Shown here: positions 1 through 64,000 of the stretch, in pieces
Layout of the letters: each line of letters starts with the position of its first letter
How positions within the stretch are numbered: the first letter of the stretch is position 1
DNA from: Faecalibacterium prausnitzii
GTDB lineage: Bacteria > Bacillota > Clostridia > Oscillospirales > Ruminococcaceae
NCBI RefSeq assembly: GCF_003287495.1
Contig: NZ_PRLE01000001.1
Span: forward strand, 62,001 to 126,000
Direction of reading: 5' to 3'
Length of the DNA: 64,000 bases
Notes under the pieces: model-generated
Seen by the model: the letters and a program-made list of their open reading frames with translations, nothing else
What the model was told of the DNA's origin: nothing
The model's database searches: none
Position numbers and translations under genes: made by a program

Positions 1-2
1 CA

Positions 3-830
3 GCGGAGGGAATCGTGGAGTGCAAGCCCCGCGGCATCTTCCGTAAACAAAAAATCACCCCGGTGGCAGGCGACGAAGTGACGCTGGAAACCGAGAACGG
101 CGCAGCTGTCATTGCACAGATCGCGCCCCGCAAAAACGTTTTTGTCCGTCCGCCGGTGGCAAATCTGGATGTGCTGTTCCTGGTGGCCAGCACCACACAG
201 CCTACCCCCAGCACACTGGTGCTGGATAAACTCTCGGCCATTGCAGTGGATAAAGGTGTTCAGCCCGTCATCGTCTGTACCAAAGGCGACTTGGCCGAAG
301 CAGAGTTCCTGCGCTCGGCTTATGAAAAATCCACCCTGCCTTTCATCCGGATCGATTATGAGACCGGAGCCGGGCTGGACGAGGTCAAGCAGTGGATCAC
401 AGGCCGCCTGTGCGCGTTCTGCGGAAACTCCGGCGTGGGCAAATCCACGCTGCTCAATGCGTTGCTGCCAGACGTGGAGCGGGAAACGGGTGCCATCAGC
501 CAGAAGCTGGGCCGTGGCCGCCACACCACCCGGGAAGTGACCATTTTTGAGGCGTTTGGCGGGCGCATTGCCGATACGCCCGGCTTTGCCAGCCTGGAAG
601 CCAACCGTGCCGGGTTTATCCCGAAAGAGAATCTGGAACACGCGTTCCCGGAGTTTGGGCCTTATCTGGGAGAGTGCCAGTTTACCGGCTGTTCCCACCG
701 TGCAGAAAAAGGCTGCGCCGTCCGTGCCGCATTGGCCGAGGGGAAACTCTCCCAGACCCGGTACGACAGCTATTGCGCCATGTACGACGAAGTAAAAGAC
801 GTCAAAGACTGGCAGCGGCCCAAAGTTTAA
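3..830 (+). CDS. rsgA: Ribosome small subunit-dependent GTPase A (5' end outside window)
   Basis: RsgA is a circularly permuted GTPase that checks late 30S subunit maturation. The permuted motif order is visible: the G4-type TKGD comes first, then the P-loop GNSGVGKS, then DTPG. A C-terminal zinc motif has Cys and His ligands (CQFTGCSHRAEKGC). The reading frame is open to the left edge, and the residues before GTG at 15 continue the family's OB-fold, so the true start lies upstream. The next genes are thiN and spoVM, an order also found downstream of prkC-rsgA-rpe in Bacillus. Identification is firm; only the start is missing. Confidence 0.95.
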   Translation, partial: AEGIVECKPRGIFRKQKITPVAGDEVTLETENGAAVIAQIAPRKNVFVRPPVANLDVLFLVASTTQPTPSTLVLDKLSAIAVDKGVQPVIVCTKGDLAEAEFLRSAYEKSTLPFIRIDYETGAGLDEVKQWITGRLCAFCGNSGVGKSTLLNALLPDVERETGAISQKLGRGRHTTREVTIFEAFGGRIADTPGFASLEANRAGFIPKENLEHAFPEFGPYLGECQFTGCSHRAEKGCAVRAALAEGKLSQTRYDSYCAMYDEVKDVKDWQRPKV

Positions 831-894
831 AAACCTCTCACCCGTTCCGTCCCCCTACGGGGGCGCGTCCGGGAGCTCCCCTAACAGGGGAGCC
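831..894. repeat. Double-hairpin intergenic repeat element
   Basis: Between rsgA and thiN lies a short element starting with AACCTCTCA. It holds two hairpins: CCCCC-TAC-GGGGG (851-863) and GCTCCCC-TAACA-GGGGAGC (875-893). From memory, elements with a CCTCTCA lead and a CTCCCC/GGGGAG hairpin are frequent between genes in Faecalibacterium-type genomes. I see only this copy in the window. It does not end in a T-run, so it is probably a REP/MITE-like repeat rather than a terminator. Confidence 0.55.
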
Positions 895-925
895 AGGAAT
901 CGAGGAAGAAAGAAGAATCAGTTTT

Positions 926-1573
926 ATGTCCCGTTGTGTGATCCTTTCCGCCTGCCCGGTTTCGCCGGAACTGGCAAAGCTGCTGCGCCCGGATGATTTC
1001 ATCATCGCCTGTGACGCAGGCTACCGCAATTGCACTCCGCTGGGCTGCAAGCCCAATATCATAGTGGGCGATTTTGATACGGCTCCCTGCCCGGAGCAGC
1101 AGGATGACGACATTGTTGTTCTGCCCCATGTCAAGGATGATACCGATACCGAGTATGCCGCCAAGCTGGTCTCTCAAAAAGGCTTTACGGAGGTGTTGCT
1201 GCTGGGTGCTCTGGGCGGCAAGCGGCTGGAGCATACACTGGCAAACCTTTGCACCGGCCTTGGGCTGGAGCAGCGCGGCGTGCGGGTCACCATTCAGGAT
1301 GAGCGCAGCCGCGTCAGCTATGTACTCCCCGGTGAGACCCGCAGCTACCACAAGGAAGATTATTTCTTCTTTTCTGTCTTCCCGTTGGAGGGAAAGGCCG
1401 AGGGTGTGTGCGAGAGCGGTTCGTTCTATGAACTGACGGATGCGATCTTGACAGCAACCTATCCGCTGGGCGTCAGCAATGAATATGCTGAGGGCTCTGA
1501 CTGCATCACCGTCAGTACCCGCACCGGAGCACTGGTGGTCGTTGAAACGCTGGCAGACGGTCCTGTTTGCTGA
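926..1573 (+). CDS. thiN: Thiamine pyrophosphokinase
   Basis: ThiN transfers pyrophosphate from ATP to thiamine to make thiamine diphosphate. The 215-residue product begins MSRCVILSAC and has the family's early CDAGY and GDFDT segments and a later GALGGKRLEHTLAN motif that corresponds to the usual GG-x-x-DH-x-x-AN substrate site. The open frame extends further upstream into rsgA in another frame. I chose the ATG at 926 because family homology starts there and it lies downstream of rsgA. The Shine-Dalgarno sequence is weak (AGGAAG about 18 nt upstream). Position between rsgA and spoVM matches the Bacillus order. No TPP riboswitch is seen. Confidence 0.9.
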   Translation: MSRCVILSACPVSPELAKLLRPDDFIIACDAGYRNCTPLGCKPNIIVGDFDTAPCPEQQDDDIVVLPHVKDDTDTEYAAKLVSQKGFTEVLLLGALGGKRLEHTLANLCTGLGLEQRGVRVTIQDERSRVSYVLPGETRSYHKEDYFFFSVFPLEGKAEGVCESGSFYELTDAILTATYPLGVSNEYAEGSDCITVSTRTGALVVVETLADGPVC

Positions 1574-1580
1574 AGCGCCT

Positions 1581-1611
1581 GCACATTTTGTGCGCAAACC
1601 GCCTATACTGG
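1581..1611 (+). promoter_or_regulatory. Possible sigma-E-type promoter for spoVM
   Basis: GCACATTT (1581-1588) fits the sigma-E -35 pattern GHATANNT with one mismatch. After 15 nt, TATACTGG (1604-1611) fits the -10 only loosely. It is proposed mainly because spoVM is sigma-E controlled in Bacillus. Confidence 0.25.
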
Positions 1612-1641
1612 GGCAAAACCAGTGAAAGGCGGGGTGCATCC

Positions 1642-1734
1642 ATGCAGGTGGTTGTGGTAAAAAGTCCGAAACTTCTCCGGGGGCTGCTGTGCCGGTTGTT
1701 CGGCATCAAAAAGAGCCCCAAAGAGAACCTGTAA
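1642..1734 (+). CDS. spoVM: Stage V sporulation protein M, short amphipathic coat-anchoring peptide
   Basis: This is a 30-residue ORF starting ATG at 1642 with a G-rich binding site (AAAGGCGGGG) upstream. In Bacillus, SpoVM is a 26-residue amphipathic helix that recognises the convex forespore membrane and anchors the SpoIVA coat basement. The visible peptide has VVVVKSPKLLRGLL followed by CRLFGIKK. It shares with Bacillus SpoVM the Lys7, Pro9, Lys10, Leu12, Gly14 and Gly21 pattern, including the helix-kinking Pro9. The gene order rsgA-thiN-spoVM matches Bacillus, and a terminator follows directly. The next gene is sipL-like, whose family acts in the same coat-basement step. Very short, so the call rests on motif plus synteny. 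Confidence 0.82.
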   Translation: MQVVVVKSPKLLRGLLCRLFGIKKSPKENL

Positions 1735-1735
1735 C

Positions 1736-1777
1736 AAAAATCTGCCGGATGGCTGTGTGCTGTCCGGCAGATTTTTT
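1736..1777 (+). terminator. Rho-independent terminator after spoVM
   Basis: A perfect 12-bp stem (AAATCTGCCGGA with TCCGGCAGATTT) around an 11-nt loop is followed by a run of T. It closes the rsgA-thiN-spoVM unit. Confidence 0.9.
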
Positions 1778-1779
1778 GC

Positions 1780-1808
1780 GCATACCGTTTCATTACAGGG
1801 CATAAAAT
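1780..1808 (+). promoter_or_regulatory. Candidate sigma-E promoter for the sipL-like gene
   Basis: GCATACCG (1780-1787) matches the sigma-E -35 pattern GHATANNT at 7 of 8 positions. After 13 nt, CATAAAAT (1801-1808) matches the -10 CATACAHT at 7 of 8. The ATG at 1840 lies about 25 nt beyond the expected start of transcription. In Clostridioides difficile, sipL is a mother-cell gene, so this placement makes sense. Confidence 0.45.
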
Positions 1809-1839
1809 GTGCCAAGCGGACAGGAAAGGAGCGCGTTGC

Positions 1840-3366
1840 ATGGAACTGAAGATTTTCCGGGATGCTTTGCCCGCTGCAGGTGCCAGCTGCACCCTCAAGG
1901 CGGAGCTCCCGTTGGAAACAGAGATTTTGATTTCCGATTACCTGCCCCCGGTCTTTAAACTGGTCAAGTGTTTTGTGCGGCCGGTGGTGCTGCAAAAACA
2001 GCTGCAGCCCGGGCGGCTGACGCTGGACGGCTACCTGCGCTGTACGGTCTATTATCAGGGCGAGGACGGCGCGGGCCTCTGCCAGACCGAGCAGAAGCTG
2101 CCCTTTACCAAAACGCTGGAGCTGCCGGAATTCCCATTTACGGCGTGGGCGGCACAGGTGGAGGGACAGACGGAATATGTCAATTGCCGGGTGGTCAACC
2201 CCCACCGTATCGAGGCACGGGGCGCGTTCGGGCTGGTGGTATCGGTTCATGCGCAGAACAAAACAGAGCTCATCACTGCACTCTCGGAGGGGGGCATTGA
2301 GCAGAAGTTTACCACCATCACGGGCGTGCGGCGTGCCGCTGCGCTGGAAAAGCTGATCACCGTGGAGGGGGAGCTTGCACTGGAAACAGCCCCGGCGGCA
2401 GTTCTGGACTTCTCCGGCACGGCAGAGGTCCGGGAGCTGAAAGTCTTGCGGGGAAAGGCTGTTGCCAAGGGAGAAATCAAAGGACAGTGTGCCTGGCGTG
2501 CTGAGGGAGAGACGAGCCTGCGGAGCACCAGCATCACACTGCCGTTCAACCAGGTGCTGGACGCGGAGGGACTGAGTGAGGACTGCCGCTGCCTGTGTGT
2601 GGTGGAGCCCACAGGGTTCACACTGGCACAGGGCGAGGGGGACACTTCCGGCCCCGGCACACTGACCGTGACCGCCATGCTCCGGCTGCGGGGTTGGCGG
2701 CCTTACCAGCTCCAGTGCGTGACCGACGCGTTCTCAACGAAATTTGAGACGACACAGACCATGCAGAACATCTTATCCGAGCGGATCGTCTGCCCGCTGA
2801 GTGCATCTGCTGCCCTCAAAGGTTCCGGTGCGCTGCCGGATGCCGGGGCAAAGGTGCTGGCCTGTTTTGCCTCTTTTGGCCCGGCTCAGCTGGCATTCCA
2901 GAATGGCCGCTGGAATCTGACGGCCCGGGTAACCGTCACGGCCTTTGCGGAAAACACGCTGGCCGAGTTGGAAAGCTATGAAAAAACGTTGGAAATGGAT
3001 CTTGCGCTGGATACCACGCTGCCGGAAACAGCGGATCTCTACCCGGAGTGCTGGCTGAGTGTGGAAGATCTGCAATGCACGGCACAGGGCGGTGCACTGG
3101 AAGTAACGGTGACGGCCCGGGTGGAGGGGACGATCCTGGAGCGCTGCACAACAGCCTGCGTGGAGAGCATTGCACTGGGAGAACCGCTGACTCCAGCCGA
3201 CCCGGAGATCTCGCTGCGGGTCTATTATGCACAGGCAGGGGAGCAGCTGTTTGAGATCGCCCGGAGATTCTCCGTCTCCCCAGGGCAGATGCTGGCTGCC
3301 AATGACCTGCCCGAGGGCACAGAGACCCTTGCAGCGCCTCGCAGACTGCTGGTACCCGGCGGGTAA
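1840..3366 (+). CDS. sipL: SPOCS (DUF3794) and LysM domain protein, SipL-like
   Basis: The 508-residue product looks like a spore coat morphogenetic protein. Repeated beta-rich DUF3794/SPOCS-type segments span roughly residues 30-440. A C-terminal LysM domain follows at about 455-505, with YYAQAGEQLFEIARRF, then PGQMLAANDL, ending in a short Val-Pro-Gly tail. SipL of C. difficile has this layout and binds SpoIVA through LysM. The ATG at 1840 was chosen over the ATG at 1807 because AGGAAAGGAG sits just upstream of it. The neighbour spoVM acts at the same coat-basement step. Other SPOCS-LysM proteins exist, so the exact ortholog is inferred. Confidence 0.75.
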   Translation: MELKIFRDALPAAGASCTLKAELPLETEILISDYLPPVFKLVKCFVRPVVLQKQLQPGRLTLDGYLRCTVYYQGEDGAGLCQTEQKLPFTKTLELPEFPFTAWAAQVEGQTEYVNCRVVNPHRIEARGAFGLVVSVHAQNKTELITALSEGGIEQKFTTITGVRRAAALEKLITVEGELALETAPAAVLDFSGTAEVRELKVLRGKAVAKGEIKGQCAWRAEGETSLRSTSITLPFNQVLDAEGLSEDCRCLCVVEPTGFTLAQGEGDTSGPGTLTVTAMLRLRGWRPYQLQCVTDAFSTKFETTQTMQNILSERIVCPLSASAALKGSGALPDAGAKVLACFASFGPAQLAFQNGRWNLTARVTVTAFAENTLAELESYEKTLEMDLALDTTLPETADLYPECWLSVEDLQCTAQGGALEVTVTARVEGTILERCTTACVESIALGEPLTPADPEISLRVYYAQAGEQLFEIARRFSVSPGQMLAANDLPEGTETLAAPRRLLVPGG

Positions 3367-3489
3367 TATTTGCCAAACAACCCGAGTCTTGTCTGTAAAA
3401 ACTGCACAAAGCCCGATTTAAGTATGACTTATGAAAGAAACGGGAACAAAAACTTGCGGAACCCTCTGGTAAAGTGCCGCTGGCGCTGT

Positions 3490-3495
3490 TATAAT
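3490..3495 (+). promoter_or_regulatory. -10 box upstream of the NCS2 permease
   Basis: A perfect TATAAT lies 50 nt before the permease start, but no good -35 is found at normal spacing. The 178-nt gap shows no purine-riboswitch core that I can recognise. Confidence 0.35.
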
Positions 3496-3544
3496 TTGAA
3501 TCGTCTGTTAAAAGAGAACCCCAAAAGAGGGAAGGAGCAAGGAT

Positions 3545-4945
3545 ATGTTAAAAAATACGGAGCTGGAAAGCGCAGCTTACCAGTTTGAAGCAAAAATGCC
3601 CCTCAAGCACGCCATCCCGCTGGGTCTGCAGCATGTGTTTGCCATGTTTGTGGGCAACCTGACCCCGCTGCTGATCATCACCAGCGCCTGCGGCCTGGCA
3701 GGCGGCGAGTTTGCCGACCTGCAGGTCAGCCTGCTGCAGAACGCCATGTTTGTGGCCGGCATCGTCACGCTGGTTCAGCTGTATGCAGTGGGCCCCGTCG
3801 GCGGCAAAGTGCCCATCATTATGGGCACCAGCTCAGGCTTCCTGGGCGTGTTCAACAGTGTGGCGGCTACCATGGGCGGCGGCGTCACGGCCTATGGTGC
3901 CATTATGGGCGCGTCCATTCTGGGCGGCATCTTTGAGAGTGTCCTGGGCGTCTTCCTCAAGCCTCTGCGCAAGCTGTTCCCCTCGGTCGTTACCGGCACG
4001 GTCGTGCTGTCCATCGGCCTGTCGCTGATCTCCGTCGGTATCAACTCGTTCGGCGGTGGCAACGGTGCAAAGGACTTTGGCTCTGTGGAAAACCTGCTGC
4101 TGGCAATTTTCGTGCTGGTGGTCATCCTGTTCCTCAAGCACTGGACCACAGGCTTTCTGAGCTCTTCTTCCATCCTCATCGGCATCATCGTGGGTTATGT
4201 TGCTGCCATCATGATGGGCTTTGTGCTGCCCACCACTGGTGTCACCGCTGACGGCGTGGAGTTCACCAAGGCATGGGTCCTCAACTGGGACAAAGTAGCG
4301 CAGGCCAGCTGGTTTGCCATTCCCAAGCTGGTGCCCGTTAAGATCGTGTTTGATCTGCGCGCCATCCTGCCCGTGATGGTCATGTTCATCGTCACCGCTG
4401 TGGAGACGGTGGGCGATATCTCCGGTGTGATGGAGGGCGGTATGAACCGCGAGCCCAGCGATAAAGAGCTGTCCGGCGGTGTCATCTGCGACGGCCTGGG
4501 CTCCACCTTTGCCGCCTGCTTTGGCGTGCTGCCCAACACCTCGTTCAGCCAGAACGTCGGTCTGGTGGCCATGACCAAGGTGGTCAACCGTGGTGCACTG
4601 GCTACCGGTGCAGTCTTCCTGATCCTCTGCGGCCTCATCCCCAAGCTGGGCGCACTGGTCTCCATTATGCCTCAGGCTGTTCTGGGCGGTGCGGCTGTCA
4701 TGATGTTCTCTTCCATCGTGGTGTCTGGTATCCAGCTCATCACCAAAGAGAAGATGACCCCGCGCACCCTGACCATCGTTTCCGTGGCTCTGGGCGTCGG
4801 TTATGGCATGGGTGCAAACTCCAGCATTCTGGCACACACCCCGCAGGCCATCCAGCTCATCTGCGGTGAGTCCGGCATCGTCCCGGCAGCTTTTGTGGCC
4901 ATCGTGCTCAACCTGCTGCTGCCGAAAGACGACAAAGCGGAATAA
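3545..4945 (+). CDS. NCS2-family purine (xanthine/urate-type) permease
   Basis: This is a 466-residue polytopic membrane transporter with about 12-14 hydrophobic segments, starting at ATG 3545 after GGGAAGGAG. The NCS2 signature QNVGLVAMTK is present near residue 340, and the N-terminal QHVFAMFVGNLTP segment is typical of uracil/xanthine permeases. Such proteins import nucleobases with H+ or Na+. The neighbouring molybdenum hydroxylase genes suggest a purine such as xanthine or urate as substrate; that is inference from context. The stop codon directly abuts the stop of the convergent mocA-like gene, with no terminator between them. Confidence 0.88.
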   Translation: MLKNTELESAAYQFEAKMPLKHAIPLGLQHVFAMFVGNLTPLLIITSACGLAGGEFADLQVSLLQNAMFVAGIVTLVQLYAVGPVGGKVPIIMGTSSGFLGVFNSVAATMGGGVTAYGAIMGASILGGIFESVLGVFLKPLRKLFPSVVTGTVVLSIGLSLISVGINSFGGGNGAKDFGSVENLLLAIFVLVVILFLKHWTTGFLSSSSILIGIIVGYVAAIMMGFVLPTTGVTADGVEFTKAWVLNWDKVAQASWFAIPKLVPVKIVFDLRAILPVMVMFIVTAVETVGDISGVMEGGMNREPSDKELSGGVICDGLGSTFAACFGVLPNTSFSQNVGLVAMTKVVNRGALATGAVFLILCGLIPKLGALVSIMPQAVLGGAAVMMFSSIVVSGIQLITKEKMTPRTLTIVSVALGVGYGMGANSSILAHTPQAIQLICGESGIVPAAFVAIVLNLLLPKDDKAE

Positions 4946-5593
4946 TTACAGCATCGCTTCCAGTTTCTGCAGGGCTTCCGGGGTGTCGGCATCCCACAGC
5001 TCTTCGTGGTGAGCGGTATAAAAACAATGTACCTGTTCCGGATACTGCCGGAGCAGAAAACTGCCACCCCTGCCCTCGGGCAGAGTGCGCAGGGCGGGGA
5101 AATACCCGCTGTCAAACAGAACGGGACTTCCGACCAGGGGTGTCGGGTCATCTTTGGCCCGATATGCCAGCCGGAAGATCATCCGTTCTGTTTCTTTTTG
5201 TGTCTGGAGGTGCTCTGCAAAGGCGCGGAGCAATGATTCTACGCTCTCCCGCCGCAGCAGAGGCTGATCTCCGGGCAGGAACATGCAGCCCGCAAGGTCA
5301 GGCCGCTCTGCCAGCAGCGCTTCCAGTCCCAGCCGCACCGTGTCGTTCCGGCCTGGCAGAGCGTGGAGCAGGCAGGGAACGCTGACTTCTCTGCAGAGCG
5401 TTTCTACCTCCGGGGAGCGGGCCACTACTACCCGTGAAGCCAGAAGCGGCGTGTCCGTAGCGGCAAAAGCGCGGCGGAGCATGGGCTCTCTGCCGGGGCC
5501 AAAGGGTGTCAGCAGCTTGTTGGAGCCAAAACGGGTGGAAAGCCCCGACGCCATGATGACACACCCGACGGGCAAGGTCTTGTTTTCTGCCAT
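4946..5593 (-). CDS. mocA: MocA/MobA-like molybdenum cofactor nucleotidyltransferase
   Basis: This 215-residue protein is of the GT-A nucleotidyltransferase fold. The N-terminal nucleotide loop CVIMASGLSTRFGSNKLL carries the G-x-x-x-R-x-G-x-x-K pattern, and FLPGDQPLL corresponds to the metal-binding PGDxP loop. MocA adds CMP to molybdopterin for xanthine dehydrogenase-type enzymes. This fits its position divergent from the hydroxylase operon, with a 107-nt shared upstream region. MobA (GTP) or another sugar-type transferase cannot be excluded from motifs alone, but context favours MocA. Its gene ends exactly where the convergent permease ends. Confidence 0.82.
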   Translation of the reverse strand: MAENKTLPVGCVIMASGLSTRFGSNKLLTPFGPGREPMLRRAFAATDTPLLASRVVVARSPEVETLCREVSVPCLLHALPGRNDTVRLGLEALLAERPDLAGCMFLPGDQPLLRRESVESLLRAFAEHLQTQKETERMIFRLAYRAKDDPTPLVGSPVLFDSGYFPALRTLPEGRGGSFLLRQYPEQVHCFYTAHHEELWDADTPEALQKLEAML

Positions 5594-5622
5594 AAAAAGT
5601 CTCCCTTACAATCGCGGCAAAA

Positions 5623-5649
5623 TTGCTGTCTTATCAATAGCATTATAAA
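5623..5649 (+). promoter_or_regulatory. Possible promoter of the selenium/molybdenum hydroxylase operon
   Basis: TTGCTG (5623-5628) and TATAAA (5644-5649) are separated by 15 nt in an AT-rich 107-nt region shared with the divergent mocA-like gene. Spacing is short, so the assignment is tentative. The reverse strand of the same region holds TATAAT (5642-5647) for mocA. Confidence 0.3.
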
Positions 5650-5700
5650 ATAAATTGTGTTAAAATAAAAGTAATCACCGAAAAAAGAGAGGAACTGCGT

Positions 5701-6480
5701 ATGATGACGATTCGGGAATATAAAAAAGCCGAGAGCCTGGAAGAAGCATGGCAGCTCAACCAGAAAAAACCCAACCGTGTTCTGGGTGGAATGATCTGGC
5801 TCAAGATGGAGAAGATCAACGTTGGTACTGCCATTGATCTGTCCGGCTTGGGGCTGGACACCATTGAGGAGACGGACGAGGGCTTCTCCATTGGTGCCAT
5901 GGTCACGCTGCGCCAGCTGGAGCTGCACCCCGGCCTCGCTGCCTATACGGACGGTGCCGTGCGGGAATCGGTGCGGCACATCGTGGGCGTGCAGCTGCGA
6001 AACCTCGCCACGGTGGGCGGCAGCATTTACAGCCGCTTTGGCTTTTCCGATGTTCTTACCATGTTCCTGGCGCTGAATGCTTCGGTGGAACTGTATAAAG
6101 GCGGCATCGTCCCGCTGGCGGAGTATGCCCAGCGCCCCTATGACCGGGATATTCTGGTGCGGGTCATTGTGCCAAAAGAAGACGCAAAATTCTGCTACCA
6201 GTCGGTGCGCAATAGTCAGACAGATATTCCGGTGCTGACCTGTGCGGCCGCAAAGAACGCCGCCGGGGAGTATCGCTTTGCCATCGGGGCCCGCCCGGGC
6301 AAAGCCGTGCTCTATACCCTGCCGGCCGATGCAGGGGAGACGCCGGAGCTCACGAGCGCCCGGTTTGCTGCCTCCATCCGGAGCAGGATCAAGACCGAGA
6401 GCAACATGCGCGGCAGTGCGGAATACCGCAACCATCTGGCAGGTGTGCTGGTCAAGCGCGCCGTCAAGCAGCTGGGCTGA
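5701..6480 (+). CDS. Molybdenum hydroxylase FAD-binding subunit
   Basis: This 259-residue protein is the FAD subunit of a xanthine dehydrogenase-family enzyme (XdhB/CoxM type), passing electrons between iron-sulfur clusters and NAD or another acceptor. The flavin-binding segment VGVQLRNLATVGGSIYS (about residues 96-112) is diagnostic. AGAGAGGAAC precedes ATG 5701, and a second ATG follows directly at 5704. The iron-sulfur subunit starts 19 nt after the stop. It heads the operon that also carries selenium genes. The substrate of the complex is not fixed by this subunit. Confidence 0.88.
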   Translation: MMTIREYKKAESLEEAWQLNQKKPNRVLGGMIWLKMEKINVGTAIDLSGLGLDTIEETDEGFSIGAMVTLRQLELHPGLAAYTDGAVRESVRHIVGVQLRNLATVGGSIYSRFGFSDVLTMFLALNASVELYKGGIVPLAEYAQRPYDRDILVRVIVPKEDAKFCYQSVRNSQTDIPVLTCAAAKNAAGEYRFAIGARPGKAVLYTLPADAGETPELTSARFAASIRSRIKTESNMRGSAEYRNHLAGVLVKRAVKQLG

Positions 6481-6499
6481 GAGAGGAGACGACCATATT

Positions 6500-6973
6500 A
6501 TGCAGATCAATCTTATCTTAAACGGCACCAAGGTGTCGGTCGATGTGGCCGCGGACACCCTGCTGCTGGATCTTGTGCGCAGCCAGGGCTGTGCCAGTGT
6601 CAAGCGCGGCTGTGAGACCTCCAACTGCGGTTTGTGCACGGTGTTCCTGGAGGACAAGCCCGTCCTTTCCTGCTCCGTTCTGGCTGCCCGTGCCGATGGC
6701 AAACGGGTCACGACACTGGAGGGCCTGCAGGAAGAAGCCGCGGAGTTTGGTGCATTCATTGCGGACCAGGGCGCAGAGCAGTGCGGCTTCTGCAACCCGG
6801 GCTTTATCATGAACGCCCTCGCCCTTTTCCGGGAAAAAGAATCCCCCACGGAAGAGGAAATCAAAGAATATCTTTCCGGCAACCTCTGCCGCTGCTCGGG
6901 CTATGAGGGCCAGCTGCGGGGTATTTTGAATTTCCTTGCCTGGAAAAAACAGAAACAGGAGGCCGCCGAATGA
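6500..6973 (+). CDS. Molybdenum hydroxylase 2Fe-2S subunit
   Basis: This 157-residue iron-sulfur subunit is of the XdhC/CoxS type. The plant-ferredoxin-type cluster ligands are Cys38, Cys43, Cys46 and Cys58. The second cluster, nearer the Mo site, uses Cys95, Cys98, Cys130 and Cys132 (CGFC and CRC). Both clusters are complete. The ATG at 6500 was chosen because GAGAGGAG lies just upstream and the protein then has the normal family N-terminus; the open frame upstream belongs to the FAD gene region. The stop overlaps the next start in ATGA, implying translational coupling with the Mo subunit. Confidence 0.93.
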   Translation: MQINLILNGTKVSVDVAADTLLLDLVRSQGCASVKRGCETSNCGLCTVFLEDKPVLSCSVLAARADGKRVTTLEGLQEEAAEFGAFIADQGAEQCGFCNPGFIMNALALFREKESPTEEEIKEYLSGNLCRCSGYEGQLRGILNFLAWKKQKQEAAE

Positions 6974-9258
6974 AAACCGTCAGCAAAGCATACCGCAAAA
7001 AAGATGCCATGCAGCTGGTAACGGGCCAGCCAGTTTACATGGACGATCTCGTTCCGGCCAACTGCCTCATCGTCAAGCTGCTCCGCTCGCCCCACGCCAA
7101 CGCGATTGTCAAGACCATCAATACGGCGGTGGCCAAAAAGGTGCCGGGCATTGAGGCGATTTTTACCTGGGAAGACGTCCCGCAGGATGCTCCCCGGTAT
7201 ACCCAGGCAGGCCAGACGTTCCCGGAGGCCAGTCCCCGTGACCGCCTGCTCATCGACCGCCATGTCCGTTTTGTGGGCGATGTCGTTGCCATTGTGGCCG
7301 GCAAAGACGAAAAATGCGTGGACAAGGCCCTCCGGCTCATCAAAGTGGAGTACGAGGTGCTGGACGCTGTTTTGGATTACCACACGGCCAAAGATAACCC
7401 CGTTCTGGTCCATCCGGAGGAAAACTGGGAGGCCCTCTGCCCGGTTGGAGCCGACAACAAACGCAACCTTTGTGCCCATGGTGAGGAGGGAGACGGCGAC
7501 ATTGAAGCTGTGCTGGCAAACAGCGATATCGTCATTGAACACACCTACCATACCAAGGCCTGCCAGCAGGCCATGATGGAAACATTCCGCACGTATTGCT
7601 CCATTGATTTGTATGGACGTCTGAACATTCTCAGCTCGACGCAGATCGTCTTCCATACCCGCCGCAATGTGGCCAATGCCCTGCATATTCCCAAATCCAT
7701 GATCCGGGTCATCAAACCCCGCGTCGGCGGCGGTTTTGGGGCCAAGCAGACCAACGTCTGCGAGGTTTACCCGGCTTTTGTGACCTGGAAGACCAAGAAA
7801 CCCTCCAAGATCATTTTCAGCCGGGTAGAAAGCCAGATCGCTTCTTCGCCCCGCCATGAGATGGAGATCCATCTCCGGCTGGGTGCTACCAAAGAGGGCA
7901 TCGTCAAAGGCATTGATATGCATACGCTCTCCAATACGGGCGCTTACGGCGAGCACGGCCCCACCACGGTGGGCCTGTCCGGCCACAAATCCATCCCGCT
8001 TTATGCCAAGGCAGAAGCATTCCGCTTTACCTATGATGTGGTCTACACCAACCACATGTCGGCGGGTGCTTACCGCGGTTACGGCGCAACGCAGGGCCTG
8101 TTTGCGGTGGAATCCGCAGTCAATGAGCTGGCGGCAAAACTCCATATGGATCCGTTTGAAATCCGCCAAAAGAACATCGTCAAAGAGGGCGACTACATGC
8201 CCGCGTACTATGGGGCCACCAACACCAGTTGCGCGCTGGACCGTTGCCTGGCCAAAGTGCATGAGATGATCCGCTGGGACGAGAAATACCCGGCCCGCGA
8301 CCTGGGCAACGGTAAAGTCCGTGCCGTCGGTATGGGCATGGCAATGCAGGGCTCTGGTATTTCCGGCATGGATGTGGGCAGTGCGACCCTCAAAGTCAAC
8401 GACGAGGGCTTCTACAGCCTCGTCATCGGTGCAGCCGATATGGGGACGGGCTGTGACACCACGCTGGCACAGATCGCAGCTGAGGTGCTGGACTGTGAGC
8501 TGGATGACATTACCGTTTTTGGTGCCGATACCGATACTTCACCTTATGATTCCGGTTCCTATGCCTCCAGTACAACGTATGTCACCGGCAAGGCTGTGGA
8601 AAAATGCGCCCTCAAGCTCCGGGAGCAGATCAGCAAGCTGGGCGCTGAGATGTTGGAATGTGCCCCGGATGAAGTGACCTTTGACGGAAGAAAAGTCTAT
8701 GTGGACGCTGCACCGGAGCGCGGCGTTTCGCTGGCGGAGATCGTGAGCGCTTCCCAGTTCGGCCACATGGTCCCGCTGGAAGTTACCGAGACCCATACCT
8801 CTCCGCTGTCGCCTCCGCCGTACATGGTGGGTGCTGCGGAAATCGAGCTGGACAAAGAGACCGGCGAAGTCAAGGTTCTGGAATTTGACGCCTGTGTGGA
8901 CTGCGGCACGCCCATCAACCCCAACCTGACCCGGGTACAGGCGGAGGGCGGTATCCTGCAGGGCATCGGCATGACCCTGACCGAGAACATTACCTATGAT
9001 GCCAAGGGATACCCGATGGAAAATTCGCTCTTCCAGTATAAGATCCCGGCCCGTGTGGATATTGGACACATCCACGTGGAGTTTGAGAACAGCTATGAGC
9101 CAAACGGCCCGTTTGGTGCGAAATCCATCGGTGAAGTTGTCATTAACACACCGCTGCCGGCAATCTCGGACGCTATTTACAACGCCATCGGCACCCGCTT
9201 CTATGAGCTGCCCATTACACCGGAGCAGGTGGCCATGGCGGCAGCGGAAAAAGAATAA
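6970..9258 (+). CDS. Molybdopterin-binding catalytic subunit of a (probably selenium-dependent) hydroxylase
   Basis: This is a 762-residue Mo subunit of the xanthine dehydrogenase family. Cofactor and active-site motifs are visible: RVGGGFGAKQ near residue 255, AGAYRGYGATQ (substrate-site Arg) near 365, GAADMGTGCDTT near 490, and GAKSIGE with the likely catalytic Glu near 722. Around residue 200 the segment QQAMMET replaces QEHFYLET of bovine xanthine oxidase, so the position of Glu802 appears to be Gln. The flanking selD, yedF, yqeB and yqeC genes mark it as a selenium-dependent molybdenum hydroxylase with a labile Se ligand. Substrate is unproven; purine is suggested by the nearby permease. 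Confidence 0.9.
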   Translation: MKTVSKAYRKKDAMQLVTGQPVYMDDLVPANCLIVKLLRSPHANAIVKTINTAVAKKVPGIEAIFTWEDVPQDAPRYTQAGQTFPEASPRDRLLIDRHVRFVGDVVAIVAGKDEKCVDKALRLIKVEYEVLDAVLDYHTAKDNPVLVHPEENWEALCPVGADNKRNLCAHGEEGDGDIEAVLANSDIVIEHTYHTKACQQAMMETFRTYCSIDLYGRLNILSSTQIVFHTRRNVANALHIPKSMIRVIKPRVGGGFGAKQTNVCEVYPAFVTWKTKKPSKIIFSRVESQIASSPRHEMEIHLRLGATKEGIVKGIDMHTLSNTGAYGEHGPTTVGLSGHKSIPLYAKAEAFRFTYDVVYTNHMSAGAYRGYGATQGLFAVESAVNELAAKLHMDPFEIRQKNIVKEGDYMPAYYGATNTSCALDRCLAKVHEMIRWDEKYPARDLGNGKVRAVGMGMAMQGSGISGMDVGSATLKVNDEGFYSLVIGAADMGTGCDTTLAQIAAEVLDCELDDITVFGADTDTSPYDSGSYASSTTYVTGKAVEKCALKLREQISKLGAEMLECAPDEVTFDGRKVYVDAAPERGVSLAEIVSASQFGHMVPLEVTETHTSPLSPPPYMVGAAEIELDKETGEVKVLEFDACVDCGTPINPNLTRVQAEGGILQGIGMTLTENITYDAKGYPMENSLFQYKIPARVDIGHIHVEFENSYEPNGPFGAKSIGEVVINTPLPAISDAIYNAIGTRFYELPITPEQVAMAAAEKE

Positions 9259-9259
9259 G

Positions 9260-9961
9260 ATGCTGGACGAAACACAATTTCCATTCTTGGCTGAGAAAGG
9301 CCATATCGTTTCACTGGTGGGCGGTGGCGGGAAAACCACCCTGCTGCACGCCATGGCGGCGCACGGTGCCCGCAAAGGCTGGCGGGTGCTGGCTTCCACT
9401 ACCACTCACATCCAACGCCCGAAAGAACCACTTTTGGCCAGGACGAACGCGGAGCTTGCAGCTCTCTGGACGAGTGGCAACTATGCGGTAGCAGGAGCCC
9501 CGGCCCCGGACAACAAACTGACACAGCCGCCGCAGCTGGAACGCTGGATGGCGCAGGCAGACGCGGTCTTTCTGGAAGCAGATGGCGCAAAGCATCTGCC
9601 CTGCAAGGCCCCGGCGGCTCATGAACCAGTGCTGCTGCCTCAAAGTGATATTGTGCTGGCAGTGGCAGGGCTCTCCGCAGTGGGAAAGCCGCTGCAGGAA
9701 GTCTGCTTCCGGCTGGAAACGGCCTGCACATTGCTGGGCGTTCCGCCGGAGACGATCCTGACGCCGGAATTGCTGGCGAAGCTGCTGGCCGATGAACAGG
9801 GCGGGCGCAAGGCTGTTGGAGCGCGCCATTTTTATGCGGTACTCAACCAGGCCGATACGCCGCAGCGCCAGGCCGCAGGCGAGAAAACCAAAGAACTGCT
9901 GCGGGCGCGGTATGGCGTCTCGGTGGTACTGACAACATTTTCGGAAAAGGAGCGTGCCTAA
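9260..9961 (+). CDS. yqeC: Selenium-dependent hydroxylase accessory ATPase-like protein YqeC
   Basis: This 233-residue protein begins with a P-loop, SLVGGGGKTTLL, near residue 20, followed by ASTTTHI and a FLEADGAKHLPCKAP segment near residue 110 typical of the YqeC family. YqeC is a marker of selenium-dependent molybdenum hydroxylase loci and is thought to act in cofactor maturation; its reaction is not established. ATG at 9260 starts directly after the Mo subunit stop (9256-9258). The gene stops at 9961, and selD begins at 9962 without a gap, so it sits in the same transcript. Confidence 0.88.
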   Translation: MLDETQFPFLAEKGHIVSLVGGGGKTTLLHAMAAHGARKGWRVLASTTTHIQRPKEPLLARTNAELAALWTSGNYAVAGAPAPDNKLTQPPQLERWMAQADAVFLEADGAKHLPCKAPAAHEPVLLPQSDIVLAVAGLSAVGKPLQEVCFRLETACTLLGVPPETILTPELLAKLLADEQGGRKAVGARHFYAVLNQADTPQRQAAGEKTKELLRARYGVSVVLTTFSEKERA

Positions 9962-11002
9962 ATGCCAGACGGAGAGAAGATCGTTTTCTGTACAGGCGGC
10001 GGCTGTACCGCAAAGCTTGGGGCAGGAGTGCTGAGCCGTATCCTGGAAAAGCTGCCCCGGGGCGAGAAAGACCCGAATCTGCTGGTCGGCTACGACAGCC
10101 GGGACGATGCCGCCGTTTATAAAATCACGGAGGATATCGCACTGGTACAGACCGTGGACTTCTTTCCGCCGATGGTAGATGACCCTTACACATTCGGGCA
10201 GATCGCGGCCGCTAACGCCCTCAGTGATGTTTATGCAATGGGCGGCGAAGTGAAGACGGCGCTGAACCTTGTCTGTTTCCCGGAGAGCATGGATCTGAAC
10301 GTTCTGGGAGAGATCCTGTGCGGCGGTGCGGAAAAAGTCGCCGAAGCGGGCGGGATCCTTGCAGGAGGGCATTCCATTGCAGACACGGGAGTCAAGTACG
10401 GCCTCTCGGTCACGGGCCTGGTAGATCCGCACCACCTCTATGCCAATGACGCCGGGCGGCCCGGAGACAAGCTCATCCTGACCAAAGCACTGGGCGTGGG
10501 GCTCATCTGTACCGCCAATCGGGTGGGGGAAGCTGCCCCGGAGCATCTGGCAGGGGCGATCCAGTCCATGACGACACTGAATAAAACGGCGGCTCAGATC
10601 AGCCGGAAATATGCTGTCCATGCCGCGACAGATGTGACGGGATTCAGCTTCCTCGGCCATCTGCACGAGATGATGGGCGGGAAACTTGCCTGCCGGGTGG
10701 ATGCCCGGCGGGTCCCGGTTTTGCTGGGTGCATGGGAAGCGGCCGATGCTTTCCTGTACACAGCGGCGGGCCAGCGCAACCGCAATCACACCGGGCCCTT
10801 TGTCCGGTTTGAGAATGTGCCGTTTGCGATGGAAGAAATTTTATTTGACCCACAGACTTCCGGCGGTTTGCTGCTGGCTGTGGCACCGCAGGATGCCGAT
10901 GCACTGGAAGCTGAACTGAAAGAGGTTGGTCTGCCTGCAGCCATTGTAGGCAAAATTTTGGAAAAAGAAGAGAAACAGCCGGAAATCACGGTTATATTCT
11001 GA
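9962..11002 (+). CDS. selD: Selenide, water dikinase (selenophosphate synthetase)
   Basis: SelD makes selenophosphate from selenide and ATP. The 346-residue product has an AIR-synthase-like fold. Its glycine-rich N-terminal loop, CTGGGCTAK, provides Cys15 and Lys18 where E. coli SelD has Cys17 and Lys20; the second Cys of the E. coli motif is Ala here. Downstream segments [20 protein letters not shown] and FDPQTSGG are typical. The active residue is Cys, not selenocysteine. No selA or selB lies in the window, so selenophosphate may serve the hydroxylase cofactor ('orphan SelD' trait) rather than selenoproteins. Co-transcribed with yqeC and yedF. Confidence 0.95.
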
Positions 11003-11020
11003 TATTAGGGGGGAACACTT

Positions 11021-11626
11021 ATGGTAAAAGTAGACGCGCGCGGGGATGCCTGCCCGCTGCCCGTTGTCAAGGCGAAAAAGGCCATTGCAGAGCTGAATGG
11101 AGCCGGTGAGGTGGAAATTCTGGTCGATAATGAGATCGCAGTCCAGAACCTGACCAAAATGGCCCAGCAGAAAGGCCTTGTTTACAGTGCTGAGAAGCTG
11201 GCAGAACGGGAGTATTCGGTCCGCTTTACGGTTGGTAAAGCGGTACCGGAGCGTGAGGAAAAAACAGAAGCCTGTGCACCGGATACCCGTACCGATACAG
11301 TGGTTGTCATCGCCTCGGATCAGATGGGCGAGGGGGCCGAGGAACTGGGCAAAACCCTGCTCAAAGCCTTTGTGTTCTCGCTCACCCAGCAGGATAAACT
11401 GCCCAAGACGATACTGCTCTATAACGGCGGCGCATACCTGACTTGTGAGGGTTCGCCCATGCTGGAAGACCTCAAGGCACTGGAGGCCGAGGGCGTGGAG
11501 ATTCTGACCTGCGGCACCTGCCTGAATTTCTACGGCCTGACGGAAAAGCTTGCGGTGGGCGGTGTGACCAACATGTATGTCATTGCCGAAAAGATGCTTG
11601 GCGCCGGGAACGTGGTCAAGCCGTGA
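11021..11626 (+). CDS. yedF: Sulfurtransferase-like selenium metabolism protein YedF
   Basis: This 201-residue two-domain protein has an N-terminal TusA-like domain with the CPLP motif (Cys11) and a C-terminal DsrE-like domain from about residue 85, with LYNGGAYLTCEGS and CGTCLNFYGL. The family occurs in genomes with SelD and is thought to handle selenium or sulfur as persulfide-type species; the exact chemistry is unknown. RBS GGGGGGAA precedes the ATG. Its stop overlaps the GTG start of the cysteine desulfurase gene (GTGA), implying tight coupling and a likely donor-acceptor relationship. Confidence 0.9.
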   Translation: MVKVDARGDACPLPVVKAKKAIAELNGAGEVEILVDNEIAVQNLTKMAQQKGLVYSAEKLAEREYSVRFTVGKAVPEREEKTEACAPDTRTDTVVVIASDQMGEGAEELGKTLLKAFVFSLTQQDKLPKTILLYNGGAYLTCEGSPMLEDLKALEAEGVEILTCGTCLNFYGLTEKLAVGGVTNMYVIAEKMLGAGNVVKP

Positions 11627-12762
11627 TTTATCTGGACAATGCCGCGACGACTCTTCATAAACCGCCGCAGGTAGGGCAGGCTATGCTGGAAGCTCTGCAG
11701 ACAGCGGGCAACCCGGGCCGCGGAGCACACGAGCCGACTCTCCATGCGGCACGGCTGGTCTATGGAACGCGGGAGGCACTGGCAGAACTATTCCATGCCG
11801 AAAGTCCCGCCTGTATTGCCTTTGCTTCCAATGCGACGCAGGCCCTCAATACGGCGATCAACGGTTTGATCCGCCCGGGCGACCATGTCATTACAACGGT
11901 GTGTGAGCACAATTCAGTCCTCCGCCCGCTGTACCGTTTGCGGCAGCAGGGGGCAGAATTAAGCTTTCTGGGAGTCGATGCCCGCGGTGTGCTGCAGTGC
12001 GACCAGTTGGAAACGCTGCTGCGCCCCAATACCAAGGCGATCGTAGTCACCCATGCTTCCAATGTGACCGGAAATAGAACCGATCTGGCGCGGGTATCTA
12101 CCTTTGCCAAAAGGCATGGACTCTTGTTCATCGTAGATGCCGCGCAGACGGCGGGAGTCCACTCCATTGATGTGCAGGCGCTCGGCATGGACGTGCTCTG
12201 CTTTACCGGTCACAAAGGCCTGCTGGGCCCGCAGGGTACGGGCGGTTTCTATGTCCGCCCGGGGCTGCGGATCGCACCGCTGGTGGTGGGCGGAAGCGGG
12301 GTTCACAGCTTTGACGAAAACCATCCGGCCGAAATGCCAACGGCGCTGGAAGCCGGGACGCTCAACGTTCCGGGTATTGCGGGTCTGGGCGCTGGGGTGC
12401 GGTGGATTCTGGAGCAGGGAGTGGAACTGCTTCATGCCCGGGAAACCGCGCTGGCCTGCCTGTTTTATGAGCAGGTGCGCAGCCTGCCCGATGTAACGCT
12501 TTATGGCGATTTTGCAGCACAGGAGCGTGCGCCCATTGTCTCGCTGAATCTGGCTGGAGAAGACTCCGCCCGGGTGGCAGACATTCTATGGGAAGATTAC
12601 GGCATCTGCGTGCGGGCCGGTGCGCACTGTGCTCCGTTGATGCACAAGGTATTGGGGACCGTAGAGCAGGGTGTGGTGCGGTTCAGCTTTTCACACACGA
12701 ACACCGAGCAGGAAGTGCTGCAGGCCGCAGCTGCGGTCCGCCAGCTGGCGCAGGAGGAATAA
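11623..12762 (+). CDS. Class V aminotransferase / cysteine desulfurase family protein (CsdB-like)
   Basis: This 379-residue PLP enzyme starts with GTG at 11623 overlapping yedF by 4 nt. The N-terminal YLDNAATT is the standard NifS/SufS opening, the PLP Lys lies in FTGHKGLLGPQG near residue 200, and a C-terminal Cys in VRAGAHCAPL near residue 335 is the probable persulfide nucleophile. The family releases sulfur from cysteine or selenium from selenocysteine. Between yedF and DUF3343 it probably supplies selenide or persulfide for the hydroxylase cofactor rather than general Fe-S assembly; this is inference from context. Confidence 0.9.
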   Translation: MIYLDNAATTLHKPPQVGQAMLEALQTAGNPGRGAHEPTLHAARLVYGTREALAELFHAESPACIAFASNATQALNTAINGLIRPGDHVITTVCEHNSVLRPLYRLRQQGAELSFLGVDARGVLQCDQLETLLRPNTKAIVVTHASNVTGNRTDLARVSTFAKRHGLLFIVDAAQTAGVHSIDVQALGMDVLCFTGHKGLLGPQGTGGFYVRPGLRIAPLVVGGSGVHSFDENHPAEMPTALEAGTLNVPGIAGLGAGVRWILEQGVELLHARETALACLFYEQVRSLPDVTLYGDFAAQERAPIVSLNLAGEDSARVADILWEDYGICVRAGAHCAPLMHKVLGTVEQGVVRFSFSHTNTEQEVLQAAAAVRQLAQEE

Positions 12763-12763
12763 G

Positions 12764-12994
12764 ATGCGTGCAAAACGGCCTTATATCGTCCTTTCATTCC
12801 ATGCGACCGTGGAAGCCATGGCTTGGGAAAAGCACTGCACGGAAGCCAATATCCCGGGCCGTTTGATTCCGCTGCCACGGGAGCTCTCGGCAGGGTGCGG
12901 CCTTGCGTGGCGGATGCTGCCGGGGGACTGGCAGCAGTGGCAGTCAAAGCTTGACCGAAATGCCTTTGATGCAATTGCAACGGTAGAACAATAA
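12764..12994 (+). CDS. DUF3343 small protein, putative Se/S carrier
   Basis: This 76-residue protein starts at ATG 12764, one base after the desulfurase stop, with GGAGG upstream. It opens with RPYIVLSFHATVEAMAWEK and contains a PRELSAGCGLAWR segment; the Cys in SAGCG is the DUF3343 hallmark. The family is small, often adjacent to yedF and the desulfurase, and is suspected to carry sulfur or selenium. It is likely a partner of those two genes here. Function is not proven. Confidence 0.8.
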   Translation: MRAKRPYIVLSFHATVEAMAWEKHCTEANIPGRLIPLPRELSAGCGLAWRMLPGDWQQWQSKLDRNAFDAIATVEQ

Positions 12995-13011
12995 ACACAA
13001 GGAGAAACCAG

Positions 13012-14067
13012 ATGGAACACCGCACATTTTTGGATGCGCTCGACGCCCAAAAAGATGCACAGGATTTTTTGCTGGCCACGGTTCTGGAGGGCCAGCAACA
13101 GGGGACCGCATTGCTGCTCTGCGATGGACAAGTGGCATGGACGTCCGCACCGGAAACGCTTCTAACCCAAAATCTTTCTGCATTGAAAAAATGCACGACT
13201 TCCGGCGTGTTTACGCTGGGAGATACGCGCGTTTTTGCCGAGCGTTTTGGTGCCGGGGCACGTTTGGTCATCTGCGGAGGCGGACATGTAGCAGCGGCGG
13301 CGGTCCGGCTGGCAAAGCTGCTGGATCTGCCCGTTACCGGGCTGGAAGATCGTCCGGAATATGCAGATGCACTGCGGGAAACAGGGGCGGATCGAGTGCT
13401 CTGCGCGCCATTTGAAACATCTCTGGCGCAGATACCGGGCAGTGCAGAGACATACTTTTGTGTGCTGACCCGTGCCCATGCGTATGACGTCACCTGCCTG
13501 AAGCAGATCTTGCAAAAACCGGCGGCCTATGTGGGCATGATGGGCAGCCGGGGACGTTCGGAACTGGTGCGCCGCCAGCTGGCAGAGGCAGGCCTGGACC
13601 CGGCACGGGTAGCGCGGCTCCATGCCCCCATCGGCCTTGCCATCGGGGCAAAAACGGCGCAGGAGATCGCGCTGTCCATTTTGGCGCAGATCGTGGAGAT
13701 CAAAAGCCATCGCCAACTGACAGAGGGGTTTACGCCAGAAATCCGGGCAGCCTGGGCACAGTGCCGTCAGGAGCAAACGGATGCTGTGCTGGCAACCATC
13801 GTTTCCCGCCACGGCTCCATGCCCCGAGAGGTGGGCACCAAGATGCTCATTCTCCCGGATGGCAGTACGGCGGGCAGCGTGGGCGGCGGCATTATGGAAT
13901 ACCGTGCCCGGCAGCTGGCAGGAAAAATGCTGGCAGGTACGGAAGCTCCGCAGCAGCTGGCGTCGTTTGCCACGGGACTGGAAGACGATGAGAAAGCGCT
14001 GGCAGCCTGCGGCGGCTCGATGGAACTTTTCTTACAGGTTTTAGCGGGAGGCACAGAGGCAAAATGA
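13012..14067 (+). CDS. XdhC/CoxI-family molybdenum hydroxylase maturation protein
   Basis: XdhC-type proteins bind molybdenum cofactor and promote its sulfuration or insertion. In this 351-residue protein the Rossmann-like domain comes first: RLVICGGGHVAAAAVRLAKL near residue 85, then VGMMGSRGRSELV near 175. The CoxI-type domain comes last, with VLATIVSRHGSMPREVGTKM near 260 and GSVGGGIMEY near 290. That order is the reverse of classical XdhC. ATG 13012 follows AGGAGAAACCAG. Its stop overlaps the yqeB start in ATGA. Context ties it to the selenium-dependent enzyme. Confidence 0.85.
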   Translation: MEHRTFLDALDAQKDAQDFLLATVLEGQQQGTALLLCDGQVAWTSAPETLLTQNLSALKKCTTSGVFTLGDTRVFAERFGAGARLVICGGGHVAAAAVRLAKLLDLPVTGLEDRPEYADALRETGADRVLCAPFETSLAQIPGSAETYFCVLTRAHAYDVTCLKQILQKPAAYVGMMGSRGRSELVRRQLAEAGLDPARVARLHAPIGLAIGAKTAQEIALSILAQIVEIKSHRQLTEGFTPEIRAAWAQCRQEQTDAVLATIVSRHGSMPREVGTKMLILPDGSTAGSVGGGIMEYRARQLAGKMLAGTEAPQQLASFATGLEDDEKALAACGGSMELFLQVLAGGTEAK

Positions 14068-14879
14068 AACGAGATTCCCTGATTATCGTGCGGGGCGGCG
14101 GCGACCTTGCCACGGGCACCATCCACCGGCTGTGGTCCGCTGGCCTGCGGGTTCTGGTACTGGAAACCGAGCATCCCGCCGCCATCCGTCGGCAGGTCTC
14201 TCTCTGTGAGGCGGTTTACGAGGGCGAGACGACGGTGGAGGGGCTGCGTGCTGTCCGCATTTCCAAACAGGAAGAGGCGGAGGCTGTCTGGGCACAGAAT
14301 GCGGTCCCTGTTTTGATCGACCCCAAAGGGGAGAGCATCCGCACTTTAAAACCGGACGTGGTAGTGGATGCGATTCTCGCCAAGAAAAACCTTGGCACTA
14401 CCCGTGAAATGGCTTCGCTGACCATTGCCCTTGGCCCGGGCTTTACAGCCGGGCAGGATGTGGACGTGGTGGTGGAGACCAAACGCGGCCACAAGCTGGG
14501 CCGGATCATCCGGGAGGGCGCGGCGACCCCCAACACTGGCGTTCCGGGTGTCATTGGCGGCTATGCCGCCGAGCGGGTGCTCCATTCGTCGGCACAGGGT
14601 ATTTTCCGCGACCTGCACGCCATCGGTGATTTTGTCGAGGCCGGGGAGGCCATTGCCAAGGTGGAAACACCGGCGGGCGAAGAAGTGCTTGTAAAAACGC
14701 AGATCGCGGGGATCCTGCGCGGCCTGCTGCGGGACGGTTACCCTGTGGTTCCGGGTTTCAAAGTGGCAGATGTGGACCCGCGCAAAACAGAACTGGAAAA
14801 CTGTTTCCTCATCTCGGATAAAGCTCGCTGCATTGCGGGCAGTGTGCTGGAGCTTGTAGTTGCGCAGCTCTGGAAATAA
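14064..14879 (+). CDS. yqeB: Selenium-dependent molybdenum hydroxylase system protein YqeB (EF2563 family)
   Basis: This 271-residue YqeB protein is a marker for the selenium-dependent molybdenum hydroxylase trait. It opens with IIVRGGGDLATGTIHRLW, a Rossmann-type nucleotide loop. A central PDVVVDAILAKKNLGT and a later ALGPGFTAGQDVDVV segment are family-typical. The C-terminal third has a biotinyl/HlyD-like GDFVEAGEAIAKVETPAGE stretch. Its role is probably in selenium insertion or cofactor maturation but is not established. It is the last gene of the operon; a strong terminator follows 12 nt after the stop. Confidence 0.9.
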   Translation: MKRDSLIIVRGGGDLATGTIHRLWSAGLRVLVLETEHPAAIRRQVSLCEAVYEGETTVEGLRAVRISKQEEAEAVWAQNAVPVLIDPKGESIRTLKPDVVVDAILAKKNLGTTREMASLTIALGPGFTAGQDVDVVVETKRGHKLGRIIREGAATPNTGVPGVIGGYAAERVLHSSAQGIFRDLHAIGDFVEAGEAIAKVETPAGEEVLVKTQIAGILRGLLRDGYPVVPGFKVADVDPRKTELENCFLISDKARCIAGSVLELVVAQLWK

Positions 14880-14890
14880 GAGAATCAATC

Positions 14891-14926
14891 AAAAGGCCCT
14901 GCTCCGTAGTTGGAACAGGGCCTTTT
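14891..14926. terminator. Bidirectional terminator between yqeB and the RmlD-like gene
   Basis: A near-perfect stem, AAAAGGCCCTG with CAGGGCCTTTT, extends through CTCC/GGAA pairing with flanking T on one strand and A on the other. It ends the plus-strand selenium operon and the minus-strand azl unit. Confidence 0.88.
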
Positions 14927-14934
14927 ATGCGCTG

Positions 14935-15780
14935 TCATTCAAAATGACCGAAACCGTAATCATCGAGACACTGTTGGAATGCCTGAATGGTAGAATCAAA
15001 CCGGATGCCAAAATCTTTCAACTTTTCGCCGCTCATGGCAAGGTTTCGCTCCCAATGGTCTTTTTCAAGCGGGACTTCCACCCCCAGAAGCCGGGCGAAG
15101 CGGGAAACAGTCTCAAACATGTCGCAGTCGTTTCCACTGCCAAAATTGTAAACACCACCGGGCAGCTCCATGGCCGGGATGAGTTTGTCAATGACTTCCC
15201 GTACATAGCTGACGCCGCGGAAATCCTGTTCTGAAAAATGCAAGGCAGTGCCTGTTTTGGCGGCACTCAGCAGGTTTAGCGGCAGGTTGCCCCGGATAGG
15301 GAGCCGATAGCCCGGGAAATCATACATCCAGGCTGCCCGCAGCAATACGGCGTCCGAGGTGATGGCAAGCACCCGCTGCTCGGCTTCCAGCTTGTGGCAG
15401 CCATAGACATTGGCCGGGGCAAGAGAAAGCGTTTCGGGCAGAGGGCCGCTTCTCTTACAGCCAGCGTATACCTGATCGGAGCTGAACGCCAGCAGCTTTG
15501 CTCCGGTTTCAGCAGCCGCTTTTGCAATCCATTCGGGCAGCAGGACATTCGCCCGGAGTGATTCTTCCGGATGGCTGGCACAATAGGCTGTATTGGAAAG
15601 AGCTGCGGTATGGACGATGACGTCCGGCTTTTCCCGGGCAATCAGAGCACGCACAGCGGCTTCATCAGAATCGGCGGAAAATCCATGGGGAAACGCGCAG
15701 AGCTCGTACCTCTCACGCCACTGGTCGAGGATACGAGCCCCTACAAAACCACCGGCACCCGTTACCAAAATCTTCCTCAT
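14935..15780 (-). CDS. RmlD-like NAD(P)-dependent sugar nucleotide reductase/epimerase (SDR family)
   Basis: This 281-residue short-chain dehydrogenase-type protein starts MRKILVTGAGGFVG, a dinucleotide-binding loop. It has SSDQVYAG and a Tyr-x-x-x-Lys catalytic pair in VYGCHKLEAEQ near residue 140, as in dTDP-4-dehydrorhamnose reductase. ATG at 15780 was chosen because AAAGGGA lies upstream and the glycine loop starts there. It is the third gene after azlC and azlD with a 13-nt gap. No other sugar genes are near, so its substrate is unknown and the link to the transporter is unexplained. Confidence 0.75.
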   Translation of the reverse strand: MRKILVTGAGGFVGARILDQWRERYELCAFPHGFSADSDEAAVRALIAREKPDVIVHTAALSNTAYCASHPEESLRANVLLPEWIAKAAAETGAKLLAFSSDQVYAGCKRSGPLPETLSLAPANVYGCHKLEAEQRVLAITSDAVLLRAAWMYDFPGYRLPIRGNLPLNLLSAAKTGTALHFSEQDFRGVSYVREVIDKLIPAMELPGGVYNFGSGNDCDMFETVSRFARLLGVEVPLEKDHWERNLAMSGEKLKDFGIRFDSTIQAFQQCLDDYGFGHFE

Positions 15781-15793
15781 ACAGAGTTTCCCT

Positions 15794-16099
15794 TTAGTGG
15801 ACAAGGAAGAACTCCAGCACCATCACCACTGCACAGCAGAGCACCGAGACGGGGAAGAGTCCGGCACCCATCCAGGCGGCAATGATGCCGACTACCAACG
15901 CGGCAGCACCGGCAAGAGGGCTCTGGGTGGCGTTGACAATGGCAGGGAACGTCATGACTGCCAGTGTGACATAGGGCACATAGTACAGGAACGACTGAAT
16001 GAACTGGTTTTCAATCGGCTTGCGGATGAGTGTCAGCGGCAGGATGCGGATGGCATAAGACACTGCAAACATGACAGCAATGTAGATCCAGTTGTTCAT
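15794..16099 (-). CDS. azlD: AzlD-family branched-chain amino acid transport subunit
   Basis: This is a 101-residue hydrophobic protein with three to four predicted membrane helices. It begins MNNWIYIAVMFAVSYAIRIL followed by a conserved LPL segment. AzlD is the small partner of AzlC in export of branched-chain amino acids or analogues. It overlaps azlC by 4 nt, which implies coupled translation and a two-subunit complex. Identification rests on size, membrane pattern and pairing. Confidence 0.88.
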   Translation of the reverse strand: MNNWIYIAVMFAVSYAIRILPLTLIRKPIENQFIQSFLYYVPYVTLAVMTFPAIVNATQSPLAGAAALVVGIIAAWMGAGLFPVSVLCCAVVMVLEFFLVH

Positions 16100-16833
16100 T
16101 GGTTGCCCTCCTCTTGCTTAACCGGGAAGAGAATCGCGGCAGCGCAGGAGATGGCCACCGTGAGCAGAATGGTGCGGGTGCCATCGGAGAGTGCCGAGAT
16201 GCCCGGCAGATAGGTGCAGACAAAGCTCAGTGCAAAACTGATGGCCACCAGCGCGGCCACCACCTTGCTCTTGCGGGCAGGGGGAATGATGATGGCCAGG
16301 AACATGCCGTAGAGTGCCACACTCAGCGCGCTGACGGCCCGCAGGGGCAGCAGGTTGCCGGCAATGATGCCGCAGGCTGTGCCAGCTGCCCAGGCAGGAG
16401 CTGCCAGCGCAATGGCACCATAAGTGTAAAACGGGTTCAGCCAGCCGGGCCGGGCAATGGTGATGCCAAAAAGTTCATCCGTGACATCGTAACCAATGAT
16501 GAGCCGGTGGAAAAACGGCGTGCCGGGTGCAAACCGCTGGGCCAGTGCACAGCTCATCAACAGATACCGCGCGTTGGCGATCAGGGTAATGATGGCAACT
16601 TCCAGGTAAGTGGCCCCGCTGGCGATCAACGCAAAAGCAGCATACTCACCTGCGGAGGCATTGTTGAGCAGACTGGCAAAAAAGCCCTGTACCGGGGTCA
16701 GACCCGCTTTCCGGGCGGCAATGCCCAGCGAGAACGATACAGCAAAATAACCCAGTGCAATGGGCACACCATCGCGCATTCCCTCGCAGAACACCTTTCG
16801 GCTGAACGCGTAGGGTCTGGTTGCAGTTTCCAT
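16096..16833 (-). CDS. azlC: AzlC-family branched-chain amino acid permease
   Basis: This 245-residue membrane protein has several helices and typical AzlC segments: GVPIALGYFAVSFSLG near the N-terminus, NNASAGEYAA, and a central YDVTDELFGIT. AzlC exports branched-chain amino acids together with AzlD. ATG at 16833 was preferred over the TTG at 16842 because AGGAAAGGAG is 10 nt upstream of the ATG but only 1 nt from the TTG. A well-formed promoter lies upstream, making azlC-azlD-RmlD-like one transcript. Confidence 0.9.
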   Translation of the reverse strand: METATRPYAFSRKVFCEGMRDGVPIALGYFAVSFSLGIAARKAGLTPVQGFFASLLNNASAGEYAAFALIASGATYLEVAIITLIANARYLLMSCALAQRFAPGTPFFHRLIIGYDVTDELFGITIARPGWLNPFYTYGAIALAAPAWAAGTACGIIAGNLLPLRAVSALSVALYGMFLAIIIPPARKSKVVAALVAISFALSFVCTYLPGISALSDGTRTILLTVAISCAAAILFPVKQEEGNQ

Positions 16834-16871
16834 GAGTTTCAAACTCCTTTCCTATTCCAAGACACAAAATA

Positions 16872-16900
16872 ATTATAGCACACTCCACAGTCGTTGACAA
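16872..16900 (-). promoter_or_regulatory. Vegetative promoter of azlCD
   Basis: On the minus strand, TTGTCA (16895-16900) and TATAAT (16872-16877) are separated by exactly 17 nt. The -10 lies 38 nt before the azlC start. Confidence 0.7.
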
Positions 16901-16938
16901 AAGAAAATACCTCAGTTTTCGAAACGAAAGCTGAGGTA
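16900..16938 (-). terminator. Terminator after the GlsB-type gene
   Basis: On the minus strand, TACCTCAGCTTTCG pairs with CGAAAACTGAGGTA around a short loop and is followed by TTTTCTT. It separates the membrane-protein gene from the azlC promoter, which begins right after it. Confidence 0.75.
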
Positions 16939-16962
16939 CTTTTGATCGTTGTGTTCAAACGC

Positions 16963-17202
16963 TTACTGGAACAGTTTGCGGCCGATCCAGATACAGACAC
17001 AGGCACCGACCACAGAGACAAGAATCTCGCCCACAAGGCCCGTGGCACTCAGGCCGATCAGACTGAACAGGATGTTGCCAACAAAACCGCCCAAGATACC
17101 CAGCACGATGTTGCGCACGGCAGATGTCTCACTGCCCATGATGCGGCCAGCAATGTAACCGGCCAGAGCACCGATCAGCAGACTGAAAATAAGACCAAGC
17201 AT
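16963..17202 (-). CDS. GlsB/YeaQ/YmgE-family small membrane protein
   Basis: This is a 79-residue glycine-rich integral membrane protein (transglycosylase-associated family). It has the pattern LLIGALAGYIAGRIMG, then LGILGGFVGN, then a third hydrophobic segment, ending in a basic WIGRKLFQ tail. ATG at 17202 was chosen because AGGAGG lies 6-8 nt upstream; the frame itself extends further. Members are often stress-induced in the envelope, but the biochemical role is unknown. It lies between nth and azlC on the same strand, with its own terminator. Confidence 0.85.
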   Translation of the reverse strand: MLGLIFSLLIGALAGYIAGRIMGSETSAVRNIVLGILGGFVGNILFSLIGLSATGLVGEILVSVVGACVCIWIGRKLFQ

Positions 17203-17268
17203 TGTAATGCCTCCTAAAAATAACATGAAGCTTCCACTTCTTTCTTACGATCATGGGGCTGCGAACCG

Positions 17269-17946
17269 TCAGGTTGCCGCATTCTCCCTGGCGTAGCGGC
17301 AGATATCACGCAGGCAGCATTTTTCGCACTCCGGCTTGCGGGCATTGCAGACGGCCCGGCCATGCATAACAAAGCGGTGGCACAGATCACTGCCCTCTTC
17401 CGGCGGAATGATCTTCCACAGGGCCATCTCCACTTTCTGCGGTTCCTTAATGCCATCCACAAGGCCAATTTTGTTGCACAGCCGGATGCAATGGGTGTCT
17501 GTTACAATGGCGGGCTTGCCGAAGACATCCCCCATGATAAGGTTGGCGCTCTTGCGGCCAACGCCGGGCAGGGAAAGCAGCTCCTCAAAGGTGGTGGGGA
17601 CTTTACAGTCGTATTTGTCCCGCAGCATCCGCATACAGGCAGAGATATCCCGGGCTTTGGAGTGGCCTAGGCCGCAGGGCTTGACGATGGCTTCAATTTC
17701 TTCCGGCTCCGCAGCTGCCAGTGCGGCGACGCTGGGGTACTTGGCAAACAGATCTTCCACCACGATGTTGACCCGTGCATCGGTGCACTGTGCGGCCAGC
17801 CGGACACTGACCAGAAGCTGCCACGCATGGTCGTAATCCAGCGTGCAGGCAGCATCGGGGTATTCCTTTTTCAGCCGGGCGATGACTTCCAGCGCAAGGG
17901 TTTTCTTGGCAGAAAGGTCTTCCGGGGCGGCTGGTTTCCTGGGCAT
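17269..17946 (-). CDS. nth: Endonuclease III
   Basis: This 225-residue DNA glycosylase/AP lyase removes oxidised pyrimidines. The helix-hairpin-helix LPGVGRKSANLI carries the catalytic Lys, and VTDTHCIRL carries the catalytic Asp. A C-terminal 4Fe-4S motif with four Cys (CNARKPECEKCCLRDIC) is complete. The start at 17946 is followed by a lysine/proline leader. It is divergent from rarA, with a Fur-type box between the two promoters, so oxidative-stress control is plausible. Confidence 0.95.
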   Translation of the reverse strand: MPRKPAAPEDLSAKKTLALEVIARLKKEYPDAACTLDYDHAWQLLVSVRLAAQCTDARVNIVVEDLFAKYPSVAALAAAEPEEIEAIVKPCGLGHSKARDISACMRMLRDKYDCKVPTTFEELLSLPGVGRKSANLIMGDVFGKPAIVTDTHCIRLCNKIGLVDGIKEPQKVEMALWKIIPPEEGSDLCHRFVMHGRAVCNARKPECEKCCLRDICRYARENAAT

Positions 17947-17980
17947 GTTGCTCCCCTCGATTCCAGTAAAATGTGCTTTT

Positions 17981-18009
17981 ATGATAACATGTTTTGCAAA
18001 GATTGTAAA
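17981..18009 (-). promoter_or_regulatory. Candidate nth promoter
   Basis: On the minus strand, TTTACA (18004-18009) and TATCAT (17981-17986) are spaced 17 nt apart, 35 nt before the nth start. Confidence 0.45.
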
Positions 18010-18025
18010 TCCTTTGGAGATTATC

Positions 18026-18040
18026 TGAGAATCATTTTCA
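18026..18040. promoter_or_regulatory. Fur/PerR-type operator between nth and rarA
   Basis: TGAGAATCATTTTCA fits the 7-1-7 Fur-family consensus TGATAATNATTATCA with one mismatch per half site, and extends to a 17-bp palindrome with the flanking C and G. It lies 9 nt upstream of the rarA -35 and 16 nt upstream of the nth -35. The rarA transcript runs into a PerR-like gene, so autoregulation is likely. Confidence 0.5.
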
Positions 18041-18049
18041 GAAATTGTC

Positions 18050-18078
18050 TTGTCCTCCGTGCAAAAATGCGTTATAAT
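18050..18078 (+). promoter_or_regulatory. Vegetative promoter of rarA
   Basis: TTGTCC (18050-18055) and a perfect TATAAT (18073-18078) are spaced 17 nt apart, 58 nt before the rarA start codon. Confidence 0.65.
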
Positions 18079-18135
18079 ATTTAAGAAGAAGTATCACTTG
18101 CGGGCGCATGATGCTGCCTAAGGAGGAAACGACCA

Positions 18136-19410
18136 ATGAATGAACCGCTGGCGCAGCGTCTGCGCCCCAAAACTCTGGCTGATGTCTGCGGCCAGCAGCA
18201 TCTTCTGGCTCCGGGCCGAGTCTTCCGCCGCACCATCGAGAGCGGCAAGATTCCCAACATGATTTTTTATGGCCCCTCCGGCACGGGCAAAACCACGGTG
18301 GCCCGCATTATCGCTGAGAACAGCGGCATGACCCTGCATAAGCTCAACGGTACTTCCTGCGGGACGGGGGATATCAAGGCCGTGCTGAAAGACATCGGCA
18401 CCCTAGCCGGGGCGGGAGGCATCCTGCTCTATCTGGATGAGATCCAGTACCTGAACAAAAAGCAGCAGCAGAGCCTGCTGGAATGTATTGAAGACGGCAC
18501 AGTCACCCTCATTGCCTCGACTACGGAAAACCCGTATTTTTACATCTATAATGCACTGCTGTCCCGCTGCACGGTATTTGAATTCAAATCGCTGTCTGCA
18601 GCGGATGTGGAGCGCGGGCTGCACAATGCCATCGCCAAACTTTCGGAAGCCGAGGGGCAGAATATCATTCTGGAAGAAGATGCCTGCCAGTATCTGGCCG
18701 AGAGTGCGGGCGGCGACCTGCGCAAGGCGCTGGGCTGTTTGGACTTTGCGGTTACGGCGGCCCCGATTACAGAAAACTGCAAGCGCGTCACCCTTGAGAT
18801 GATCCAGCAGGTGACAAAGCGGACGGCCATGCGGTACGACCGGGACGGCGATGACCACTACGACATCGTATCTGCTTACCAGAAATCCATGCGTGGTTCC
18901 GACCCGGACGCGGCGCTCCATTATCTGGCGAGGCTTCTGGAAGCTGGGGATCTGCCCTCGGCCTGCCGTCGGCTCATGGTCTGTGCCTGTGAGGATGTAG
19001 GCCTTGCCTACCCGCAGATCATTCCCATCGTCAAGGCGGCTGTAGATATCGCCAATGCGGTGGGCCTGCCGGAAGCCTGTCTCCCACTGGCCGATGCGGT
19101 GGTTCTGGTGGCCACCAGCCCAAAATCCAACAGCGCACACAATGCCATCCATGCGGCGCTTGCGGATGTACAGGCCGGGCGGACCGGGCCCATCCCGCGC
19201 CAATTGCAAAATAAACATTATGATGGCGAGGACGCGCTGGTAAAAGGGCAGAATTACAAATATGCACACGACTATGAAAACCACTGGGTGGAGCAACAGT
19301 ACCTGCCGGATGCCATCAAGGACGTCAAATACTATACCTTTGGCGATAACAAAACAGAGCAGGCGGCCCGTGCCTACTGGGCAAAGATCAAAGGTGAAAA
19401 GAATATTTGA
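18136..19410 (+). CDS. rarA: Replication-associated recombination protein A (AAA+ ATPase)
   Basis: RarA (MgsA) is a clamp-loader-like AAA+ ATPase that acts at stalled forks. In this 424-residue protein the N-terminal PLAQRLRPKTLADVCGQQHL is typical. Walker A is GPSGTGKTT near residue 50, Walker B is LYLDEIQ near residue 100, and the sensor region has STTENPYFYIYNALLSRC. Start ATG follows AAGGAGGAAACGACC. The PerR-like regulator starts 30 nt downstream, likely on the same mRNA. The usual tetramerisation and C-terminal helical region are present. Confidence 0.95.
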   Translation: MNEPLAQRLRPKTLADVCGQQHLLAPGRVFRRTIESGKIPNMIFYGPSGTGKTTVARIIAENSGMTLHKLNGTSCGTGDIKAVLKDIGTLAGAGGILLYLDEIQYLNKKQQQSLLECIEDGTVTLIASTTENPYFYIYNALLSRCTVFEFKSLSAADVERGLHNAIAKLSEAEGQNIILEEDACQYLAESAGGDLRKALGCLDFAVTAAPITENCKRVTLEMIQQVTKRTAMRYDRDGDDHYDIVSAYQKSMRGSDPDAALHYLARLLEAGDLPSACRRLMVCACEDVGLAYPQIIPIVKAAVDIANAVGLPEACLPLADAVVLVATSPKSNSAHNAIHAALADVQAGRTGPIPRQLQNKHYDGEDALVKGQNYKYAHDYENHWVEQQYLPDAIKDVKYYTFGDNKTEQAARAYWAKIKGEKNI

Positions 19411-19439
19411 AACAAGGAAGCAGCGAAGGAGAGAAGAAC

Positions 19440-19823
19440 ATGCGATACTCAAAACAGCGTGAACTGGTGCTGCAGAAAGTGGAGCAGTTGTGCGACCACC
19501 CCACTGCGGAAGAAATTTACGATGAAGCCATTAAGGAGTGCCCGGGCCTGAGCCTTGGCACAGTATACCGCAACCTGAACAGTCTTGTGGATGCCGGGCG
19601 GGTGCGCCGGGTGTGCATCCCGGGCAAGGCGGACCGCTTTGACCACACGCTGTGCTGGCACAGCCACATGTACTGCACGGTCTGCGGCGGCGTGGTCGAT
19701 GCGGATGTGGATGAAAAACAGGTGATGAAGCTGGTCAAGAACCAGAAAGGTGCCGTGCAGGACTGTGCCGTGGTGCTGTTCGGCGTCTGTGAGGAGTGCT
19801 TGAAGAAACAGGCGGCACAGTAA
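19440..19823 (+). CDS. perR: Fur-family transcriptional regulator, PerR-like
   Basis: This 127-residue metal-sensing repressor has a winged-helix N-terminal half with HPTAEEIYDEA and LGTVYRNLNSLVDAG. The C-terminal half holds RFDHTLCWHSHMYC and two Cys pairs (CTVC and CEEC) for structural zinc. The residues corresponding to the PerR Fe/Mn site (His before PTAEE, Asp in RFD, two His in WHSH, Asp in VDAD) all appear present. It lacks about 20 N-terminal residues compared with Bacillus PerR. ATG 19440 has GAAGGAGAG upstream. The Fur-type box at 18026 suggests autoregulation. Fur or Zur roles are less likely. Confidence 0.82.
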   Translation: MRYSKQRELVLQKVEQLCDHPTAEEIYDEAIKECPGLSLGTVYRNLNSLVDAGRVRRVCIPGKADRFDHTLCWHSHMYCTVCGGVVDADVDEKQVMKLVKNQKGAVQDCAVVLFGVCEECLKKQAAQ

Positions 19824-19857
19824 GGGCAATCCGACGCAAAAAGTTGTGCGTTTCCTC

Positions 19858-19886
19858 TTGCCCTCTGCAGGCAAACAGGGTATACT
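19858..19886 (+). promoter_or_regulatory. Vegetative promoter of miaB
   Basis: TTGCCC (19858-19863) and TATACT (19881-19886) are spaced 17 nt apart. A weak ACGCA/TGCGT hairpin (about 19833-19852) precedes it and may end the rarA-perR transcript. Confidence 0.55.
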
Positions 19887-19954
19887 AAAAAGAGCTTTTC
19901 AGAAAATAAAAAGAGAAACCGCGGTACAGCCTTTCAAAGCGGCCGCGGATAAGG

Positions 19955-21346
19955 ATGGTACGATTGGAATATCTAGCATTTGAACATAACACTGCCGCCG
20001 CAGAGCTTGTCCGGCAGGCATACGATACGCCGCCGCTGGCATTTGTTCACAGTTACGGCTGCCAGCAGAATGTCAACGACGGTGAGCGCATCAAGGGCGT
20101 GCTGGTGGATATCGGCTACGGCCTGTGTGAGAAACCCGAGGATGCAGACCTCATCCTCTTCAACACCTGCGCGGTACGGGAACACGCCGAGCAGCGAGTG
20201 TTCGGCAACGTGGGTGCCCTCAAGGGCCTGAAAGAAAAAAAGCCCGGTCTCATCATCGGCCTCTGCGGCTGTATGGCCAACCAGAAGCATGTGGTGGAAA
20301 AGCTGCGCCAGAGCTACCCCTATGTAGATCTTGTGTTTGGTGTGGATGGCATTGATACGCTGCCTCAGCTGGTGGCCCAGAAGCTGCAAAAGCACAAGCG
20401 TGTGCTGCTGGAACCGGCACAGCGCCCGGTCATTGTGGAGAACATCCCCATCCGGCGTGAGAGCGAGTTCCGTGCCTGGCTGCCCATCATGTATGGCTGC
20501 GATAATTTCTGCACCTACTGCATCGTGCCCTATGTGCGCGGCCGCGAAAAAAGCCGCAAGCCCGGCGATATCCTTGCGGAATTCAAGGGCCTTGTGGAGG
20601 CAGGTTATAAGGAGATCACCCTGCTGGGGCAGAACGTGAACAGCTACGGCAAGGGTCTGGAGGAGAAAATCGATTTCTCCGATCTGCTCAACCTGCTCTG
20701 CACGGTGCCGGGTGATTATCACATCCGGTTCATGACCAGCCACCCGAAAGATGCCAGCTTCAAGCTCATTGACACGATTGCGGCACAGCCCAAGATCTGC
20801 AAGCACCTGCATCTTCCGGTGCAGTGTGGTTCGGATCGGCTGCTGGTGCAGATGAATCGCCACTATACCATTGAGCATTATCTGGAGCTCATCGAGTATG
20901 CCCGCAAAAAGGTGCCCGGCATCACGTTCTCCAGCGACATTATCATCGGTTTCCCTGGTGAGACAGAAGAAGATTTCCAGCAGACGCTGAGCCTCATCCG
21001 CAAGGTTGGCTACATGCAGCTGTTCACGTTCATCTATTCCAAGCGCACGGGCACGAAAGCGGCGGAAATGCCGGACCCGACCCCCCGCAAGGAGAAGACG
21101 GATCGGATGAGCCGCCTGCTGGCCGTGCAGGACGAGATCGCAATGGCGTTGGTCAAAGCACAGGTCGGGCAGACCGTCCGGGTGCTGGTCGAGGGCTATG
21201 GCCGTGCGGAGGGGACTCTCTCCGGCCGCCTGGACAACAACCTGACCGTCGAGTTTGCCGCGGACGACAGCCTCATGGGCAGTTATGCCATGGTGCACCT
21301 GACGGGTGCCCGGGCCACTGTTCTGCTGGGTGAGCTGGCCCAATAA
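19955..21346 (+). CDS. miaB: tRNA-2-methylthio-N6-dimethylallyladenosine synthase
   Basis: MiaB adds a methylthio group to i6A37 of tRNA using two 4Fe-4S clusters. In this 463-residue protein the N-terminal domain has three Cys in SYGCQQNVND, FNTCAVREHAEQRVFG and LCGCMA. The radical SAM motif CDNFCTYCIVPYVRGRE is near residue 187. A C-terminal TRAM-like domain starts near 400. The ATG at 19955 has a weak binding site (AAGG). miaA, which makes its substrate modification, lies further along in the same direction after mutSL. Confidence 0.95.
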   Translation: MVRLEYLAFEHNTAAAELVRQAYDTPPLAFVHSYGCQQNVNDGERIKGVLVDIGYGLCEKPEDADLILFNTCAVREHAEQRVFGNVGALKGLKEKKPGLIIGLCGCMANQKHVVEKLRQSYPYVDLVFGVDGIDTLPQLVAQKLQKHKRVLLEPAQRPVIVENIPIRRESEFRAWLPIMYGCDNFCTYCIVPYVRGREKSRKPGDILAEFKGLVEAGYKEITLLGQNVNSYGKGLEEKIDFSDLLNLLCTVPGDYHIRFMTSHPKDASFKLIDTIAAQPKICKHLHLPVQCGSDRLLVQMNRHYTIEHYLELIEYARKKVPGITFSSDIIIGFPGETEEDFQQTLSLIRKVGYMQLFTFIYSKRTGTKAAEMPDPTPRKEKTDRMSRLLAVQDEIAMALVKAQVGQTVRVLVEGYGRAEGTLSGRLDNNLTVEFAADDSLMGSYAMVHLTGARATVLLGELAQ

Positions 21347-21386
21347 CGTACATTCCATCATATTTTTAAATAAGGAGATTTTTACA

Positions 21387-21794
21387 ATGGATTGCATTGA
21401 TCTTTTCAAGCGTGCTGCGATGGCACTTCAGACCGACCCCCGTTACCTGGTTCTCGACCAGGCCCGGAAAGCAAACGATAAGGATGAAGAACTCCAGAAC
21501 ATGATCGGGGAGTTCAACCTCGCCCGGATGGATCTGAACAATGAGATCGGAAAGAGCGAGCGCAACGATGCCCGCATTGCAGAGCTCAATGAGAAAGTCA
21601 ACGACCTGTACGGCAAGATCATGGCCGATGAGGGGATGGTGGCTTACAATGAGGCCAAGCGTGATTGCGAAAACCTCGTCAACTACATCGACGCGATCAT
21701 CAACACTGCCATGAACGGCGGCGACCCCATGACGGTGCAGGAGCCCTCTACATCCTGCACGGGCAGCTGCTCCACCTGCGGCGGCTGCCACTAA
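21387..21794 (+). CDS. YlbF/YmcA-family protein with Cys-rich tail
   Basis: This 135-residue helical protein of the YlbF/YmcA family starts at ATG 21387 behind TAAGGAGA. The body is mostly charged helix (for example ARKANDKDEELQNMIGEF). The last residues are a Cys-rich tail, CTGSCSTCGGCH, with four Cys. In Bacillus, YlbF, YmcA and YaaT form a complex with Fe-S clusters that tunes RNase Y processing and Spo0A phosphorylation. Whether this tail binds a cluster is inference. It follows miaB by 40 nt, probably on the same mRNA, and a hairpin terminator follows. Confidence 0.8.
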   Translation: MDCIDLFKRAAMALQTDPRYLVLDQARKANDKDEELQNMIGEFNLARMDLNNEIGKSERNDARIAELNEKVNDLYGKIMADEGMVAYNEAKRDCENLVNYIDAIINTAMNGGDPMTVQEPSTSCTGSCSTCGGCH

Positions 21795-21813
21795 GGCGGA
21801 ACGATAAAATCAG

Positions 21814-21846
21814 AAACGCGGCTGTGCTTTGCAGGCCGCGTTTTGC
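21814..21846 (+). terminator. Hairpin terminator between the ylbF-type gene and mutS
   Basis: AAACGCGGC pairs with GCCGCGTTT around a 12-nt loop, followed by TT and a T-rich stretch. Moderate strength. Confidence 0.6.
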
Positions 21847-21926
21847 TTGCAAAAGGCGGTTTTTGCCCACAAACCGGGCGAGATTGCAGCAGGCAATGCA
21901 GAAAACGGGGAGGACGGTGAACGGCC

Positions 21927-24542
21927 ATGGCGGAGCTTTCGCCCATGATGCAGCAATACCTTGAAATCAAAAAGCAGCACAAAGACGAGATTCTTTTTTA
22001 CCGCATCGGCGATTTTTACGAGATGTTTTTTGACGATGCACTGACAGCCTCCAAAGAGCTGGACTTGACCCTGACGGGCAAGCAGTGCGGTCTGGAGGAG
22101 CGTGCCCCCATGTGCGGCGTGCCATTCCACAGCTATGAGGGCTATGTGGCCCGCCTCATTGCCAAGGGTTACAAAGTCGCCATCTGTGAGCAGGTGGAAG
22201 ACCCGGCCAAGGCAAAAGGTCTTGTCAAACGTGATATTATCCGGGTGGTTACACCTGGAACGGTCATTGAGAGCAGTATGCTGCAGGACGACCGCAACAA
22301 CTACATTGCCAGCATCTTCCTCAAAGATGGTGCGGCTGGCCTCTGCTTTGCGGATGTTTCTACCGGTACGGCCCACATCACCGAGCTCAAGCAGAGCAAA
22401 ATTGCCCCGGCTGTTATTACGGAGCTCTGCCGTTATCACCCGAGCGAAGTACTGATGAACCCGGGGCTGCTGGACTGCCGTGAGATCACAACCTACATCA
22501 AGAAAAATATGACCTGCTCCGTGGAACTGGTGGAAGAGGAACGCTACGCACCGGGTCTTGTCTCCATTGCACTGGAAAATCAGTTTGGCCGTGATTGGGC
22601 GGCGCAGACGGGCATTGCCCCGAAAGGTTTGGTTCGCTTTGCCATGGCGGCACTGCTGGAATATCTCCATGATACCCAGATCAAAGGCGTGGAGCGTCTG
22701 AAAACCGTCATCAGCTACAATGAGGCACAGTTTATGCGTCTTTCCCCGGTCACCCGGGCAAATCTCGAACTGACGGAGACGCTGCGCGGCCGTGAAAAGC
22801 GGGGAACACTGCTTTGGGTGCTGGATAAAACCAGCACTGCCATGGGCAAACGGATGCTCCGCAGTTGGATCGAGCAGCCGTTGGTGTCCAGTGCGGCGAT
22901 CAACCGCCGCCTGAATGCGGTGGAGAGTCTGGTGCACCAGACGGTGCAGCGTGGCGATCTGATCGAAGAGCTGCACTATATTTCGGACCTGGAGCGCCTG
23001 ATGACCCGCACGGTCTATGGCTCTGCCACCCCCAAAGAGATCTACGCGATGGCGCAGACCTGTGACCGCCTGCCCAGCCTCAAGCAGCAGGCGGAGAGCT
23101 GCAACTGTCCGGAGCTGGCAGAGCTGTCCGCACAAATTGATGCACTGGACGATATCAAGCAGAAAATTTATGCAGCCGTGGACCCGGAAGCCCCCTCGAC
23201 CCTCAAGGATGGCGGTGTCATTGCCAAGGGCTACCACCCGGAAGTGGACGAGCTGCGTTCCATCCGGGATAATACCAAGGGCGTCCTGGCCCAGCTGGAG
23301 ACCCGCCTGCGGCAGGAGACCGGTATCCCCAAGCTGAAGATCGGCTATAACCATGTGTTTGGTTACTTCATTGAGGTGAGCAACTCTTATAAGAGCATGG
23401 TGCCGGAAACGTATATCCGCAAACAGACCCTCACCAGCGGCGAGCGCTACATCACGCAGGAACTCAAGGAACTGGAAAGTAAAATTCTGGGCGCCCACGA
23501 GCGGTTGATTGCGCTGGAGCACCGGCTGTTCAGTGAGCTGCTGGAAACCATTGGCGGCCAGCTGGACCGCATCCAGCGCACGGCCAATGCAGTGGCAGAG
23601 TTGGATGTGCTGGCAGCACTGGCACAGGTAGCGGCTGAAAACAACTACTGCCGCCCTGTTGTAGACGATAGCGATGAGCTGTACATTGTGGAGGGCCGCC
23701 ACCCGGTGGTGGAACAGGTGCTCAAAGGCAGCCTGTTTGTGCCCAATGATACCACCCTCAATTGCGGGGAAGACCGCTGCCTCATCATTACCGGCCCCAA
23801 TATGGCAGGTAAATCCACTTACATGCGCCAGAACGCACTGATTGCCCTGATGGCACAGATTGGCTCGTTTGTCCCGGCGGCAGAGTGCCATGTGGGCGTG
23901 GTGGATGCTATTTTTACCCGCATTGGTGCCTCGGACGACCTCTCGGCAGGCCAGTCTACCTTTATGGTGGAGATGACCGAGGTGGCTGAAATTTTGAAAA
24001 ATGCCACTTCCAAGAGCCTTGTGGTGTTGGATGAGATCGGGCGCGGCACTTCCACGTTTGATGGCATGAGCATTGCCCGTGCTGTGGTGGAGCACATCTC
24101 CGATCCCGGCAAGGGGCTGGGCTGCAAGACTCTGTTTGCGACCCATTACCATGAGCTGACGGATCTGGAGGGCACCATTGCAGGCGTGAAAAACTATAAC
24201 ATCGCCGTCAAAAAGCGGGGAGAAGATATCACATTCCTGCGCCGCATTATTCGCGGCCCGGCTGACGACAGCTATGGCATTGAGGTGGCAAAGCTGGCTG
24301 GCCTGCCCGGCAGTGTGACCCGCCGGGCCCATGAGGTGCTGCGCGCACTGGAAGCCAGCGCACCCAAGAACAAAGTAGAGCAGATGGATTTTGATGCCCT
24401 GCAGGAATATGCCTCGCCTGCGGTGCCCAGCGAGATGATGGAGCAGCTGGAAGCGCTGGATGTGGAAACACTGACGCCGATCGAGGCACTGAATTTCCTG
24501 TATGAGCTGAAAAAGACCCTGAAAGGCAGCCTGAACAGCTGA
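21927..24542 (+). CDS. mutS: DNA mismatch repair protein MutS
   Basis: This is an 871-residue MutS1. The N-terminal mismatch-reading FYEM motif lies in YRIGDFYEMFFDD near residue 30. Connector, lever and clamp domains follow. The C-terminal ATPase has Walker A GPNMAGKST near residue 625, and later VVLDEIGRGTSTFDG and ATHYHEL. Length and domain order are normal. ATG 21927 follows GGGGAGGACGG. mutL starts 39 nt after the stop and is certainly functionally coupled. No mutH is present, consistent with a nicking MutL. Confidence 0.97.
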   Translation: MAELSPMMQQYLEIKKQHKDEILFYRIGDFYEMFFDDALTASKELDLTLTGKQCGLEERAPMCGVPFHSYEGYVARLIAKGYKVAICEQVEDPAKAKGLVKRDIIRVVTPGTVIESSMLQDDRNNYIASIFLKDGAAGLCFADVSTGTAHITELKQSKIAPAVITELCRYHPSEVLMNPGLLDCREITTYIKKNMTCSVELVEEERYAPGLVSIALENQFGRDWAAQTGIAPKGLVRFAMAALLEYLHDTQIKGVERLKTVISYNEAQFMRLSPVTRANLELTETLRGREKRGTLLWVLDKTSTAMGKRMLRSWIEQPLVSSAAINRRLNAVESLVHQTVQRGDLIEELHYISDLERLMTRTVYGSATPKEIYAMAQTCDRLPSLKQQAESCNCPELAELSAQIDALDDIKQKIYAAVDPEAPSTLKDGGVIAKGYHPEVDELRSIRDNTKGVLAQLETRLRQETGIPKLKIGYNHVFGYFIEVSNSYKSMVPETYIRKQTLTSGERYITQELKELESKILGAHERLIALEHRLFSELLETIGGQLDRIQRTANAVAELDVLAALAQVAAENNYCRPVVDDSDELYIVEGRHPVVEQVLKGSLFVPNDTTLNCGEDRCLIITGPNMAGKSTYMRQNALIALMAQIGSFVPAAECHVGVVDAIFTRIGASDDLSAGQSTFMVEMTEVAEILKNATSKSLVVLDEIGRGTSTFDGMSIARAVVEHISDPGKGLGCKTLFATHYHELTDLEGTIAGVKNYNIAVKKRGEDITFLRRIIRGPADDSYGIEVAKLAGLPGSVTRRAHEVLRALEASAPKNKVEQMDFDALQEYASPAVPSEMMEQLEALDVETLTPIEALNFLYELKKTLKGSLNS

Positions 24543-24581
24543 CCGGAAGAACGAATCAACGGGTAAAGGAGGGAAAATTCG

Positions 24582-26777
24582 ATGGCAGAAATTCGAGTTT
24601 TGGACAAACACACGGCTGAACTGATCGCGGCAGGTGAAGTGGTCGAGCGCCCGGCCTCTGTTGTGAAAGAGCTGCTGGAAAACGCCATTGATGCCGGTTC
24701 CACGCAAGTGACCGTCACGATCGAATCGGGCGGCATTCGCCTCATTGAGATCAGCGATAATGGCTCCGGCATTGAAGCGAAATATATCCCCACAGCTTTC
24801 ATCCGGCACGCAACCAGTAAAATCCGGACCGAAGATGACCTGACCCACATCCATACGCTGGGCTTTCGCGGCGAGGCGCTGGCTTCCATTGCCAGTGTGG
24901 CCCGTGTGGAGGTGCTGACCCGGACGGCGGATGCGGAGTGCGCTTCCGTCTACCATATTGAGGGCGGGGAAGAGCAGCCCATGGAGCCGGGTGCCCGCGG
25001 TGTGGGTACCACCATCCGGGTACGGGACCTGTTTTATAACACGCCAGCCCGGATGAAGTTCCTGAAAAAAGATTCCAGCGAGGGTACCTTTGTGGCCGAT
25101 ATCGTGGCGCATGTGGCTCTGAGCCACCCGGAAGTCAGCTTCAAATTTGTCCGTGAGGGCAAACTGCAGTACGTCACCCCCGGCGATGGGCAGCTGCGCA
25201 GTGCCGCTTACGCGGTTCTGGGCCGGGAATTCAGCCGTGACCTTGTGGAAGTGGATAACCAGGAGGGTGTCTACCGGGTTCGAGGCCTCATCACTCAGCC
25301 CAAGAGCTGCAGGGCCAGCCGGAGTATGCAGTATTTTTACATCAATGGCCGCTATGTCCGTAACCGCACCATGATGGCGGGTATGGAAATGGCCTATAAG
25401 GGCACTATGATGCAGGGAAAATTTCCTGGAGGAATCTTGCTTCTGGAAATGCCTGCGGATCTTGTGGACGTCAACGTTCACCCGGCGAAGATCGAGGTCC
25501 GCTTTGCCCGTGAAAATGATATCTTTGACCTCGTTTACCATGCTGTCAAGCTCTCTCTGAGCCAGCCTGGAACGGGCGAACGGCTTTTCACTTTTGATGA
25601 ACCGAAAAACAATGAAAAATCCAAGAGCGAAGAATCGAACGATATGATAGAAGAAAATACTGTAAAGAAAAACAGCTTTACAGGACTTTCTGCGATTTTA
25701 TCGGGCCAGGCAGCGCCCGGAACGCTCCCGCATCACACTGCACAGCCTGCAAAACCGGTGGTTCTTTCTATCCAGGCAATGCCGACTGCTTCTGCAGGGC
25801 AAACGGCAGCTTTTCAAAAAACAGAAACAGAGCTTTCGGCCGGAGAAACGGGCAAAGAAGAACCGGAACACAGCTGGACAACGGTTGCATCGGATACGCC
25901 GCTCCAACAGGGCGTGAGCCTGCACAGCCCAGAGCCTGAAGAAGGAACTTCAACAGAAGAACCGGATGCAGAACAGCTGGCGGAGACCGAGCGGGAGGCC
26001 CTGGAGCCGCCTACATTCCGTGCGGCCGCTAACGAAGCACAGCTGGATGTGGAGCCGGAGGGAGATGAACAGACTTCCGGTAAGGACCATATGGCGGCTT
26101 GGAATCCGGCACCGCCCGCAAAACCGCAGAAGTCGGTTTCCAGCGGCTTTGCGGGCGGCCTGCCAGGCACACCGGAGCAGATGGGATTTGACGTACAGGA
26201 CGGCCCGGAGCCGCTGCGGTATGTAGGAGAACTCTTTAAAACTTATATCCTCGCAGAGCGTGGGGATGAGATCTGCATTATTGATAAGCATGCTGCCCAC
26301 GAGCGCCAGCTGTTTGAAAAGCTGGCCGCCGATTATGGCGATGTCCCCAGTCAGCTGCTGCTGGAACCGGTCGTGGTAGAGCTTTCGGCTGAGGAGAAGA
26401 CGGCATTGCTCAACAATCTCCCGTTGTTGGAGAGTGCCGGCCTTGAAATGGATGATTTTGGCGGCAACAGCGTGTTCCTCCGCTCTGTCCCTGCTGACGT
26501 GGAGCAGAGCAATGCGGAAGACCTGCTGGTGGAACTGGCCGCAAAGCTTGCCAGAGGCAGCCGTGATGCATTGAATGAGAAGACTGAATGGGTGCTGCAC
26601 TCCATTTCCTGTCGCGCGGCCATCAAGGCGGGGGATAAGACCTCCCCGCAGGAACTGATGGCACTGGCTGAGAAGATCCTCTCGGGTGAAGTGCCGCCGT
26701 TCTGCCCCCATGGGCGCCCCTGCGTCCTCAAATTGACCCGGAAGGAGCTGGAAAAGCAGTTTGGCCGCATTGTGTAA
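24582..26777 (+). CDS. mutL: DNA mismatch repair endonuclease MutL
   Basis: This 731-residue protein has an N-terminal GHKL ATPase domain (residues 1-330) with LLENAIDAGST, SDNGSGI and GFRGEALAS. A long acidic, low-complexity linker (about 340-540) carries many Glu, Pro and Ala. The C-terminal domain has the metal endonuclease motif DKHAAHERQLFE near residue 565 and CPHGRP near 710. These mark a nicking MutL as in Bacillus. The start ATG follows AAAGGAGGG. The linker is longer than in E. coli MutL. The miaA reading frame overlaps its 3' end. Confidence 0.96.
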   Translation: MAEIRVLDKHTAELIAAGEVVERPASVVKELLENAIDAGSTQVTVTIESGGIRLIEISDNGSGIEAKYIPTAFIRHATSKIRTEDDLTHIHTLGFRGEALASIASVARVEVLTRTADAECASVYHIEGGEEQPMEPGARGVGTTIRVRDLFYNTPARMKFLKKDSSEGTFVADIVAHVALSHPEVSFKFVREGKLQYVTPGDGQLRSAAYAVLGREFSRDLVEVDNQEGVYRVRGLITQPKSCRASRSMQYFYINGRYVRNRTMMAGMEMAYKGTMMQGKFPGGILLLEMPADLVDVNVHPAKIEVRFARENDIFDLVYHAVKLSLSQPGTGERLFTFDEPKNNEKSKSEESNDMIEENTVKKNSFTGLSAILSGQAAPGTLPHHTAQPAKPVVLSIQAMPTASAGQTAAFQKTETELSAGETGKEEPEHSWTTVASDTPLQQGVSLHSPEPEEGTSTEEPDAEQLAETEREALEPPTFRAAANEAQLDVEPEGDEQTSGKDHMAAWNPAPPAKPQKSVSSGFAGGLPGTPEQMGFDVQDGPEPLRYVGELFKTYILAERGDEICIIDKHAAHERQLFEKLAADYGDVPSQLLLEPVVVELSAEEKTALLNNLPLLESAGLEMDDFGGNSVFLRSVPADVEQSNAEDLLVELAAKLARGSRDALNEKTEWVLHSISCRAAIKAGDKTSPQELMALAEKILSGEVPPFCPHGRPCVLKLTRKELEKQFGRIV

Positions 26778-27717
26778 TGATAAAACCAGACATCCGGTGC
26801 TGGCTGTTGTAGGGCCGACCGCCACCGGAAAAACTGCACTGGGCGTCGCATTGGCGGAGCGCATTAGCGGCGAAGTCATCAGCGCAGACTCCATGCAGAT
26901 CTATAAAGGGCTGGATGTGGGTACGGCCAAGGTGACGCCGGAAGAGACCCACGGCATCCCGCACCACGGGGTGGATATCCGGACACCGGATCAGTTGTTC
27001 AGTGTGGCGGATTTCTGCGCAATGGCCGGAGAGCTGGAACAGGAACTCTTTACCCGGAATACGCTGCCCATTCTGGTGGGCGGTACCGGCCTTTATGTCC
27101 AGAGCTTTTTGTATGGAGTCCGCTTTACAAAAGAAAAAGCACCGGACGGCCTGCGGGAACAGCTGGCGGCAGAGCTGGCCGAAAAAGGCCCGGAAGCCAT
27201 GTACGCCCAATTGCAGGCTGTGGACCCGGAAGCGGCTGCTGCCATCCACCCGAACAATCAGGTGCGGGTGCTGCGGGCCCTGGAACACTACCGTGCGACC
27301 GGGAAACGCCTCAGCGAGCAGAAAGCGGAATCTCTCCCCACAGAGCGGCCTTATCGTTCGCTGGTATTGGGACTGGATTTCCCGGAGCGGGCACAGCTTT
27401 ACCGCCGCATTGACCTGCGGGTGGATAAGATGATGGAAAATGGTCTGCTGCCGGAAGCGGAGCTGGTCTACCAGAACCGGGAACGCTTTAAAACGGCGGC
27501 ACAGGCCATCGGATATAAGGAATTCTTCCCGTACTTTGAGGGGAATGCAGCGCTTGAAGATTGTGTGGAGAAGCTGAAACAGGCTTCCCGCAACTACGCA
27601 AAACGCCAGTTGACCTGGTTCCGTCATATGGACGGCGTGGTCTGGCTGGATGCCGCTGCTCCGGATGTGACGGAACAGGCGGTTCGCCTGACCCAAGACT
27701 TTTTAGCGAAAGGATGA
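26761..27717 (+). CDS. miaA: tRNA dimethylallyltransferase
   Basis: MiaA transfers a dimethylallyl group to A37 of tRNAs reading U-starting codons; MiaB then methylthiolates it. This roughly 310-residue protein has the P-loop GPTATGKTALG, then ISADSMQIYKGLDVGTAK and LVGGTGLYVQSF, all diagnostic. No ATG exists near the conserved N-terminus. The start is probably TTG at 26761 or 26770, inside the 3' end of mutL, so translation is likely coupled to mutL. The exact start is uncertain. The HlyD-like gene follows at once. Confidence 0.92.
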   Translation: MAALCNDKTRHPVLAVVGPTATGKTALGVALAERISGEVISADSMQIYKGLDVGTAKVTPEETHGIPHHGVDIRTPDQLFSVADFCAMAGELEQELFTRNTLPILVGGTGLYVQSFLYGVRFTKEKAPDGLREQLAAELAEKGPEAMYAQLQAVDPEAAAAIHPNNQVRVLRALEHYRATGKRLSEQKAESLPTERPYRSLVLGLDFPERAQLYRRIDLRVDKMMENGLLPEAELVYQNRERFKTAAQAIGYKEFFPYFEGNAALEDCVEKLKQASRNYAKRQLTWFRHMDGVVWLDAAAPDVTEQAVRLTQDFLAKG

Positions 27718-27722
27718 GCATT

Positions 27723-29036
27723 ATGAGCGATACGCCGGAAACACCTCGCCGCGCCCCCCGTGCGCTGACCGTTCTGGCCGGGATTGCCATTGTATTTCTG
27801 CTGCTGGCAGGGCTGTATGTCGGGTACCAGACGATGCACATTCTCTTCCCACCAAATACTTATGAAACGGCTATGCTGGCGACGGTCTCGGATACAGTGG
27901 ATGCCGAGGGCGTGCTGCTGTTCAACGAGAGCTATGTGGCAGGTGGTGGGACGCTCGGGTATCTGGCAGCCGATGGAGAACGTGTTTCGGCGGGCACCGC
28001 TGTGGCAGAAGTTTACAGCGATGCTTCCCAGGCGGCGCTCCGCCAGCAGCTCACCCAGCTGGGCGACCAGATCGACCTGCTGCAAAAATCGCAGAATGTT
28101 TCCGCAACCCAGCTGGACACCATGCGGAAAGAGCGTTCCTCCGCCCTGTATGACCTGATGGACGCACTGGACAGCGGGGAGTATGATGAAACGGAAAAAG
28201 GTACAGAGGAGTATCTGCTGGCGCAAAATAAGCTCTGGGTCATCACCGGGGAGGTGACGGATTTCTCGGGGCAGATCGCGGCGCTGGCGGATCAGGAGGC
28301 CTCTGTGCAGGCGCAGCTGGGTACGCCAACGCAGATCACAGCCCCGCAGACCGGATACTTTATCCGCAGCGCAAGCTCTGGCCGCCTCAACGCCGGGGCA
28401 GGAGACATTCTGGCCCTGAGCGCCACAGACCTGAAAGCCTATATAGAGTCAGAGCCGGAAACGGCACTGGATGGTTGTGTGGGCAAGATCGTCTCGGGCT
28501 TTTCCTGGCAGTATGCAGGGGTCTGCTCCGCCAAAGAGGGGCAGAAACTGCTGGGTCAGGATGGCAAACCGCTGAAAAAATCGGTGCAGATCCGTTTCCC
28601 CGGCCAGGTGGAGACGCCGCTGAAAGCTTCTGTTACCGAAGTGAGCATCGACGAGGAAAGCGGCCTGACCCGTTTTGTGATCACCTGCGAGGTCATCAAT
28701 GGAGACGTGCTGCGGCTGAACAAGGCCAATGCGCAGATCATTGTGGGGGAGAGCACCGGGCTTCTGGTCCCGGCTGCGGCAGTCCATTATTTAAAAGAAG
28801 ATGGCTCTGAGGCCGAGACGCAGGGCGAAAATTATATCCCTGGTGTGTATGTCAAGTACGGCAACCTGGCCCGTTTCTGCAAAATTGATCCGGTGGACGA
28901 TGCACACCCGCTGGTAACCGAGGGAGATCATATCCTCGTTTTGCCCAGTGGAACCGCCAATTCGGTCAGTCAGGTCCGTCTTTATGACGAGATTATCGTC
29001 TCCGGACAAAATTTGTATGATGGAAAGCTTTTGTAG
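27723..29036 (+). CDS. HlyD-like membrane-anchored protein upstream of sepF
   Basis: This 437-residue protein has a short cytosolic N-terminus, one membrane helix (ALTVLAGIAIVFLLLAGLYV, about residues 14-33) and a large extracellular part. It has a lipoyl/HlyD-like barrel hairpin (GYLAADGERVSAGTAVAEVYS near residue 80), a coiled-coil hairpin near 100-165 and a C-terminal beta domain. ATG 27723 fits AAAGG spacing; the ATG at 27714 overlaps the miaA stop and has no room for a binding site. No ABC transporter partner is nearby. Its conserved place before sepF suggests an envelope or division role; not proven. Confidence 0.65.
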   Translation: MSDTPETPRRAPRALTVLAGIAIVFLLLAGLYVGYQTMHILFPPNTYETAMLATVSDTVDAEGVLLFNESYVAGGGTLGYLAADGERVSAGTAVAEVYSDASQAALRQQLTQLGDQIDLLQKSQNVSATQLDTMRKERSSALYDLMDALDSGEYDETEKGTEEYLLAQNKLWVITGEVTDFSGQIAALADQEASVQAQLGTPTQITAPQTGYFIRSASSGRLNAGAGDILALSATDLKAYIESEPETALDGCVGKIVSGFSWQYAGVCSAKEGQKLLGQDGKPLKKSVQIRFPGQVETPLKASVTEVSIDEESGLTRFVITCEVINGDVLRLNKANAQIIVGESTGLLVPAAAVHYLKEDGSEAETQGENYIPGVYVKYGNLARFCKIDPVDDAHPLVTEGDHILVLPSGTANSVSQVRLYDEIIVSGQNLYDGKLL

Positions 29037-29039
29037 TTA

Positions 29040-29068
29040 TTGACATCTGGTGCAAAAAATCCGATAAT
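29040..29068 (+). promoter_or_regulatory. Vegetative promoter of the sepF operon
   Basis: A perfect TTGACA (29040-29045) is followed after 17 nt by GATAAT (29063-29068). It lies 77 nt before sepF. Confidence 0.62.
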
Positions 29069-29144
29069 AGAAAAAGCTATTTGCAACTCTTCTTGCAAAG
29101 GTTGCCAGGCAGCGGATGCTGCCCGAATGAAAGGAGCAAGTTCT

Positions 29145-29606
29145 ATGTCTTTAGTGGATAGCCTGAAAAAGGGACTTTTCGGCAGTGAGGACGACTACGA
29201 CGACCAGTACATGGACGACGGCCCTCAGATGGTAAACAATAACAACGGTGTCGGCATTGAGGACGATGAGGAGGGCGACGTAGACGCTGCCCCCAAGAAG
29301 AATGGCAAGGTGGTCAACATCCATGCCACCACCCAGCTCAAGGTCGTTCTGGTCAAGCCCGAGCGCTTTGAGGATGCAAGCACCATTGCGGACCACCTGA
29401 ACAACAAGCGCACGGTCGTGCTCAACCTGGAGTCTACCAACAAAGAGGTCTCCCGCCGTCTGGTGGATTTTCTCTCCGGCGTAGCCTATGCAAACAACGG
29501 CCAGATCAAGCGCGTTGCAAACAGCACTTTCATCATTACTCCCTACAATGTTGATATTATGGGAGACCTGCTGGACGAGCTGGAGAACAATGGCGCGTTC
29601 TATTGA
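29145..29606 (+). CDS. sepF: Cell division protein SepF
   Basis: SepF binds FtsZ and the membrane to anchor the Z-ring. In this 153-residue protein the N-terminal amphipathic helix SLVDSLKKGLFG is the membrane-targeting part. An acidic Asp/Glu/Asn-rich linker spans about 15-55, and the globular domain has VVNIHATTQLKVVLVKPERF and NLESTNKEVSRRLVDFLSG. ATG 29145 follows AAAGGAGCAAG. It overlaps ylmH by 17 nt. This is the standard Gram-positive order sepF-ylmH-divIVA. Confidence 0.95.
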   Translation: MSLVDSLKKGLFGSEDDYDDQYMDDGPQMVNNNNGVGIEDDEEGDVDAAPKKNGKVVNIHATTQLKVVLVKPERFEDASTIADHLNNKRTVVLNLESTNKEVSRRLVDFLSGVAYANNGQIKRVANSTFIITPYNVDIMGDLLDELENNGAFY

Positions 29607-30411
29607 TCCTGCCCCCAAAGCGGTGCGGGGTTTTGTGCCCGCCCGCAATGATGAAGAACGGTATCTGATGCGGCACATTGAGGACTTGGCCCGCACGGCT
29701 TCCTCACGCGGCATTGCCCGGTACTCCGGCTTTTTGAGCGACCGGGAGCAGCAGCTGGCGCAGGCCGCGCTCAACCGCACCGACATGCCGGAGGACGAGA
29801 TTCGTTTTGACGGCGGGTGGCCCGGGGCGGAACGCAAACTGCTCTGCCTGGAACCTGTGGACAGTTACCCTGCGAGCCCATTGTGTTGTGTGCGGCTGCA
29901 GTGCCGGGCTCTGCCCGGTGCGCAGCTGCCAGTGCACAAGGATTATCTTGGCAGCCTGATGGGTCTGGAGCTGCGCCGGGAGGCGCTGGGAGACATCGTT
30001 CTCCCGGAAGACCAGCTGGGGGTGGCCTATGTGTTTGCGCTGGAGCCTGCCGCGGAGCTGATCTGTCAGGAACTGCGTCAGGCGGGCCACACCGACCTGA
30101 CGGCAGAAATGCAGCCGCTGGAGACGCTTCCGGCGTTCCCGCAGGCAGAGCGGCCCCGCCAGACGGCGACAGTCTCTTCCCTGCGGCTGGACGCGGTGCT
30201 CGCTGCCATGCTGCGGTGCAGCCGTGGAATGGCGGCAGAGCTGGTCACGGCCGGACGGGTGGAGATCAACCATCTGCCTGCCGAGAGTGTCCATGCCCCG
30301 GTGTACGAGGACGATGTGTTCACAGTGCGCGGCAAGGGCCGCTTTCAGCTGACGGCATTGCCCGGAAAAAGCAAGAAAGACCGTTTGATCATTGAATATT
30401 TCCAGTATTGA
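29590..30411 (+). CDS. ylmH: YlmH-family S4-domain RNA-binding protein
   Basis: This 273-residue protein starts at ATG 29590 behind GGAGAAC, inside the end of sepF. The N-terminal and middle parts are YlmH-like (ERYLMRHIEDLARTA; SGFLSDREQQLA). The C-terminus is an S4 RNA-binding domain: SLRLDAVLAAMLRCSRG followed by AELVTAGRVEINH. YlmH has been linked to division gene clusters and, more recently, to rescue of stalled 50S-peptidyl-tRNA complexes in Bacillus; the second role is known only from other bacteria. Co-transcribed with sepF and divIVA. Confidence 0.88.
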   Translation: MARSIDPAPKAVRGFVPARNDEERYLMRHIEDLARTASSRGIARYSGFLSDREQQLAQAALNRTDMPEDEIRFDGGWPGAERKLLCLEPVDSYPASPLCCVRLQCRALPGAQLPVHKDYLGSLMGLELRREALGDIVLPEDQLGVAYVFALEPAAELICQELRQAGHTDLTAEMQPLETLPAFPQAERPRQTATVSSLRLDAVLAAMLRCSRGMAAELVTAGRVEINHLPAESVHAPVYEDDVFTVRGKGRFQLTALPGKSKKDRLIIEYFQY

Positions 30412-30441
30412 TGATGAATGAAGATAAGGGAGGAAACCACT

Positions 30442-31242
30442 ATGCTGACCCCGCAGGACGTGCGCTCTGTGCAATTTGAGAAAAACCTCCGCGGCTACCG
30501 TACCGAGGAGGTGGACCGTTTTCTGGATAAAGTGGAGGAACAGCTGACTCAGAGCGAAAACGAGGCCGAGGCGCTGCGCAAGCAGATCGCCGACCTGACC
30601 GCCGAGAACCAGAAGCTCCGCCAGAAAATGAAAGATTATGAGGCCGACGGCGATATGCTGAAGAGCGCTCTGATCAATGCCCAGCGGATGGGTGAGAATG
30701 TCATCCGTGAGGCAAACCAGAAAGCGGAGGAGATCCTGCACCGTGCAAATCTCCGCGGTGATGATGTCATCCGTGATGCCAACGAGCTGCTGCAGAAAGC
30801 CAGTGACCGCGCGGACGAGATCATCAACGAGGCAAACGAGAAAAAGCTGGCCGAGGAGCGGGAGTACGACCGGGTGCGCCTGGAAGTGACCCGCTTCAAG
30901 TCGGATGTGCTCAACCTTTACCGCAGCCATGTGGAATCGCTGAGCCGTCTGCCCGAGTTCCAGAAAGAAGAAGCTCCGGCAGAAGAGCCGGAGGAGTCCG
31001 CAGCGGAAGATGAAGTGGAAGAGACCACTGCTGAGCTGAATGAGAAGCTGGACAATGCCGCGGATGCCAAAGCACCGGAAACTGCTGAGGCGGATGATGC
31101 CGCAGAGGATGGCGATGCGGAGAAATCCGAGGATTTCTGGGAAAAAGACGAGAGTCAGCTCAAGCTTGACCCGCCCCCTGCAGATGCAGCCCCCACTGCG
31201 CCGGACTACGCCGCGTTTCAGGGCGTAAAGTTCAGCGAGTAA
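30442..31242 (+). CDS. divIVA: DivIVA-family cell division/polarity protein
   Basis: This 266-residue coiled-coil protein binds curved membrane at poles and septa. The N-terminal membrane-binding domain has MLTPQDVRSVQFEKNLRGY and EEVDRFLDKVEEQL. A long heptad coiled coil follows to about residue 170. The last 95 residues are an Ala/Glu/Asp-rich acidic tail, unusually long, ending near a Phe-Gln-Gly-Val-Lys segment. ATG 30442 follows GGGAGGAAAC. It ends 37 nt before ileS. DivIVA tails vary widely; this one may recruit division or cell-wall partners. Confidence 0.92.
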   Translation: MLTPQDVRSVQFEKNLRGYRTEEVDRFLDKVEEQLTQSENEAEALRKQIADLTAENQKLRQKMKDYEADGDMLKSALINAQRMGENVIREANQKAEEILHRANLRGDDVIRDANELLQKASDRADEIINEANEKKLAEEREYDRVRLEVTRFKSDVLNLYRSHVESLSRLPEFQKEEAPAEEPEESAAEDEVEETTAELNEKLDNAADAKAPETAEADDAAEDGDAEKSEDFWEKDESQLKLDPPPADAAPTAPDYAAFQGVKFSE

Positions 31243-31279
31243 GTGTGCAATAGGAAAAATTTAGAGGAGTGTGTAACCA

Positions 31280-34075
31280 TTGGCAAAGAATAAGTCTCAG
31301 TACGACAGTACTTTGAATCTGCCCAAGACCCTGTTTGAGATGCGCGCAGGCCTGCCCAAGAAAGAGCCCGCCATGCTCAAGGACTGGGAAGAGAACGACC
31401 TGTACAACAACCTGATGAAGCATAACGAGGGGAAGCCTCAGTTCATCCTGCACGACGGCCCTCCGTACGCAAACGGCAATATCCACATGGGTACTGCCCT
31501 GAACAAGATCATCAAGGACATCATTATCCGCGAGAAGAACATGGAGGGCTTCCAGGCTCCTTATGTGCCCGGTTTTGATACTCACGGCCTGCCCATTGAG
31601 CTGAAAGCACTGTCTTCTGTCGGCGACAAGAAAAAGGACATCTCCAAGCTGGAGCTGCGCCAGATCTGTGAGAAATTCGCAACCGAACACATCGACATCA
31701 TGAGCGACCAGTTCAAGCGTCTGGGCGTTATTGGTGACTTTGAGCACCCCTACCTGACTCTGAAGCCTGAGTTTGAGGCACGCCAGATCGAGATTTTTGG
31801 TGAGATGGCCAAGAAAGGCTACATTTACAAGGGCCTGAAGCCTGTGTACTGGTGCCCGGACTGCCGCACTGCTCTGGCAGAGGCCGAGATCGAGTACGGT
31901 GAGGACGACTGCGATTCCATCTTCGTCCGCTTCCATGTCTCTCAGGACCCCAACGGTGTGCTGGCAAAGTACGGCATTCCCATGGATAAGACCTACTTCG
32001 TGATCTGGACCACCACCACCTGGACCCTGCCCGCCAACGAGGCCATCTGCCTCAACGGCCAGTTTGAGTATTCGTTCGTCAAGATCGGCGACGAGTACCA
32101 CATCATGGCCACCGAGCTGGTCAAGAGCGTGATGGATGCCTGCCACATCACCGAGTATGAAGTGGTCGGCGAGCCCGTCAGCGGTGCTGAGTTCGAGCTC
32201 ATGCGCTATAACCACGTCTACCTGCCCAAGGAGGGCTGGGTCATCCTGGGCGACCATGTCACTCTGGAGAGCGGCTCTGGCTGTGTCCACACCGCCGGCG
32301 GCCACGGCGTCGATGACTTTAACGTCTGCCAGAAGTACCCCCAGGTGCCCATCACCGTCCCCGTGGACGATGGCGGCTATCTGACCGAGCTGGCTGGCAA
32401 GTATGCAGGCCAGCGCGTCTGGGCAGCCAACAAGACCATCCTGGCTGATCTGACCGCCTCCGGTGCTGTTATGGGTCAGGTGCACATCAAGCATCAGTAC
32501 CCGCACTGCTGGCGCTGCCACAACCCCATCATCTTCCGTGCTACCGAGCAGTGGTTCTGCTCCATCTCCAAGTTCCGTGAGGATGTCTACAAGGCCATCG
32601 ACACCGTGACCTGGATGCCGGATTGGGGCCATGACCGCATGAAAGGCATGGTACGTGACCGCAACGACTGGTGCATCAGCCGTCAGCGTACCTGGGGTGT
32701 GCCCATCCCCGCATTCTATTGCAAGAAGTGCGGCACCTACCACATCACCGATGCCACCATCAAGGCAGTCAGCGATCTGTTCCGCAAGGAGGGCTCGGAC
32801 GCCTGGTATAAGTACGACGCCGAGAAGATCATCCCCGCAGGCGAGGTCTGTGAGAAGTGCGGCGCTTCCGAGTGGACCAAGGACACCGACATCATGGATG
32901 TCTGGTTCGATTCCGGTTCTACCCATGCAGCTGTTTTGGAAGAGCGCCCCGAGCTGCATTTCCCCGCTGACATGTATATGGAGGGCGGCGATCAGTTCCG
33001 CGGCTGGTTCCAGTCCAGCCTGCTGACCAGCGTGGCAAGCAAGGGTTGTGCACCGTATAAGTCTGTTCTGTGCCACGGCTGGGTCGTGGATGAGCAGGGC
33101 AAGCAGATGCACAAGAGCGCTGGTAATGGCGTGGAGCCCAGCGAGATCATTAAGGACTACGGTGCGGATATCATCCGCCTGTGGGTTGCTTCTTCTGATT
33201 ACACTGTCGATGTCCGCGCCGGTAAGAATATCTTCAAGCAGCTGAGCGAGGCTTACCGTAAGATCCGCAACACCGCCCGCTTTATCCTGGGCAATCTGGA
33301 TGGTTTTGACCCCAACACCGATTGTGTGGCAGACGACCAGCTGCAGGAGATCGACCGCTGGGCACTGGCTGCTCTGGATGACCTGATCGTTAACACCAAT
33401 GCAGGCTATGCCGTGTATGACTTCAACAAGGTCTATCACGCTGTGTACAACTTCTGCGTCGTGGCAATGTCCAACTTCTATCTGGATGTGACGAAAGATC
33501 GTCTGTACTGCACCAACGGTGTGGCTCGTCAGGCTGCTCAGACGGCCATGTACAAGATCCTCGTGGCTCTGGACAAGATCATTGCTCCTATCCTGTGCTT
33601 CACCAGCCAGGAGATCTGGGACTTCCTGCCCAAGACCGAGGGGATGAACAAGTACGTTGTCTTTGAGGATATGCCCAAGGCTGGTCAGTATGCGGCCGAT
33701 GAGGCATTCAAGGCCAAGTGGGCACAGCTCATCGCCGTGCGTGATGAGGTCAAGAAAGTGCTGGAGCAGGCCCGTGCCGAGAAGACCATTGGTGCTTCTC
33801 TGGAGGCTGCTGTCACCCTGTACTGCAACGATGCCGTCTACGACCTGCTGAACAGCATCCCCATGGACGAGCTGGCTGACCTGATGATCGTTTCCCATGT
33901 GGAGCTGGTCAAGGGTGAGGGCGGTTCTGCCTCTGCCGTTGAGGGTCTTGGCGTTGCTGCTGCTCACGCTGTTGGCGAGAAGTGCGAGCGCTGCTGGAAG
34001 TACTCTGATACCATCGGCAGCCACTCTGCTCATCCCACCCTGTGCGCACGCTGTGCCAGCGTTGTGGAAGCATAA
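31280..34075 (+). CDS. ileS: Isoleucyl-tRNA synthetase
   Basis: This is a 931-residue class I synthetase. The HIGH-type motif is in PPYANGNIHMG near residue 58, the editing domain spans about 190-390, and the KMSKS-type loop is KQMHKSAGNG near 608. A C-terminal zinc finger has CERCWKY and CARC. The start is TTG at 31280, with AGAGGAG 10-16 nt upstream. No T-box leader fits in the 37 nt before it, so regulation is probably with the sepF-divIVA transcript. Length and domains are normal for the bacterial form. Confidence 0.97.
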   Translation: MAKNKSQYDSTLNLPKTLFEMRAGLPKKEPAMLKDWEENDLYNNLMKHNEGKPQFILHDGPPYANGNIHMGTALNKIIKDIIIREKNMEGFQAPYVPGFDTHGLPIELKALSSVGDKKKDISKLELRQICEKFATEHIDIMSDQFKRLGVIGDFEHPYLTLKPEFEARQIEIFGEMAKKGYIYKGLKPVYWCPDCRTALAEAEIEYGEDDCDSIFVRFHVSQDPNGVLAKYGIPMDKTYFVIWTTTTWTLPANEAICLNGQFEYSFVKIGDEYHIMATELVKSVMDACHITEYEVVGEPVSGAEFELMRYNHVYLPKEGWVILGDHVTLESGSGCVHTAGGHGVDDFNVCQKYPQVPITVPVDDGGYLTELAGKYAGQRVWAANKTILADLTASGAVMGQVHIKHQYPHCWRCHNPIIFRATEQWFCSISKFREDVYKAIDTVTWMPDWGHDRMKGMVRDRNDWCISRQRTWGVPIPAFYCKKCGTYHITDATIKAVSDLFRKEGSDAWYKYDAEKIIPAGEVCEKCGASEWTKDTDIMDVWFDSGSTHAAVLEERPELHFPADMYMEGGDQFRGWFQSSLLTSVASKGCAPYKSVLCHGWVVDEQGKQMHKSAGNGVEPSEIIKDYGADIIRLWVASSDYTVDVRAGKNIFKQLSEAYRKIRNTARFILGNLDGFDPNTDCVADDQLQEIDRWALAALDDLIVNTNAGYAVYDFNKVYHAVYNFCVVAMSNFYLDVTKDRLYCTNGVARQAAQTAMYKILVALDKIIAPILCFTSQEIWDFLPKTEGMNKYVVFEDMPKAGQYAADEAFKAKWAQLIAVRDEVKKVLEQARAEKTIGASLEAAVTLYCNDAVYDLLNSIPMDELADLMIVSHVELVKGEGGSASAVEGLGVAAAHAVGEKCERCWKYSDTIGSHSAHPTLCARCASVVEA

Positions 34076-34108
34076 TTTTCCAAACCAGAAACAAACTTGT
34101 TTTTGAGG

Positions 34109-34144
34109 GCGGCGCTCCCGGCTCGAAAGGGAGCGCCGTTTTTT
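34109..34144 (+). terminator. Rho-independent terminator after ileS
   Basis: GGCGCTCCC pairs exactly with GGGAGCGCC around a 9-nt loop, followed by six or more T. It separates the division/ileS transcript from lspA. Confidence 0.9.
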
Positions 34145-34194
34145 AGTAAAAATCGCGGGCGGCTTTTACAAAGGGCTGCCCATGGGAGAAAACT

Positions 34195-34665
34195 ATGGCG
34201 TTTGTCATTTTTAATCTGCTCTGCGTGGCCGCACTGGTCGGGGCCGACCAGGCCATCAAGTTCTGGGCGGTACAGGTTTTGGAACCGGTAGGCTCCATGC
34301 CGCTCATTCCGCATGTGGTGGAGCTGCGCTTTGTGCTCAACCAGGGCATGGCGTTCAGCCTGCTCAGCGGCAAGCAGCTGTTTCTCATTGTTGCCACCAG
34401 TGCAGCACTGCTTTTGGTGGCTTACTGGCTGTTTTTCCGCAGCCGTGGCAAGTACCTGCAGCAGGCGGCCCTCATCCTCGTGCTGGGCGGCGGGATCGGA
34501 AACTTGATTGACCGTGTGCTCAACGGTGAGGTGGTGGACTATATCAACGTGCTGTTCATGCGGTTTGCCGTCTTCAATTTTGCGGACATCTGTGTCTGTG
34601 TGGGTGTGGCCCTGTGGGTGCTGGTCATCTTCCTGGAAGAAGTCCAGGAGCAAAAGGAGTCCTGA
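34195..34665 (+). CDS. lspA: Lipoprotein signal peptidase
   Basis: This 156-residue membrane aspartyl protease cleaves the signal peptide of diacylated prolipoproteins. There are four hydrophobic helices. The catalytic Asp pair is in GNLIDRVLNGEVVDYI near residue 105 and FNFADICV near residue 128. The conserved VLNQGMAFS is near residue 47. ATG at 34195 follows a GGGAGAA site. rluD begins 3 nt after its stop, the usual lspA-rluD pairing. Confidence 0.95.
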   Translation: MAFVIFNLLCVAALVGADQAIKFWAVQVLEPVGSMPLIPHVVELRFVLNQGMAFSLLSGKQLFLIVATSAALLLVAYWLFFRSRGKYLQQAALILVLGGGIGNLIDRVLNGEVVDYINVLFMRFAVFNFADICVCVGVALWVLVIFLEEVQEQKES

Positions 34666-34668
34666 CCG

Positions 34669-35604
34669 ATGGAACAGCGTGAGTTTATGGTAGAGGCGGA
34701 AGCCGCCGGGCAGCGCATTGACCGCTTTCTGAGCGGCGAGGATACCGGCCTTTCCCGCAGTGCTTTGCAGGCTCTTGTAGCAGAGGGCCATGTGCTCTGC
34801 AACGGAAAACAGATCGCCAAAAGCCTCAAGCTGAAAGCAGGCGATACCATTTTGCTGGAGATCCCGGATGCAAAGCCCATTGAGGCAGTGCCGCAGGATA
34901 TCCCGCTGGATATCGTCTATGAAGACGAGCACCTGTTGGTGGTCAATAAGCCCAAAGGAATGGTCGTTCACCCAGCCCCCGGCAACCCGGACGGGACACT
35001 GGTCAACGCCCTGCTGTGGCACTGCAAGGGCAGTCTTTCCGGCATTGGCGGTGAGATTCGGCCCGGCATCGTCCACCGCATTGATAAGGACACCAGCGGC
35101 CTGCTGGTGGTGGCCAAAGACGATGCCACGCACATCGGCCTCTCGCAGCAGATGGCGGTCCACAGTGTGGAACGAGCCTACAATACCATTGTTTACGGCG
35201 GCTTTGCACAGGACGAAGGCTTTGTGGAAACGAACCTTGGCCGCAGCAAGACGGATCGCAAAAAAATGGCGGTTTACCCGGCCAGTGAGCCTCACACCAA
35301 GTATGCCTACACGGGCTATCGGGTATTGGAGCGCTTTGGTGAGTTTACCATGCTGGAGTGCCGCCTGAAAACCGGCCGAACCCATCAGATTCGTGTGCAC
35401 ATGGCCTCCATCCATCATCCGGTGGCAGGCGACCCGGTCTATGGGCCGCACAACTGCATCACCAGCCTCCATGGCCAGTGCCTGCATGCCAAAACGCTGG
35501 GCTTTATTCACCCCATTACCGGGGAGCAGCTGCGGTTTGACTCTGAGCTGCCGGAATATTTTACCCATTTTATTGCAACGCTCAGGAGGGGAAAGCATGA
35601 ATAA
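34669..35604 (+). CDS. rluD: RluD-family 23S rRNA pseudouridine synthase
   Basis: This 311-residue enzyme has an N-terminal S4 domain (QRIDRFLSGEDTGLSRSALQ) and a catalytic domain with HRIDKDTSGLLVVAKD near residue 140, where Asp is the catalytic residue. The later GRTHQIRVHMA is also conserved. It makes pseudouridines in 23S rRNA helix 69 or related sites; exact target is inferred from family. It sits 3 nt after lspA, and its end overlaps the start of the HAD-like gene. Confidence 0.92.
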   Translation: MEQREFMVEAEAAGQRIDRFLSGEDTGLSRSALQALVAEGHVLCNGKQIAKSLKLKAGDTILLEIPDAKPIEAVPQDIPLDIVYEDEHLLVVNKPKGMVVHPAPGNPDGTLVNALLWHCKGSLSGIGGEIRPGIVHRIDKDTSGLLVVAKDDATHIGLSQQMAVHSVERAYNTIVYGGFAQDEGFVETNLGRSKTDRKKMAVYPASEPHTKYAYTGYRVLERFGEFTMLECRLKTGRTHQIRVHMASIHHPVAGDPVYGPHNCITSLHGQCLHAKTLGFIHPITGEQLRFDSELPEYFTHFIATLRRGKHE

Positions 35605-36430
35605 CACGTTAAAGACATCCCTCGTGCTCTGTGACCTCGACCATCTTCTGTTGGGAACAGACGGCAACCTGCCCCAGGTGCTCCGGGATGTAATGCAGCT
35701 GTTCAGCAGCCGCGGCGGTCGGCTGACGGTCTTTTCGCAGCGCTCGCCCAAGGCGGTACGCACCATTCTGGGCAGTGTGCGCCTGGCTGCACCGGCACTG
35801 GTCTGCGGTGGTACACTGGCCTACCAGTTTGCCACGGGCACCGGGCAGCCACTGTGCAGCTTTGCCGGACGGGAAGAAGCCGTGTTGCAGAAGCTGCCCT
35901 CAGCCGTGGGCCTTGGCATCGCACTGCAGATGACAGACGGTTCTACCCGTGTGCTGCGGATGAGCGAGGCGCTGGAAGCTCACCTGCAGCAGGAGTGGAC
36001 GCCCTATGTCCTCAGCAGCGCTGCCGATGTGCGGGGCGAGGATGTGCTGCGCATCCTGCTCTATCAGGACAAAAAGCAGATGCCGCTGGTTCCTTTGCTG
36101 GATAAGGCACTGGGGGAGGCAGCCGATTCTCTGCTGGCGGAGCGTGTCGCGCCGGATCTGCTGGTGTTGACTCCGGGTGCTGTTTCGGGGACGGCAATGT
36201 TCAATGCGGTCTGCCCGCCTGTTGGCTGTGCAGCTGAGGAATTGACCGTCGTAGCCAACTGCACCCAGATGCTGGAGCTGATGCATCTTGCGGGCCACAG
36301 TGTGGTCCCGGCTGACGCTGCGGCAGAACTGCGCCTTGCGGCAGCGCAGACGACGCTGACAGACCATGATACGGGTGCGGCAGCAGAATATCTGTACAAT
36401 CTTGTGCGTGGCGCAGAGGCAACGGCGTAA
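35597..36430 (+). CDS. Degenerate HAD (Cof-type) phosphatase-like protein
   Basis: The 277-residue protein has the outline of a Cof-type HAD hydrolase: an N-terminal LVLCDLDHLLLGTDG loop (Asp13, Asp15), a cap region, and a C-terminal VVANCTQMLELMHLAG followed by an Asp-rich end. The motif III Lys region reads LTPGAVSGTAM, without the usual Lys after SxxGVSKG. The motif IV GDGxND site is replaced by VANCTQ. So the Asp nucleophile loop remains but Lys and the second acidic pair are lost, suggesting a pseudo-enzyme or binding protein. ATG 35597 has GGAGGGGAA upstream and overlaps rluD. Confidence 0.65.
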   Translation: MNNTLKTSLVLCDLDHLLLGTDGNLPQVLRDVMQLFSSRGGRLTVFSQRSPKAVRTILGSVRLAAPALVCGGTLAYQFATGTGQPLCSFAGREEAVLQKLPSAVGLGIALQMTDGSTRVLRMSEALEAHLQQEWTPYVLSSAADVRGEDVLRILLYQDKKQMPLVPLLDKALGEAADSLLAERVAPDLLVLTPGAVSGTAMFNAVCPPVGCAAEELTVVANCTQMLELMHLAGHSVVPADAAAELRLAAAQTTLTDHDTGAAAEYLYNLVRGAEATA

Positions 36431-36439
36431 AATTCAAGT

Positions 36440-36479
36440 AAAGTCTCCTGCAAATTTTCCGCAGGGGACTTTCTTTTTT
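36440..36479 (+). terminator. Rho-independent terminator after the HAD-like gene
   Basis: AAAGTCTCCTGC pairs with GCAGGGGACTTT around an 8-nt loop, followed by a T-rich run. It ends the lspA-rluD-HAD transcript. Confidence 0.85.
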
Positions 36480-36496
36480 GGGAGGTTTATACTACA

Positions 36497-36844
36497 ATGA
36501 AAGAACACACTTCCACACAGAAAGAAAAGCGCTTTGTTTTGCTCACGCTTCTTACCGCGGCGGCCTGTGCCGCACTGGTGTTCTGGTTTGCAGTCCCGCT
36601 CAAGGGGCACACAGGGCAAACAGCCAAGCCCGAACCGATGATCCAGGCCGCCCGGGTCGATCTGAATACAGCCGGGCTGGACGCGCTCTGCACTCTGCCC
36701 GGCATCGGGGAGAAAAAGGCGCGGGCGATCCTGGACTACCGGCGGCAGAACGGTGCATTCCGGCATGTGGAAGATGCGGTCTATGTTCCGGGGATTACCT
36801 CCCGGATCGTGGAGTCCTGGCAAAACCTTGCATATGTTAGTTGA
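36497..36844 (+). CDS. ComEA-like helix-hairpin-helix DNA-binding membrane protein
   Basis: This 115-residue protein has one N-terminal membrane helix (residues 12-33, FVLLTLLTAAACAALVFWFA). A short extracellular linker leads to a tandem helix-hairpin-helix domain: VDLNTAGLDALCTLPGIGEK, then a second HhH half with VEDAVYVPGI. This layout is that of a reduced ComEA, the DNA receptor for competence. It lacks the longer linker of Bacillus ComEA. RBS GGGAGG precedes ATG 36497. comEC is not in the window, so function in DNA uptake is inference. Confidence 0.8.
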   Translation: MKEHTSTQKEKRFVLLTLLTAAACAALVFWFAVPLKGHTGQTAKPEPMIQAARVDLNTAGLDALCTLPGIGEKKARAILDYRRQNGAFRHVEDAVYVPGITSRIVESWQNLAYVS

Positions 36845-36883
36845 TAACGGCAGCCGCCGCTGCTGGAGAAAAGGGGAAACAAC

Positions 36884-39184
36884 ATGAATGAGGAGAACAT
36901 CTTTATCAACCGGGAACTGAGCTGGTTGGATTTTAACCGCCGGGTCCTGGTCCTTGGCAAGGATAAAAATGTCCCGCTGGCCGAGCAGGTAAAGTTTTTG
37001 GCCATTTACGGCTCCAACCTGGATGAGTTTTTCATGGTGCGCGTCGGCTCTCTGCAGGAGCGGGCCAACCTGATGCGAGGCAAAAAGGAAAAGCGGGAAA
37101 ACAAGACGAATATGACCTCCGAGGAGCAACTGACGGCCATTATGCCCAAAACGGCCCAGCTGCAGGAAGACTGCGATAAATACTATGCCCGCGCACTGGA
37201 AAATCTGGCGGCCTGCGGCTACCAGAAAGTGGATTTTGACCACCTGAGCAAGGAAGAAGAGCATTTCTGGAAAAAGTATTTCCAGAGCGAGCTGTTTCCG
37301 ATTCTGAGCCCGCAGGTGGTCGATAACCGCCACCCGTTCCCGTTCCTGCGCAATAAAGAGATCTATCTGGGCGTTCTGCTCAAGGAGAAGCACTCCAATG
37401 AGCAGAGCCTTGGCATCGTGCCCATTTCCAGCCAGATGGAGCGGATGCACATTGTTAAGAAAGATGGCCGGACTCTGTTTGCTCTGGTGGAAGAGCTGGT
37501 GCTGCATTACGCCTCCATGATCTTCGGCAAGGAAACCATTCAGGAAAAATGCCTTTTTCGTGTAACTCGCAATGCGGATATCGACGTCAAAGAGGGTATG
37601 ATGGATCATGACATTGATTACCGCGAGATCATGGCCGACCTGCTCAAGCGCCGCCGCAAACTGGCCGCTGTCCGCCTGCAGGTCACGCCGACGGCCCCGC
37701 AGGAAGTGGTGCGCATTCTCTGCAGCCGTCTGGAACTGAGCCACAGGCGGGTGTTTGCGCAGAACAGCCCTCTGGATCTGAGTTTCTTTTATAAGCTGAC
37801 TTCCCGCATGGAAGCCGATGGCCACCCGGAGCTGTTCTACCCGGCGGCCCGCCCCATGCTTCCGCCGCCGGAGTATGACCTGGCTGCAGAAGTGGAAAAG
37901 CACGATGTGCTCCTCAGCTATCCGTATCAGTCCATCCGGCCTTTTATTACCATGCTGAAAAAAGCGGCGCAGGACCCGGAGGTCATTTCCATCAAGATGA
38001 CGCTCTACCGGATGGCGCGGGAATCGCAGATCGTGCAGGCGCTGATGGAAGCCGCCGAAAACGGCAAGGAAGTGGTTGCTCTTGTGGAGCTGCGTGCCCG
38101 CTTTGACGAGCAGAACAATATCGACTGGTCCAAGCAGCTGGAAGAGGCAGGCTGTACCGTCATTTATGGCTTTGATGATTACAAGGTCCACTCCAAGCTG
38201 ACCCTCATTACCAAAAAGAATCAGGATGGCTATGCCTACATCACCCAGATCGGCACTGGGAACTACAACGAAAAAACCAGTGAACTCTATACGGATTACT
38301 CGTTCATTACGGCAGACCCGGAGATCGGTGAAGAAGCCTCCAATGTCTTCCAGAATCTTGCCGTTCAGAAGCTGACCGAAACCAGCGAAAAGATGCTGGT
38401 GGCCCCGCTGCGGTTCAAGAGCGTGTTGCTGGACGAGATGGATCATGTCATCACCGCAGCACGGCTGGGCCGTCCGGCGTCGATGATCCTGAAAAACAAC
38501 TCCATCTCGGACCGCGATATCATTCTCAAGTTGCAGGAAGCCAGCTGCGCCGGTGTCCGCATTGATATGATCGTCCGTGGTATCTGCTGTGTCCGCGCAG
38601 AGGTGCCTGGCAAGACCGAAAACCTGCACATCCGCAGTCTGGTGGGCCGATATCTGGAGCATGGCCGCATTTACAGCTTCTATGATGGACAGAAGACCCG
38701 CATTTATATTGCGTCTGGTGATTTTCTCACACGCAACACGGAGTGCCGTGTGGAAGTCGGTGTGCGGATCGAAGACCCTGTTCTGGTGGAAAAACTCAGC
38801 AGGATCTTACAGCTGCAGCTTCATGATAATGTCAACGCCCGGGAGATGCGGGCCGATGGCAGTTACCAGAAAGTGAAACCCGCTCCGGGTGAGCCAATCG
38901 TCAACGGTCAGATGGGAATGTATGAGCTTCTGAAAGACGATTGGGGGAAAGCTGCACCAGCCCCGAAGAAGACGCCCGCCTCTGCGGAAACATCGAATAT
39001 CAAAACACACCAGGAGCCTGTGCGCGAGGCACCGAAAGCTGTGTTTACACCGATTGAACCACCGCGGAAAAAGACTGCACCTGCGACCACAAAGCCAATA
39101 GAAGAAATGCCCATTGTGATCACAGAATCCAAACCGAAGAAGCAGGGGCTGCTTTCTCGTATCTTCAGTATCTTTGGGAAATAA
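36884..39184 (+). CDS. ppk1: Polyphosphate kinase 1 with C-terminal extension
   Basis: PPK1 makes inorganic polyphosphate from ATP. The first about 690 residues follow the family: ENIFINRELSWLDFNRRVL, SNLDEFFMVRVGSL, and YKVHSKLTLITKK with the His of the active site near residue 435. EHGRIYSFYDG near residue 590 also carries a conserved His. The last about 75 residues are extra: a Lys/Pro/Ala-rich linker ending in KKQGLLSRIFSIFGK, an amphipathic helix that could bind membrane. RBS GGGGAAAC precedes ATG 36884. A GAAA-loop terminator follows. Confidence 0.95.
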   Translation: MNEENIFINRELSWLDFNRRVLVLGKDKNVPLAEQVKFLAIYGSNLDEFFMVRVGSLQERANLMRGKKEKRENKTNMTSEEQLTAIMPKTAQLQEDCDKYYARALENLAACGYQKVDFDHLSKEEEHFWKKYFQSELFPILSPQVVDNRHPFPFLRNKEIYLGVLLKEKHSNEQSLGIVPISSQMERMHIVKKDGRTLFALVEELVLHYASMIFGKETIQEKCLFRVTRNADIDVKEGMMDHDIDYREIMADLLKRRRKLAAVRLQVTPTAPQEVVRILCSRLELSHRRVFAQNSPLDLSFFYKLTSRMEADGHPELFYPAARPMLPPPEYDLAAEVEKHDVLLSYPYQSIRPFITMLKKAAQDPEVISIKMTLYRMARESQIVQALMEAAENGKEVVALVELRARFDEQNNIDWSKQLEEAGCTVIYGFDDYKVHSKLTLITKKNQDGYAYITQIGTGNYNEKTSELYTDYSFITADPEIGEEASNVFQNLAVQKLTETSEKMLVAPLRFKSVLLDEMDHVITAARLGRPASMILKNNSISDRDIILKLQEASCAGVRIDMIVRGICCVRAEVPGKTENLHIRSLVGRYLEHGRIYSFYDGQKTRIYIASGDFLTRNTECRVEVGVRIEDPVLVEKLSRILQLQLHDNVNAREMRADGSYQKVKPAPGEPIVNGQMGMYELLKDDWGKAAPAPKKTPASAETSNIKTHQEPVREAPKAVFTPIEPPRKKTAPATTKPIEEMPIVITESKPKKQGLLSRIFSIFGK

Positions 39185-39208
39185 GAGAGGATAAACTTTT
39201 GCTGAATG

Positions 39209-39238
39209 CCGCTGGCCGAAAGGGCTGGCGGTATTTTT
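39209..39238 (+). terminator. Rho-independent terminator after ppk1
   Basis: A 9-bp GC/GU stem capped by a GAAA tetraloop (CCGCTGGCC-GAAA-GGGCTGGCGG) is followed by TATTTTT. Confidence 0.75.
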
Positions 39239-39303
39239 GTTCTTTCGGCAGGAGGGTGTGCATATCTTTTTCTGATAGCGGGAAGCAACGATGGAGGGAA
39301 AAG

Positions 39304-39858
39304 ATGCGGAGAAAATGGATTCGGAATCGCCATTCCGGTTGTCAAGTGGCTGTTTGTTTGTGGATGTTGGTGGCCTGTCTGATGATGGCATGCTGTGTTT
39401 CCGCCCGGGCATTGAACACGCCCCCGGCGGGGTGCTCCCTCCGTACAAAAGTCACAAAGGAGCAGTATCAGTTTCCTCTGGGAACGATGGCCTGGCGTAT
39501 CTCAGAGGAATATGGGTGGCGGAAAGACCCGCTTAACGGAAAAGAAGCATTTCATAAAGGGGTAGACCTTGCCTGTGCTTCCGGAACCATCGTTCTGGCG
39601 GGGGCGGACGGCATTGTTGCAGCGGCACGCCACAGCCAGAGTTATGGCAATTACCTGCGCCTTTCTCATGCGAAGGGAGAAGAAACGCTTTATGCTCACA
39701 TGCAGTATCTTTATGTCCGGACGGGGGAAGTCGTCAAAGCAGGCGAGCCGATTGGGACAGTTGGGCAGACCGGACGGGCCACCGGGGCACATCTCCATCT
39801 GGAATGGCTTTGCAACGGCATCCGCTATGACCCAGCCGGGATATTTCATTTCTTATGA
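39304..39858 (+). CDS. M23-family LytM-domain protein, SpoIVFA-like
   Basis: This 184-residue protein has an N-terminal basic leader and membrane segment (QVAVCLWMLVACLMMACCV) and a C-terminal LytM/M23 domain. Zinc ligands appear intact: HKGVD near residue 81, and HLHLEW near the end, with YAHMQY between. The next gene is an M50 protease overlapping it by 4 nt (ATGA). A LytM protein paired with an M50 protease recalls SpoIVFA-SpoIVFB. ATG 39304 follows GGAGGGAAA; the frame extends upstream. It could instead be a plain cell-wall endopeptidase. Confidence 0.7.
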   Translation: MRRKWIRNRHSGCQVAVCLWMLVACLMMACCVSARALNTPPAGCSLRTKVTKEQYQFPLGTMAWRISEEYGWRKDPLNGKEAFHKGVDLACASGTIVLAGADGIVAAARHSQSYGNYLRLSHAKGEETLYAHMQYLYVRTGEVVKAGEPIGTVGQTGRATGAHLHLEWLCNGIRYDPAGIFHFL

Positions 39859-40307
39859 AACAACGTTTCCGTATCGGGAAGATTTCTTTTCAGGACCCGC
39901 TCATTCTGTGCGGAGCCTTCGCAATTTTGCTTTATTTTGACGCAAGCGGATTTCTGCGCGTTGGGTTGTTGGCAGCAGCTCTCCACGAGATGGGGCACAT
40001 TATGGCTTATCTTTTTCTGCGCCATCGGTTTCCACACATTGAAGTGACCATGACGGGATTTTGTATGAAGACAAGGAAAGAGCACTTTTCGGCAAACGAG
40101 CAGCTTTTACTGGCCGCTGCCGGGCCCGGGGTGAACATTTTGCTGGCGGTTTGGGCTGTTTTCTGCCTTTCCCGGCGGGCTACCATCTGGTGGAGTGCCT
40201 TTTTTGCGGCAAATTTGTTGACAGGGGCTTTTAACTTACTGCCCATTCCACCGTTGGATGGCGCGCAAATTTTACGCTGTCTCATGCAGAGTGTCCCCCG
40301 CAAATAG
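39855..40307 (+). CDS. M50-family site-2 protease, SpoIVFB-like
   Basis: This 150-residue intramembrane zinc protease has HEMGH at residues 44-48 in a hydrophobic helix, close to the HExxH position of Bacillus SpoIVFB. The second ligand motif NLLPIPPLDG is near residue 130. There is no C-terminal CBS domain, so it is about half the length of Bacillus SpoIVFB. SpoIVFB cleaves pro-sigma-K in the mother cell; the exact substrate here is unknown. Translational coupling to the LytM gene suggests a complex. Other small M50 proteases cannot be excluded. Confidence 0.72.
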   Translation: MKQRFRIGKISFQDPLILCGAFAILLYFDASGFLRVGLLAAALHEMGHIMAYLFLRHRFPHIEVTMTGFCMKTRKEHFSANEQLLLAAAGPGVNILLAVWAVFCLSRRATIWWSAFFAANLLTGAFNLLPIPPLDGAQILRCLMQSVPRK

Positions 40308-40383
40308 CTATATGGAAAAACCGATGGAATGGGTCTGAATATTTTGTGCAATTTTCATAGTTTTCTAAATGAAGTTTTGGTGG

Positions 40384-40389
40384 TACAAT
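40384..40389 (+). promoter_or_regulatory. -10 box before phoH
   Basis: TACAAT lies 38 nt before the phoH start in an AT-rich gap, but the -35 at normal spacing is poor (TTTTCT, 40361-40366). It would drive phoH through the amidase gene. Confidence 0.3.
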
Positions 40390-40427
40390 AAGGATGGAGT
40401 ACGAGAAGATTCTTCAGGAGGAGCCAC

Positions 40428-41390
40428 ATGGCAGAAAAAAGCATTGAACTGGATAGCGTGGAGATTGCAGCCGCTGTCTTTGGAAACTGCGACCGAAACA
40501 TTCGTCTTTTGGAAAAGGAATTCTCCGTTACGGCAGTCTGCCGCGGTACGATGCTTCGCCTTTCGGGCGAGGCAGCCAATGTTGCGGCAGCGACCCGGGC
40601 GGTGGAGGGAATGCTGCTCCTGATTGAAAACCATACGCCGCTGGAAGATCAGACCGTTCGCTACTGCCTGAGCCTCGCCCACGATGGGGAGGAGAAGCGG
40701 GTCAAGGAGCTGACGGAAGATTTTGTCACCGTTACCGTTAAGGGCCGCCCTATCCGCCCCAAGACGCTTGGACAGAAAGAATACCTGAATGCCATCCGGA
40801 AGAATGCCATTACATTCGGCGTTGGCCCGGCGGGTACCGGCAAAACTTATCTGGCTGTTGCCATGGCCGTCAAGGCGTTCAAAGCAAAGGACGTCTCCCG
40901 CATCGTGCTGACCCGCCCTGCCGTGGAAGCCGGTGAGAAACTGGGGTTCCTGCCCGGCGATCTGCAGCAAAAGGTAGACCCATACCTCCGCCCGCTGTAT
41001 GATGGCCTGTTTGATATGCTGGGCGCAGAGACTTATGAACGTCTGGTAGAAAAACAGATCATTGAAGTAGCCCCGCTGGCCTATATGCGCGGCCGGACGC
41101 TGGATGATTCGTTCATCATTCTGGATGAGGCACAGAACACCACCCCGGAGCAGATGAAGATGTTTCTGACCCGTATGGGTGTGGGTTCCAAGGTGGTGGT
41201 TACCGGCGATGTAACTCAGATCGACCTGCCGGACCGGACCCGCAGCGGCCTTGTGGACGCGCTGCAGGTGCTGAAAGGCGTGGGCGGCATTGCGCAATGT
41301 TATTTTACAGAAAAAGATGTCGTGCGCCATCGTCTGGTACAGGAGATCATCAAAGCTTATGAGGCGGCAGCACATCCAGCAAAGCGCTGA
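40428..41390 (+). CDS. phoH: PhoH-family ATPase
   Basis: This 320-residue protein has an N-terminal KH-like segment and a P-loop ATPase domain with GPAGTGKTYLAVAMAVKAF near residue 130, then ILDEAQNTTPEQMKMFLTR near 228 and GDVTQIDLP. PhoH/YbeZ proteins pair with YbeY in rRNA processing, and ybeY follows 50 nt later. ATG 40428 follows AGGAGGAG. The cluster phoH-ybeY-era-recO is typical of Firmicutes. It is thought to be an ATP-dependent RNA helicase-like factor; exact activity here is inferred. Confidence 0.93.
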   Translation: MAEKSIELDSVEIAAAVFGNCDRNIRLLEKEFSVTAVCRGTMLRLSGEAANVAAATRAVEGMLLLIENHTPLEDQTVRYCLSLAHDGEEKRVKELTEDFVTVTVKGRPIRPKTLGQKEYLNAIRKNAITFGVGPAGTGKTYLAVAMAVKAFKAKDVSRIVLTRPAVEAGEKLGFLPGDLQQKVDPYLRPLYDGLFDMLGAETYERLVEKQIIEVAPLAYMRGRTLDDSFIILDEAQNTTPEQMKMFLTRMGVGSKVVVTGDVTQIDLPDRTRSGLVDALQVLKGVGGIAQCYFTEKDVVRHRLVQEIIKAYEAAAHPAKR

Positions 41391-41440
41391 GCGTTTGCCT
41401 CTCAAAAAAGGCAGCATAAAAAGAAAGGAGAGGACGAGTT

Positions 41441-41932
41441 ATGTCCAATAAAGTTTTAATCACAAATTCTCAAAAAGCAGTCAAGGTGCCCTCTGGCCTC
41501 CGAATTTTGATCCGCCGTGCCTGCAACGCCGTGCTGGAGTACGAGCACTTTGATGCCCCGGCAGAGATCAGCGTCACGTTTGTGGACAACGCTGCCATTG
41601 CAGAGCTGAACAACCAGTATCGCAACAAGCCCATGCCTACGGATGTTCTCAGCTTCCCTCTGGGCGAGAACGGCGTCTACGATGTGGATGAGAACAACGG
41701 CTGCAAGATGCTGGGCGATATCGTCATCAGCATGGAGCGTGCACAGGAGCAGGCAACACTGTACGGCCACCCGCTGCAGCGCGAAGTGGCATTCCTGACG
41801 GTACATTCCATGCTGCATCTGCTGGGCTATGACCATGAGAACGGCGGCTTGGAAGCGATGCGGATGCGGGAAAAAGAGGAAGCTGTCCTGACCCAGCTGG
41901 GCCTGCCCCGCACCGTCAGCTATACGGAATAA
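41441..41932 (+). CDS. ybeY: Endoribonuclease YbeY
   Basis: This 163-residue zinc endoribonuclease matures 16S rRNA 3' ends. The metal site HSMLHLLGYDH near residue 128 carries the three His ligands. TDVLSFPLGE near residue 68 is conserved. ATG 41441 follows AAAGGAGAGG. It sits between phoH and era. Normal family length, with a slightly longer N-terminus. Confidence 0.95.
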   Translation: MSNKVLITNSQKAVKVPSGLRILIRRACNAVLEYEHFDAPAEISVTFVDNAAIAELNNQYRNKPMPTDVLSFPLGENGVYDVDENNGCKMLGDIVISMERAQEQATLYGHPLQREVAFLTVHSMLHLLGYDHENGGLEAMRMREKEEAVLTQLGLPRTVSYTE

Positions 41933-41957
41933 TGCAAAATAAGACAGGAGTGCTATT

Positions 41958-42896
41958 TTGAAAAAGGAAACACCCATCCAGGGACATTATGATACTTCGT
42001 CCGTCTTTGTGGCGGTCATTGGCCGCCCCAATGTGGGCAAATCCAGCCTGACCAACCTGCTGGTAGGGGAGAAAGTGGCCATTGTGACCTCTAAGCCCCA
42101 GACCACCCGCACCCGCATTACGGGTGTTATCACCCGCGGCCCGCTGCAGTATGTCCTGCTGGATACCCCTGGCGTGCACAAGGCACACAATAAGCTGGGC
42201 AAGCGGATGGACAAGACTGCCAGCGATTCCATCGCGGATGTGGATGTGTCCATGATGTTGTTTGAGCCCTACGGTGCCCTCAATGAGCCGGAAATGGTGC
42301 TGGTGGAGGCGCTGAAAAAGAGCGGCGGCCCTGCCATTGCCGTGATCAATAAGACCGATCTCGTCAAGGCACCGGAAGATCTGGAGGCCCGCAAGGCCGA
42401 GTTGAAAGCCCTGGGGGTGTTTGACGATATTTATACGGTCAGCGTCCGGCAGAATGACCACTGTGAGGAGCTGTTTGATGCCCTGAGCCGTTACGCGGTG
42501 GAGGGTCCTCACTACTTTGATGACGATGCTTATACGGACATGCCGGAAAAAGAGCTGGTGGCAGAGGTCATCCGCGAGAAAGCGCTGCTGTTTATGCGGG
42601 ACGAGATCCCGCATGGCATTGCCGTGGTGGTCGAGCGGTTCAAAGAACGCCCGGGTACCGACCTTGTGGACATTGACGTCAATATTTACTGCGAGCGGGA
42701 GAGCCACAAAGGCATGGTCATTGGCAAGGGCGGTGCCATGCTGAAAAAAATCGCCAGTGCGGCCCGTGCCGACTGCGAGGAATTTCTTGGCTGCCGGGTC
42801 AACCTGCAGTGCTGGGTCAAGGTCAAGGCCGATTGGCGGGACAATGAATTTCTGCTGAACAACTTCGGCTTCAAGCAGAACCCGAACAACCGCTGA
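41958..42896 (+). CDS. era: GTPase Era
   Basis: Era is a 30S-assembly GTPase binding the 3' end of 16S rRNA. This 312-residue protein has the P-loop GRPNVGKSSL near residue 22, DTPGVH near 69, NKTD near 131, and a C-terminal KH domain with KGMVIGKGGAMLKKI near 255. The start is TTG at 41958, preceded by GACAGGAG. It follows ybeY by 25 nt and precedes recO by 31 nt. Motifs and length are normal. Confidence 0.96.
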   Translation: MKKETPIQGHYDTSSVFVAVIGRPNVGKSSLTNLLVGEKVAIVTSKPQTTRTRITGVITRGPLQYVLLDTPGVHKAHNKLGKRMDKTASDSIADVDVSMMLFEPYGALNEPEMVLVEALKKSGGPAIAVINKTDLVKAPEDLEARKAELKALGVFDDIYTVSVRQNDHCEELFDALSRYAVEGPHYFDDDAYTDMPEKELVAEVIREKALLFMRDEIPHGIAVVVERFKERPGTDLVDIDVNIYCERESHKGMVIGKGGAMLKKIASAARADCEEFLGCRVNLQCWVKVKADWRDNEFLLNNFGFKQNPNNR

Positions 42897-42927
42897 GAAA
42901 GTTTTGCTTTGGGAGGAGGACCTGCCA

Positions 42928-43674
42928 ATGGAACCCATTGTAACGCCGGGACTTGTCCTCAAAGAGACCCGATACAAAGAATCGGACCGGATCATCACAA
43001 TTTTAACGCCGGGGCTGGGGGTCATCTCCGCCTCGGCACAGAGCAGCCTGCGGCTGAAAAACAAATTGTTCAGCGCCTGCGGGCTTTTTTGCTACTCAGA
43101 ATTTGTGCTGCTGCCGGGTCGGAATATGTACACTGTCCGGGAAGCGGAAAGTAAAAACGTTTTTCACGGCATCGCTTCCAGCATTGAGGGAATGAGTCTT
43201 GCCATGTATATGGCTGAGATGGCCGCAGCCCTTTCCCCAACGGGAGAAGAAGCGGAAAAAGAGCTGCGGCTGCTGCTCAACTGCCTTTATATGCTCAGCG
43301 AGAAAAAAGCAGACCTCCGGGTCATCAAGGCCGTGTTTGAGCTGCGCACCATGAGCGAGTGCGGCTTTTTGCCGCAGCTGGTATATTGCAGGGGCTGCGG
43401 CACTTACGACGGCCCGGCCTTTTATCTGGACCCGCAGGAGGGCTGTCTGCTTTGTGCCGCCTGTGCACAGAAAGCAGGGAAGACCTGCAATCTGGATGCC
43501 GGGGCATTGTTTGCCCTGCGGCATATCTGCCTTGTGGAAGACAAGAAAATTTTTGCATTTAAAATTTCGGTCGGGAGCCTTGCAAAGCTTGCCATTGCAG
43601 CGGAGCAGTATGCCCTGACCCATCTGGACAAACCGTTGAAGAGTTACGACTTTTTAAAATCGGTATTACCATAA
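42928..43674 (+). CDS. recO: DNA repair protein RecO
   Basis: RecO helps RecR load RecA on SSB-coated DNA. In this 248-residue protein the N-terminal OB-fold has VLKETRYKESDRIITILTPGLG, and the C-terminal helical domain carries a four-Cys zinc site: CRGCG near residue 155 and CLLCAAC near 180. ATG 42928 follows GGGAGGAGGA, which decides it over the upstream TTG in the same frame. era precedes it and mutS2 follows after 15 nt. Confidence 0.93.
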   Translation: MEPIVTPGLVLKETRYKESDRIITILTPGLGVISASAQSSLRLKNKLFSACGLFCYSEFVLLPGRNMYTVREAESKNVFHGIASSIEGMSLAMYMAEMAAALSPTGEEAEKELRLLLNCLYMLSEKKADLRVIKAVFELRTMSECGFLPQLVYCRGCGTYDGPAFYLDPQEGCLLCAACAQKAGKTCNLDAGALFALRHICLVEDKKIFAFKISVGSLAKLAIAAEQYALTHLDKPLKSYDFLKSVLP

Positions 43675-43689
43675 ACAAAGGAATCTACT

Positions 43690-46101
43690 ATGGAAACAAG
43701 CTATTTAAAAACACTGGAGCTTGACAAGATCATTGCACGGGCGGCGGAGGGCTGTGTGTGCAAGGAAGCCCGGGAAAAAATGCTGGAACTGGAGCCCCAG
43801 TGTGACCCGGATGAGGTTCGCTATGCATTGGAGCAGACGGATGCGATCAACACCCTGCTCATCAAAAACGGTTCGCCCCGGTTTGGTGGGGTAGAGGGTG
43901 TCAGCCAGCTGACCACGCGTGCGGTCAAGGGCGGCGTGCTCTCCATGGGCGAACTGCTGATGGTGGCAGGTGCACTGCGTAATTTCCAGAATCTGAGCAG
44001 CTGGTACGGCTCCTCGGACCATGACGCACTGCCGACCGATGACCTGTTCTATGCGCTGGCCCCGGAACCAGGCCTGGAACAGCAGATCTCCAGTGCCATT
44101 CTGGCTCCGGATGCGATGGCGGATACGGCTTCCCGCACCTTGAACGAGCTGCGCAAGAAGATCCGTGCAACCGAAAACAGCATCCGTGACCGGCTGGAAA
44201 GCATGGTTCGCAACATGGATACTTCTAAATACCTGCAGGAGAGCGTGGTTTCCATGCGCAATGGCCGCTACGTTGTCCCGGTCAAGAGCGAGTACCGCGG
44301 CGAGGTCAGCGGCGTTATCCACGATGTTTCGTCCACGGGTGCAACTGTCTTTGTGGAGCCGCAGGCAGTCGTGGAAGCCAACGCCCGCATTTTGCAGTAC
44401 CGTGCCCAGGAAGCACAGGAGATCGAGCGCATTCTGGTGGCCTTTACGGCCCAGGTGGCGGCCATTGAGCCGCAGTTCCAGTACAGCTATCAGGCAATGT
44501 TAGACATTGACGTTCTGCTGGCAAAGGCCCGCCTGGCGCTGGATATGAAAGCCTTTAAACCGGCTGTCCGTACGGATACGTCATTCTCCCTTGTCCGGGC
44601 GCGGCACCCGCTCATTGACCCGAAAAAATGTGTCCCGGTGGATATTGCGCTGGGGAAGGAGTATGATTCGCTCATCATTACCGGCCCCAATACGGGCGGT
44701 AAGACGGTCACGCTGAAAACAGCAGGCCTTTTGTGTGCCATGGCGCAGTGCGGCTTCCTTATCCCGGCTGATGAGCGGAGCGAGGTCTGTGTTTTTGATG
44801 AGTTCCTTGTGGACATTGGCGATGAGCAGAGCATTGAGCAGAGCCTTTCCACATTCTCTGGCCACATGAAAAAAATCACCGGCATTCTGGAGCTGGCCAT
44901 GCCTCACACGCTGGTCCTGCTGGATGAGCTGGGTGCCGGTACGGACCCGGCCGAGGGTGCTGCGTTGGCAGTGGCCATCATTGAAGAGCTGCGCCGCCGT
45001 GGTGTGCTCCTGATGGCTACCACCCACTATGCAGAGCTCAAGGTCTTTGCGCTGGAAACGAAAGGCGTTGTCAATGCAAGCTGCGAGTTTGATCTGGAAA
45101 CGCTGCGCCCCACCTATAAACTGAGCGTTGGCGTGCCAGGCAAATCCAACGCGTTCCTCATCAGTGAAAAGCTGGGCATCCCGGAGCGGGTCATTGAAGC
45201 TGCCCAGCAGCATCTTTCGGCGGAGGATAAGCGTCTGGATGCCGTTCTGGGCCAGCTGGACGATTTGAAGCTCCAGCTCAAAGAAAGCCAGAATGAGGTG
45301 GAGGAGCTGAAAAATGAGGCTGCCCACCAGCTGGACGCCGCCCGCAAAAAACGCGATGAGCTGATCCAGCAGGGCGAAAACGAGCTGGAAGCAGCCCGTG
45401 CCAAAGCCCGCAGACTGGCACAGGACGTGGAAAGCAAAGCCTACGCCCTGACCGACGAGCTGCGCCAGATTCAGAAAGATGAGCGGATGAGCACCCAGCA
45501 GAAAGCCCAGCGTGCCCGGGAAATCGCTAAAAAAGAATCGGAAAAGCTGCTGGTCGGCTCTGAGGTGGTGCACAATCCTGTCAAGGAGTTTGTGCCGCTG
45601 AAAGAGGTCAAGGTAGGGCAGGAGGTCTGCATTGCAGAACTGAATCAGCTGGCAACTGTGCTGGCGCTGCCGGACAAGAACAGCGATGTGCTGGTCCGTG
45701 CCGGTATCATTAAAACGAAAGTGCCGCTCAATGGGCTGAAGCAGCCGGAAAAATTGGTCAAGGAGGCAAAGCCCCTGACCAAAGCTCAGCAGCGTTACTC
45801 GCGCCTGACGGGCGATGCCAACCGCCCCAATGGCCGGGTCGAGCGGGTACAGCGCACCGCAAAAATGGAATGCAATCTGCTGGGCCTGACTGTGGACGAA
45901 GCGCTGCCGGAAGTGGATTCGTTCATCGACCGCGCGATTCTGAACGGCCAGACCGTTGTTTATCTGATCCATGGCAACGGTACCGGCGCGCTGCGCACAG
46001 CCATCCACAAGCACCTGCGCGGCAACCGGATGGTCAAGAGCTTCCGCCTGGGCCGCTATGGCGAGGGTGAAAGCGGTGTGACTGTAGTAGAGCTCAAGTG
46101 A
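43690..46101 (+). CDS. mutS2: MutS2 (RqcU) Smr-domain ATPase
   Basis: This 803-residue MutS2 lacks the mismatch-reading N-terminal domain. The ATPase Walker A is GPNTGGKTVTLKT near residue 335, with LLDELGAGTDPAEG near 413. A long coiled coil spans about 510-620. The C-terminal Smr nuclease domain has VYLIHGNGTGALRTAIHKHL. In Bacillus, MutS2 splits collided ribosomes; an anti-recombination role has also been proposed. ATG 43690 follows AAAGGAATC. It precedes the amidase by 6 nt. Confidence 0.95.
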   Translation: METSYLKTLELDKIIARAAEGCVCKEAREKMLELEPQCDPDEVRYALEQTDAINTLLIKNGSPRFGGVEGVSQLTTRAVKGGVLSMGELLMVAGALRNFQNLSSWYGSSDHDALPTDDLFYALAPEPGLEQQISSAILAPDAMADTASRTLNELRKKIRATENSIRDRLESMVRNMDTSKYLQESVVSMRNGRYVVPVKSEYRGEVSGVIHDVSSTGATVFVEPQAVVEANARILQYRAQEAQEIERILVAFTAQVAAIEPQFQYSYQAMLDIDVLLAKARLALDMKAFKPAVRTDTSFSLVRARHPLIDPKKCVPVDIALGKEYDSLIITGPNTGGKTVTLKTAGLLCAMAQCGFLIPADERSEVCVFDEFLVDIGDEQSIEQSLSTFSGHMKKITGILELAMPHTLVLLDELGAGTDPAEGAALAVAIIEELRRRGVLLMATTHYAELKVFALETKGVVNASCEFDLETLRPTYKLSVGVPGKSNAFLISEKLGIPERVIEAAQQHLSAEDKRLDAVLGQLDDLKLQLKESQNEVEELKNEAAHQLDAARKKRDELIQQGENELEAARAKARRLAQDVESKAYALTDELRQIQKDERMSTQQKAQRAREIAKKESEKLLVGSEVVHNPVKEFVPLKEVKVGQEVCIAELNQLATVLALPDKNSDVLVRAGIIKTKVPLNGLKQPEKLVKEAKPLTKAQQRYSRLTGDANRPNGRVERVQRTAKMECNLLGLTVDEALPEVDSFIDRAILNGQTVVYLIHGNGTGALRTAIHKHLRGNRMVKSFRLGRYGEGESGVTVVELK

Positions 46102-46107
46102 CCGGCG

Positions 46108-46971
46108 ATGGCAGGACGTTCAAAACATGCCGCTCTGCGCAGACGGAAGAAGAACCGCAAGGGCCTTTCTATTGGGACGGTCGTTTCGCTTCTGGTTTGT
46201 CTGCTCTGTTTCAGCGCAACGTTTTTCCTCTGGAAAGCAGCACTGGCAGGCCCAAAACTGAACCGTGAGGCAGGGGAGGAAGAAGACTTCCGCCCAGTGG
46301 TTGGTAACCCGCCGTACCGGATCGCTGTAGATGCGGGCCATGGAGGATCAGACCCGGGCGCACAGGGCATTGTGACCGAAAGCGAAATGACAGCTCAAAC
46401 AGCGCAGGATCTTCTGGCATGGCTGGAAGCGGACTCAAACTATATTCCGCTGATATCCCGTGAAAGCTACGATGTAACAGCCAAGCCCAGCGAACGGGCT
46501 GCGGCCATCCATGCGCAAAATCCAGACCTGATGTTATCCATTCATGGAAACTCTGCGCCGGAGGGTTCGACTGCTTCCGGATTTGAGTGCTATCCGTCTG
46601 TTCCTGGAAGAACCTGGCACAAAGAAAGCTATTACTTTGCCAGACAGCTGGCCGAAAAAATGCAGCAGGCGGGAGCAAAGCTGCGCGGCCATGGCGGCAT
46701 TCGGTACATTTATTATCAGGGCGAGACGAAACAGCTGGTGGAATCGAACCACACCGAGGTACGGGAAGAACGGAGCTTTACATTGCTGGAAGATGTTGAT
46801 TGTCCGGCCGTCTTGGCAGAACAGTGCTTTGTGACCAGCGAGGAAGACGTGGCGCAGTTTGGCAGTGAAACAGGCTGCAAGAAAACTGCACGGGCCTACT
46901 ATGAAGCCATCTGTGCCTATTTTGATACAGAGCCTTTACCGGAAGCATTTGAAACCCGGCACAACGGATAA
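46108..46971 (+). CDS. N-acetylmuramoyl-L-alanine amidase (Amidase_3)
   Basis: This 287-residue secreted or anchored zinc amidase cleaves the stem peptide from MurNAc. A basic N-terminus and one membrane helix (about residues 22-44) precede the catalytic domain, which starts at YRIAVDAGHGGSDPGA. Ligands and catalytic residues are the His in GHGG, a Glu in ESEMT, the His in SIHGNSAP, and the Glu in LAEQCFVTS. It resembles CwlD/CwlC-type enzymes; a germination role cannot be claimed. ATG 46108 has only a weak binding site, so it may be coupled to mutS2. Confidence 0.88.
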   Translation: MAGRSKHAALRRRKKNRKGLSIGTVVSLLVCLLCFSATFFLWKAALAGPKLNREAGEEEDFRPVVGNPPYRIAVDAGHGGSDPGAQGIVTESEMTAQTAQDLLAWLEADSNYIPLISRESYDVTAKPSERAAAIHAQNPDLMLSIHGNSAPEGSTASGFECYPSVPGRTWHKESYYFARQLAEKMQQAGAKLRGHGGIRYIYYQGETKQLVESNHTEVREERSFTLLEDVDCPAVLAEQCFVTSEEDVAQFGSETGCKKTARAYYEAICAYFDTEPLPEAFETRHNG

Positions 46972-46988
46972 ATAAAACCAAACATGAG

Positions 46989-47033
46989 TCCCAGGACAAA
47001 TTGCTGTACTGCAAAATTGTCGTGGGATTTTTT
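46989..47033 (+). terminator. Terminator after the amidase gene
   Basis: TCCCAGGACAAATT pairs with AATTGTCGTGGGA with one mismatch, followed by six T. It ends the phoH-mutS2-amidase transcript. Confidence 0.8.
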
Positions 47034-47366
47034 ATTATTGCAAAACGGAAGATGCTGTATTGAATTTATTACAGCCAGACTTTTGAAGCTGAGATACAGA
47101 AGAAGAGAGAGAAGTGCCCTATTTTTTGTTTGATAAAGTTTCGTATAATGCACGTTATATGAAAATTAGGGGAGTGAAAAATGCCTCTTTTCCGGGTTTT
47201 GGGCCTTTCAGGCTCCAGCGTCCAGTTTTCGCCAGTTCAGTCTGCTTGGTGTGCATTTGCGTGTTGTTGTGTTTTACACCTGTTTCATGCGTTTATTTTT
47301 ATCTGGTTTTATTTTCTCTGGCTGCTGTTCGTGTTTGCTTTTTATTCTTATATTGCAGCTAAACCA

Positions 47367-47412
47367 AAAAGCGTTCCATCGGCTTGCAGTGGCTTTCCGT
47401 TGGAACGCTTTT
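47367..47412. terminator. Bidirectional hairpin downstream of xer
   Basis: AAAAGCGTTCCA pairs perfectly with TGGAACGCTTTT across a 22-nt loop. On the minus strand it is followed by TTTTTGG, so it can end the radA-xer transcript; the plus direction has only TTTT from the stem. Confidence 0.7.
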
Positions 47413-47589
47413 CGTCTATTTAATACAAGGATTAAATACTTGTATCTTAACTTTAATGCTGCAATCATTTACAACTTATTACGGACACATGATTGCCGGA
47501 TTTGAGTTTGCTGCTTTGGAAACCGCTTATTTTTCAAGCCGTCCTGGTAAACCCGCTAACATGGTCTTTGTTGGTGTTGGACCATGGGT

Positions 47590-48777
47590 TCAGTCATTCT
47601 CCGGTTTATCCAGCATCCCGGAAACGTCCACCCGGAAACCATCCTGCGCGGCTCCGTCAAAGGCTTCCATTGGGCCGGAGGGCATCTCTGCAGAGTCTTC
47701 TTCTGGAGGCAAAGTTTCCCTGTTCTCCCCTGTTTTTGCTTCTGTTGTATCCAACATTTTCTTTTTCGGCTCCACATTGCCGAGCGGATTCTGCTCAATG
47801 GCGGCACGCACCTGAAATTCTTGTAGATGCGTGTAAATTTGAGTAGTGCCAACACTGCTATGGCCTAAAAGCTGCTTGAGGGTCAGAATATCCACATTCC
47901 CGGTCTGATACATCAGCGTGGCAGCAGTATGGCGCAATTTATGGGTGGAAAAGCCCTTGAGCCCGGCCGCTTTCATGGCTCCGGTGATGAGCTGCTCTAC
48001 CCTGCGGTTGGAGATGCGTTCTTTGCGCCGCCGGGTGATGAACACGGCACGTTCTTTGGGGCTCAGGCCCTCCATTGTATTGCGCTTGTTTAAATAGAGC
48101 TGCAAGGCCTCAATGCAGGCATCATTCAAGTAGATCATCCGCTCTTTATGGCCCTTGCCGAAAAGCCGGATCTGACGCTGTTCCAGATCAATGTCATCCA
48201 GATCCATCCCGACAAGCTCGGCCAGACGCATTCCGCAGTTCAAAAATAGAACAGTCATGCAGTAATCCCGCTCCGGGAAATCGCTCTGGGTCTGGGTGCT
48301 TTCCAACAGGTCCATGGACTGTTCTGCCGTCAGATATTTGGGCAAAACTTTATCCTGTTTTGGGGGGCGGATGGCTGCTGTGGGGTCCTGTGTGATCTTG
48401 TTGACCTGATTGACAAGGTAATCATAGAAGCCGTGCAGACTGGCCAGCCGCCGGGCGGTAGAAGACTTTTTGTTTCCGCATTCCCGGTTTAAAAAATACA
48501 GATATTCGTAAATATCTTCTTTGGTCACGCTGGACCAGAAAGTGGTATCCAACCCCTTTGGGTCAATTTCTTTGATCTCAGCGTCTTCCGGGACAAGTGC
48601 GCGGCGGCGCTTCATAAAGCGGCTGAAATTGCGCAGATCACAATAATAATTGAATGCCGTATGGGGGCTTTTGCCTGCAATGACTTCCAGATACCGCACA
48701 TACTCCACGATATCCTGCGAGGCATCATCGAAAGGTTTGTGCTTTTCGGGGTTCTTTTCGTTCAGATAAATGGACAT
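47590..48777 (-). CDS. xerC: Tyrosine recombinase, XerC/XerD family
   Basis: This 395-residue site-specific recombinase has a SAM-like N-terminal core-binding domain (residues 20-135) and a catalytic domain with the full R-K-HxxR-H-Y set: Arg in CGMRLAEL, Lys in GKGHKER, HKLRHTAA, LGHSS and Tyr in IYTH. A charged tail of about 65 residues follows the Tyr and is longer than in XerC/D. It is 12 nt downstream of radA on the same strand. No attachment sites or phage genes are nearby, so a housekeeping dimer-resolution role is likely. XerC versus XerD is not decided. Confidence 0.85.
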   Translation of the reverse strand: MSIYLNEKNPEKHKPFDDASQDIVEYVRYLEVIAGKSPHTAFNYYCDLRNFSRFMKRRRALVPEDAEIKEIDPKGLDTTFWSSVTKEDIYEYLYFLNRECGNKKSSTARRLASLHGFYDYLVNQVNKITQDPTAAIRPPKQDKVLPKYLTAEQSMDLLESTQTQSDFPERDYCMTVLFLNCGMRLAELVGMDLDDIDLEQRQIRLFGKGHKERMIYLNDACIEALQLYLNKRNTMEGLSPKERAVFITRRRKERISNRRVEQLITGAMKAAGLKGFSTHKLRHTAATLMYQTGNVDILTLKQLLGHSSVGTTQIYTHLQEFQVRAAIEQNPLGNVEPKKKMLDTTEAKTGENRETLPPEEDSAEMPSGPMEAFDGAAQDGFRVDVSGMLDKPEND

Positions 48778-48789
48778 TGGCTTCCTCTT

Positions 48790-50202
48790 TTATAAGCGGT
48801 CAGATTTCAGTGCATGGATGGCATCCGAGATATAAGCGGCACCAACCAGTTTCATGCCGGGATAATCAGCGGCGTTCAGGTGAGGCAGACTGTGCTTTGG
48901 GATGACAGCCCGCTCAAAACCGATGCGTTCTGCTTCCCGCAGACGCTGCTCGAGATTTGGAACACTGCGAACCTCACCGCCGAGTCCGACTTCCCCAATG
49001 GCAATCAGCTTATCGCTGACCGGGCAGTCCAGCAGAGACGATACCATGCTCAGACAGACAGCCAAATCGCAGGCAGTGTCCCGCAGGGCAATGCCGCCTA
49101 CGATGTTGATATAAACGTCCAGATTGCCGAAGAAATACCCGGCACGTTTTTCCAGCACGGCGATCAGCAGATTCATGCGGTTATAGTCGTAGCCGCTGCA
49201 GGCACGGCGCGGAGCCGGAAAATTTGTTTTGGTGGCAAGGGCTTGAATCTCGCTCAGGATGGGGCGGCTGCCCTCCATGGTACATGCTACACAGTTGCCG
49301 GAAACGCCCAGCGGACGGCCATCCAGCAGCATCTGCGAGGGGTTTTCGATCTCTTCCAGCCCCTGCCCGGTCATATCAAACATGCCGAGCTCATTGGTAG
49401 AGCCATAACGGTTTTTGGCTGCCCGCAGGATACGGTACGGGAGCATTTTGTCCCCCTCAAAGTAGAGCACGGTATCCACAATGTGCTCCATGACTTTAGG
49501 GCCTGCAATGGCACCGTCCTTGTTGACATGGCCAACGATGAACATGGGAATCTCCTGCTTTTTGGCCACCGCCAGCAGCCGGGCGGCACTCTCTTTTACC
49601 TGGCTGACCGTGCCGGAAGAAGAAGAGATATCCATGCAACGCATGGTTTGAATGGAGTCGATGACGACCAATTCCGGCTTTTCTTTCTCGATCAGGCCGC
49701 AGATCTCATCCACGTCGTTTTCTGCGGCGAGATAAATATTTTCCTGGGGTACTTTCAGGCGGGCTGCCCGCAGTTTGACTTGGCGCACGGATTCCTCGCC
49801 GGTAATATACAGCACAGTGTGCTGGTTGGAGATGGCACCGCAGAGCTGCAGCAGCATGGTGGACTTACCGACACCCGGCTCACCACTCAGCAGAACCACG
49901 CCGCCCAGTACGATACCGCCGCCCAGCACCCGATCAAGCTCTGAAATGCCGGTCAGAATACGACTTTTCTCTTCCGTTGTGCTGATATCCGCCAGCCGCT
50001 TTGCCGTCAGCGAGGTGACCCCCTCCTGCCGGGCAGGTGCGGCGCTTTTTCCGCCGGAAAGCCCGGCTTTGGGTGTTTCGGCAACCACATCTTCGTTCAT
50101 GGTATTCCAGCTGCCGCAGCTGGGGCAGCGCCCCATCCAGCGGGGGCTTGTCTCCCCGCAGTTGGAACAGACATATACCGTTTTCAACTTTGGTTCTTTC
50201 AT
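48790..50202 (-). CDS. radA: DNA repair protein RadA
   Basis: RadA is a 470-residue RecA-like helicase for branch migration. The N-terminal C4 zinc finger is CSNCGETSPRWMGRCPSCGSW minus its last residue, the P-loop is GEPGVGKST near residue 105, the KNRYGSTNELG motif is near 268, and the C-terminus is a Lon-like domain. Normal length. The start at 50202 is followed by a lysine-rich leader. xer follows on the same strand. Confidence 0.96.
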   Translation of the reverse strand: MKEPKLKTVYVCSNCGETSPRWMGRCPSCGSWNTMNEDVVAETPKAGLSGGKSAAPARQEGVTSLTAKRLADISTTEEKSRILTGISELDRVLGGGIVLGGVVLLSGEPGVGKSTMLLQLCGAISNQHTVLYITGEESVRQVKLRAARLKVPQENIYLAAENDVDEICGLIEKEKPELVVIDSIQTMRCMDISSSSGTVSQVKESAARLLAVAKKQEIPMFIVGHVNKDGAIAGPKVMEHIVDTVLYFEGDKMLPYRILRAAKNRYGSTNELGMFDMTGQGLEEIENPSQMLLDGRPLGVSGNCVACTMEGSRPILSEIQALATKTNFPAPRRACSGYDYNRMNLLIAVLEKRAGYFFGNLDVYINIVGGIALRDTACDLAVCLSMVSSLLDCPVSDKLIAIGEVGLGGEVRSVPNLEQRLREAERIGFERAVIPKHSLPHLNAADYPGMKLVGAAYISDAIHALKSDRL

Positions 50203-50278
50203 AAGAAGACTCCTGTGATTTCATTCGAGATACTTTGCATTTATCATACCACATTGCGCCGGTGCCCGCAAGGAACCG

Positions 50279-51058
50279 TTACGGAAATGCGGCCAGCTGA
50301 CTGCCCAAATAAGCAAGACAGGTAGCGGCTCCGCAGAGCGGAAGCATCGCTGCGGCGGTCAGTGCAAATTGTCCCAATAGCAGCTGGGCATGGGCAGAGG
50401 GGCTCCTCCCCCGCCCAAGAGAAAAAGCATGGAGTCTTCCGCTGACTTCCAGCGCGCAGGAGCCAAACCAGCAAAGTGCACCTGCAGCCAGTGCCGCCGG
50501 GATGCCGGAAATAAAAAGAAAGAACAACGCCTGCGGAAGTGGTATGCCGGAAAACAGCTGGAATGTCAATAGCCCTGTTCCAGCGCCATACAACATGATA
50601 AAAAGATAGATGGGCACAGGCCCGATGGCGGATAACCCCAACAGCAACAGAACGCAGAGGACTCCCAAAATCGTAAGCAGTTCGGTGCCGAACAGCTGTG
50701 CAATCTGTGAAGCGCTCTGGACAGCAAACAGGCCGCGCCAACAGCGCAGGTAATAGGAAAGCATGTCCATCTCTGCTGTATCCAGAAGCGCCTGCAGAAT
50801 TCCCGCTGTAAAGGCTCCTGAGAGATAAGAACCCGCAAGAAGCACGCATCCCTGATGAGGTGCAGAACGCTCTCTGTGGGACGCGGGAGCCGTTCTGGAA
50901 AGCACTTCTGTTTCTGGAATGTGTGGAACCGTTGTTTCCGGCGTGCTTTGGACGATAGCGGGCAGCGGTTCTTGTTCCGGAACGGGTGGCAGTGATGGAG
51001 GTGGTGTTATGGGGCCTTTTTCGATTGGTTGTATTTTAGGTTCCTGATAAACCCACAT
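50279..51058 (-). CDS. SpoIIM-like (DUF95) integral membrane protein
   Basis: This 259-residue protein has a Pro/Glu-rich cytosolic N-terminus (about 70 residues) and five to six membrane segments. SpoIIM-family features seem present: SYLSGAFTAGILQALL (first helix), LLLLGLSAIGPVPIYLF (Leu-Gly-x-Ser-x-Ile-Gly core) and a later FISGIPAALAAGAL helix. SpoIIM joins SpoIID and SpoIIP in the engulfment complex. The proline-rich leader is not typical. ATG 51058 follows AAAGGAGGG. The assignment rests on pattern only; if wrong, it is an unknown polytopic protein. Confidence 0.55.
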   Translation of the reverse strand: MWVYQEPKIQPIEKGPITPPPSLPPVPEQEPLPAIVQSTPETTVPHIPETEVLSRTAPASHRERSAPHQGCVLLAGSYLSGAFTAGILQALLDTAEMDMLSYYLRCWRGLFAVQSASQIAQLFGTELLTILGVLCVLLLLGLSAIGPVPIYLFIMLYGAGTGLLTFQLFSGIPLPQALFFLFISGIPAALAAGALCWFGSCALEVSGRLHAFSLGRGRSPSAHAQLLLGQFALTAAAMLPLCGAATCLAYLGSQLAAFP

Positions 51059-51082
51059 AAGGGCTGTCCCTCCTTTGAAAGA

Positions 51083-51112
51083 TAAAAGCAGGTGCACCGA
51101 AGCGATGCACCC
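51083..51112 (-). terminator. Possible terminator after the TIGR04086-type gene
   Basis: On the minus strand, GGTGCA pairs with TGCACC around a 9-nt loop and is followed by TGCTTTTATC. Short stem, moderate support. Confidence 0.45.
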
Positions 51113-51128
51113 GATTTTCAGGAAAAGC

Positions 51129-51530
51129 TCAGACTCTGCGTTTCCGCTCCGAGCGCAGCATCCCGAGGACGCCGCCGATGCAGCCGAGCAGCAGCGTGAC
51201 CCCGAACCGGACCAGCTGCATTTCCTGCAAAGGACTGCCGGAAAGCAGACCGAAGCAAAGCAGCAGAAAAACGAATAGAGCCCCCTGTACTACCCCACAG
51301 AGCAGCCCGCGGCTTTTCTGCCAGAAAGCCATCAGCCAGCCGCTGAACAGGCTGCCCGCACTGACCGCACAGGTCGCCATGGGCCAGGCCACATCCTGCG
51401 AAAGGCCCTGCTGTGCCATCAATGCGGCGAGGCCCGCCATACAGGCCCCGGTGACACAGCAGCCTGCGCCAAATGAGACCAGCGCCCGGCCCGCCGGGAA
51501 TTTTGCCGGAGAATTACCATTGCCAGACAT
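51129..51530 (-). CDS. TIGR04086-type four-helix membrane protein
   Basis: This 133-residue membrane protein has four hydrophobic segments and a basic C-terminus (RSERKRRV). Size and place next to yajC match the TIGR04086 family of Firmicutes, whose function is unknown. Its ATG (51528-51530) follows directly on the T-run of the hairpin at 51530-51573, and its only good Shine-Dalgarno sequence, GGGAGG, lies in the 3' arm of that hairpin. Translation may therefore be limited by the hairpin, and expression may depend on readthrough from yajC. Confidence 0.7.
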   Translation of the reverse strand: MSGNGNSPAKFPAGRALVSFGAGCCVTGACMAGLAALMAQQGLSQDVAWPMATCAVSAGSLFSGWLMAFWQKSRGLLCGVVQGALFVFLLLCFGLLSGSPLQEMQLVRFGVTLLLGCIGGVLGMLRSERKRRV

Positions 51531-51573
51531 AAAAACGCGCCTCCCTGCACTTACTGTATGCAGAAAGGCGCGT
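51530..51573 (-). terminator. Hairpin after yajC that also covers the next gene's ribosome site
   Basis: On the minus strand, ACGCGCC with CTGCA pairs with TGCAG and GGCGCGT, followed by five T. It can terminate yajC transcripts. The 3' arm contains GGGAGG, the presumed binding site of the next gene. Confidence 0.75.
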
Positions 51574-51597
51574 AAAAAATTCTTGCAGGCTGAAAAA

Positions 51598-51915
51598 TTA
51601 CTTCTTGGAGGAAGCAGCGTTGTCCATGTTCAGCTTCTCGACAGAGCTGATGGCATTCTTGATGAAGCGGATCTTCACACGGTCAGCGCCAGTCTCCAGA
51701 ACGAACGTGTCGTCCTTGATGGCAACCACGCGGCCGACAATGCCGCCGATGGTAGTGACCTGATCGCCAATTTCCAGAGCAGCACGCATGGCGGCGTCTT
51801 TCTTCTCCTGCTTCTTCTGGGGACGATAGATCATGAAATACAGCAGGACGAGCATCAGCGCCAGCGTGAAGAAGAGGCTGATATAGCTTTCGGTGGTAGT
51901 GGTCAGAAAATTCAT
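51598..51915 (-). CDS. yajC: Preprotein translocase subunit YajC
   Basis: This 105-residue protein has one membrane helix (about residues 12-32, ISLFFTLALMLVLLYFM), the conserved YRPQKKQEKK right after it, and a cytosolic domain with LEIGDQVTTIGGIVGRVVAI. YajC is an accessory of SecDF in protein export. Start at 51915 follows GAGAGGAGA. A strong promoter lies 35 nt upstream. tgt is the upstream neighbour, a common pairing. Confidence 0.95.
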   Translation of the reverse strand: MNFLTTTTESYISLFFTLALMLVLLYFMIYRPQKKQEKKDAAMRAALEIGDQVTTIGGIVGRVVAIKDDTFVLETGADRVKIRFIKNAISSVEKLNMDNAASSKK

Positions 51916-51949
51916 CGGGAAAAATCTCCTCTCAAATTCATATAAGAAT

Positions 51950-51978
51950 ATTATATACGTTTATTCGCCCCGTTGCAA
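51950..51978 (-). promoter_or_regulatory. Vegetative promoter of yajC
   Basis: On the minus strand, TTGCAA (51973-51978) and TATAAT (51950-51955) are separated by exactly 17 nt. The -35 lies in a small CCCC/GGGG hairpin just downstream of tgt. Confidence 0.72.
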
Positions 51979-51988
51979 GGGGAATTGC

Positions 51989-53206
<1,218 letters not shown>

Positions 53207-53279
53207 TTATCATCAGCATCGCCCGGGCGATGCTTTGACCCGAAATTTTAAAAATATAAAACGTATTATCGTATAAATG

Positions 53280-54308
53280 TTAGAGAATCAGCATCGCGTC
53301 TCCGAACGAGAAGAAACGGTAACGCTTCTCAACCGCCACTTTATAGGCCGCCATGGTCTTTTCGTAGCCGTACAGCGCGGACACCAGCATGATGAGGGTG
53401 CTCTCCGGCAGGTGGAAGTTGGTGATGAGGCCGTCGATGCAGTTGAACTTGACACCCGGGTACAGGAAGATGGAGGTGTTACCGCTGCAGGCTTTGATCT
53501 CGCCATACTTGGCGGCAACGGCTTCCAGGGTGCGGCAGCTGGTGGTTCCAACCGCAATGACGCGGTGCCCGGCGGCCTTGGTCTCCCGGATGCGCTGGGC
53601 GGTTTCCTCGCTGATGGAGTACCATTCGCTGTGCATCTTGTGGTCCGCGATCTCATCTTCCATCACGGGGCGGAATGTGCCCAGACCCACATGGAGGGTC
53701 ACTTCAGCAATGCCGACCCCCTTGGCCCGGATGGTGTCCATCAGCTCCGGAGTGAAATGCAGGCCGGCTGTGGGCGCTGCGGCACTGCCAAGCTCCTTGG
53801 CATACACCGTCTGGTACTGGCTCTGGTCTTCCAGCTGTTTGGTGATATAGGGCGGCAGCGGCATTTTGCCAAACTCATCCAGTTTTTCATAAAGGGTCTC
53901 TGTGTCATAATAGAATGTAACGTACTTGTTGCCATCCTCCATGGTTTCATCCACCACAGCGGTCAGGGTGCCGTCACCAAAGCTGACCTTGGTGCCGGGC
54001 TGCATCCGCTTGCCGGGCTTTGCCAGGCACTCCCACTGGTCGCCTTTGACCTGACGGAGGAGCAGCAGCTCACAGACAGCGCCGGTGGGCTGCTTGATGC
54101 CAACGATGCGGGCAGGCAGGACCTTGGAATTGTTGACGACGAGCAGGTCGCCCGGCTCCAGATATTCGGGCAGGTCGTGGAAGATCCGGTGCTGGATGCT
54201 GTCGTCTTTCTGGCTCAGAACCATCAGCCGTGCAGAGTCGCGGGGATCTGCGGGCTCCTGTGCAATGAGCTCTTTGGGTAAATCATACCAAAAATCTTTT
54301 TTTAACAT
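53280..54308 (-). CDS. queA: S-adenosylmethionine:tRNA ribosyltransferase-isomerase
   Basis: QueA converts preQ1-tRNA to epoxyqueuosine-tRNA using SAM. The 342-residue product begins MLKKDFWYDLPKELIAQEPA and carries GDLLVVNNSKVLPARI near residue 58, AAPTAGLHFTPELM near 165 and TNFHLPESTLIMLVSA near the end. The frame is open far upstream, but the start at 54308 fits the family and has GGAAAGG upstream. A promoter lies 75 nt upstream, divergent from asd. tgt follows. Confidence 0.95.
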   Translation of the reverse strand: MLKKDFWYDLPKELIAQEPADPRDSARLMVLSQKDDSIQHRIFHDLPEYLEPGDLLVVNNSKVLPARIVGIKQPTGAVCELLLLRQVKGDQWECLAKPGKRMQPGTKVSFGDGTLTAVVDETMEDGNKYVTFYYDTETLYEKLDEFGKMPLPPYITKQLEDQSQYQTVYAKELGSAAAPTAGLHFTPELMDTIRAKGVGIAEVTLHVGLGTFRPVMEDEIADHKMHSEWYSISEETAQRIRETKAAGHRVIAVGTTSCRTLEAVAAKYGEIKACSGNTSIFLYPGVKFNCIDGLITNFHLPESTLIMLVSALYGYEKTMAAYKVAVEKRYRFFSFGDAMLIL

Positions 54309-54331
54309 GAATGCATTTGCCTTTCCGATGA

Positions 54332-54361
54332 TTGACACGAATGCCGTATCAATGTTATCAT
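54332..54361 (+). promoter_or_regulatory. Candidate asd promoter
   Basis: A perfect TTGACA (54332-54337) is followed after 18 nt by TATCAT (54356-54361). It gives a leader of about 90 nt before asd. Confidence 0.5.
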
Positions 54362-54383
54362 AAAATCTGTATAGACAGTCTTT

Positions 54384-54412
54384 ATTATATTGCATTCGTG
54401 CCTGCTTTGCAA
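54384..54412 (-). promoter_or_regulatory. Vegetative promoter of queA
   Basis: On the minus strand, TTGCAA (54407-54412) and TATAAT (54384-54389) are separated by exactly 17 nt. Confidence 0.62.
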
Positions 54413-54458
54413 GCGGCGCTTGTGTAAATTTATCTTTTTGAAAGGAAAGGTACTGGAA

Positions 54459-55541
54459 ATGGAAAAACAGTATAGAGTGGGTATCGTTGGTGCAACGGGT
54501 ATGGTCGGTCAGCGTTTTGTTACGCTGCTGGAGAATCACCCCTGGTTCAAACTGACCACGCTGGCCGCTTCCGGCCGCAGTGCAGGCAAAACCTATGAAG
54601 ATGCAGTCGGTTCCCGCTGGGCTATGACCAGCCCGATGCCGGAGAGCGTGAAGAAGATGGTGGTGCTGGATGCTTCCCACGTGGAAGAAGTCGCCTCTCA
54701 GGTCGATTTTATCTTCTGCGCCGTTAACATGCCCAAAGCCGAGATCAAGGCGCTGGAAGAGGCCTATGCCAAGGCAGAGTGCCCGGTGGTCTCCAACAAC
54801 AGTGCAAACCGCTTTACCCCGGATGTTCCGATGGTCGTGCCGGAGATCAACGCTGACCATATTGAGATCATCCCGGCACAGCGCAAACGTCTGGGTACCA
54901 AGCGCGGTTTTATCGCGGTCAAGTCCAACTGCAGCCTGCAGAGCTATGTGCCTGCCCTGCATCCCCTGATGAAAGACTTTGGCGTCAACAAGGCGCTGGT
55001 CTGCACCTATCAGGCCATTTCCGGCGCAGGCAAGACCTTTGACCGGATGCCCGAGATCATCGACAATGTCATCCCCTATATCGGTGGTGAGGAAGAGAAG
55101 AGTGAGCGCGAGCCGCTGAAGCTGTGGGGCCACATTGAGGGCAATGAGATCGTCAATGCAGAGAAGCCCACCATCACGGCGCAGTGTTTCCGTGTGCCGG
55201 TCTCCGATGGCCACACCGCTGCCGTGTTTGTGAGTTTTGATAAAAAGCCCACCAAAGAGCAGATGCTTGAGGCCTGGGCAAATTTCCGCGGCCCCGCACA
55301 GGAGCTCAACCTGCCCAGCGCTCCCAAGCAGTTCCTGCACTACTTTGAGGAAGCGGACCGTCCGCAGCCCAAGCTGGACCGCAATACCGAGAACGGTATG
55401 GCTGTCTGCATTGGCCGCCTGCGGGAGGACACCCTGTTTGATTACAAGTTTGCCTGCATGAGCCACAACACCCTGCGCGGTGCTGCAGGCGGCGCTGTCC
55501 TGCTGGCAGAGCTGCTGGCAGCCAAGGGCTATTTTGACTAA
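54459..55541 (+). CDS. asd: Aspartate-semialdehyde dehydrogenase
   Basis: Asd reduces aspartyl phosphate to the semialdehyde, the branch point to lysine/DAP, threonine and methionine. This 360-residue protein has the NADP loop VGIVGATGMVGQRFV near residue 8, the catalytic Cys in VKSNCSLQSY near residue 153, and the His in DGHTAAVFVS near 248. It resembles the longer archaeal/fungal-type branch rather than the short Gram-negative type. ATG 54459 follows AAAGGAAAGG. dapA and dapB follow in the same direction. Confidence 0.94.
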   Translation: MEKQYRVGIVGATGMVGQRFVTLLENHPWFKLTTLAASGRSAGKTYEDAVGSRWAMTSPMPESVKKMVVLDASHVEEVASQVDFIFCAVNMPKAEIKALEEAYAKAECPVVSNNSANRFTPDVPMVVPEINADHIEIIPAQRKRLGTKRGFIAVKSNCSLQSYVPALHPLMKDFGVNKALVCTYQAISGAGKTFDRMPEIIDNVIPYIGGEEEKSEREPLKLWGHIEGNEIVNAEKPTITAQCFRVPVSDGHTAAVFVSFDKKPTKEQMLEAWANFRGPAQELNLPSAPKQFLHYFEEADRPQPKLDRNTENGMAVCIGRLREDTLFDYKFACMSHNTLRGAAGGAVLLAELLAAKGYFD

Positions 55542-55576
55542 TCTGCGCACAATGCGTTGCAAAGGAGTTTTTTAGC

Positions 55577-56470
55577 ATGAAGAATCCTGTCTTTACGGGT
55601 GCGGCTGTCGCCATTATCACCCCGATGTATGAGGACGGCAGTGTCAATTTTGACGAGCTGGGCCGTATCATTGAGGATCAGATCGCACGGGGAACGGACG
55701 CCGTTGTCATCTGCGGCACCACCGGCGAGTGCTCTACCATGACCGATGAGGAGCAGCTGGCTGCCATCAAATTTACGGTCGATACGGTCAATCACCGCGT
55801 CCCCGTCGTGGCAGGTGCAGGTTCCAACGATACCGATCACGGCTGTGCACTGGCGGCAAAATCTGCTGCCTGCGGCGCGGATGCCCTGCTGCTGGTGACT
55901 CCGTACTACAACAAAACCAGCCAGGCGGGCCTGGTGGCTCACTTTACCGCCATGGCCGAAGCCGGCGGCATCCCGGTCATCCTGTACAACGTGCCCTCCC
56001 GCACGGGCCTGAACATTGCGCCGGAAACGGCTCTGGAGCTGAGCAAGCATCCGCTCATCAACGGCCTGAAAGAGGCTTCCGGCAACATTTCTCAGGTGGC
56101 AAAGATCGCGCAGCTCTGCGGCGATGACCTGAACCTCTATTCCGGCAATGATGACCAGGTGGTTCCCCTGCTGTCTCTGGGCGGCAAGGGCGTTATCAGC
56201 GTGGTCTCCAACGTCAAGCCGGAGCTGGTACACAACTGCTGCAAGGCATGGTTTGAGGGAGATGCGGCAAGGGCCTGCGCCCTGCAGCTGGAAATGCTGC
56301 CCCTGTGCGAGGCTCTGTTCTGCGAGGTGAACCCCATCCCGGTCAAGTACGCGATGAATGTACTGGGCTGGAACGCAGGCGAGTGCCGCCTGCCGCTGGT
56401 GGAGCCCAGCGATGAGCACAAGACCAAGATCGAGCAGGCTCTGGTGGAAGCCGGTCTGATCAAAGAATAA
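55577..56470 (+). CDS. dapA: 4-hydroxy-tetrahydrodipicolinate synthase
   Basis: DapA condenses aspartate semialdehyde with pyruvate. This 297-residue TIM barrel has GTTGECSTM near residue 48, the Tyr in LYNVPSRTG near 138 and the Schiff-base Lys in NGLKEASGN near 165. The start ATG follows AAAGGAG. It sits 35 nt after asd and leads to dapB, with a hairpin between. DAP is needed for peptidoglycan and, in spore formers, dipicolinate. Confidence 0.96.
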   Translation: MKNPVFTGAAVAIITPMYEDGSVNFDELGRIIEDQIARGTDAVVICGTTGECSTMTDEEQLAAIKFTVDTVNHRVPVVAGAGSNDTDHGCALAAKSAACGADALLLVTPYYNKTSQAGLVAHFTAMAEAGGIPVILYNVPSRTGLNIAPETALELSKHPLINGLKEASGNISQVAKIAQLCGDDLNLYSGNDDQVVPLLSLGGKGVISVVSNVKPELVHNCCKAWFEGDAARACALQLEMLPLCEALFCEVNPIPVKYAMNVLGWNAGECRLPLVEPSDEHKTKIEQALVEAGLIKE

Positions 56471-56483
56471 CACACGTTGGCAG

Positions 56484-56516
56484 ATGCCCGGCGAGAGGAT
56501 TCTTCCGGGCATTTTG
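56484..56516 (+). terminator. Hairpin between dapA and dapB
   Basis: ATGCCCGG pairs with CCGGGCAT around a 13-nt loop, followed by TTTTG. The T-run is short, so it may be a partial terminator or an mRNA stabiliser within the operon. Confidence 0.5.
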
Positions 56517-56552
56517 CCGTATTCTGCATTGCAGGAAAAAGAGGTAAAAACC

Positions 56553-57311
56553 ATGACGGATATTATCATTCAGGGGATTGGCGGCCGGATGGGCCATGTG
56601 CTGTGCGACCTGATCGCCCAGAGGGAGGACTGCCGCGTCATTGCCGGCATTGATGTGAAAGACGGCGAGCAGAACGGCATTCCCGTGTATGACAGTCTGG
56701 ACAAGCTGGAGGGCAAGGGCGATGTCATCATCGATTTCAGCTCCCCTGCTGCCGTGGAAAAGGCCCTGCCCTACTGTGAGGCTCACAAGCTGCCCATCGT
56801 GGTCTGCACCACGGGCCTTTCCGAAGAGCTGCAGCTCAAGGTGGTGCAGCTGTCCCGTAGCATCCCGGTGTTCAAGAGCGCCAACATGTCCATGGGCATC
56901 AATGTCCTGTCGGAGCTGTGCAAGCGTGCTTCGGCCATCCTGGGCGTGAATTACGACGTGGAGATCGTGGAACAGCATCACCACAACAAGTTGGATGCCC
57001 CCAGCGGCACGGCCCTGATGCTGGCAGACGCGATCAATGAGGAGAACGATGGCGCTTACCACTACGTCTATGACCGTTCCTCTGTGCGCCAGAAGCGTGA
57101 CCCGAAAGAGATCGGCATCAGCTCGGTGCGCGGCGGCAGCATCGTGGGCGACCACGAGGTACTGTTCTGCGGCCCGGACGAGGTCATCACCCTCAAGCAC
57201 ACCGCCTATTCCCGCAATATTTTTGCAAATGGAGCCATCAACGCGGCTGTTTATCTTGCGAAAAAGGAGCCGGGGCTGTACAATATGAGTGATATGATCG
57301 CGGAAATGTGA
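56553..57311 (+). CDS. dapB: 4-hydroxy-tetrahydrodipicolinate reductase
   Basis: DapB makes tetrahydrodipicolinate with NAD(P)H. This 252-residue protein starts MTDIIIQGIGGRMGHVL (nucleotide loop) and has VDVIIDFS-type FSSPAAV near residue 62, and EQHHHNKLDAPSGTA near 135, which holds the catalytic His and Lys. ATG 56553 follows AAAAGAGG, which decides it over upstream starts. It is followed by the ACT-domain gene after 58 nt. Confidence 0.96.
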   Translation: MTDIIIQGIGGRMGHVLCDLIAQREDCRVIAGIDVKDGEQNGIPVYDSLDKLEGKGDVIIDFSSPAAVEKALPYCEAHKLPIVVCTTGLSEELQLKVVQLSRSIPVFKSANMSMGINVLSELCKRASAILGVNYDVEIVEQHHHNKLDAPSGTALMLADAINEENDGAYHYVYDRSSVRQKRDPKEIGISSVRGGSIVGDHEVLFCGPDEVITLKHTAYSRNIFANGAINAAVYLAKKEPGLYNMSDMIAEM

Positions 57312-57369
57312 GCCAGATGTCACATGTTTCTCCGCTGAGGCCCGCAAGGGCAGAATGGAGGGTTTTCTT

Positions 57370-57837
57370 ATGTACGGTGTTTCCAAAATCAGCATTGAGC
57401 CAAGCCTCATGATGATCAGCGTGCAGGATGTCGAGTTCAAAGGCAACAGCCTGGCACGCTATTTGCAGATCTTTGCCGACACAGGCGTTGTGGTGGATAT
57501 GATCAGTCAGAGCGCTCCCCATGGCACCACGATGGATTTCAGCTTTACGGCATCCAGCAGTGACCTGCCGTTGGTGATGAAAGCCATTTCGGCAGCCAAT
57601 CTGGATAAGGACGCCAAAGCGGCTCCCCTCATCAGCGTGGGCTATTCTAAGCTGAACCTGTTTGGCGAAGAGATGGTCACCAGCTGCGGTGTGGCCGCCC
57701 GTGCTCTGAATGCCCTTGCCATGGCAGGCATTGAGGTGCTGCTGATCACCACCAGCGATCTGGATATCTCCCTGCTGGTGCGGGCGGAGAACGAAGATGC
57801 CGCCTATGAAGCCCTGAAGAAAGCATACGAGCTGTAA
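57370..57837 (+). CDS. Stand-alone ACT-domain protein (aspartokinase regulatory-like)
   Basis: This 155-residue protein has two ACT-type repeats as in the regulatory C-terminus of aspartokinase: ISIEPSLMMISVQDVEFKG near the start, and GVAARALNALAMAGIEVLLI near residue 110, ending in a helix. There is no kinase domain. ATG 57370 follows GGAGGG. Its place after asd-dapA-dapB suggests it senses lysine or DAP and acts on a separate aspartokinase; that is inference. It could also be an amino acid-binding regulator of unknown target. Confidence 0.8.
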   Translation: MYGVSKISIEPSLMMISVQDVEFKGNSLARYLQIFADTGVVVDMISQSAPHGTTMDFSFTASSSDLPLVMKAISAANLDKDAKAAPLISVGYSKLNLFGEEMVTSCGVAARALNALAMAGIEVLLITTSDLDISLLVRAENEDAAYEALKKAYEL

Positions 57838-57878
57838 CTTCCCGGATCTGCTTCATTAAAAATTTTACAGGCAAAAAG

Positions 57879-57928
57879 AAAGCCCGGAACGGCTTCTCCG
57901 TACATGAGAAAACCGTTCCGGGCTTTTT
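57879..57928. terminator. Bidirectional terminator between the dap operon and tyrS
   Basis: AAAGCCCGGAACGG pairs perfectly with CCGTTCCGGGCTTT, with T-runs on both strands. Confidence 0.92.
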
Positions 57929-57959
57929 ACAATCAAATCGACAGGCCTTGCGGGGCTTA

Positions 57960-59177
57960 TTACAGCGTCACTTTGTGGTAGACCTTTTTCCCCTTTTTGA
58001 TGACGATGCCCTTTGCCAGCTGTTCAGCGGTAAAGCTGGCCGTGGGAGCCGAAACTTTTTCGCCATCCACCAGGACGCCTCCCTGGGTGACGAGGCGGCG
58101 GGCCTCACCGTTGGAGGCAGCCAGACCGGCCTTGACCATCAAGGTCAGGATGCCGATGGAGCCATCGTTCAGGTCCGCGTCCGTCAGCTGGGTGGTGGGC
58201 ATGTGCTCGGTGTCAGCCTCGCCGCTGAACAGAGCACGGGCGGCGTTCTGGGCCTTGACAGCCTCTTCCTCACCGTGGACCATCTTGGTCAGCTCATAGG
58301 CCAGGATCTCCTTGGCCTCATTCAGGCGCTCGTCTTTCCAGGTGCTCATCTCGTCGATCTGCTCCAGAGGCAGGAACGTCAGCATCCGGATGCACTTCAT
58401 GACATCGGCATCACCGACATTGCGCCAGTACTGGTAGAACTCGAACGGGCTGGTCTTGTTGGGGTCGAGCCAGACAGCGTTGCCAGCGGTCTTGCCCATC
58501 TTCTTGCCCTGAGAATCGGTCAGCAGGGTGATGGTCATAGCGTAGGCATCTTTCCCCAACTTACGGCGGATAAGCTCCGTACCGCCCAGCATATTGCTCC
58601 ACTGATCGTCGCCGCCAAACTGCATATTGCAGCCGTAGTGCTGGAACATGTAGTAGAAGTCGTAGCTCTGCATGATCATGTAGTTGAACTCGAGGAACGA
58701 CAGGCCTTTCTCCATGCGCTGTTTGTAGCACTCGGCACGGAGCATGTTGTTAACGGAGAAGCAGGCACCTACTTCACGCAGCAGCTCCACGTAGTTCAGG
58801 TTCAGCAGCCAGTCGGCGTTGTTCAGCATCAGAGCCTTGCCCTCAGAGAAGTCAATGAAATGCTCCATCTGCTTTTTGAAGCAGGCAGCATTGTGGGCAA
58901 TGTCCTCCTTGGTGAGCATCTTGCGCATGTCGGTACGGCCGGAGGGATCGCCGATCATGGTGGTGCCGCCGCCAATCAGGGCGATGGGGCGGTTGCCGGC
59001 CATCTGCAGCCGCTTCATCAGGGTCAGGGCCATAAAATGGCCGGCAGTCAGGCTGTCAGCGGTGCAGTCAAAGCCGATGTAGAATGTTGCCTTGCCGTTG
59101 TTGATGAGGTCAATGATCTCTTCGTCGGTGATCTGCGCCACCAGGCCGCGGGCTTTGAGTTCTTCGTACAAAGTCAT
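57960..59177 (-). CDS. tyrS: Tyrosyl-tRNA synthetase
   Basis: This 405-residue class I synthetase has the HIGH-equivalent in DCTADSLTAGHFMALTLMKR near residue 38, the KMSKS-type loop in SQGKKMGKTAGNAVW near 230, and a C-terminal S4 domain with GEARRLVTQGGVLVDGEK. Start at 59177 follows AGGAGGA. A tyrosine T-box leader lies directly upstream and controls it. Length matches the TyrS1/TyrZ range; sub-type not decided. Confidence 0.96.
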   Translation of the reverse strand: MTLYEELKARGLVAQITDEEIIDLINNGKATFYIGFDCTADSLTAGHFMALTLMKRLQMAGNRPIALIGGGTTMIGDPSGRTDMRKMLTKEDIAHNAACFKKQMEHFIDFSEGKALMLNNADWLLNLNYVELLREVGACFSVNNMLRAECYKQRMEKGLSFLEFNYMIMQSYDFYYMFQHYGCNMQFGGDDQWSNMLGGTELIRRKLGKDAYAMTITLLTDSQGKKMGKTAGNAVWLDPNKTSPFEFYQYWRNVGDADVMKCIRMLTFLPLEQIDEMSTWKDERLNEAKEILAYELTKMVHGEEEAVKAQNAARALFSGEADTEHMPTTQLTDADLNDGSIGILTLMVKAGLAASNGEARRLVTQGGVLVDGEKVSAPTASFTAEQLAKGIVIKKGKKVYHKVTL

Positions 59178-59210
59178 AGAAAAATCCTCCTGTTTCTGGG
59201 GCAGAGGGAA

Positions 59211-59253
59211 AAGAAAACGCCCTCTGCCAAACGTGAAATTTGGCAGAGGGCGA
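59211..59253 (-). terminator. T-box terminator before tyrS
   Basis: On the minus strand, CGCCCTCTGCCAAATTT pairs with AAACGTTTGGCAGAGGGCG-type sequence and is followed by TTTTCTTTT. It competes with the antiterminator formed by the T-box sequence. Confidence 0.9.
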
Positions 59254-59498
59254 GAAAAATCGCGGTACCACCTCTGTTTGCCGCTCCCTCACGGAAACGG
59301 CCTCACGAGTGCACTCCTCAGAGACGGAGGACACTCCTGCGTTTGTAACGCTCGCACGCGGCACAGCCTACTGGAAAATTCGTTCAGCCTGCAGCTCCGG
59401 GAGGTATTTCGCCTGCTGTTCTGCACGCCCCTTGCACCAACCGGGGCCTCTCTGGGCAGAACCGTTCAGGGTACTTATTCCCGTCATCGCTTTTCACA
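59211..59498 (-). ncRNA. Tyrosine T-box riboswitch leader of tyrS
   Basis: The T-box sequence AGGTGGTACCGCG lies at 59262-59274 (minus strand), before a GC-rich terminator and tyrS. The 5' half has a long stem I with the AGAGAGG bulge and a GGTTGGTGCAAGG distal loop. The codon UAC (59404-59406) in GAAATACC on the 3' side of stem I is the likely specifier, matching tRNA-Tyr. Uncharged tRNA would bind and favour the antiterminator. The base after the specifier is C, whereas a purine is usual there. Confidence 0.92.
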
Positions 59499-59504
59499 AG
59501 GGTT

Positions 59505-59533
59505 AGTTTATCACACGAAAAGCGGGTTGTCAA
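59505..59533 (-). promoter_or_regulatory. Promoter of the tyrS T-box leader
   Basis: On the minus strand, TTGACA (59528-59533) and TAAACT (59505-59510) are separated by 17 nt. The -35 lies at the very end of recN. Confidence 0.66.
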
Positions 59534-61200
59534 CGCCCATTCCGGGTCTGCTCCAGCATTTCGCGGGCATTGGCGCGAGAAAGCTCCGTCACGTGGTCGC
59601 CGGAGATGAGATGCGCCAGTGCATCCACGCGGCCGTCTTCATCCAGCGGATGGATCTCGGTATAGGTCCGCTCATTGGCGATGTTTTTCTGGATCAGCAG
59701 GTGGCAGTCCGCCAGGGCCGCGATCTGCGCCGTGTGGGTGATGCACAGAATCTGATGTCCCTCTGCACTCTGGCGCAGTACCTCACCAATACGGCTGGCT
59801 GCTTTGCCCGAAACGCCGCTGTCGATCTCATCGTAAATGACGGTCGGCACAGCGTCTTTGTCTGCCATGGCGTTTTTGATGGCCAGCGTGATGCGGCTCA
59901 GCTCACCGCCCGAGGCGATTTTCGCCAGCGGTTTGGGCGCTTCACCGGGGTTTGTGGAGATATAAAACTCGACGCTGTCCTGCCCGTGGCTGGCCAGAGG
60001 CCCGCGGGCGTGGTGCAGAGTCATCCGCACACCGGGCATGTTCAGGAAGTCCAGTGTCCCAGAGATTCGTTTGTTCAGCTCTTCAAAGGCTTTCAGGCGG
60101 GTCTGCGTCAGTGTCTCTGCCTTTTCCCGAGCCAGAACGTACAGCCGATGCTGCTCTGCCTGCAGATGTTCTACCCGCTCCTGGGAAGACTGGATCAGTT
60201 CCAGCTCCTCCCGGGCTTTCTGCCCGAACGCGATGATATCCTCGACCGTATCACCATACTTCCGTTTGAGTTTATAAATGAGATCAATGCGCTGCTCGAT
60301 CTCATCCAGTTCGGCGTCATTGGTCTCATAGGCGTCCAGACGGCCGATCAGGTCTGCAGCAGCGTCTTTTGCATTGTAGTAAAGGTCCAGCAGCTGCCCG
60401 GCACTGGTCGAGAGCTCGCCGTCCAGCTGGGCGGCCGCGTCCACGGCATTGGAGGCCTCCCCCAGCAGATCGACAGCACCCGGGGTCTCATCGTCACCGG
60501 AGAGCAGCGCATAGCATTGCGCGATGCGGTCCCGGATGGTAGAAGCATTGGACAGTACCTTGCGGCGGCTTTCCAGCGTCTGCTCTTCCCCGGCGGTCAG
60601 CGCGGCATCTTCGATCTCCTGCACCTGATAGCTCAACAGGTCGATACGGCGCTGTTTTTCACTCTCGTCCGTAATCTGAGCGTCCAGTTCCCGCTTGATC
60701 TTGACCAGCTCCCGATAAACGGCATAATACTCCTGATACTCGGTACGATTCTGGGCATAGGCGTCCAGAATGCTCTCGTGGTGGGCCGGGTTCAACAGTC
60801 CAACGGAATCGTGCTGGCCGTTGATGTTGATGAGCCCGCCGCACAACTCCCGCAAGATCGCTGCGGTGGCAGGCATCCCGTTGATGCGGCAGGTGCTCTT
60901 GCCCTCAGCGGTGATCTCACGGCTCAGGAGCAGTGCTTCAGAGCGCTCATACCCGGCTTTTTCCAGACTGTCCAGCACAGCAGGCGGAACATTTTCAAAT
61001 GCCGCCCGGATCACCGCCTTTGCAGCACCGGTACGCACCAGATCTTTGGAGGTACGGTTGCCAAGAATGGCGTTGATGGAATCAATGAGAATGGATTTGC
61101 CCGCGCCCGTCTCGCCCGTGAGGACGTTGAGGCCTTTTTCAAAATGGACATTGGCCTTTTGGATGACGGCCACATTTTCAATTTGCAGGCTGCTTAACAT
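59530..61200 (-). CDS. recN: DNA repair protein RecN
   Basis: RecN is a 556-residue SMC-like ATPase that acts early at double-strand breaks. The N-terminal P-loop is TGETGAGKSILIDSI near residue 31. Long coiled-coil arms span about 150-350. The C-terminal ABC signature lies in ASGGELSRITLAIK and Walker B in IYDEIDSGVSG. Start at 61200 (MLSSLQIENVAVIQ) fits the family. argR is 30 nt upstream; the dxs-tlyA-nadK-argR-recN order is the standard Firmicutes one. Confidence 0.97.
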   Translation of the reverse strand: MLSSLQIENVAVIQKANVHFEKGLNVLTGETGAGKSILIDSINAILGNRTSKDLVRTGAAKAVIRAAFENVPPAVLDSLEKAGYERSEALLLSREITAEGKSTCRINGMPATAAILRELCGGLININGQHDSVGLLNPAHHESILDAYAQNRTEYQEYYAVYRELVKIKRELDAQITDESEKQRRIDLLSYQVQEIEDAALTAGEEQTLESRRKVLSNASTIRDRIAQCYALLSGDDETPGAVDLLGEASNAVDAAAQLDGELSTSAGQLLDLYYNAKDAAADLIGRLDAYETNDAELDEIEQRIDLIYKLKRKYGDTVEDIIAFGQKAREELELIQSSQERVEHLQAEQHRLYVLAREKAETLTQTRLKAFEELNKRISGTLDFLNMPGVRMTLHHARGPLASHGQDSVEFYISTNPGEAPKPLAKIASGGELSRITLAIKNAMADKDAVPTVIYDEIDSGVSGKAASRIGEVLRQSAEGHQILCITHTAQIAALADCHLLIQKNIANERTYTEIHPLDEDGRVDALAHLISGDHVTELSRANAREMLEQTRNGR

Positions 61201-61230
61201 GCTTTGTTCTCCTGCCCTACCCTTTTCTTG

Positions 61231-61719
61231 TTAGTGCTGCCCGATGTGGTGGGTCAGCTCATTGCAGATGGTTTTGGCATCCCGTTCGGAACGCGCCACA
61301 ATGAGGAACGTATCATCACCGGAAAGGGTACCGACAACATTCTTCCACTTGAGCGCGTCAAACACCTCGCAGGCAGCATTTGCCATGCCGGAGTAGCATT
61401 TTACCAGCACTACATGGCCGGCATAGTCTACCCCCAGCACCGACTCGTGAAAGATCGTTTCAAAGCGGCCCTGCATTTTAGGGTTCAGACTCTCATTGTG
61501 GCTGGAAACGTAGCGGTAGCCATCACTGGTGGCTGCTTTGACCAGGCAAAGCTCCCGGATATCCCGGGAGATGGTAGCCTGCGTGACAGCAAAGCCTTCT
61601 TCCCGCAGGTGCTCCAGCAATACCTCCTGCCGGCTGATGGGATGCTCCTGAATCAGCCGCAGAATCGTCTGCTGACGCTCGGCTTTCCCTTTGGCGTCTC
61701 CGGAAGTGGTTCGGTTCAT
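61231..61719 (-). CDS. argR: Arginine repressor ArgR/AhrC
   Basis: This 162-residue hexameric regulator senses arginine. The N-terminal winged helix has QTILRLIQEHPISRQEVLLE and VTQATISRDIRELCL. The C-terminal oligomerisation domain has GTLSGDDTFLIVARSE, where the two Asp bind arginine. ATG at 61719 was chosen over TTG at 61725 because AGAGGGA is well spaced. It lies between nadK and recN on the same strand; the site is conserved by position in Firmicutes. Confidence 0.93.
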   Translation of the reverse strand: MNRTTSGDAKGKAERQQTILRLIQEHPISRQEVLLEHLREEGFAVTQATISRDIRELCLVKAATSDGYRYVSSHNESLNPKMQGRFETIFHESVLGVDYAGHVVLVKCYSGMANAACEVFDALKWKNVVGTLSGDDTFLIVARSERDAKTICNELTHHIGQH

Positions 61720-61736
61720 ACGCAATCCCTCTTTCG

Positions 61737-62588
61737 TTATCGTCTGCTCCGCAGTTTCTGGTCAATGGCCTGGAACTGGTCGGCGTTTCCAAATGTGATG
61801 AGCTGTACGATCTGGTTGGACAGGCGGATCTCGGCCGTTGCACCTGCCCGCATAGGGTAGCCGGAGACCCCGTCACAGCTGAGGAAGACCTCATCATCTG
61901 CCACCTGCCCGACACAAATGTTGATCTTGCGCTCCTGTGCGAATACCATAGCGGGGCTAGCAAGGCTGTGGGGGCAGATGGGCGTTACCACAATGCCCTT
62001 GGTCCGGGAGTCCAGGATAGGCCCGCCTGCGGCCAGCGAATAGGCTGTGGAACCTGTGGGCGTGGCCACAATGACACCGTCGCCCCGGTAATGTTCTACC
62101 AGAATATCATCGCAGTAAATGCTGAAATCAATAGCCTGCTGCAAACGGCCCTTGGTCACGACAACATCGTTCAGGGCGTGGCCTTTCCAGTTGTCTTCTC
62201 CCAGCACCCGCGCATAGAGCAGCATCCGGCTGTCCAGCGAGTACTCGCCCCTGGCAACCGCCGCCAGCTTTGTTTCCATTTCGTCCACCTCACAGGTGGC
62301 CAGAAAGCCGCAGCGGCCCAGGTTGACGCCGAGGATGGGCTTTTTGTACTCCAGCGTGAGGTTGGCTTCGTGCAGGATGGTGCCGTCGCCGCCAATGGTC
62401 AGGATGACGTCTGCCTGCTGCAGGCACTCTTTTTCCGGCAGGTAAGAAACGCCCATGGTGTTGCAGCTGGCCTGCAGTTCTTCCCGCATCAGGACATGGG
62501 AACCATGGTTGAGCAGGATCTGCGCGGCACGCACAGCAATGACATCCGCCAACTGTTTGTCAGGGTTCGGGGAGATCATAACGGTCAT
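61737..62588 (-). CDS. nadK: NAD kinase
   Basis: NadK phosphorylates NAD to NADP. In this 283-residue protein the key motif is ILTIGGDGTILHEANLT near residue 64, followed by NLGRCGFLATCEVDE. Residues TPTGSTAYSLAAGGPIL near 160 bind substrate. Start at 62588 (MTVMISPNPDK). tlyA is 21 nt upstream and argR 17 nt downstream. Confidence 0.96.
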   Translation of the reverse strand: MTVMISPNPDKQLADVIAVRAAQILLNHGSHVLMREELQASCNTMGVSYLPEKECLQQADVILTIGGDGTILHEANLTLEYKKPILGVNLGRCGFLATCEVDEMETKLAAVARGEYSLDSRMLLYARVLGEDNWKGHALNDVVVTKGRLQQAIDFSIYCDDILVEHYRGDGVIVATPTGSTAYSLAAGGPILDSRTKGIVVTPICPHSLASPAMVFAQERKINICVGQVADDEVFLSCDGVSGYPMRAGATAEIRLSNQIVQLITFGNADQFQAIDQKLRSRR

Positions 62589-62609
62589 ACGGCGTTTCCT
62601 CCTGCCAGT

Positions 62610-63413
62610 TTATTTGTCCAGCGTGGAATGGCTTGCAGCAACCACCTGCTCGGCCACAGAATCATCCAGAACGCCTGGCTGCTCACTCTTCTGTACAAAC
62701 ATCAAGTACTCAATGTTGCCCTCAGGGCCCTTGACGGGGCTGAAATCCAGCCCGCATACTTTGAACCCGTTGGCGGCTGCGTAGCCCATTGCATTGTGCA
62801 GCACTTCGCGGTGGGTAGCCGGGTCACGCACGACACCGTTCTTGCCAACTTTCTCGCGGCCAGCCTCAAACTGAGGCTTGACCAGGCAGACACCCATGGC
62901 GTCCGGCGTAGTGATCGCCTGTGCCACCGGGAAAATATGATGCAGCGAGATAAACGAGACATCCACGCTGAAAAACTCAATGGGCTCTTCCAGCATATCA
63001 GGGGTAACATTGCGGATGTTCGTCCGCTCCATATTCACCACCCGCTCGTCGGTGCGCAGGCTCCAGGCCAGCTGGCCGTAGCCGACATCCACCGCGTAGA
63101 CCTTGACCGCACCGTTCTGCAGCATACAATCGGTAAAACCGCCGGTCGAGGCACCAATGTCCATACAGACTTTTCCATTCGGGGTCAGCGGGAAGCACTG
63201 CATGGCTTTTTCCAGCTTCAGGCCGCCGCGGCTGACATAACCGATATCATGGCCACGCACTTCCACTTTGGCATCTTCTTTGATCATTTCACCGGCTTTG
63301 TCTACTTTCTGCTCGTTGACAAAGACAACACCTGCCATGATCATGGCTTTGGCGCGCTCACGGCTCTGGATGAGTCCGTGCTGCACCAGATATTGGTCCA
63401 ATCGAATTTTCAA
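62610..63413 (-). CDS. tlyA: TlyA-family rRNA cytidine 2'-O-methyltransferase (hemolysin-like)
   Basis: This 267-residue protein has an N-terminal S4 domain (IRLDQYLVQHGLIQSRERAK) and a Rossmann methyltransferase domain with DIGASTGGFTDCMLQNGA near residue 88 and SVDVSFISLHHI near 150. Homologues methylate rRNA cytidines. The start is probably TTG at 63413, since AAAGGAGAGG precedes it and the S4 domain begins there; it overlaps the dxs stop in TTGA. The gene is tightly coupled to dxs and nadK. Confidence 0.92.
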   Translation of the reverse strand: MKIRLDQYLVQHGLIQSRERAKAMIMAGVVFVNEQKVDKAGEMIKEDAKVEVRGHDIGYVSRGGLKLEKAMQCFPLTPNGKVCMDIGASTGGFTDCMLQNGAVKVYAVDVGYGQLAWSLRTDERVVNMERTNIRNVTPDMLEEPIEFFSVDVSFISLHHIFPVAQAITTPDAMGVCLVKPQFEAGREKVGKNGVVRDPATHREVLHNAMGYAAANGFKVCGLDFSPVKGPEGNIEYLMFVQKSEQPGVLDDSVAEQVVAASHSTLDK

Positions 63414-64000
63414 ACCTTGGCCTCTCCTTTCGCTTCCGGGGCCTGTACGGCCTCCCGCACCGCCTGTGCCAGATGCTCCGCATCCAGCCCGGTCACCTGC
63501 TTGATCTGGGGCACCGTGGCATGGGGCAGGCAGAGCTGCTCCACCGCTGTGTGAATGTATCTGCCGTTCCATCCGGCGTGCTGCAGGGCCATTTCCAGAT
63601 GCTCTCCAATGCCGCCGCAGGCGACGCACTCTTCTGCCATCAGAACAACGTCATACCGCATGATCTCGCGGATGAGTTCTTCCGTAAAGGGGAAGATCTT
63701 CACGAGCTTGTAAACATCACAGGGGATGTTTTCCGCGCCCAGCAGCTTTGCCGCGTTCAGTACATCCTCCACTTCGTCCGCATAGCTGACCAGAACGATC
63801 TTTGCGCCCGGCGCAGTGTAGAGGTGATCGTACTCCTTACCGGAGCAGCCATACTGCGCCAATGCCTTGCTCTCACCGCCGCGCGGGTAGCGGATGGCGC
63901 GGGGGCCCTGCATCTCATTGCTCAGCAGAATGGGGAGCCAGTATTTGAGCTCTGCATAGTTGGAGGGAGAATAGATGGGCATCCCAACCTGGCTGAGGAA
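63410..64000 (-). CDS. dxs: 1-deoxy-D-xylulose-5-phosphate synthase, C-terminal part (5' end outside window)
   Basis: This frame enters from the right edge and ends at 63410. The visible residues are the C-terminal third of Dxs: GMPIYSPSNYAELKYWL, then RYPRG near the middle, and a transketolase C-terminal domain with EECVACGGIGEHLE. Dxs joins pyruvate and glyceraldehyde-3-phosphate in the MEP isoprenoid pathway. The last bases overlap the tlyA start. A short basic tail after the domain is variable. Confidence 0.9.
   Translation of the reverse strand, partial: FLSQVGMPIYSPSNYAELKYWLPILLSNEMQGPRAIRYPRGGESKALAQYGCSGKEYDHLYTAPGAKIVLVSYADEVEDVLNAAKLLGAENIPCDVYKLVKIFPFTEELIREIMRYDVVLMAEECVACGGIGEHLEMALQHAGWNGRYIHTAVEQLCLPHATVPQIKQVTGLDAEHLAQAVREAVQAPEAKGEAKV

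Follow-up and report, generated by a model that had tools for sequence, protein, structure and literature searches.

A putative selenium-cofactor locus with an orphan SelD and a xanthine-dehydrogenase-type molybdenum hydroxylase in Faecalibacterium

Introduction

The selenium (Se)-cofactor trait was proposed by Haft & Self 2008 (PMC2276186) and Zhang et al. 2008 (PMC2432076). The locus type is already known, its F. prausnitzii counterpart having appeared in print in 2008: Table 1 of Zhang et al. tabulates this species as having an orphan SelD, with the genes marked as one operon (PMC2432076). That table has no columns for the FAD and FeS subunits, the desulfurase or DUF3343. Region EF2563-EF2571 of Enterococcus faecalis V583 also contains an orphan selD with yqeB, yqeC, yedF, desulfurase, MobA-like, hydroxylase and XdhC genes, but the gene order differs from that described below and EF2570 combines the Mo and FeS domains in one protein (PMC2276186; PMC2432076). 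Purine catabolism in Clostridioides difficile likewise involves yqeB, yqeC, selD and XDH-like hydroxylases; unlike in the present locus, the genes are scattered and there are five hydroxylase loci (Johnstone & Self 2024, PMC11448449). In that study, selD and yqeB mutants grew poorly on xanthine and urate, both genes were dispensable for growth on hypoxanthine, and deletion of yqeC gave no phenotype (PMC11448449). The passages concerned in PMC12341817 and PMC12649162 contain no report of this locus in Faecalibacterium.

The stretch of DNA analysed here (64,000 nucleotides, hereafter the window) comes from Faecalibacterium, the genus that also includes F. prausnitzii APC923/51-1. It belongs to the same genus as the F. 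prausnitzii of Zhang et al. but is another genome. The lengths of the Mo subunit (2289 bp), yqeC (HP2, 702 bp), XdhC (1056 bp) and yqeB (HP1, 816 bp) are equal in the table and in the window, whereas SelD (1038 bp in the table vs 1041 bp here), the SirA-like gene (yedF, 633 vs 606 bp) and the MobA-related gene (684 vs 648 bp) differ (PMC2432076).

Gene content and organization

Profile matches recovered eleven genes with the coordinates and families proposed by the first-pass annotation. They are listed below with the neighbouring permease and hairpin; profile scores are in bits, against the curated family cut-off.

3545..4945, plus strand: NCS2 purine/xanthine permease, outside the ten-gene unit (TIGR00801 ncs2 312.4 bits, cut-off 291.8)
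4946..5593, minus strand: MocA-like NTP transferase, Mo cofactor nucleotidyltransferase (PF12804 78.6, cut-off 27)
5701..6480, plus strand: FAD-binding hydroxylase subunit (PF00941 89.4, PF03450 29.8)
6500..6973, plus strand: [2Fe-2S] hydroxylase subunit, start codon at 6500 (PF01799 85.2, PF00111 29.5)
6970..9258, plus strand: Mo-binding catalytic subunit, XdhA type, 762 aa (PF02738 233.6, PF20256 242.2, PF01315 83.9)
9260..9961, plus strand: YqeC, selenium-cofactor protein (TIGR03172 202.6, cut-off 73.05; PF19842 129.8)
9962..11002, plus strand: SelD selenophosphate synthetase (TIGR00476 383.9, cut-off 125)
11021..11626, plus strand: YedF, TusA plus DsrE-like selenium metabolism protein (TIGR03527 219.5, cut-off 110; PF01206 60.1)
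11623..12762, plus strand: cysteine desulfurase/selenocysteine lyase-like protein (TIGR01977 418.4, cut-off 377)
12764..12994, plus strand: Se_S_carrier (DUF3343) small protein, 76 aa (PF11823 65.1, cut-off 25)
13012..14067, plus strand: XdhC-type Mo-cofactor protein (XdhC_C PF13478 134.9, cut-off 29.7, at 85-227; XdhC_CoxI PF02625 71.2, cut-off 24.3, at 252-311)
14064..14879, plus strand: YqeB, Se-cofactor trait marker (TIGR03309 351.6, cut-off 220)
14890..14927, no strand assigned (reported on minus; near-palindromic): terminator-like hairpin of 16 pairs after yqeB, ending the unit

Ten genes lie on the plus strand at 5701-14879 in the order FAD, FeS and Mo subunits, yqeC, selD, yedF, desulfurase, Se/S carrier, XdhC and yqeB. 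The nine gaps between them are 19, -4, 1, 0, 18, -4, 1, 17 and -4 bp, so that the extremes are a 4-bp overlap and a 19-bp gap. The eleventh gene, mocA-like, is divergent from this set across 107 bp (5594-5700) and stands tail to tail with the permease gene. All eleven genes had been thought to be made as one unit. Because mocA is read in the reverse direction, a single transcript of all eleven is excluded, and only the ten plus-strand genes can be such a unit. The same order was found in 13/13 other genus genomes with a close hydroxylase, and the arrangement is not chance. A sigma-70 promoter scan of 3300-15000 gave two sites, compared with 3.9 expected, none of them before the operon. A riboswitch over the operon was rejected, since the sole Rfam match at gathering scores in the whole window was a T-box at 59243-59496.

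Several proteins are placed at the level of broad families. The FAD and FeS subunits (best NCBIfam scores 80.4 and 141.7, cut-offs 241.5 and 290) and XdhC (228 against 350 for NF045664, 131 against 162 for TIGR02964) belong to their Pfam families only. The MocA-like protein missed the cut-off of TIGR03310 (MocA/YgfJ; 83.8, cut-off 186.45) and is a MobA-like NTP transferase only. The Mo subunit is XDH-like and is not filed as XdhA, as it reached 597.9 bits against the XdhA equivalog NF043082 (cut-off 780). Scores were also under the cut-off for the desulfurase against SclA NF040779 (341, cut-off 525), for the permease against TIGR03173 pbuX (372, cut-off 414) and, slightly, for the DsrE part of YedF (21.8, cut-off 22.7). 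The cysteines of YedF are Cys11, Cys164 and Cys167, and the GGGGKTT motif of YqeC is read as a putative P-loop. The selD gene has no in-frame TGA and no internal stop, with Cys10 and Cys15 near the N-terminus of its product. SelD, YqeB and YqeC all score over their curated cut-offs, and a Mo hydroxylase occurs in the same genome and the same locus, the combination by which the Se-cofactor trait is recognised.

SelD in the genome

The genome is given as 100% complete. The selD gene of the locus is its only TIGR00476 match over the cut-off. Within the reach of the searches, the absence of selA and selB extends from the window to the entire genome. No selA exceeded the cut-off in the genome-wide profile search, and the best selB score was 178.7 bits against 242, from a 407-aa frame read as EF-Tu. 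No tRNA-Sec passed the threshold either (best 42.9 bits against 47 among the 26/387 first-look candidates scored after strict filters); in 11 genomes with a clear tRNA-Sec, the scores were 66-77. The genome search that the first-pass annotation had called for, covering selA, selB and tRNA-Sec, thus ended below cut-off or threshold throughout. For mnmH, 14/17 first-look candidates were scored and none was over the cut-off. Within the candidates scored, the genome therefore lacks selA, selB, tRNA-Sec and mnmH, which is what defines an orphan SelD, and the searches support the reading of an orphan selD beside Se-cofactor marker genes in a gut member of the Oscillospiraceae (Faecalibacterium). C. 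difficile is also a selenoprotein producer, unlike the system of this genome. MoaA is present. The Mo subunit is the sole MoCoBD_1 match in the whole genome, and because there is this single hydroxylase, the product of SelD has one obvious client.

Distribution in the genus and family

The integrated operon was found in 14 of 31 genus genomes, and the Se genes are kept apart in 4. All 18 genus genomes with yqeB have the hydroxylase; the Mo subunit is 85-86% identical to those of other genus members. A hydroxylase 63-66% identical occurs without yqeB in 8/31. Among 148 family genomes, 14 have both selD and yqeB, 8 selD only, 1 yqeB only and 125 neither (Fisher 3e-13, uncorrected for relatedness). 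Eleven family genomes with selD have neither selA nor a clear tRNA-Sec, and 10 of them have yqeB; Sec genes without yqeB occur in 7 of the 22 selD genomes. A MoCoBD_1 gene accompanies yqeB in 15/15 genomes of the family sample. Sixteen family genomes have MoCoBD_1 without yqeB, and 13 of them also lack a selD over the cut-off; in 11 of these 13, the hydroxylase is 58-65% identical to the one described here and has the same pocket motifs.

Selenium or sulfur at the enzyme

In an alignment of 61 hydroxylases, yqeB status switches at least nine times while the pocket motifs are unchanged. One pair of hydroxylases 97.1% identical has opposite yqeB status (G168 and G170, genomes 92% and 89% complete). 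We looked for residues that distinguish hydroxylases using Se from those using S. At some columns the raw contrasts were strong: Phe283 in 23/39 yqeB-positive rows, Lys276 in 18/39 and Thr498 in 15/39 (14 of those 15 from one genus clade), each against 0/22 yqeB-negative rows. None was significant over nine independent pairs. For ten Mo-subunit columns, at most 5/9 pairs differed (lowest p 0.125), and because fewer than six differing pairs cannot reach 0.05, this reflects low power as much as weak signal. An Se/S signature in the Mo subunit is not an established criterion. The enzyme sequence does not by itself reveal Se dependence, because hydroxylases with the same motifs occur in genomes with no selD or yqeB over the cut-off. 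We infer Se use by the locus from its maturation genes rather than from the hydroxylase; a labile Se on the Mo centre is likewise presumed. An S-loaded form is plausible, because the 58-65% identical hydroxylases occur in family genomes without selD and yqeB.

Proposed function and alternatives

Judging from the protein families, this is likely an orphan-SelD selenium-cofactor locus making a three-subunit xanthine-dehydrogenase-type Mo hydroxylase (FAD, 2Fe-2S, Mo) together with its cofactor-loading proteins. Gene content, gene order, uniqueness in the genome, conservation in the genus and no sign of Sec or selenouridine uses of SelD are shown here; the steps would be as follows. (Seleno)cysteine would be the source from which the desulfurase frees Se (and S). 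The Se would be relayed by the Se/S carrier together with YedF, and SelD would make selenophosphate. The MocA-like protein may convert the Mo cofactor to its dinucleotide form, which XdhC would bind. YqeB with YqeC might steer the swap of the terminal S ligand for Se on XdhC and then insertion into the apoenzyme; we know of no solved mechanism for this placement of Se. The hydroxylase would oxidise a purine of the xanthine/hypoxanthine type, or reduce urate, imported by the adjacent NCS2 permease, for which substrate uptake is the likely role.

It is unlikely that the hydroxylase runs on an ordinary sulfido ligand, indifferent to Se, with the Se genes being facultative or serving Se scavenging or detoxification. 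Such an enzyme would fit the same-motif hydroxylases in genomes without yqeB, 11 family-level rows of which also lack selD, and the nearly identical pair with opposite yqeB status. It fits poorly with a Se module directly after the Mo subunit (1-bp gap to yqeC, 0 bp from yqeC to selD) that is kept in 14 genus genomes, and with the constant company of yqeB and hydroxylase genes in the genus and family; the impairment of C. difficile selD and yqeB mutants on xanthine and urate also speaks against it (PMC11448449). SelD is common to several traits, as the family genomes with Sec genes and no yqeB illustrate, and could in principle supply selenocysteine, 2-selenouridine or, e.g., selenoneine. We consider such a use very improbable, and its Sec and selenouridine forms were rejected because selA, selB, tRNA-Sec and mnmH gave nothing over cut-off or threshold among the candidates scored in this genome.

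A Se-dependent enzyme acting on a non-purine N-heterocycle or an aldehyde would be a variant of the selenium-cofactor reading, not exclusive of it, and we regard it as rather doubtful. Because the equivalog cut-offs for XdhA and MocA were missed, substrate and nucleotide are unsure, and we can only infer the former. The missed XDH cut-off favours this variant, as does 4-hydroxybenzoyl-CoA reductase being the best solved relative by sequence. On the other side, the two best NCBIfam matches are XdhA-type xanthine dehydrogenases, and a close NCS2 permease copy adjoins at the same position in 11/13 other integrated genus loci, as it does here. More tentatively, and with the balance somewhat against it, Se dependence may be a swappable accessory trait: one scaffold would take S or Se according to a gained-and-lost cassette (SelD, YedF, Se/S carrier, YqeC, XdhC, YqeB), and within Faecalibacterium, species that have the cassette and species that lack it would be natural Se and S versions of one kind of enzyme.

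The selenium-cofactor locus does not represent a novel type of system; its use is as a test system offering a natural comparison with and without Se. It is compact, with a single hydroxylase and no Sec genes found, and gut strains of the genus have been cultured. Because of these properties and of relatives with a similar hydroxylase but no yqeB, it provides a clean setting for asking whether the maturation genes alone decide between Se and S. The locus might, in addition, be relevant to how purines and urate are turned over in the gut.

Structures and fusions of the maturation proteins

The AlphaFold2 model of YqeB (pLDDT 90.6) contains a biotin-carrier-like domain, which matched 2d5d with a TM of 0.85 by target length and 1.4 A over 69 columns. 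A true biotin carrier was rejected, since a 7-row alignment had no conserved lysine at the presumed biotin turn. Both domains of XdhC are recognised in the solved structures 2we7/2we8 and 3on5 (Foldseek 3e-16 to 2we8). The domain order here, Rossmann then CoxI, is circularly permuted, opposite to that of 2we7 and 3on5. Fusions link the maturation proteins: with duplicate stretches merged, YqeC is joined to XdhC in 13 loci and to MocA in 11, the latter pair occurring in both orders.

Organization of the locus

The locus is best read as a selenium-cofactor operon of the orphan-SelD type that encodes a single XDH-like molybdenum hydroxylase, with selenium content, substrate and maturation steps being predicted. 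Family scans of the window found all genes of the first-pass annotation at their reported coordinates. Ten of them form one block.

5701-14879, plus strand, ten-gene block (family scans of the window)

The order in this block is FAD, [2Fe-2S] and Mo subunits, yqeC, selD, yedF, TIGR01977 desulfurase, Se_S_carrier (DUF3343), XdhC-type gene and yqeB. The nine intergenic gaps are 19, -4, 1, 0, 18, -4, 1, 17 and -4 bases, and a 16-pair hairpin lies downstream of yqeB. Upstream of the FAD gene, at a distance of 107 bp, the mocA-like gene is encoded on the minus strand, where it meets an NCS2 permease gene tail to tail. The eleven genes therefore do not make up a single transcript, and the single unit of the first-pass annotation was not retained. 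The scores of mocA (TIGR03310), all three hydroxylase subunits and XdhC were below the NCBIfam equivalog cut-offs. At gathering scores, Rfam matched the window only once, with a T-box leader at 59243-59496 on the minus strand (111.2 bits).

The locus belongs to a system described before, and its twin at genus level has already been published. The system was proposed by Haft and Self (2008, PMC2276186). In the retrieved passages of Zhang et al. (2008, PMC2432076), F. prausnitzii is among the orphan-SelD organisms, and one operon is marked with MobA-related, Mo subunit, HP2 (yqeC), SelD, SirA-like (yedF), XdhC and HP1 (yqeB) genes. Its Mo subunit, yqeC, XdhC and yqeB genes are each exactly as long as those of the window, whereas SelD differs by 3 bp, yedF by 27 bp and the MobA-related gene by 36 bp. 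PMC2432076 was the sole match in a literature search on a selenium-dependent molybdenum cofactor in Faecalibacterium; the passages retrieved from two recent papers (PMC12341817 and PMC12649162) do not contain this locus in the genus. DUF3343 and YedF are discussed in an excerpt of PMC5322559.

Selenium-use genes in the genome and the family

The genome (2.68 Mb, 19 contigs, listed as 100% complete) was searched for other selenium-use genes, and the orphan status given to selD by the first-pass annotation held. selA had no match. The top selB score was 178.7 bits, below the 242 cut-off, in a 407-aa frame read as EF-Tu. The top tRNA-Sec score was 42.9 bits, below the gathering score of 47 (strict filters; 26 of 387 candidates scored). 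For mnmH, 14 of 17 candidates in this genome were scored without a match, and none of the 148 family genomes had one above the cut-off. The genome has one selD above the cut-off, one match to the hydroxylase domain family MoCoBD_1 and one moaA.

The family sample consisted of 148 genomes, including this one; Fisher tests on the resulting table ignore the relatedness of the genomes. selD was above the cut-off in 22, yqeB in 13 (plus two in pieces, G069 and G046) and selA in 10, all of which had selD. tRNA-Sec exceeded the gathering score in 53 genomes, yet only 11 reached at least 66 bits, and these take in all 10 selA genomes. Eleven selD genomes lacked selA and a clear tRNA-Sec, and 10 of them had yqeB. 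The exception was G130 (84% complete). Its selD (G130:C47:1238-2161) has an in-frame TGA, and no selA match or clear tRNA-Sec was found in that genome; the assembly may lack the Sec genes, or this selD may be stranded. One yqeB genome, G146 (78% complete), had no selD. G025 and G137 each had two selD matches above the cut-off, with yqeB present and selA absent.

A MoCoBD_1 gene was found in 15/15 yqeB genomes of the family. It also occurred in 16 genomes without yqeB, 13 of which lacked selD as well; in 11 of these 13, the hydroxylase was 58-65% identical to that of the window.

Distribution in the genus and beyond

Among the 31 genus genomes, yqeB was present in 18 and the hydroxylase in 26, including all 18 with yqeB; five had neither. 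The genus is Faecalibacterium: stretch L060 of F. prausnitzii APC923/51-1 and the genus genome G157 were 100% identical across 15,229 bp. The Mo subunit of the window was at most 86% identical to those of other members. A close hydroxylase (85-86% identical) occurred in 14 genomes, the window counted. The other 13 all kept the same gene order and the divergent mocA, and a close permease adjoined the locus in 11 (not in loci L158 and L168). A hydroxylase of 63-66% identity was found in 12 genomes: eight without yqeB, a status most secure in G149 and G154 (99% complete; the rest are 77-93% complete), and four with a selenium module elsewhere. In these four (G164, G169, G170 and G171; loci L163 and L165-L167), the second module has a different order and a yqeB 48-60% identical to that of the window, and lies on another contig than the hydroxylase, or about 12 kb away in G171. 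This suggests a separate acquisition.

The wider collection comprised the best 80 of at least 508 confirmed stretches, each with flanks of up to 10 kb and many ending at contig ends. Among these 80, selD was matched in 39, yqeC in 63 and any Mo subunit in 26, and a near-complete gene set, in the same or different orders, was seen in L064, L068, L083, L088 and L103.

Selenium or sulfur in the enzyme

A maximum-likelihood tree was built from 61 Mo subunits (39 from yqeB-positive and 22 from yqeB-negative genomes; rows below 45% identity or 690 aa excluded). The yqeB label needed 11 changes on this tree, at least 9 of them forced by starred branches. Shuffled labels needed a mean of 18.2, and 1 of 500 shuffles was as low; this clustering counts against a free swap. 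All 61 rows had GGGFGAKQ, the PRH Arg-His and the glutamate of SIGE, and 58 had YRGYGATQ; we take these motifs to line the Mo pocket. Ten Mo-subunit columns were compared with yqeB over independent pairs, a test of low power, and none was significant. The Mo subunits of G168 (yqeB absent, 92% complete) and G170 (yqeB present, 89% complete) were 97.1% identical. We infer that selenium use, if any, is decided by the maturation genes and not by the enzyme. A yqeB label in a row is not proof of selenium in the enzyme of that row.

Maturation proteins

The XdhC-type protein has two domains in the family scan.

13012-14067, XdhC: Rossmann domain at 85-227, then CoxI at 252-311

In solved XdhC proteins CoxI comes first, whereas the Rossmann domain comes first here, i.e., the protein is circularly permuted. 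The XdhC model (pLDDT 88.6, pTM 0.76) had 2we8 as its top structural match. Among 44 Rossmann-domain ORFs in L039-L138, 27 had the order of the window, 12 the opposite order and 5 could not be assigned; L041/L042 (91% identical) was the sole pair above 90%. Both orders are present at selenium-cofactor loci. A literature search joining XdhC with circular permutation found nothing, which does not prove that it is unreported.

YqeC and XdhC were fused in one open frame in 13 listed loci (doubly fetched stretches merged).

YqeC-XdhC fusion loci: L041, L042, L046, L085, L088, L089, L093, L094, L113, L118, L163, L165, L166

The Rossmann domain precedes CoxI in 12 of these 13, and CoxI was not detected in L046. 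YqeC-MocA fusions, in either order, occurred in 11 further listed loci (e.g., L077, L095 and L109). HP2-MobA, HP1-MobA and HP1-XdhC fusions were already marked by Zhang et al. in the retrieved part of PMC2432076.

The AlphaFold2 model of YqeB had a mean pLDDT of 90.6. Its best Foldseek E-values were to aspartoacylase/desuccinylase-type proteins, with a low TM of 0.28. The C. difficile YqeB is likened to biotin carboxyl carrier protein in an excerpt of Johnstone and Self (2024, PMC11448449), and the C-terminal part of the predicted model superposes well on such proteins (2d5d, 1.4 A over 69 columns).
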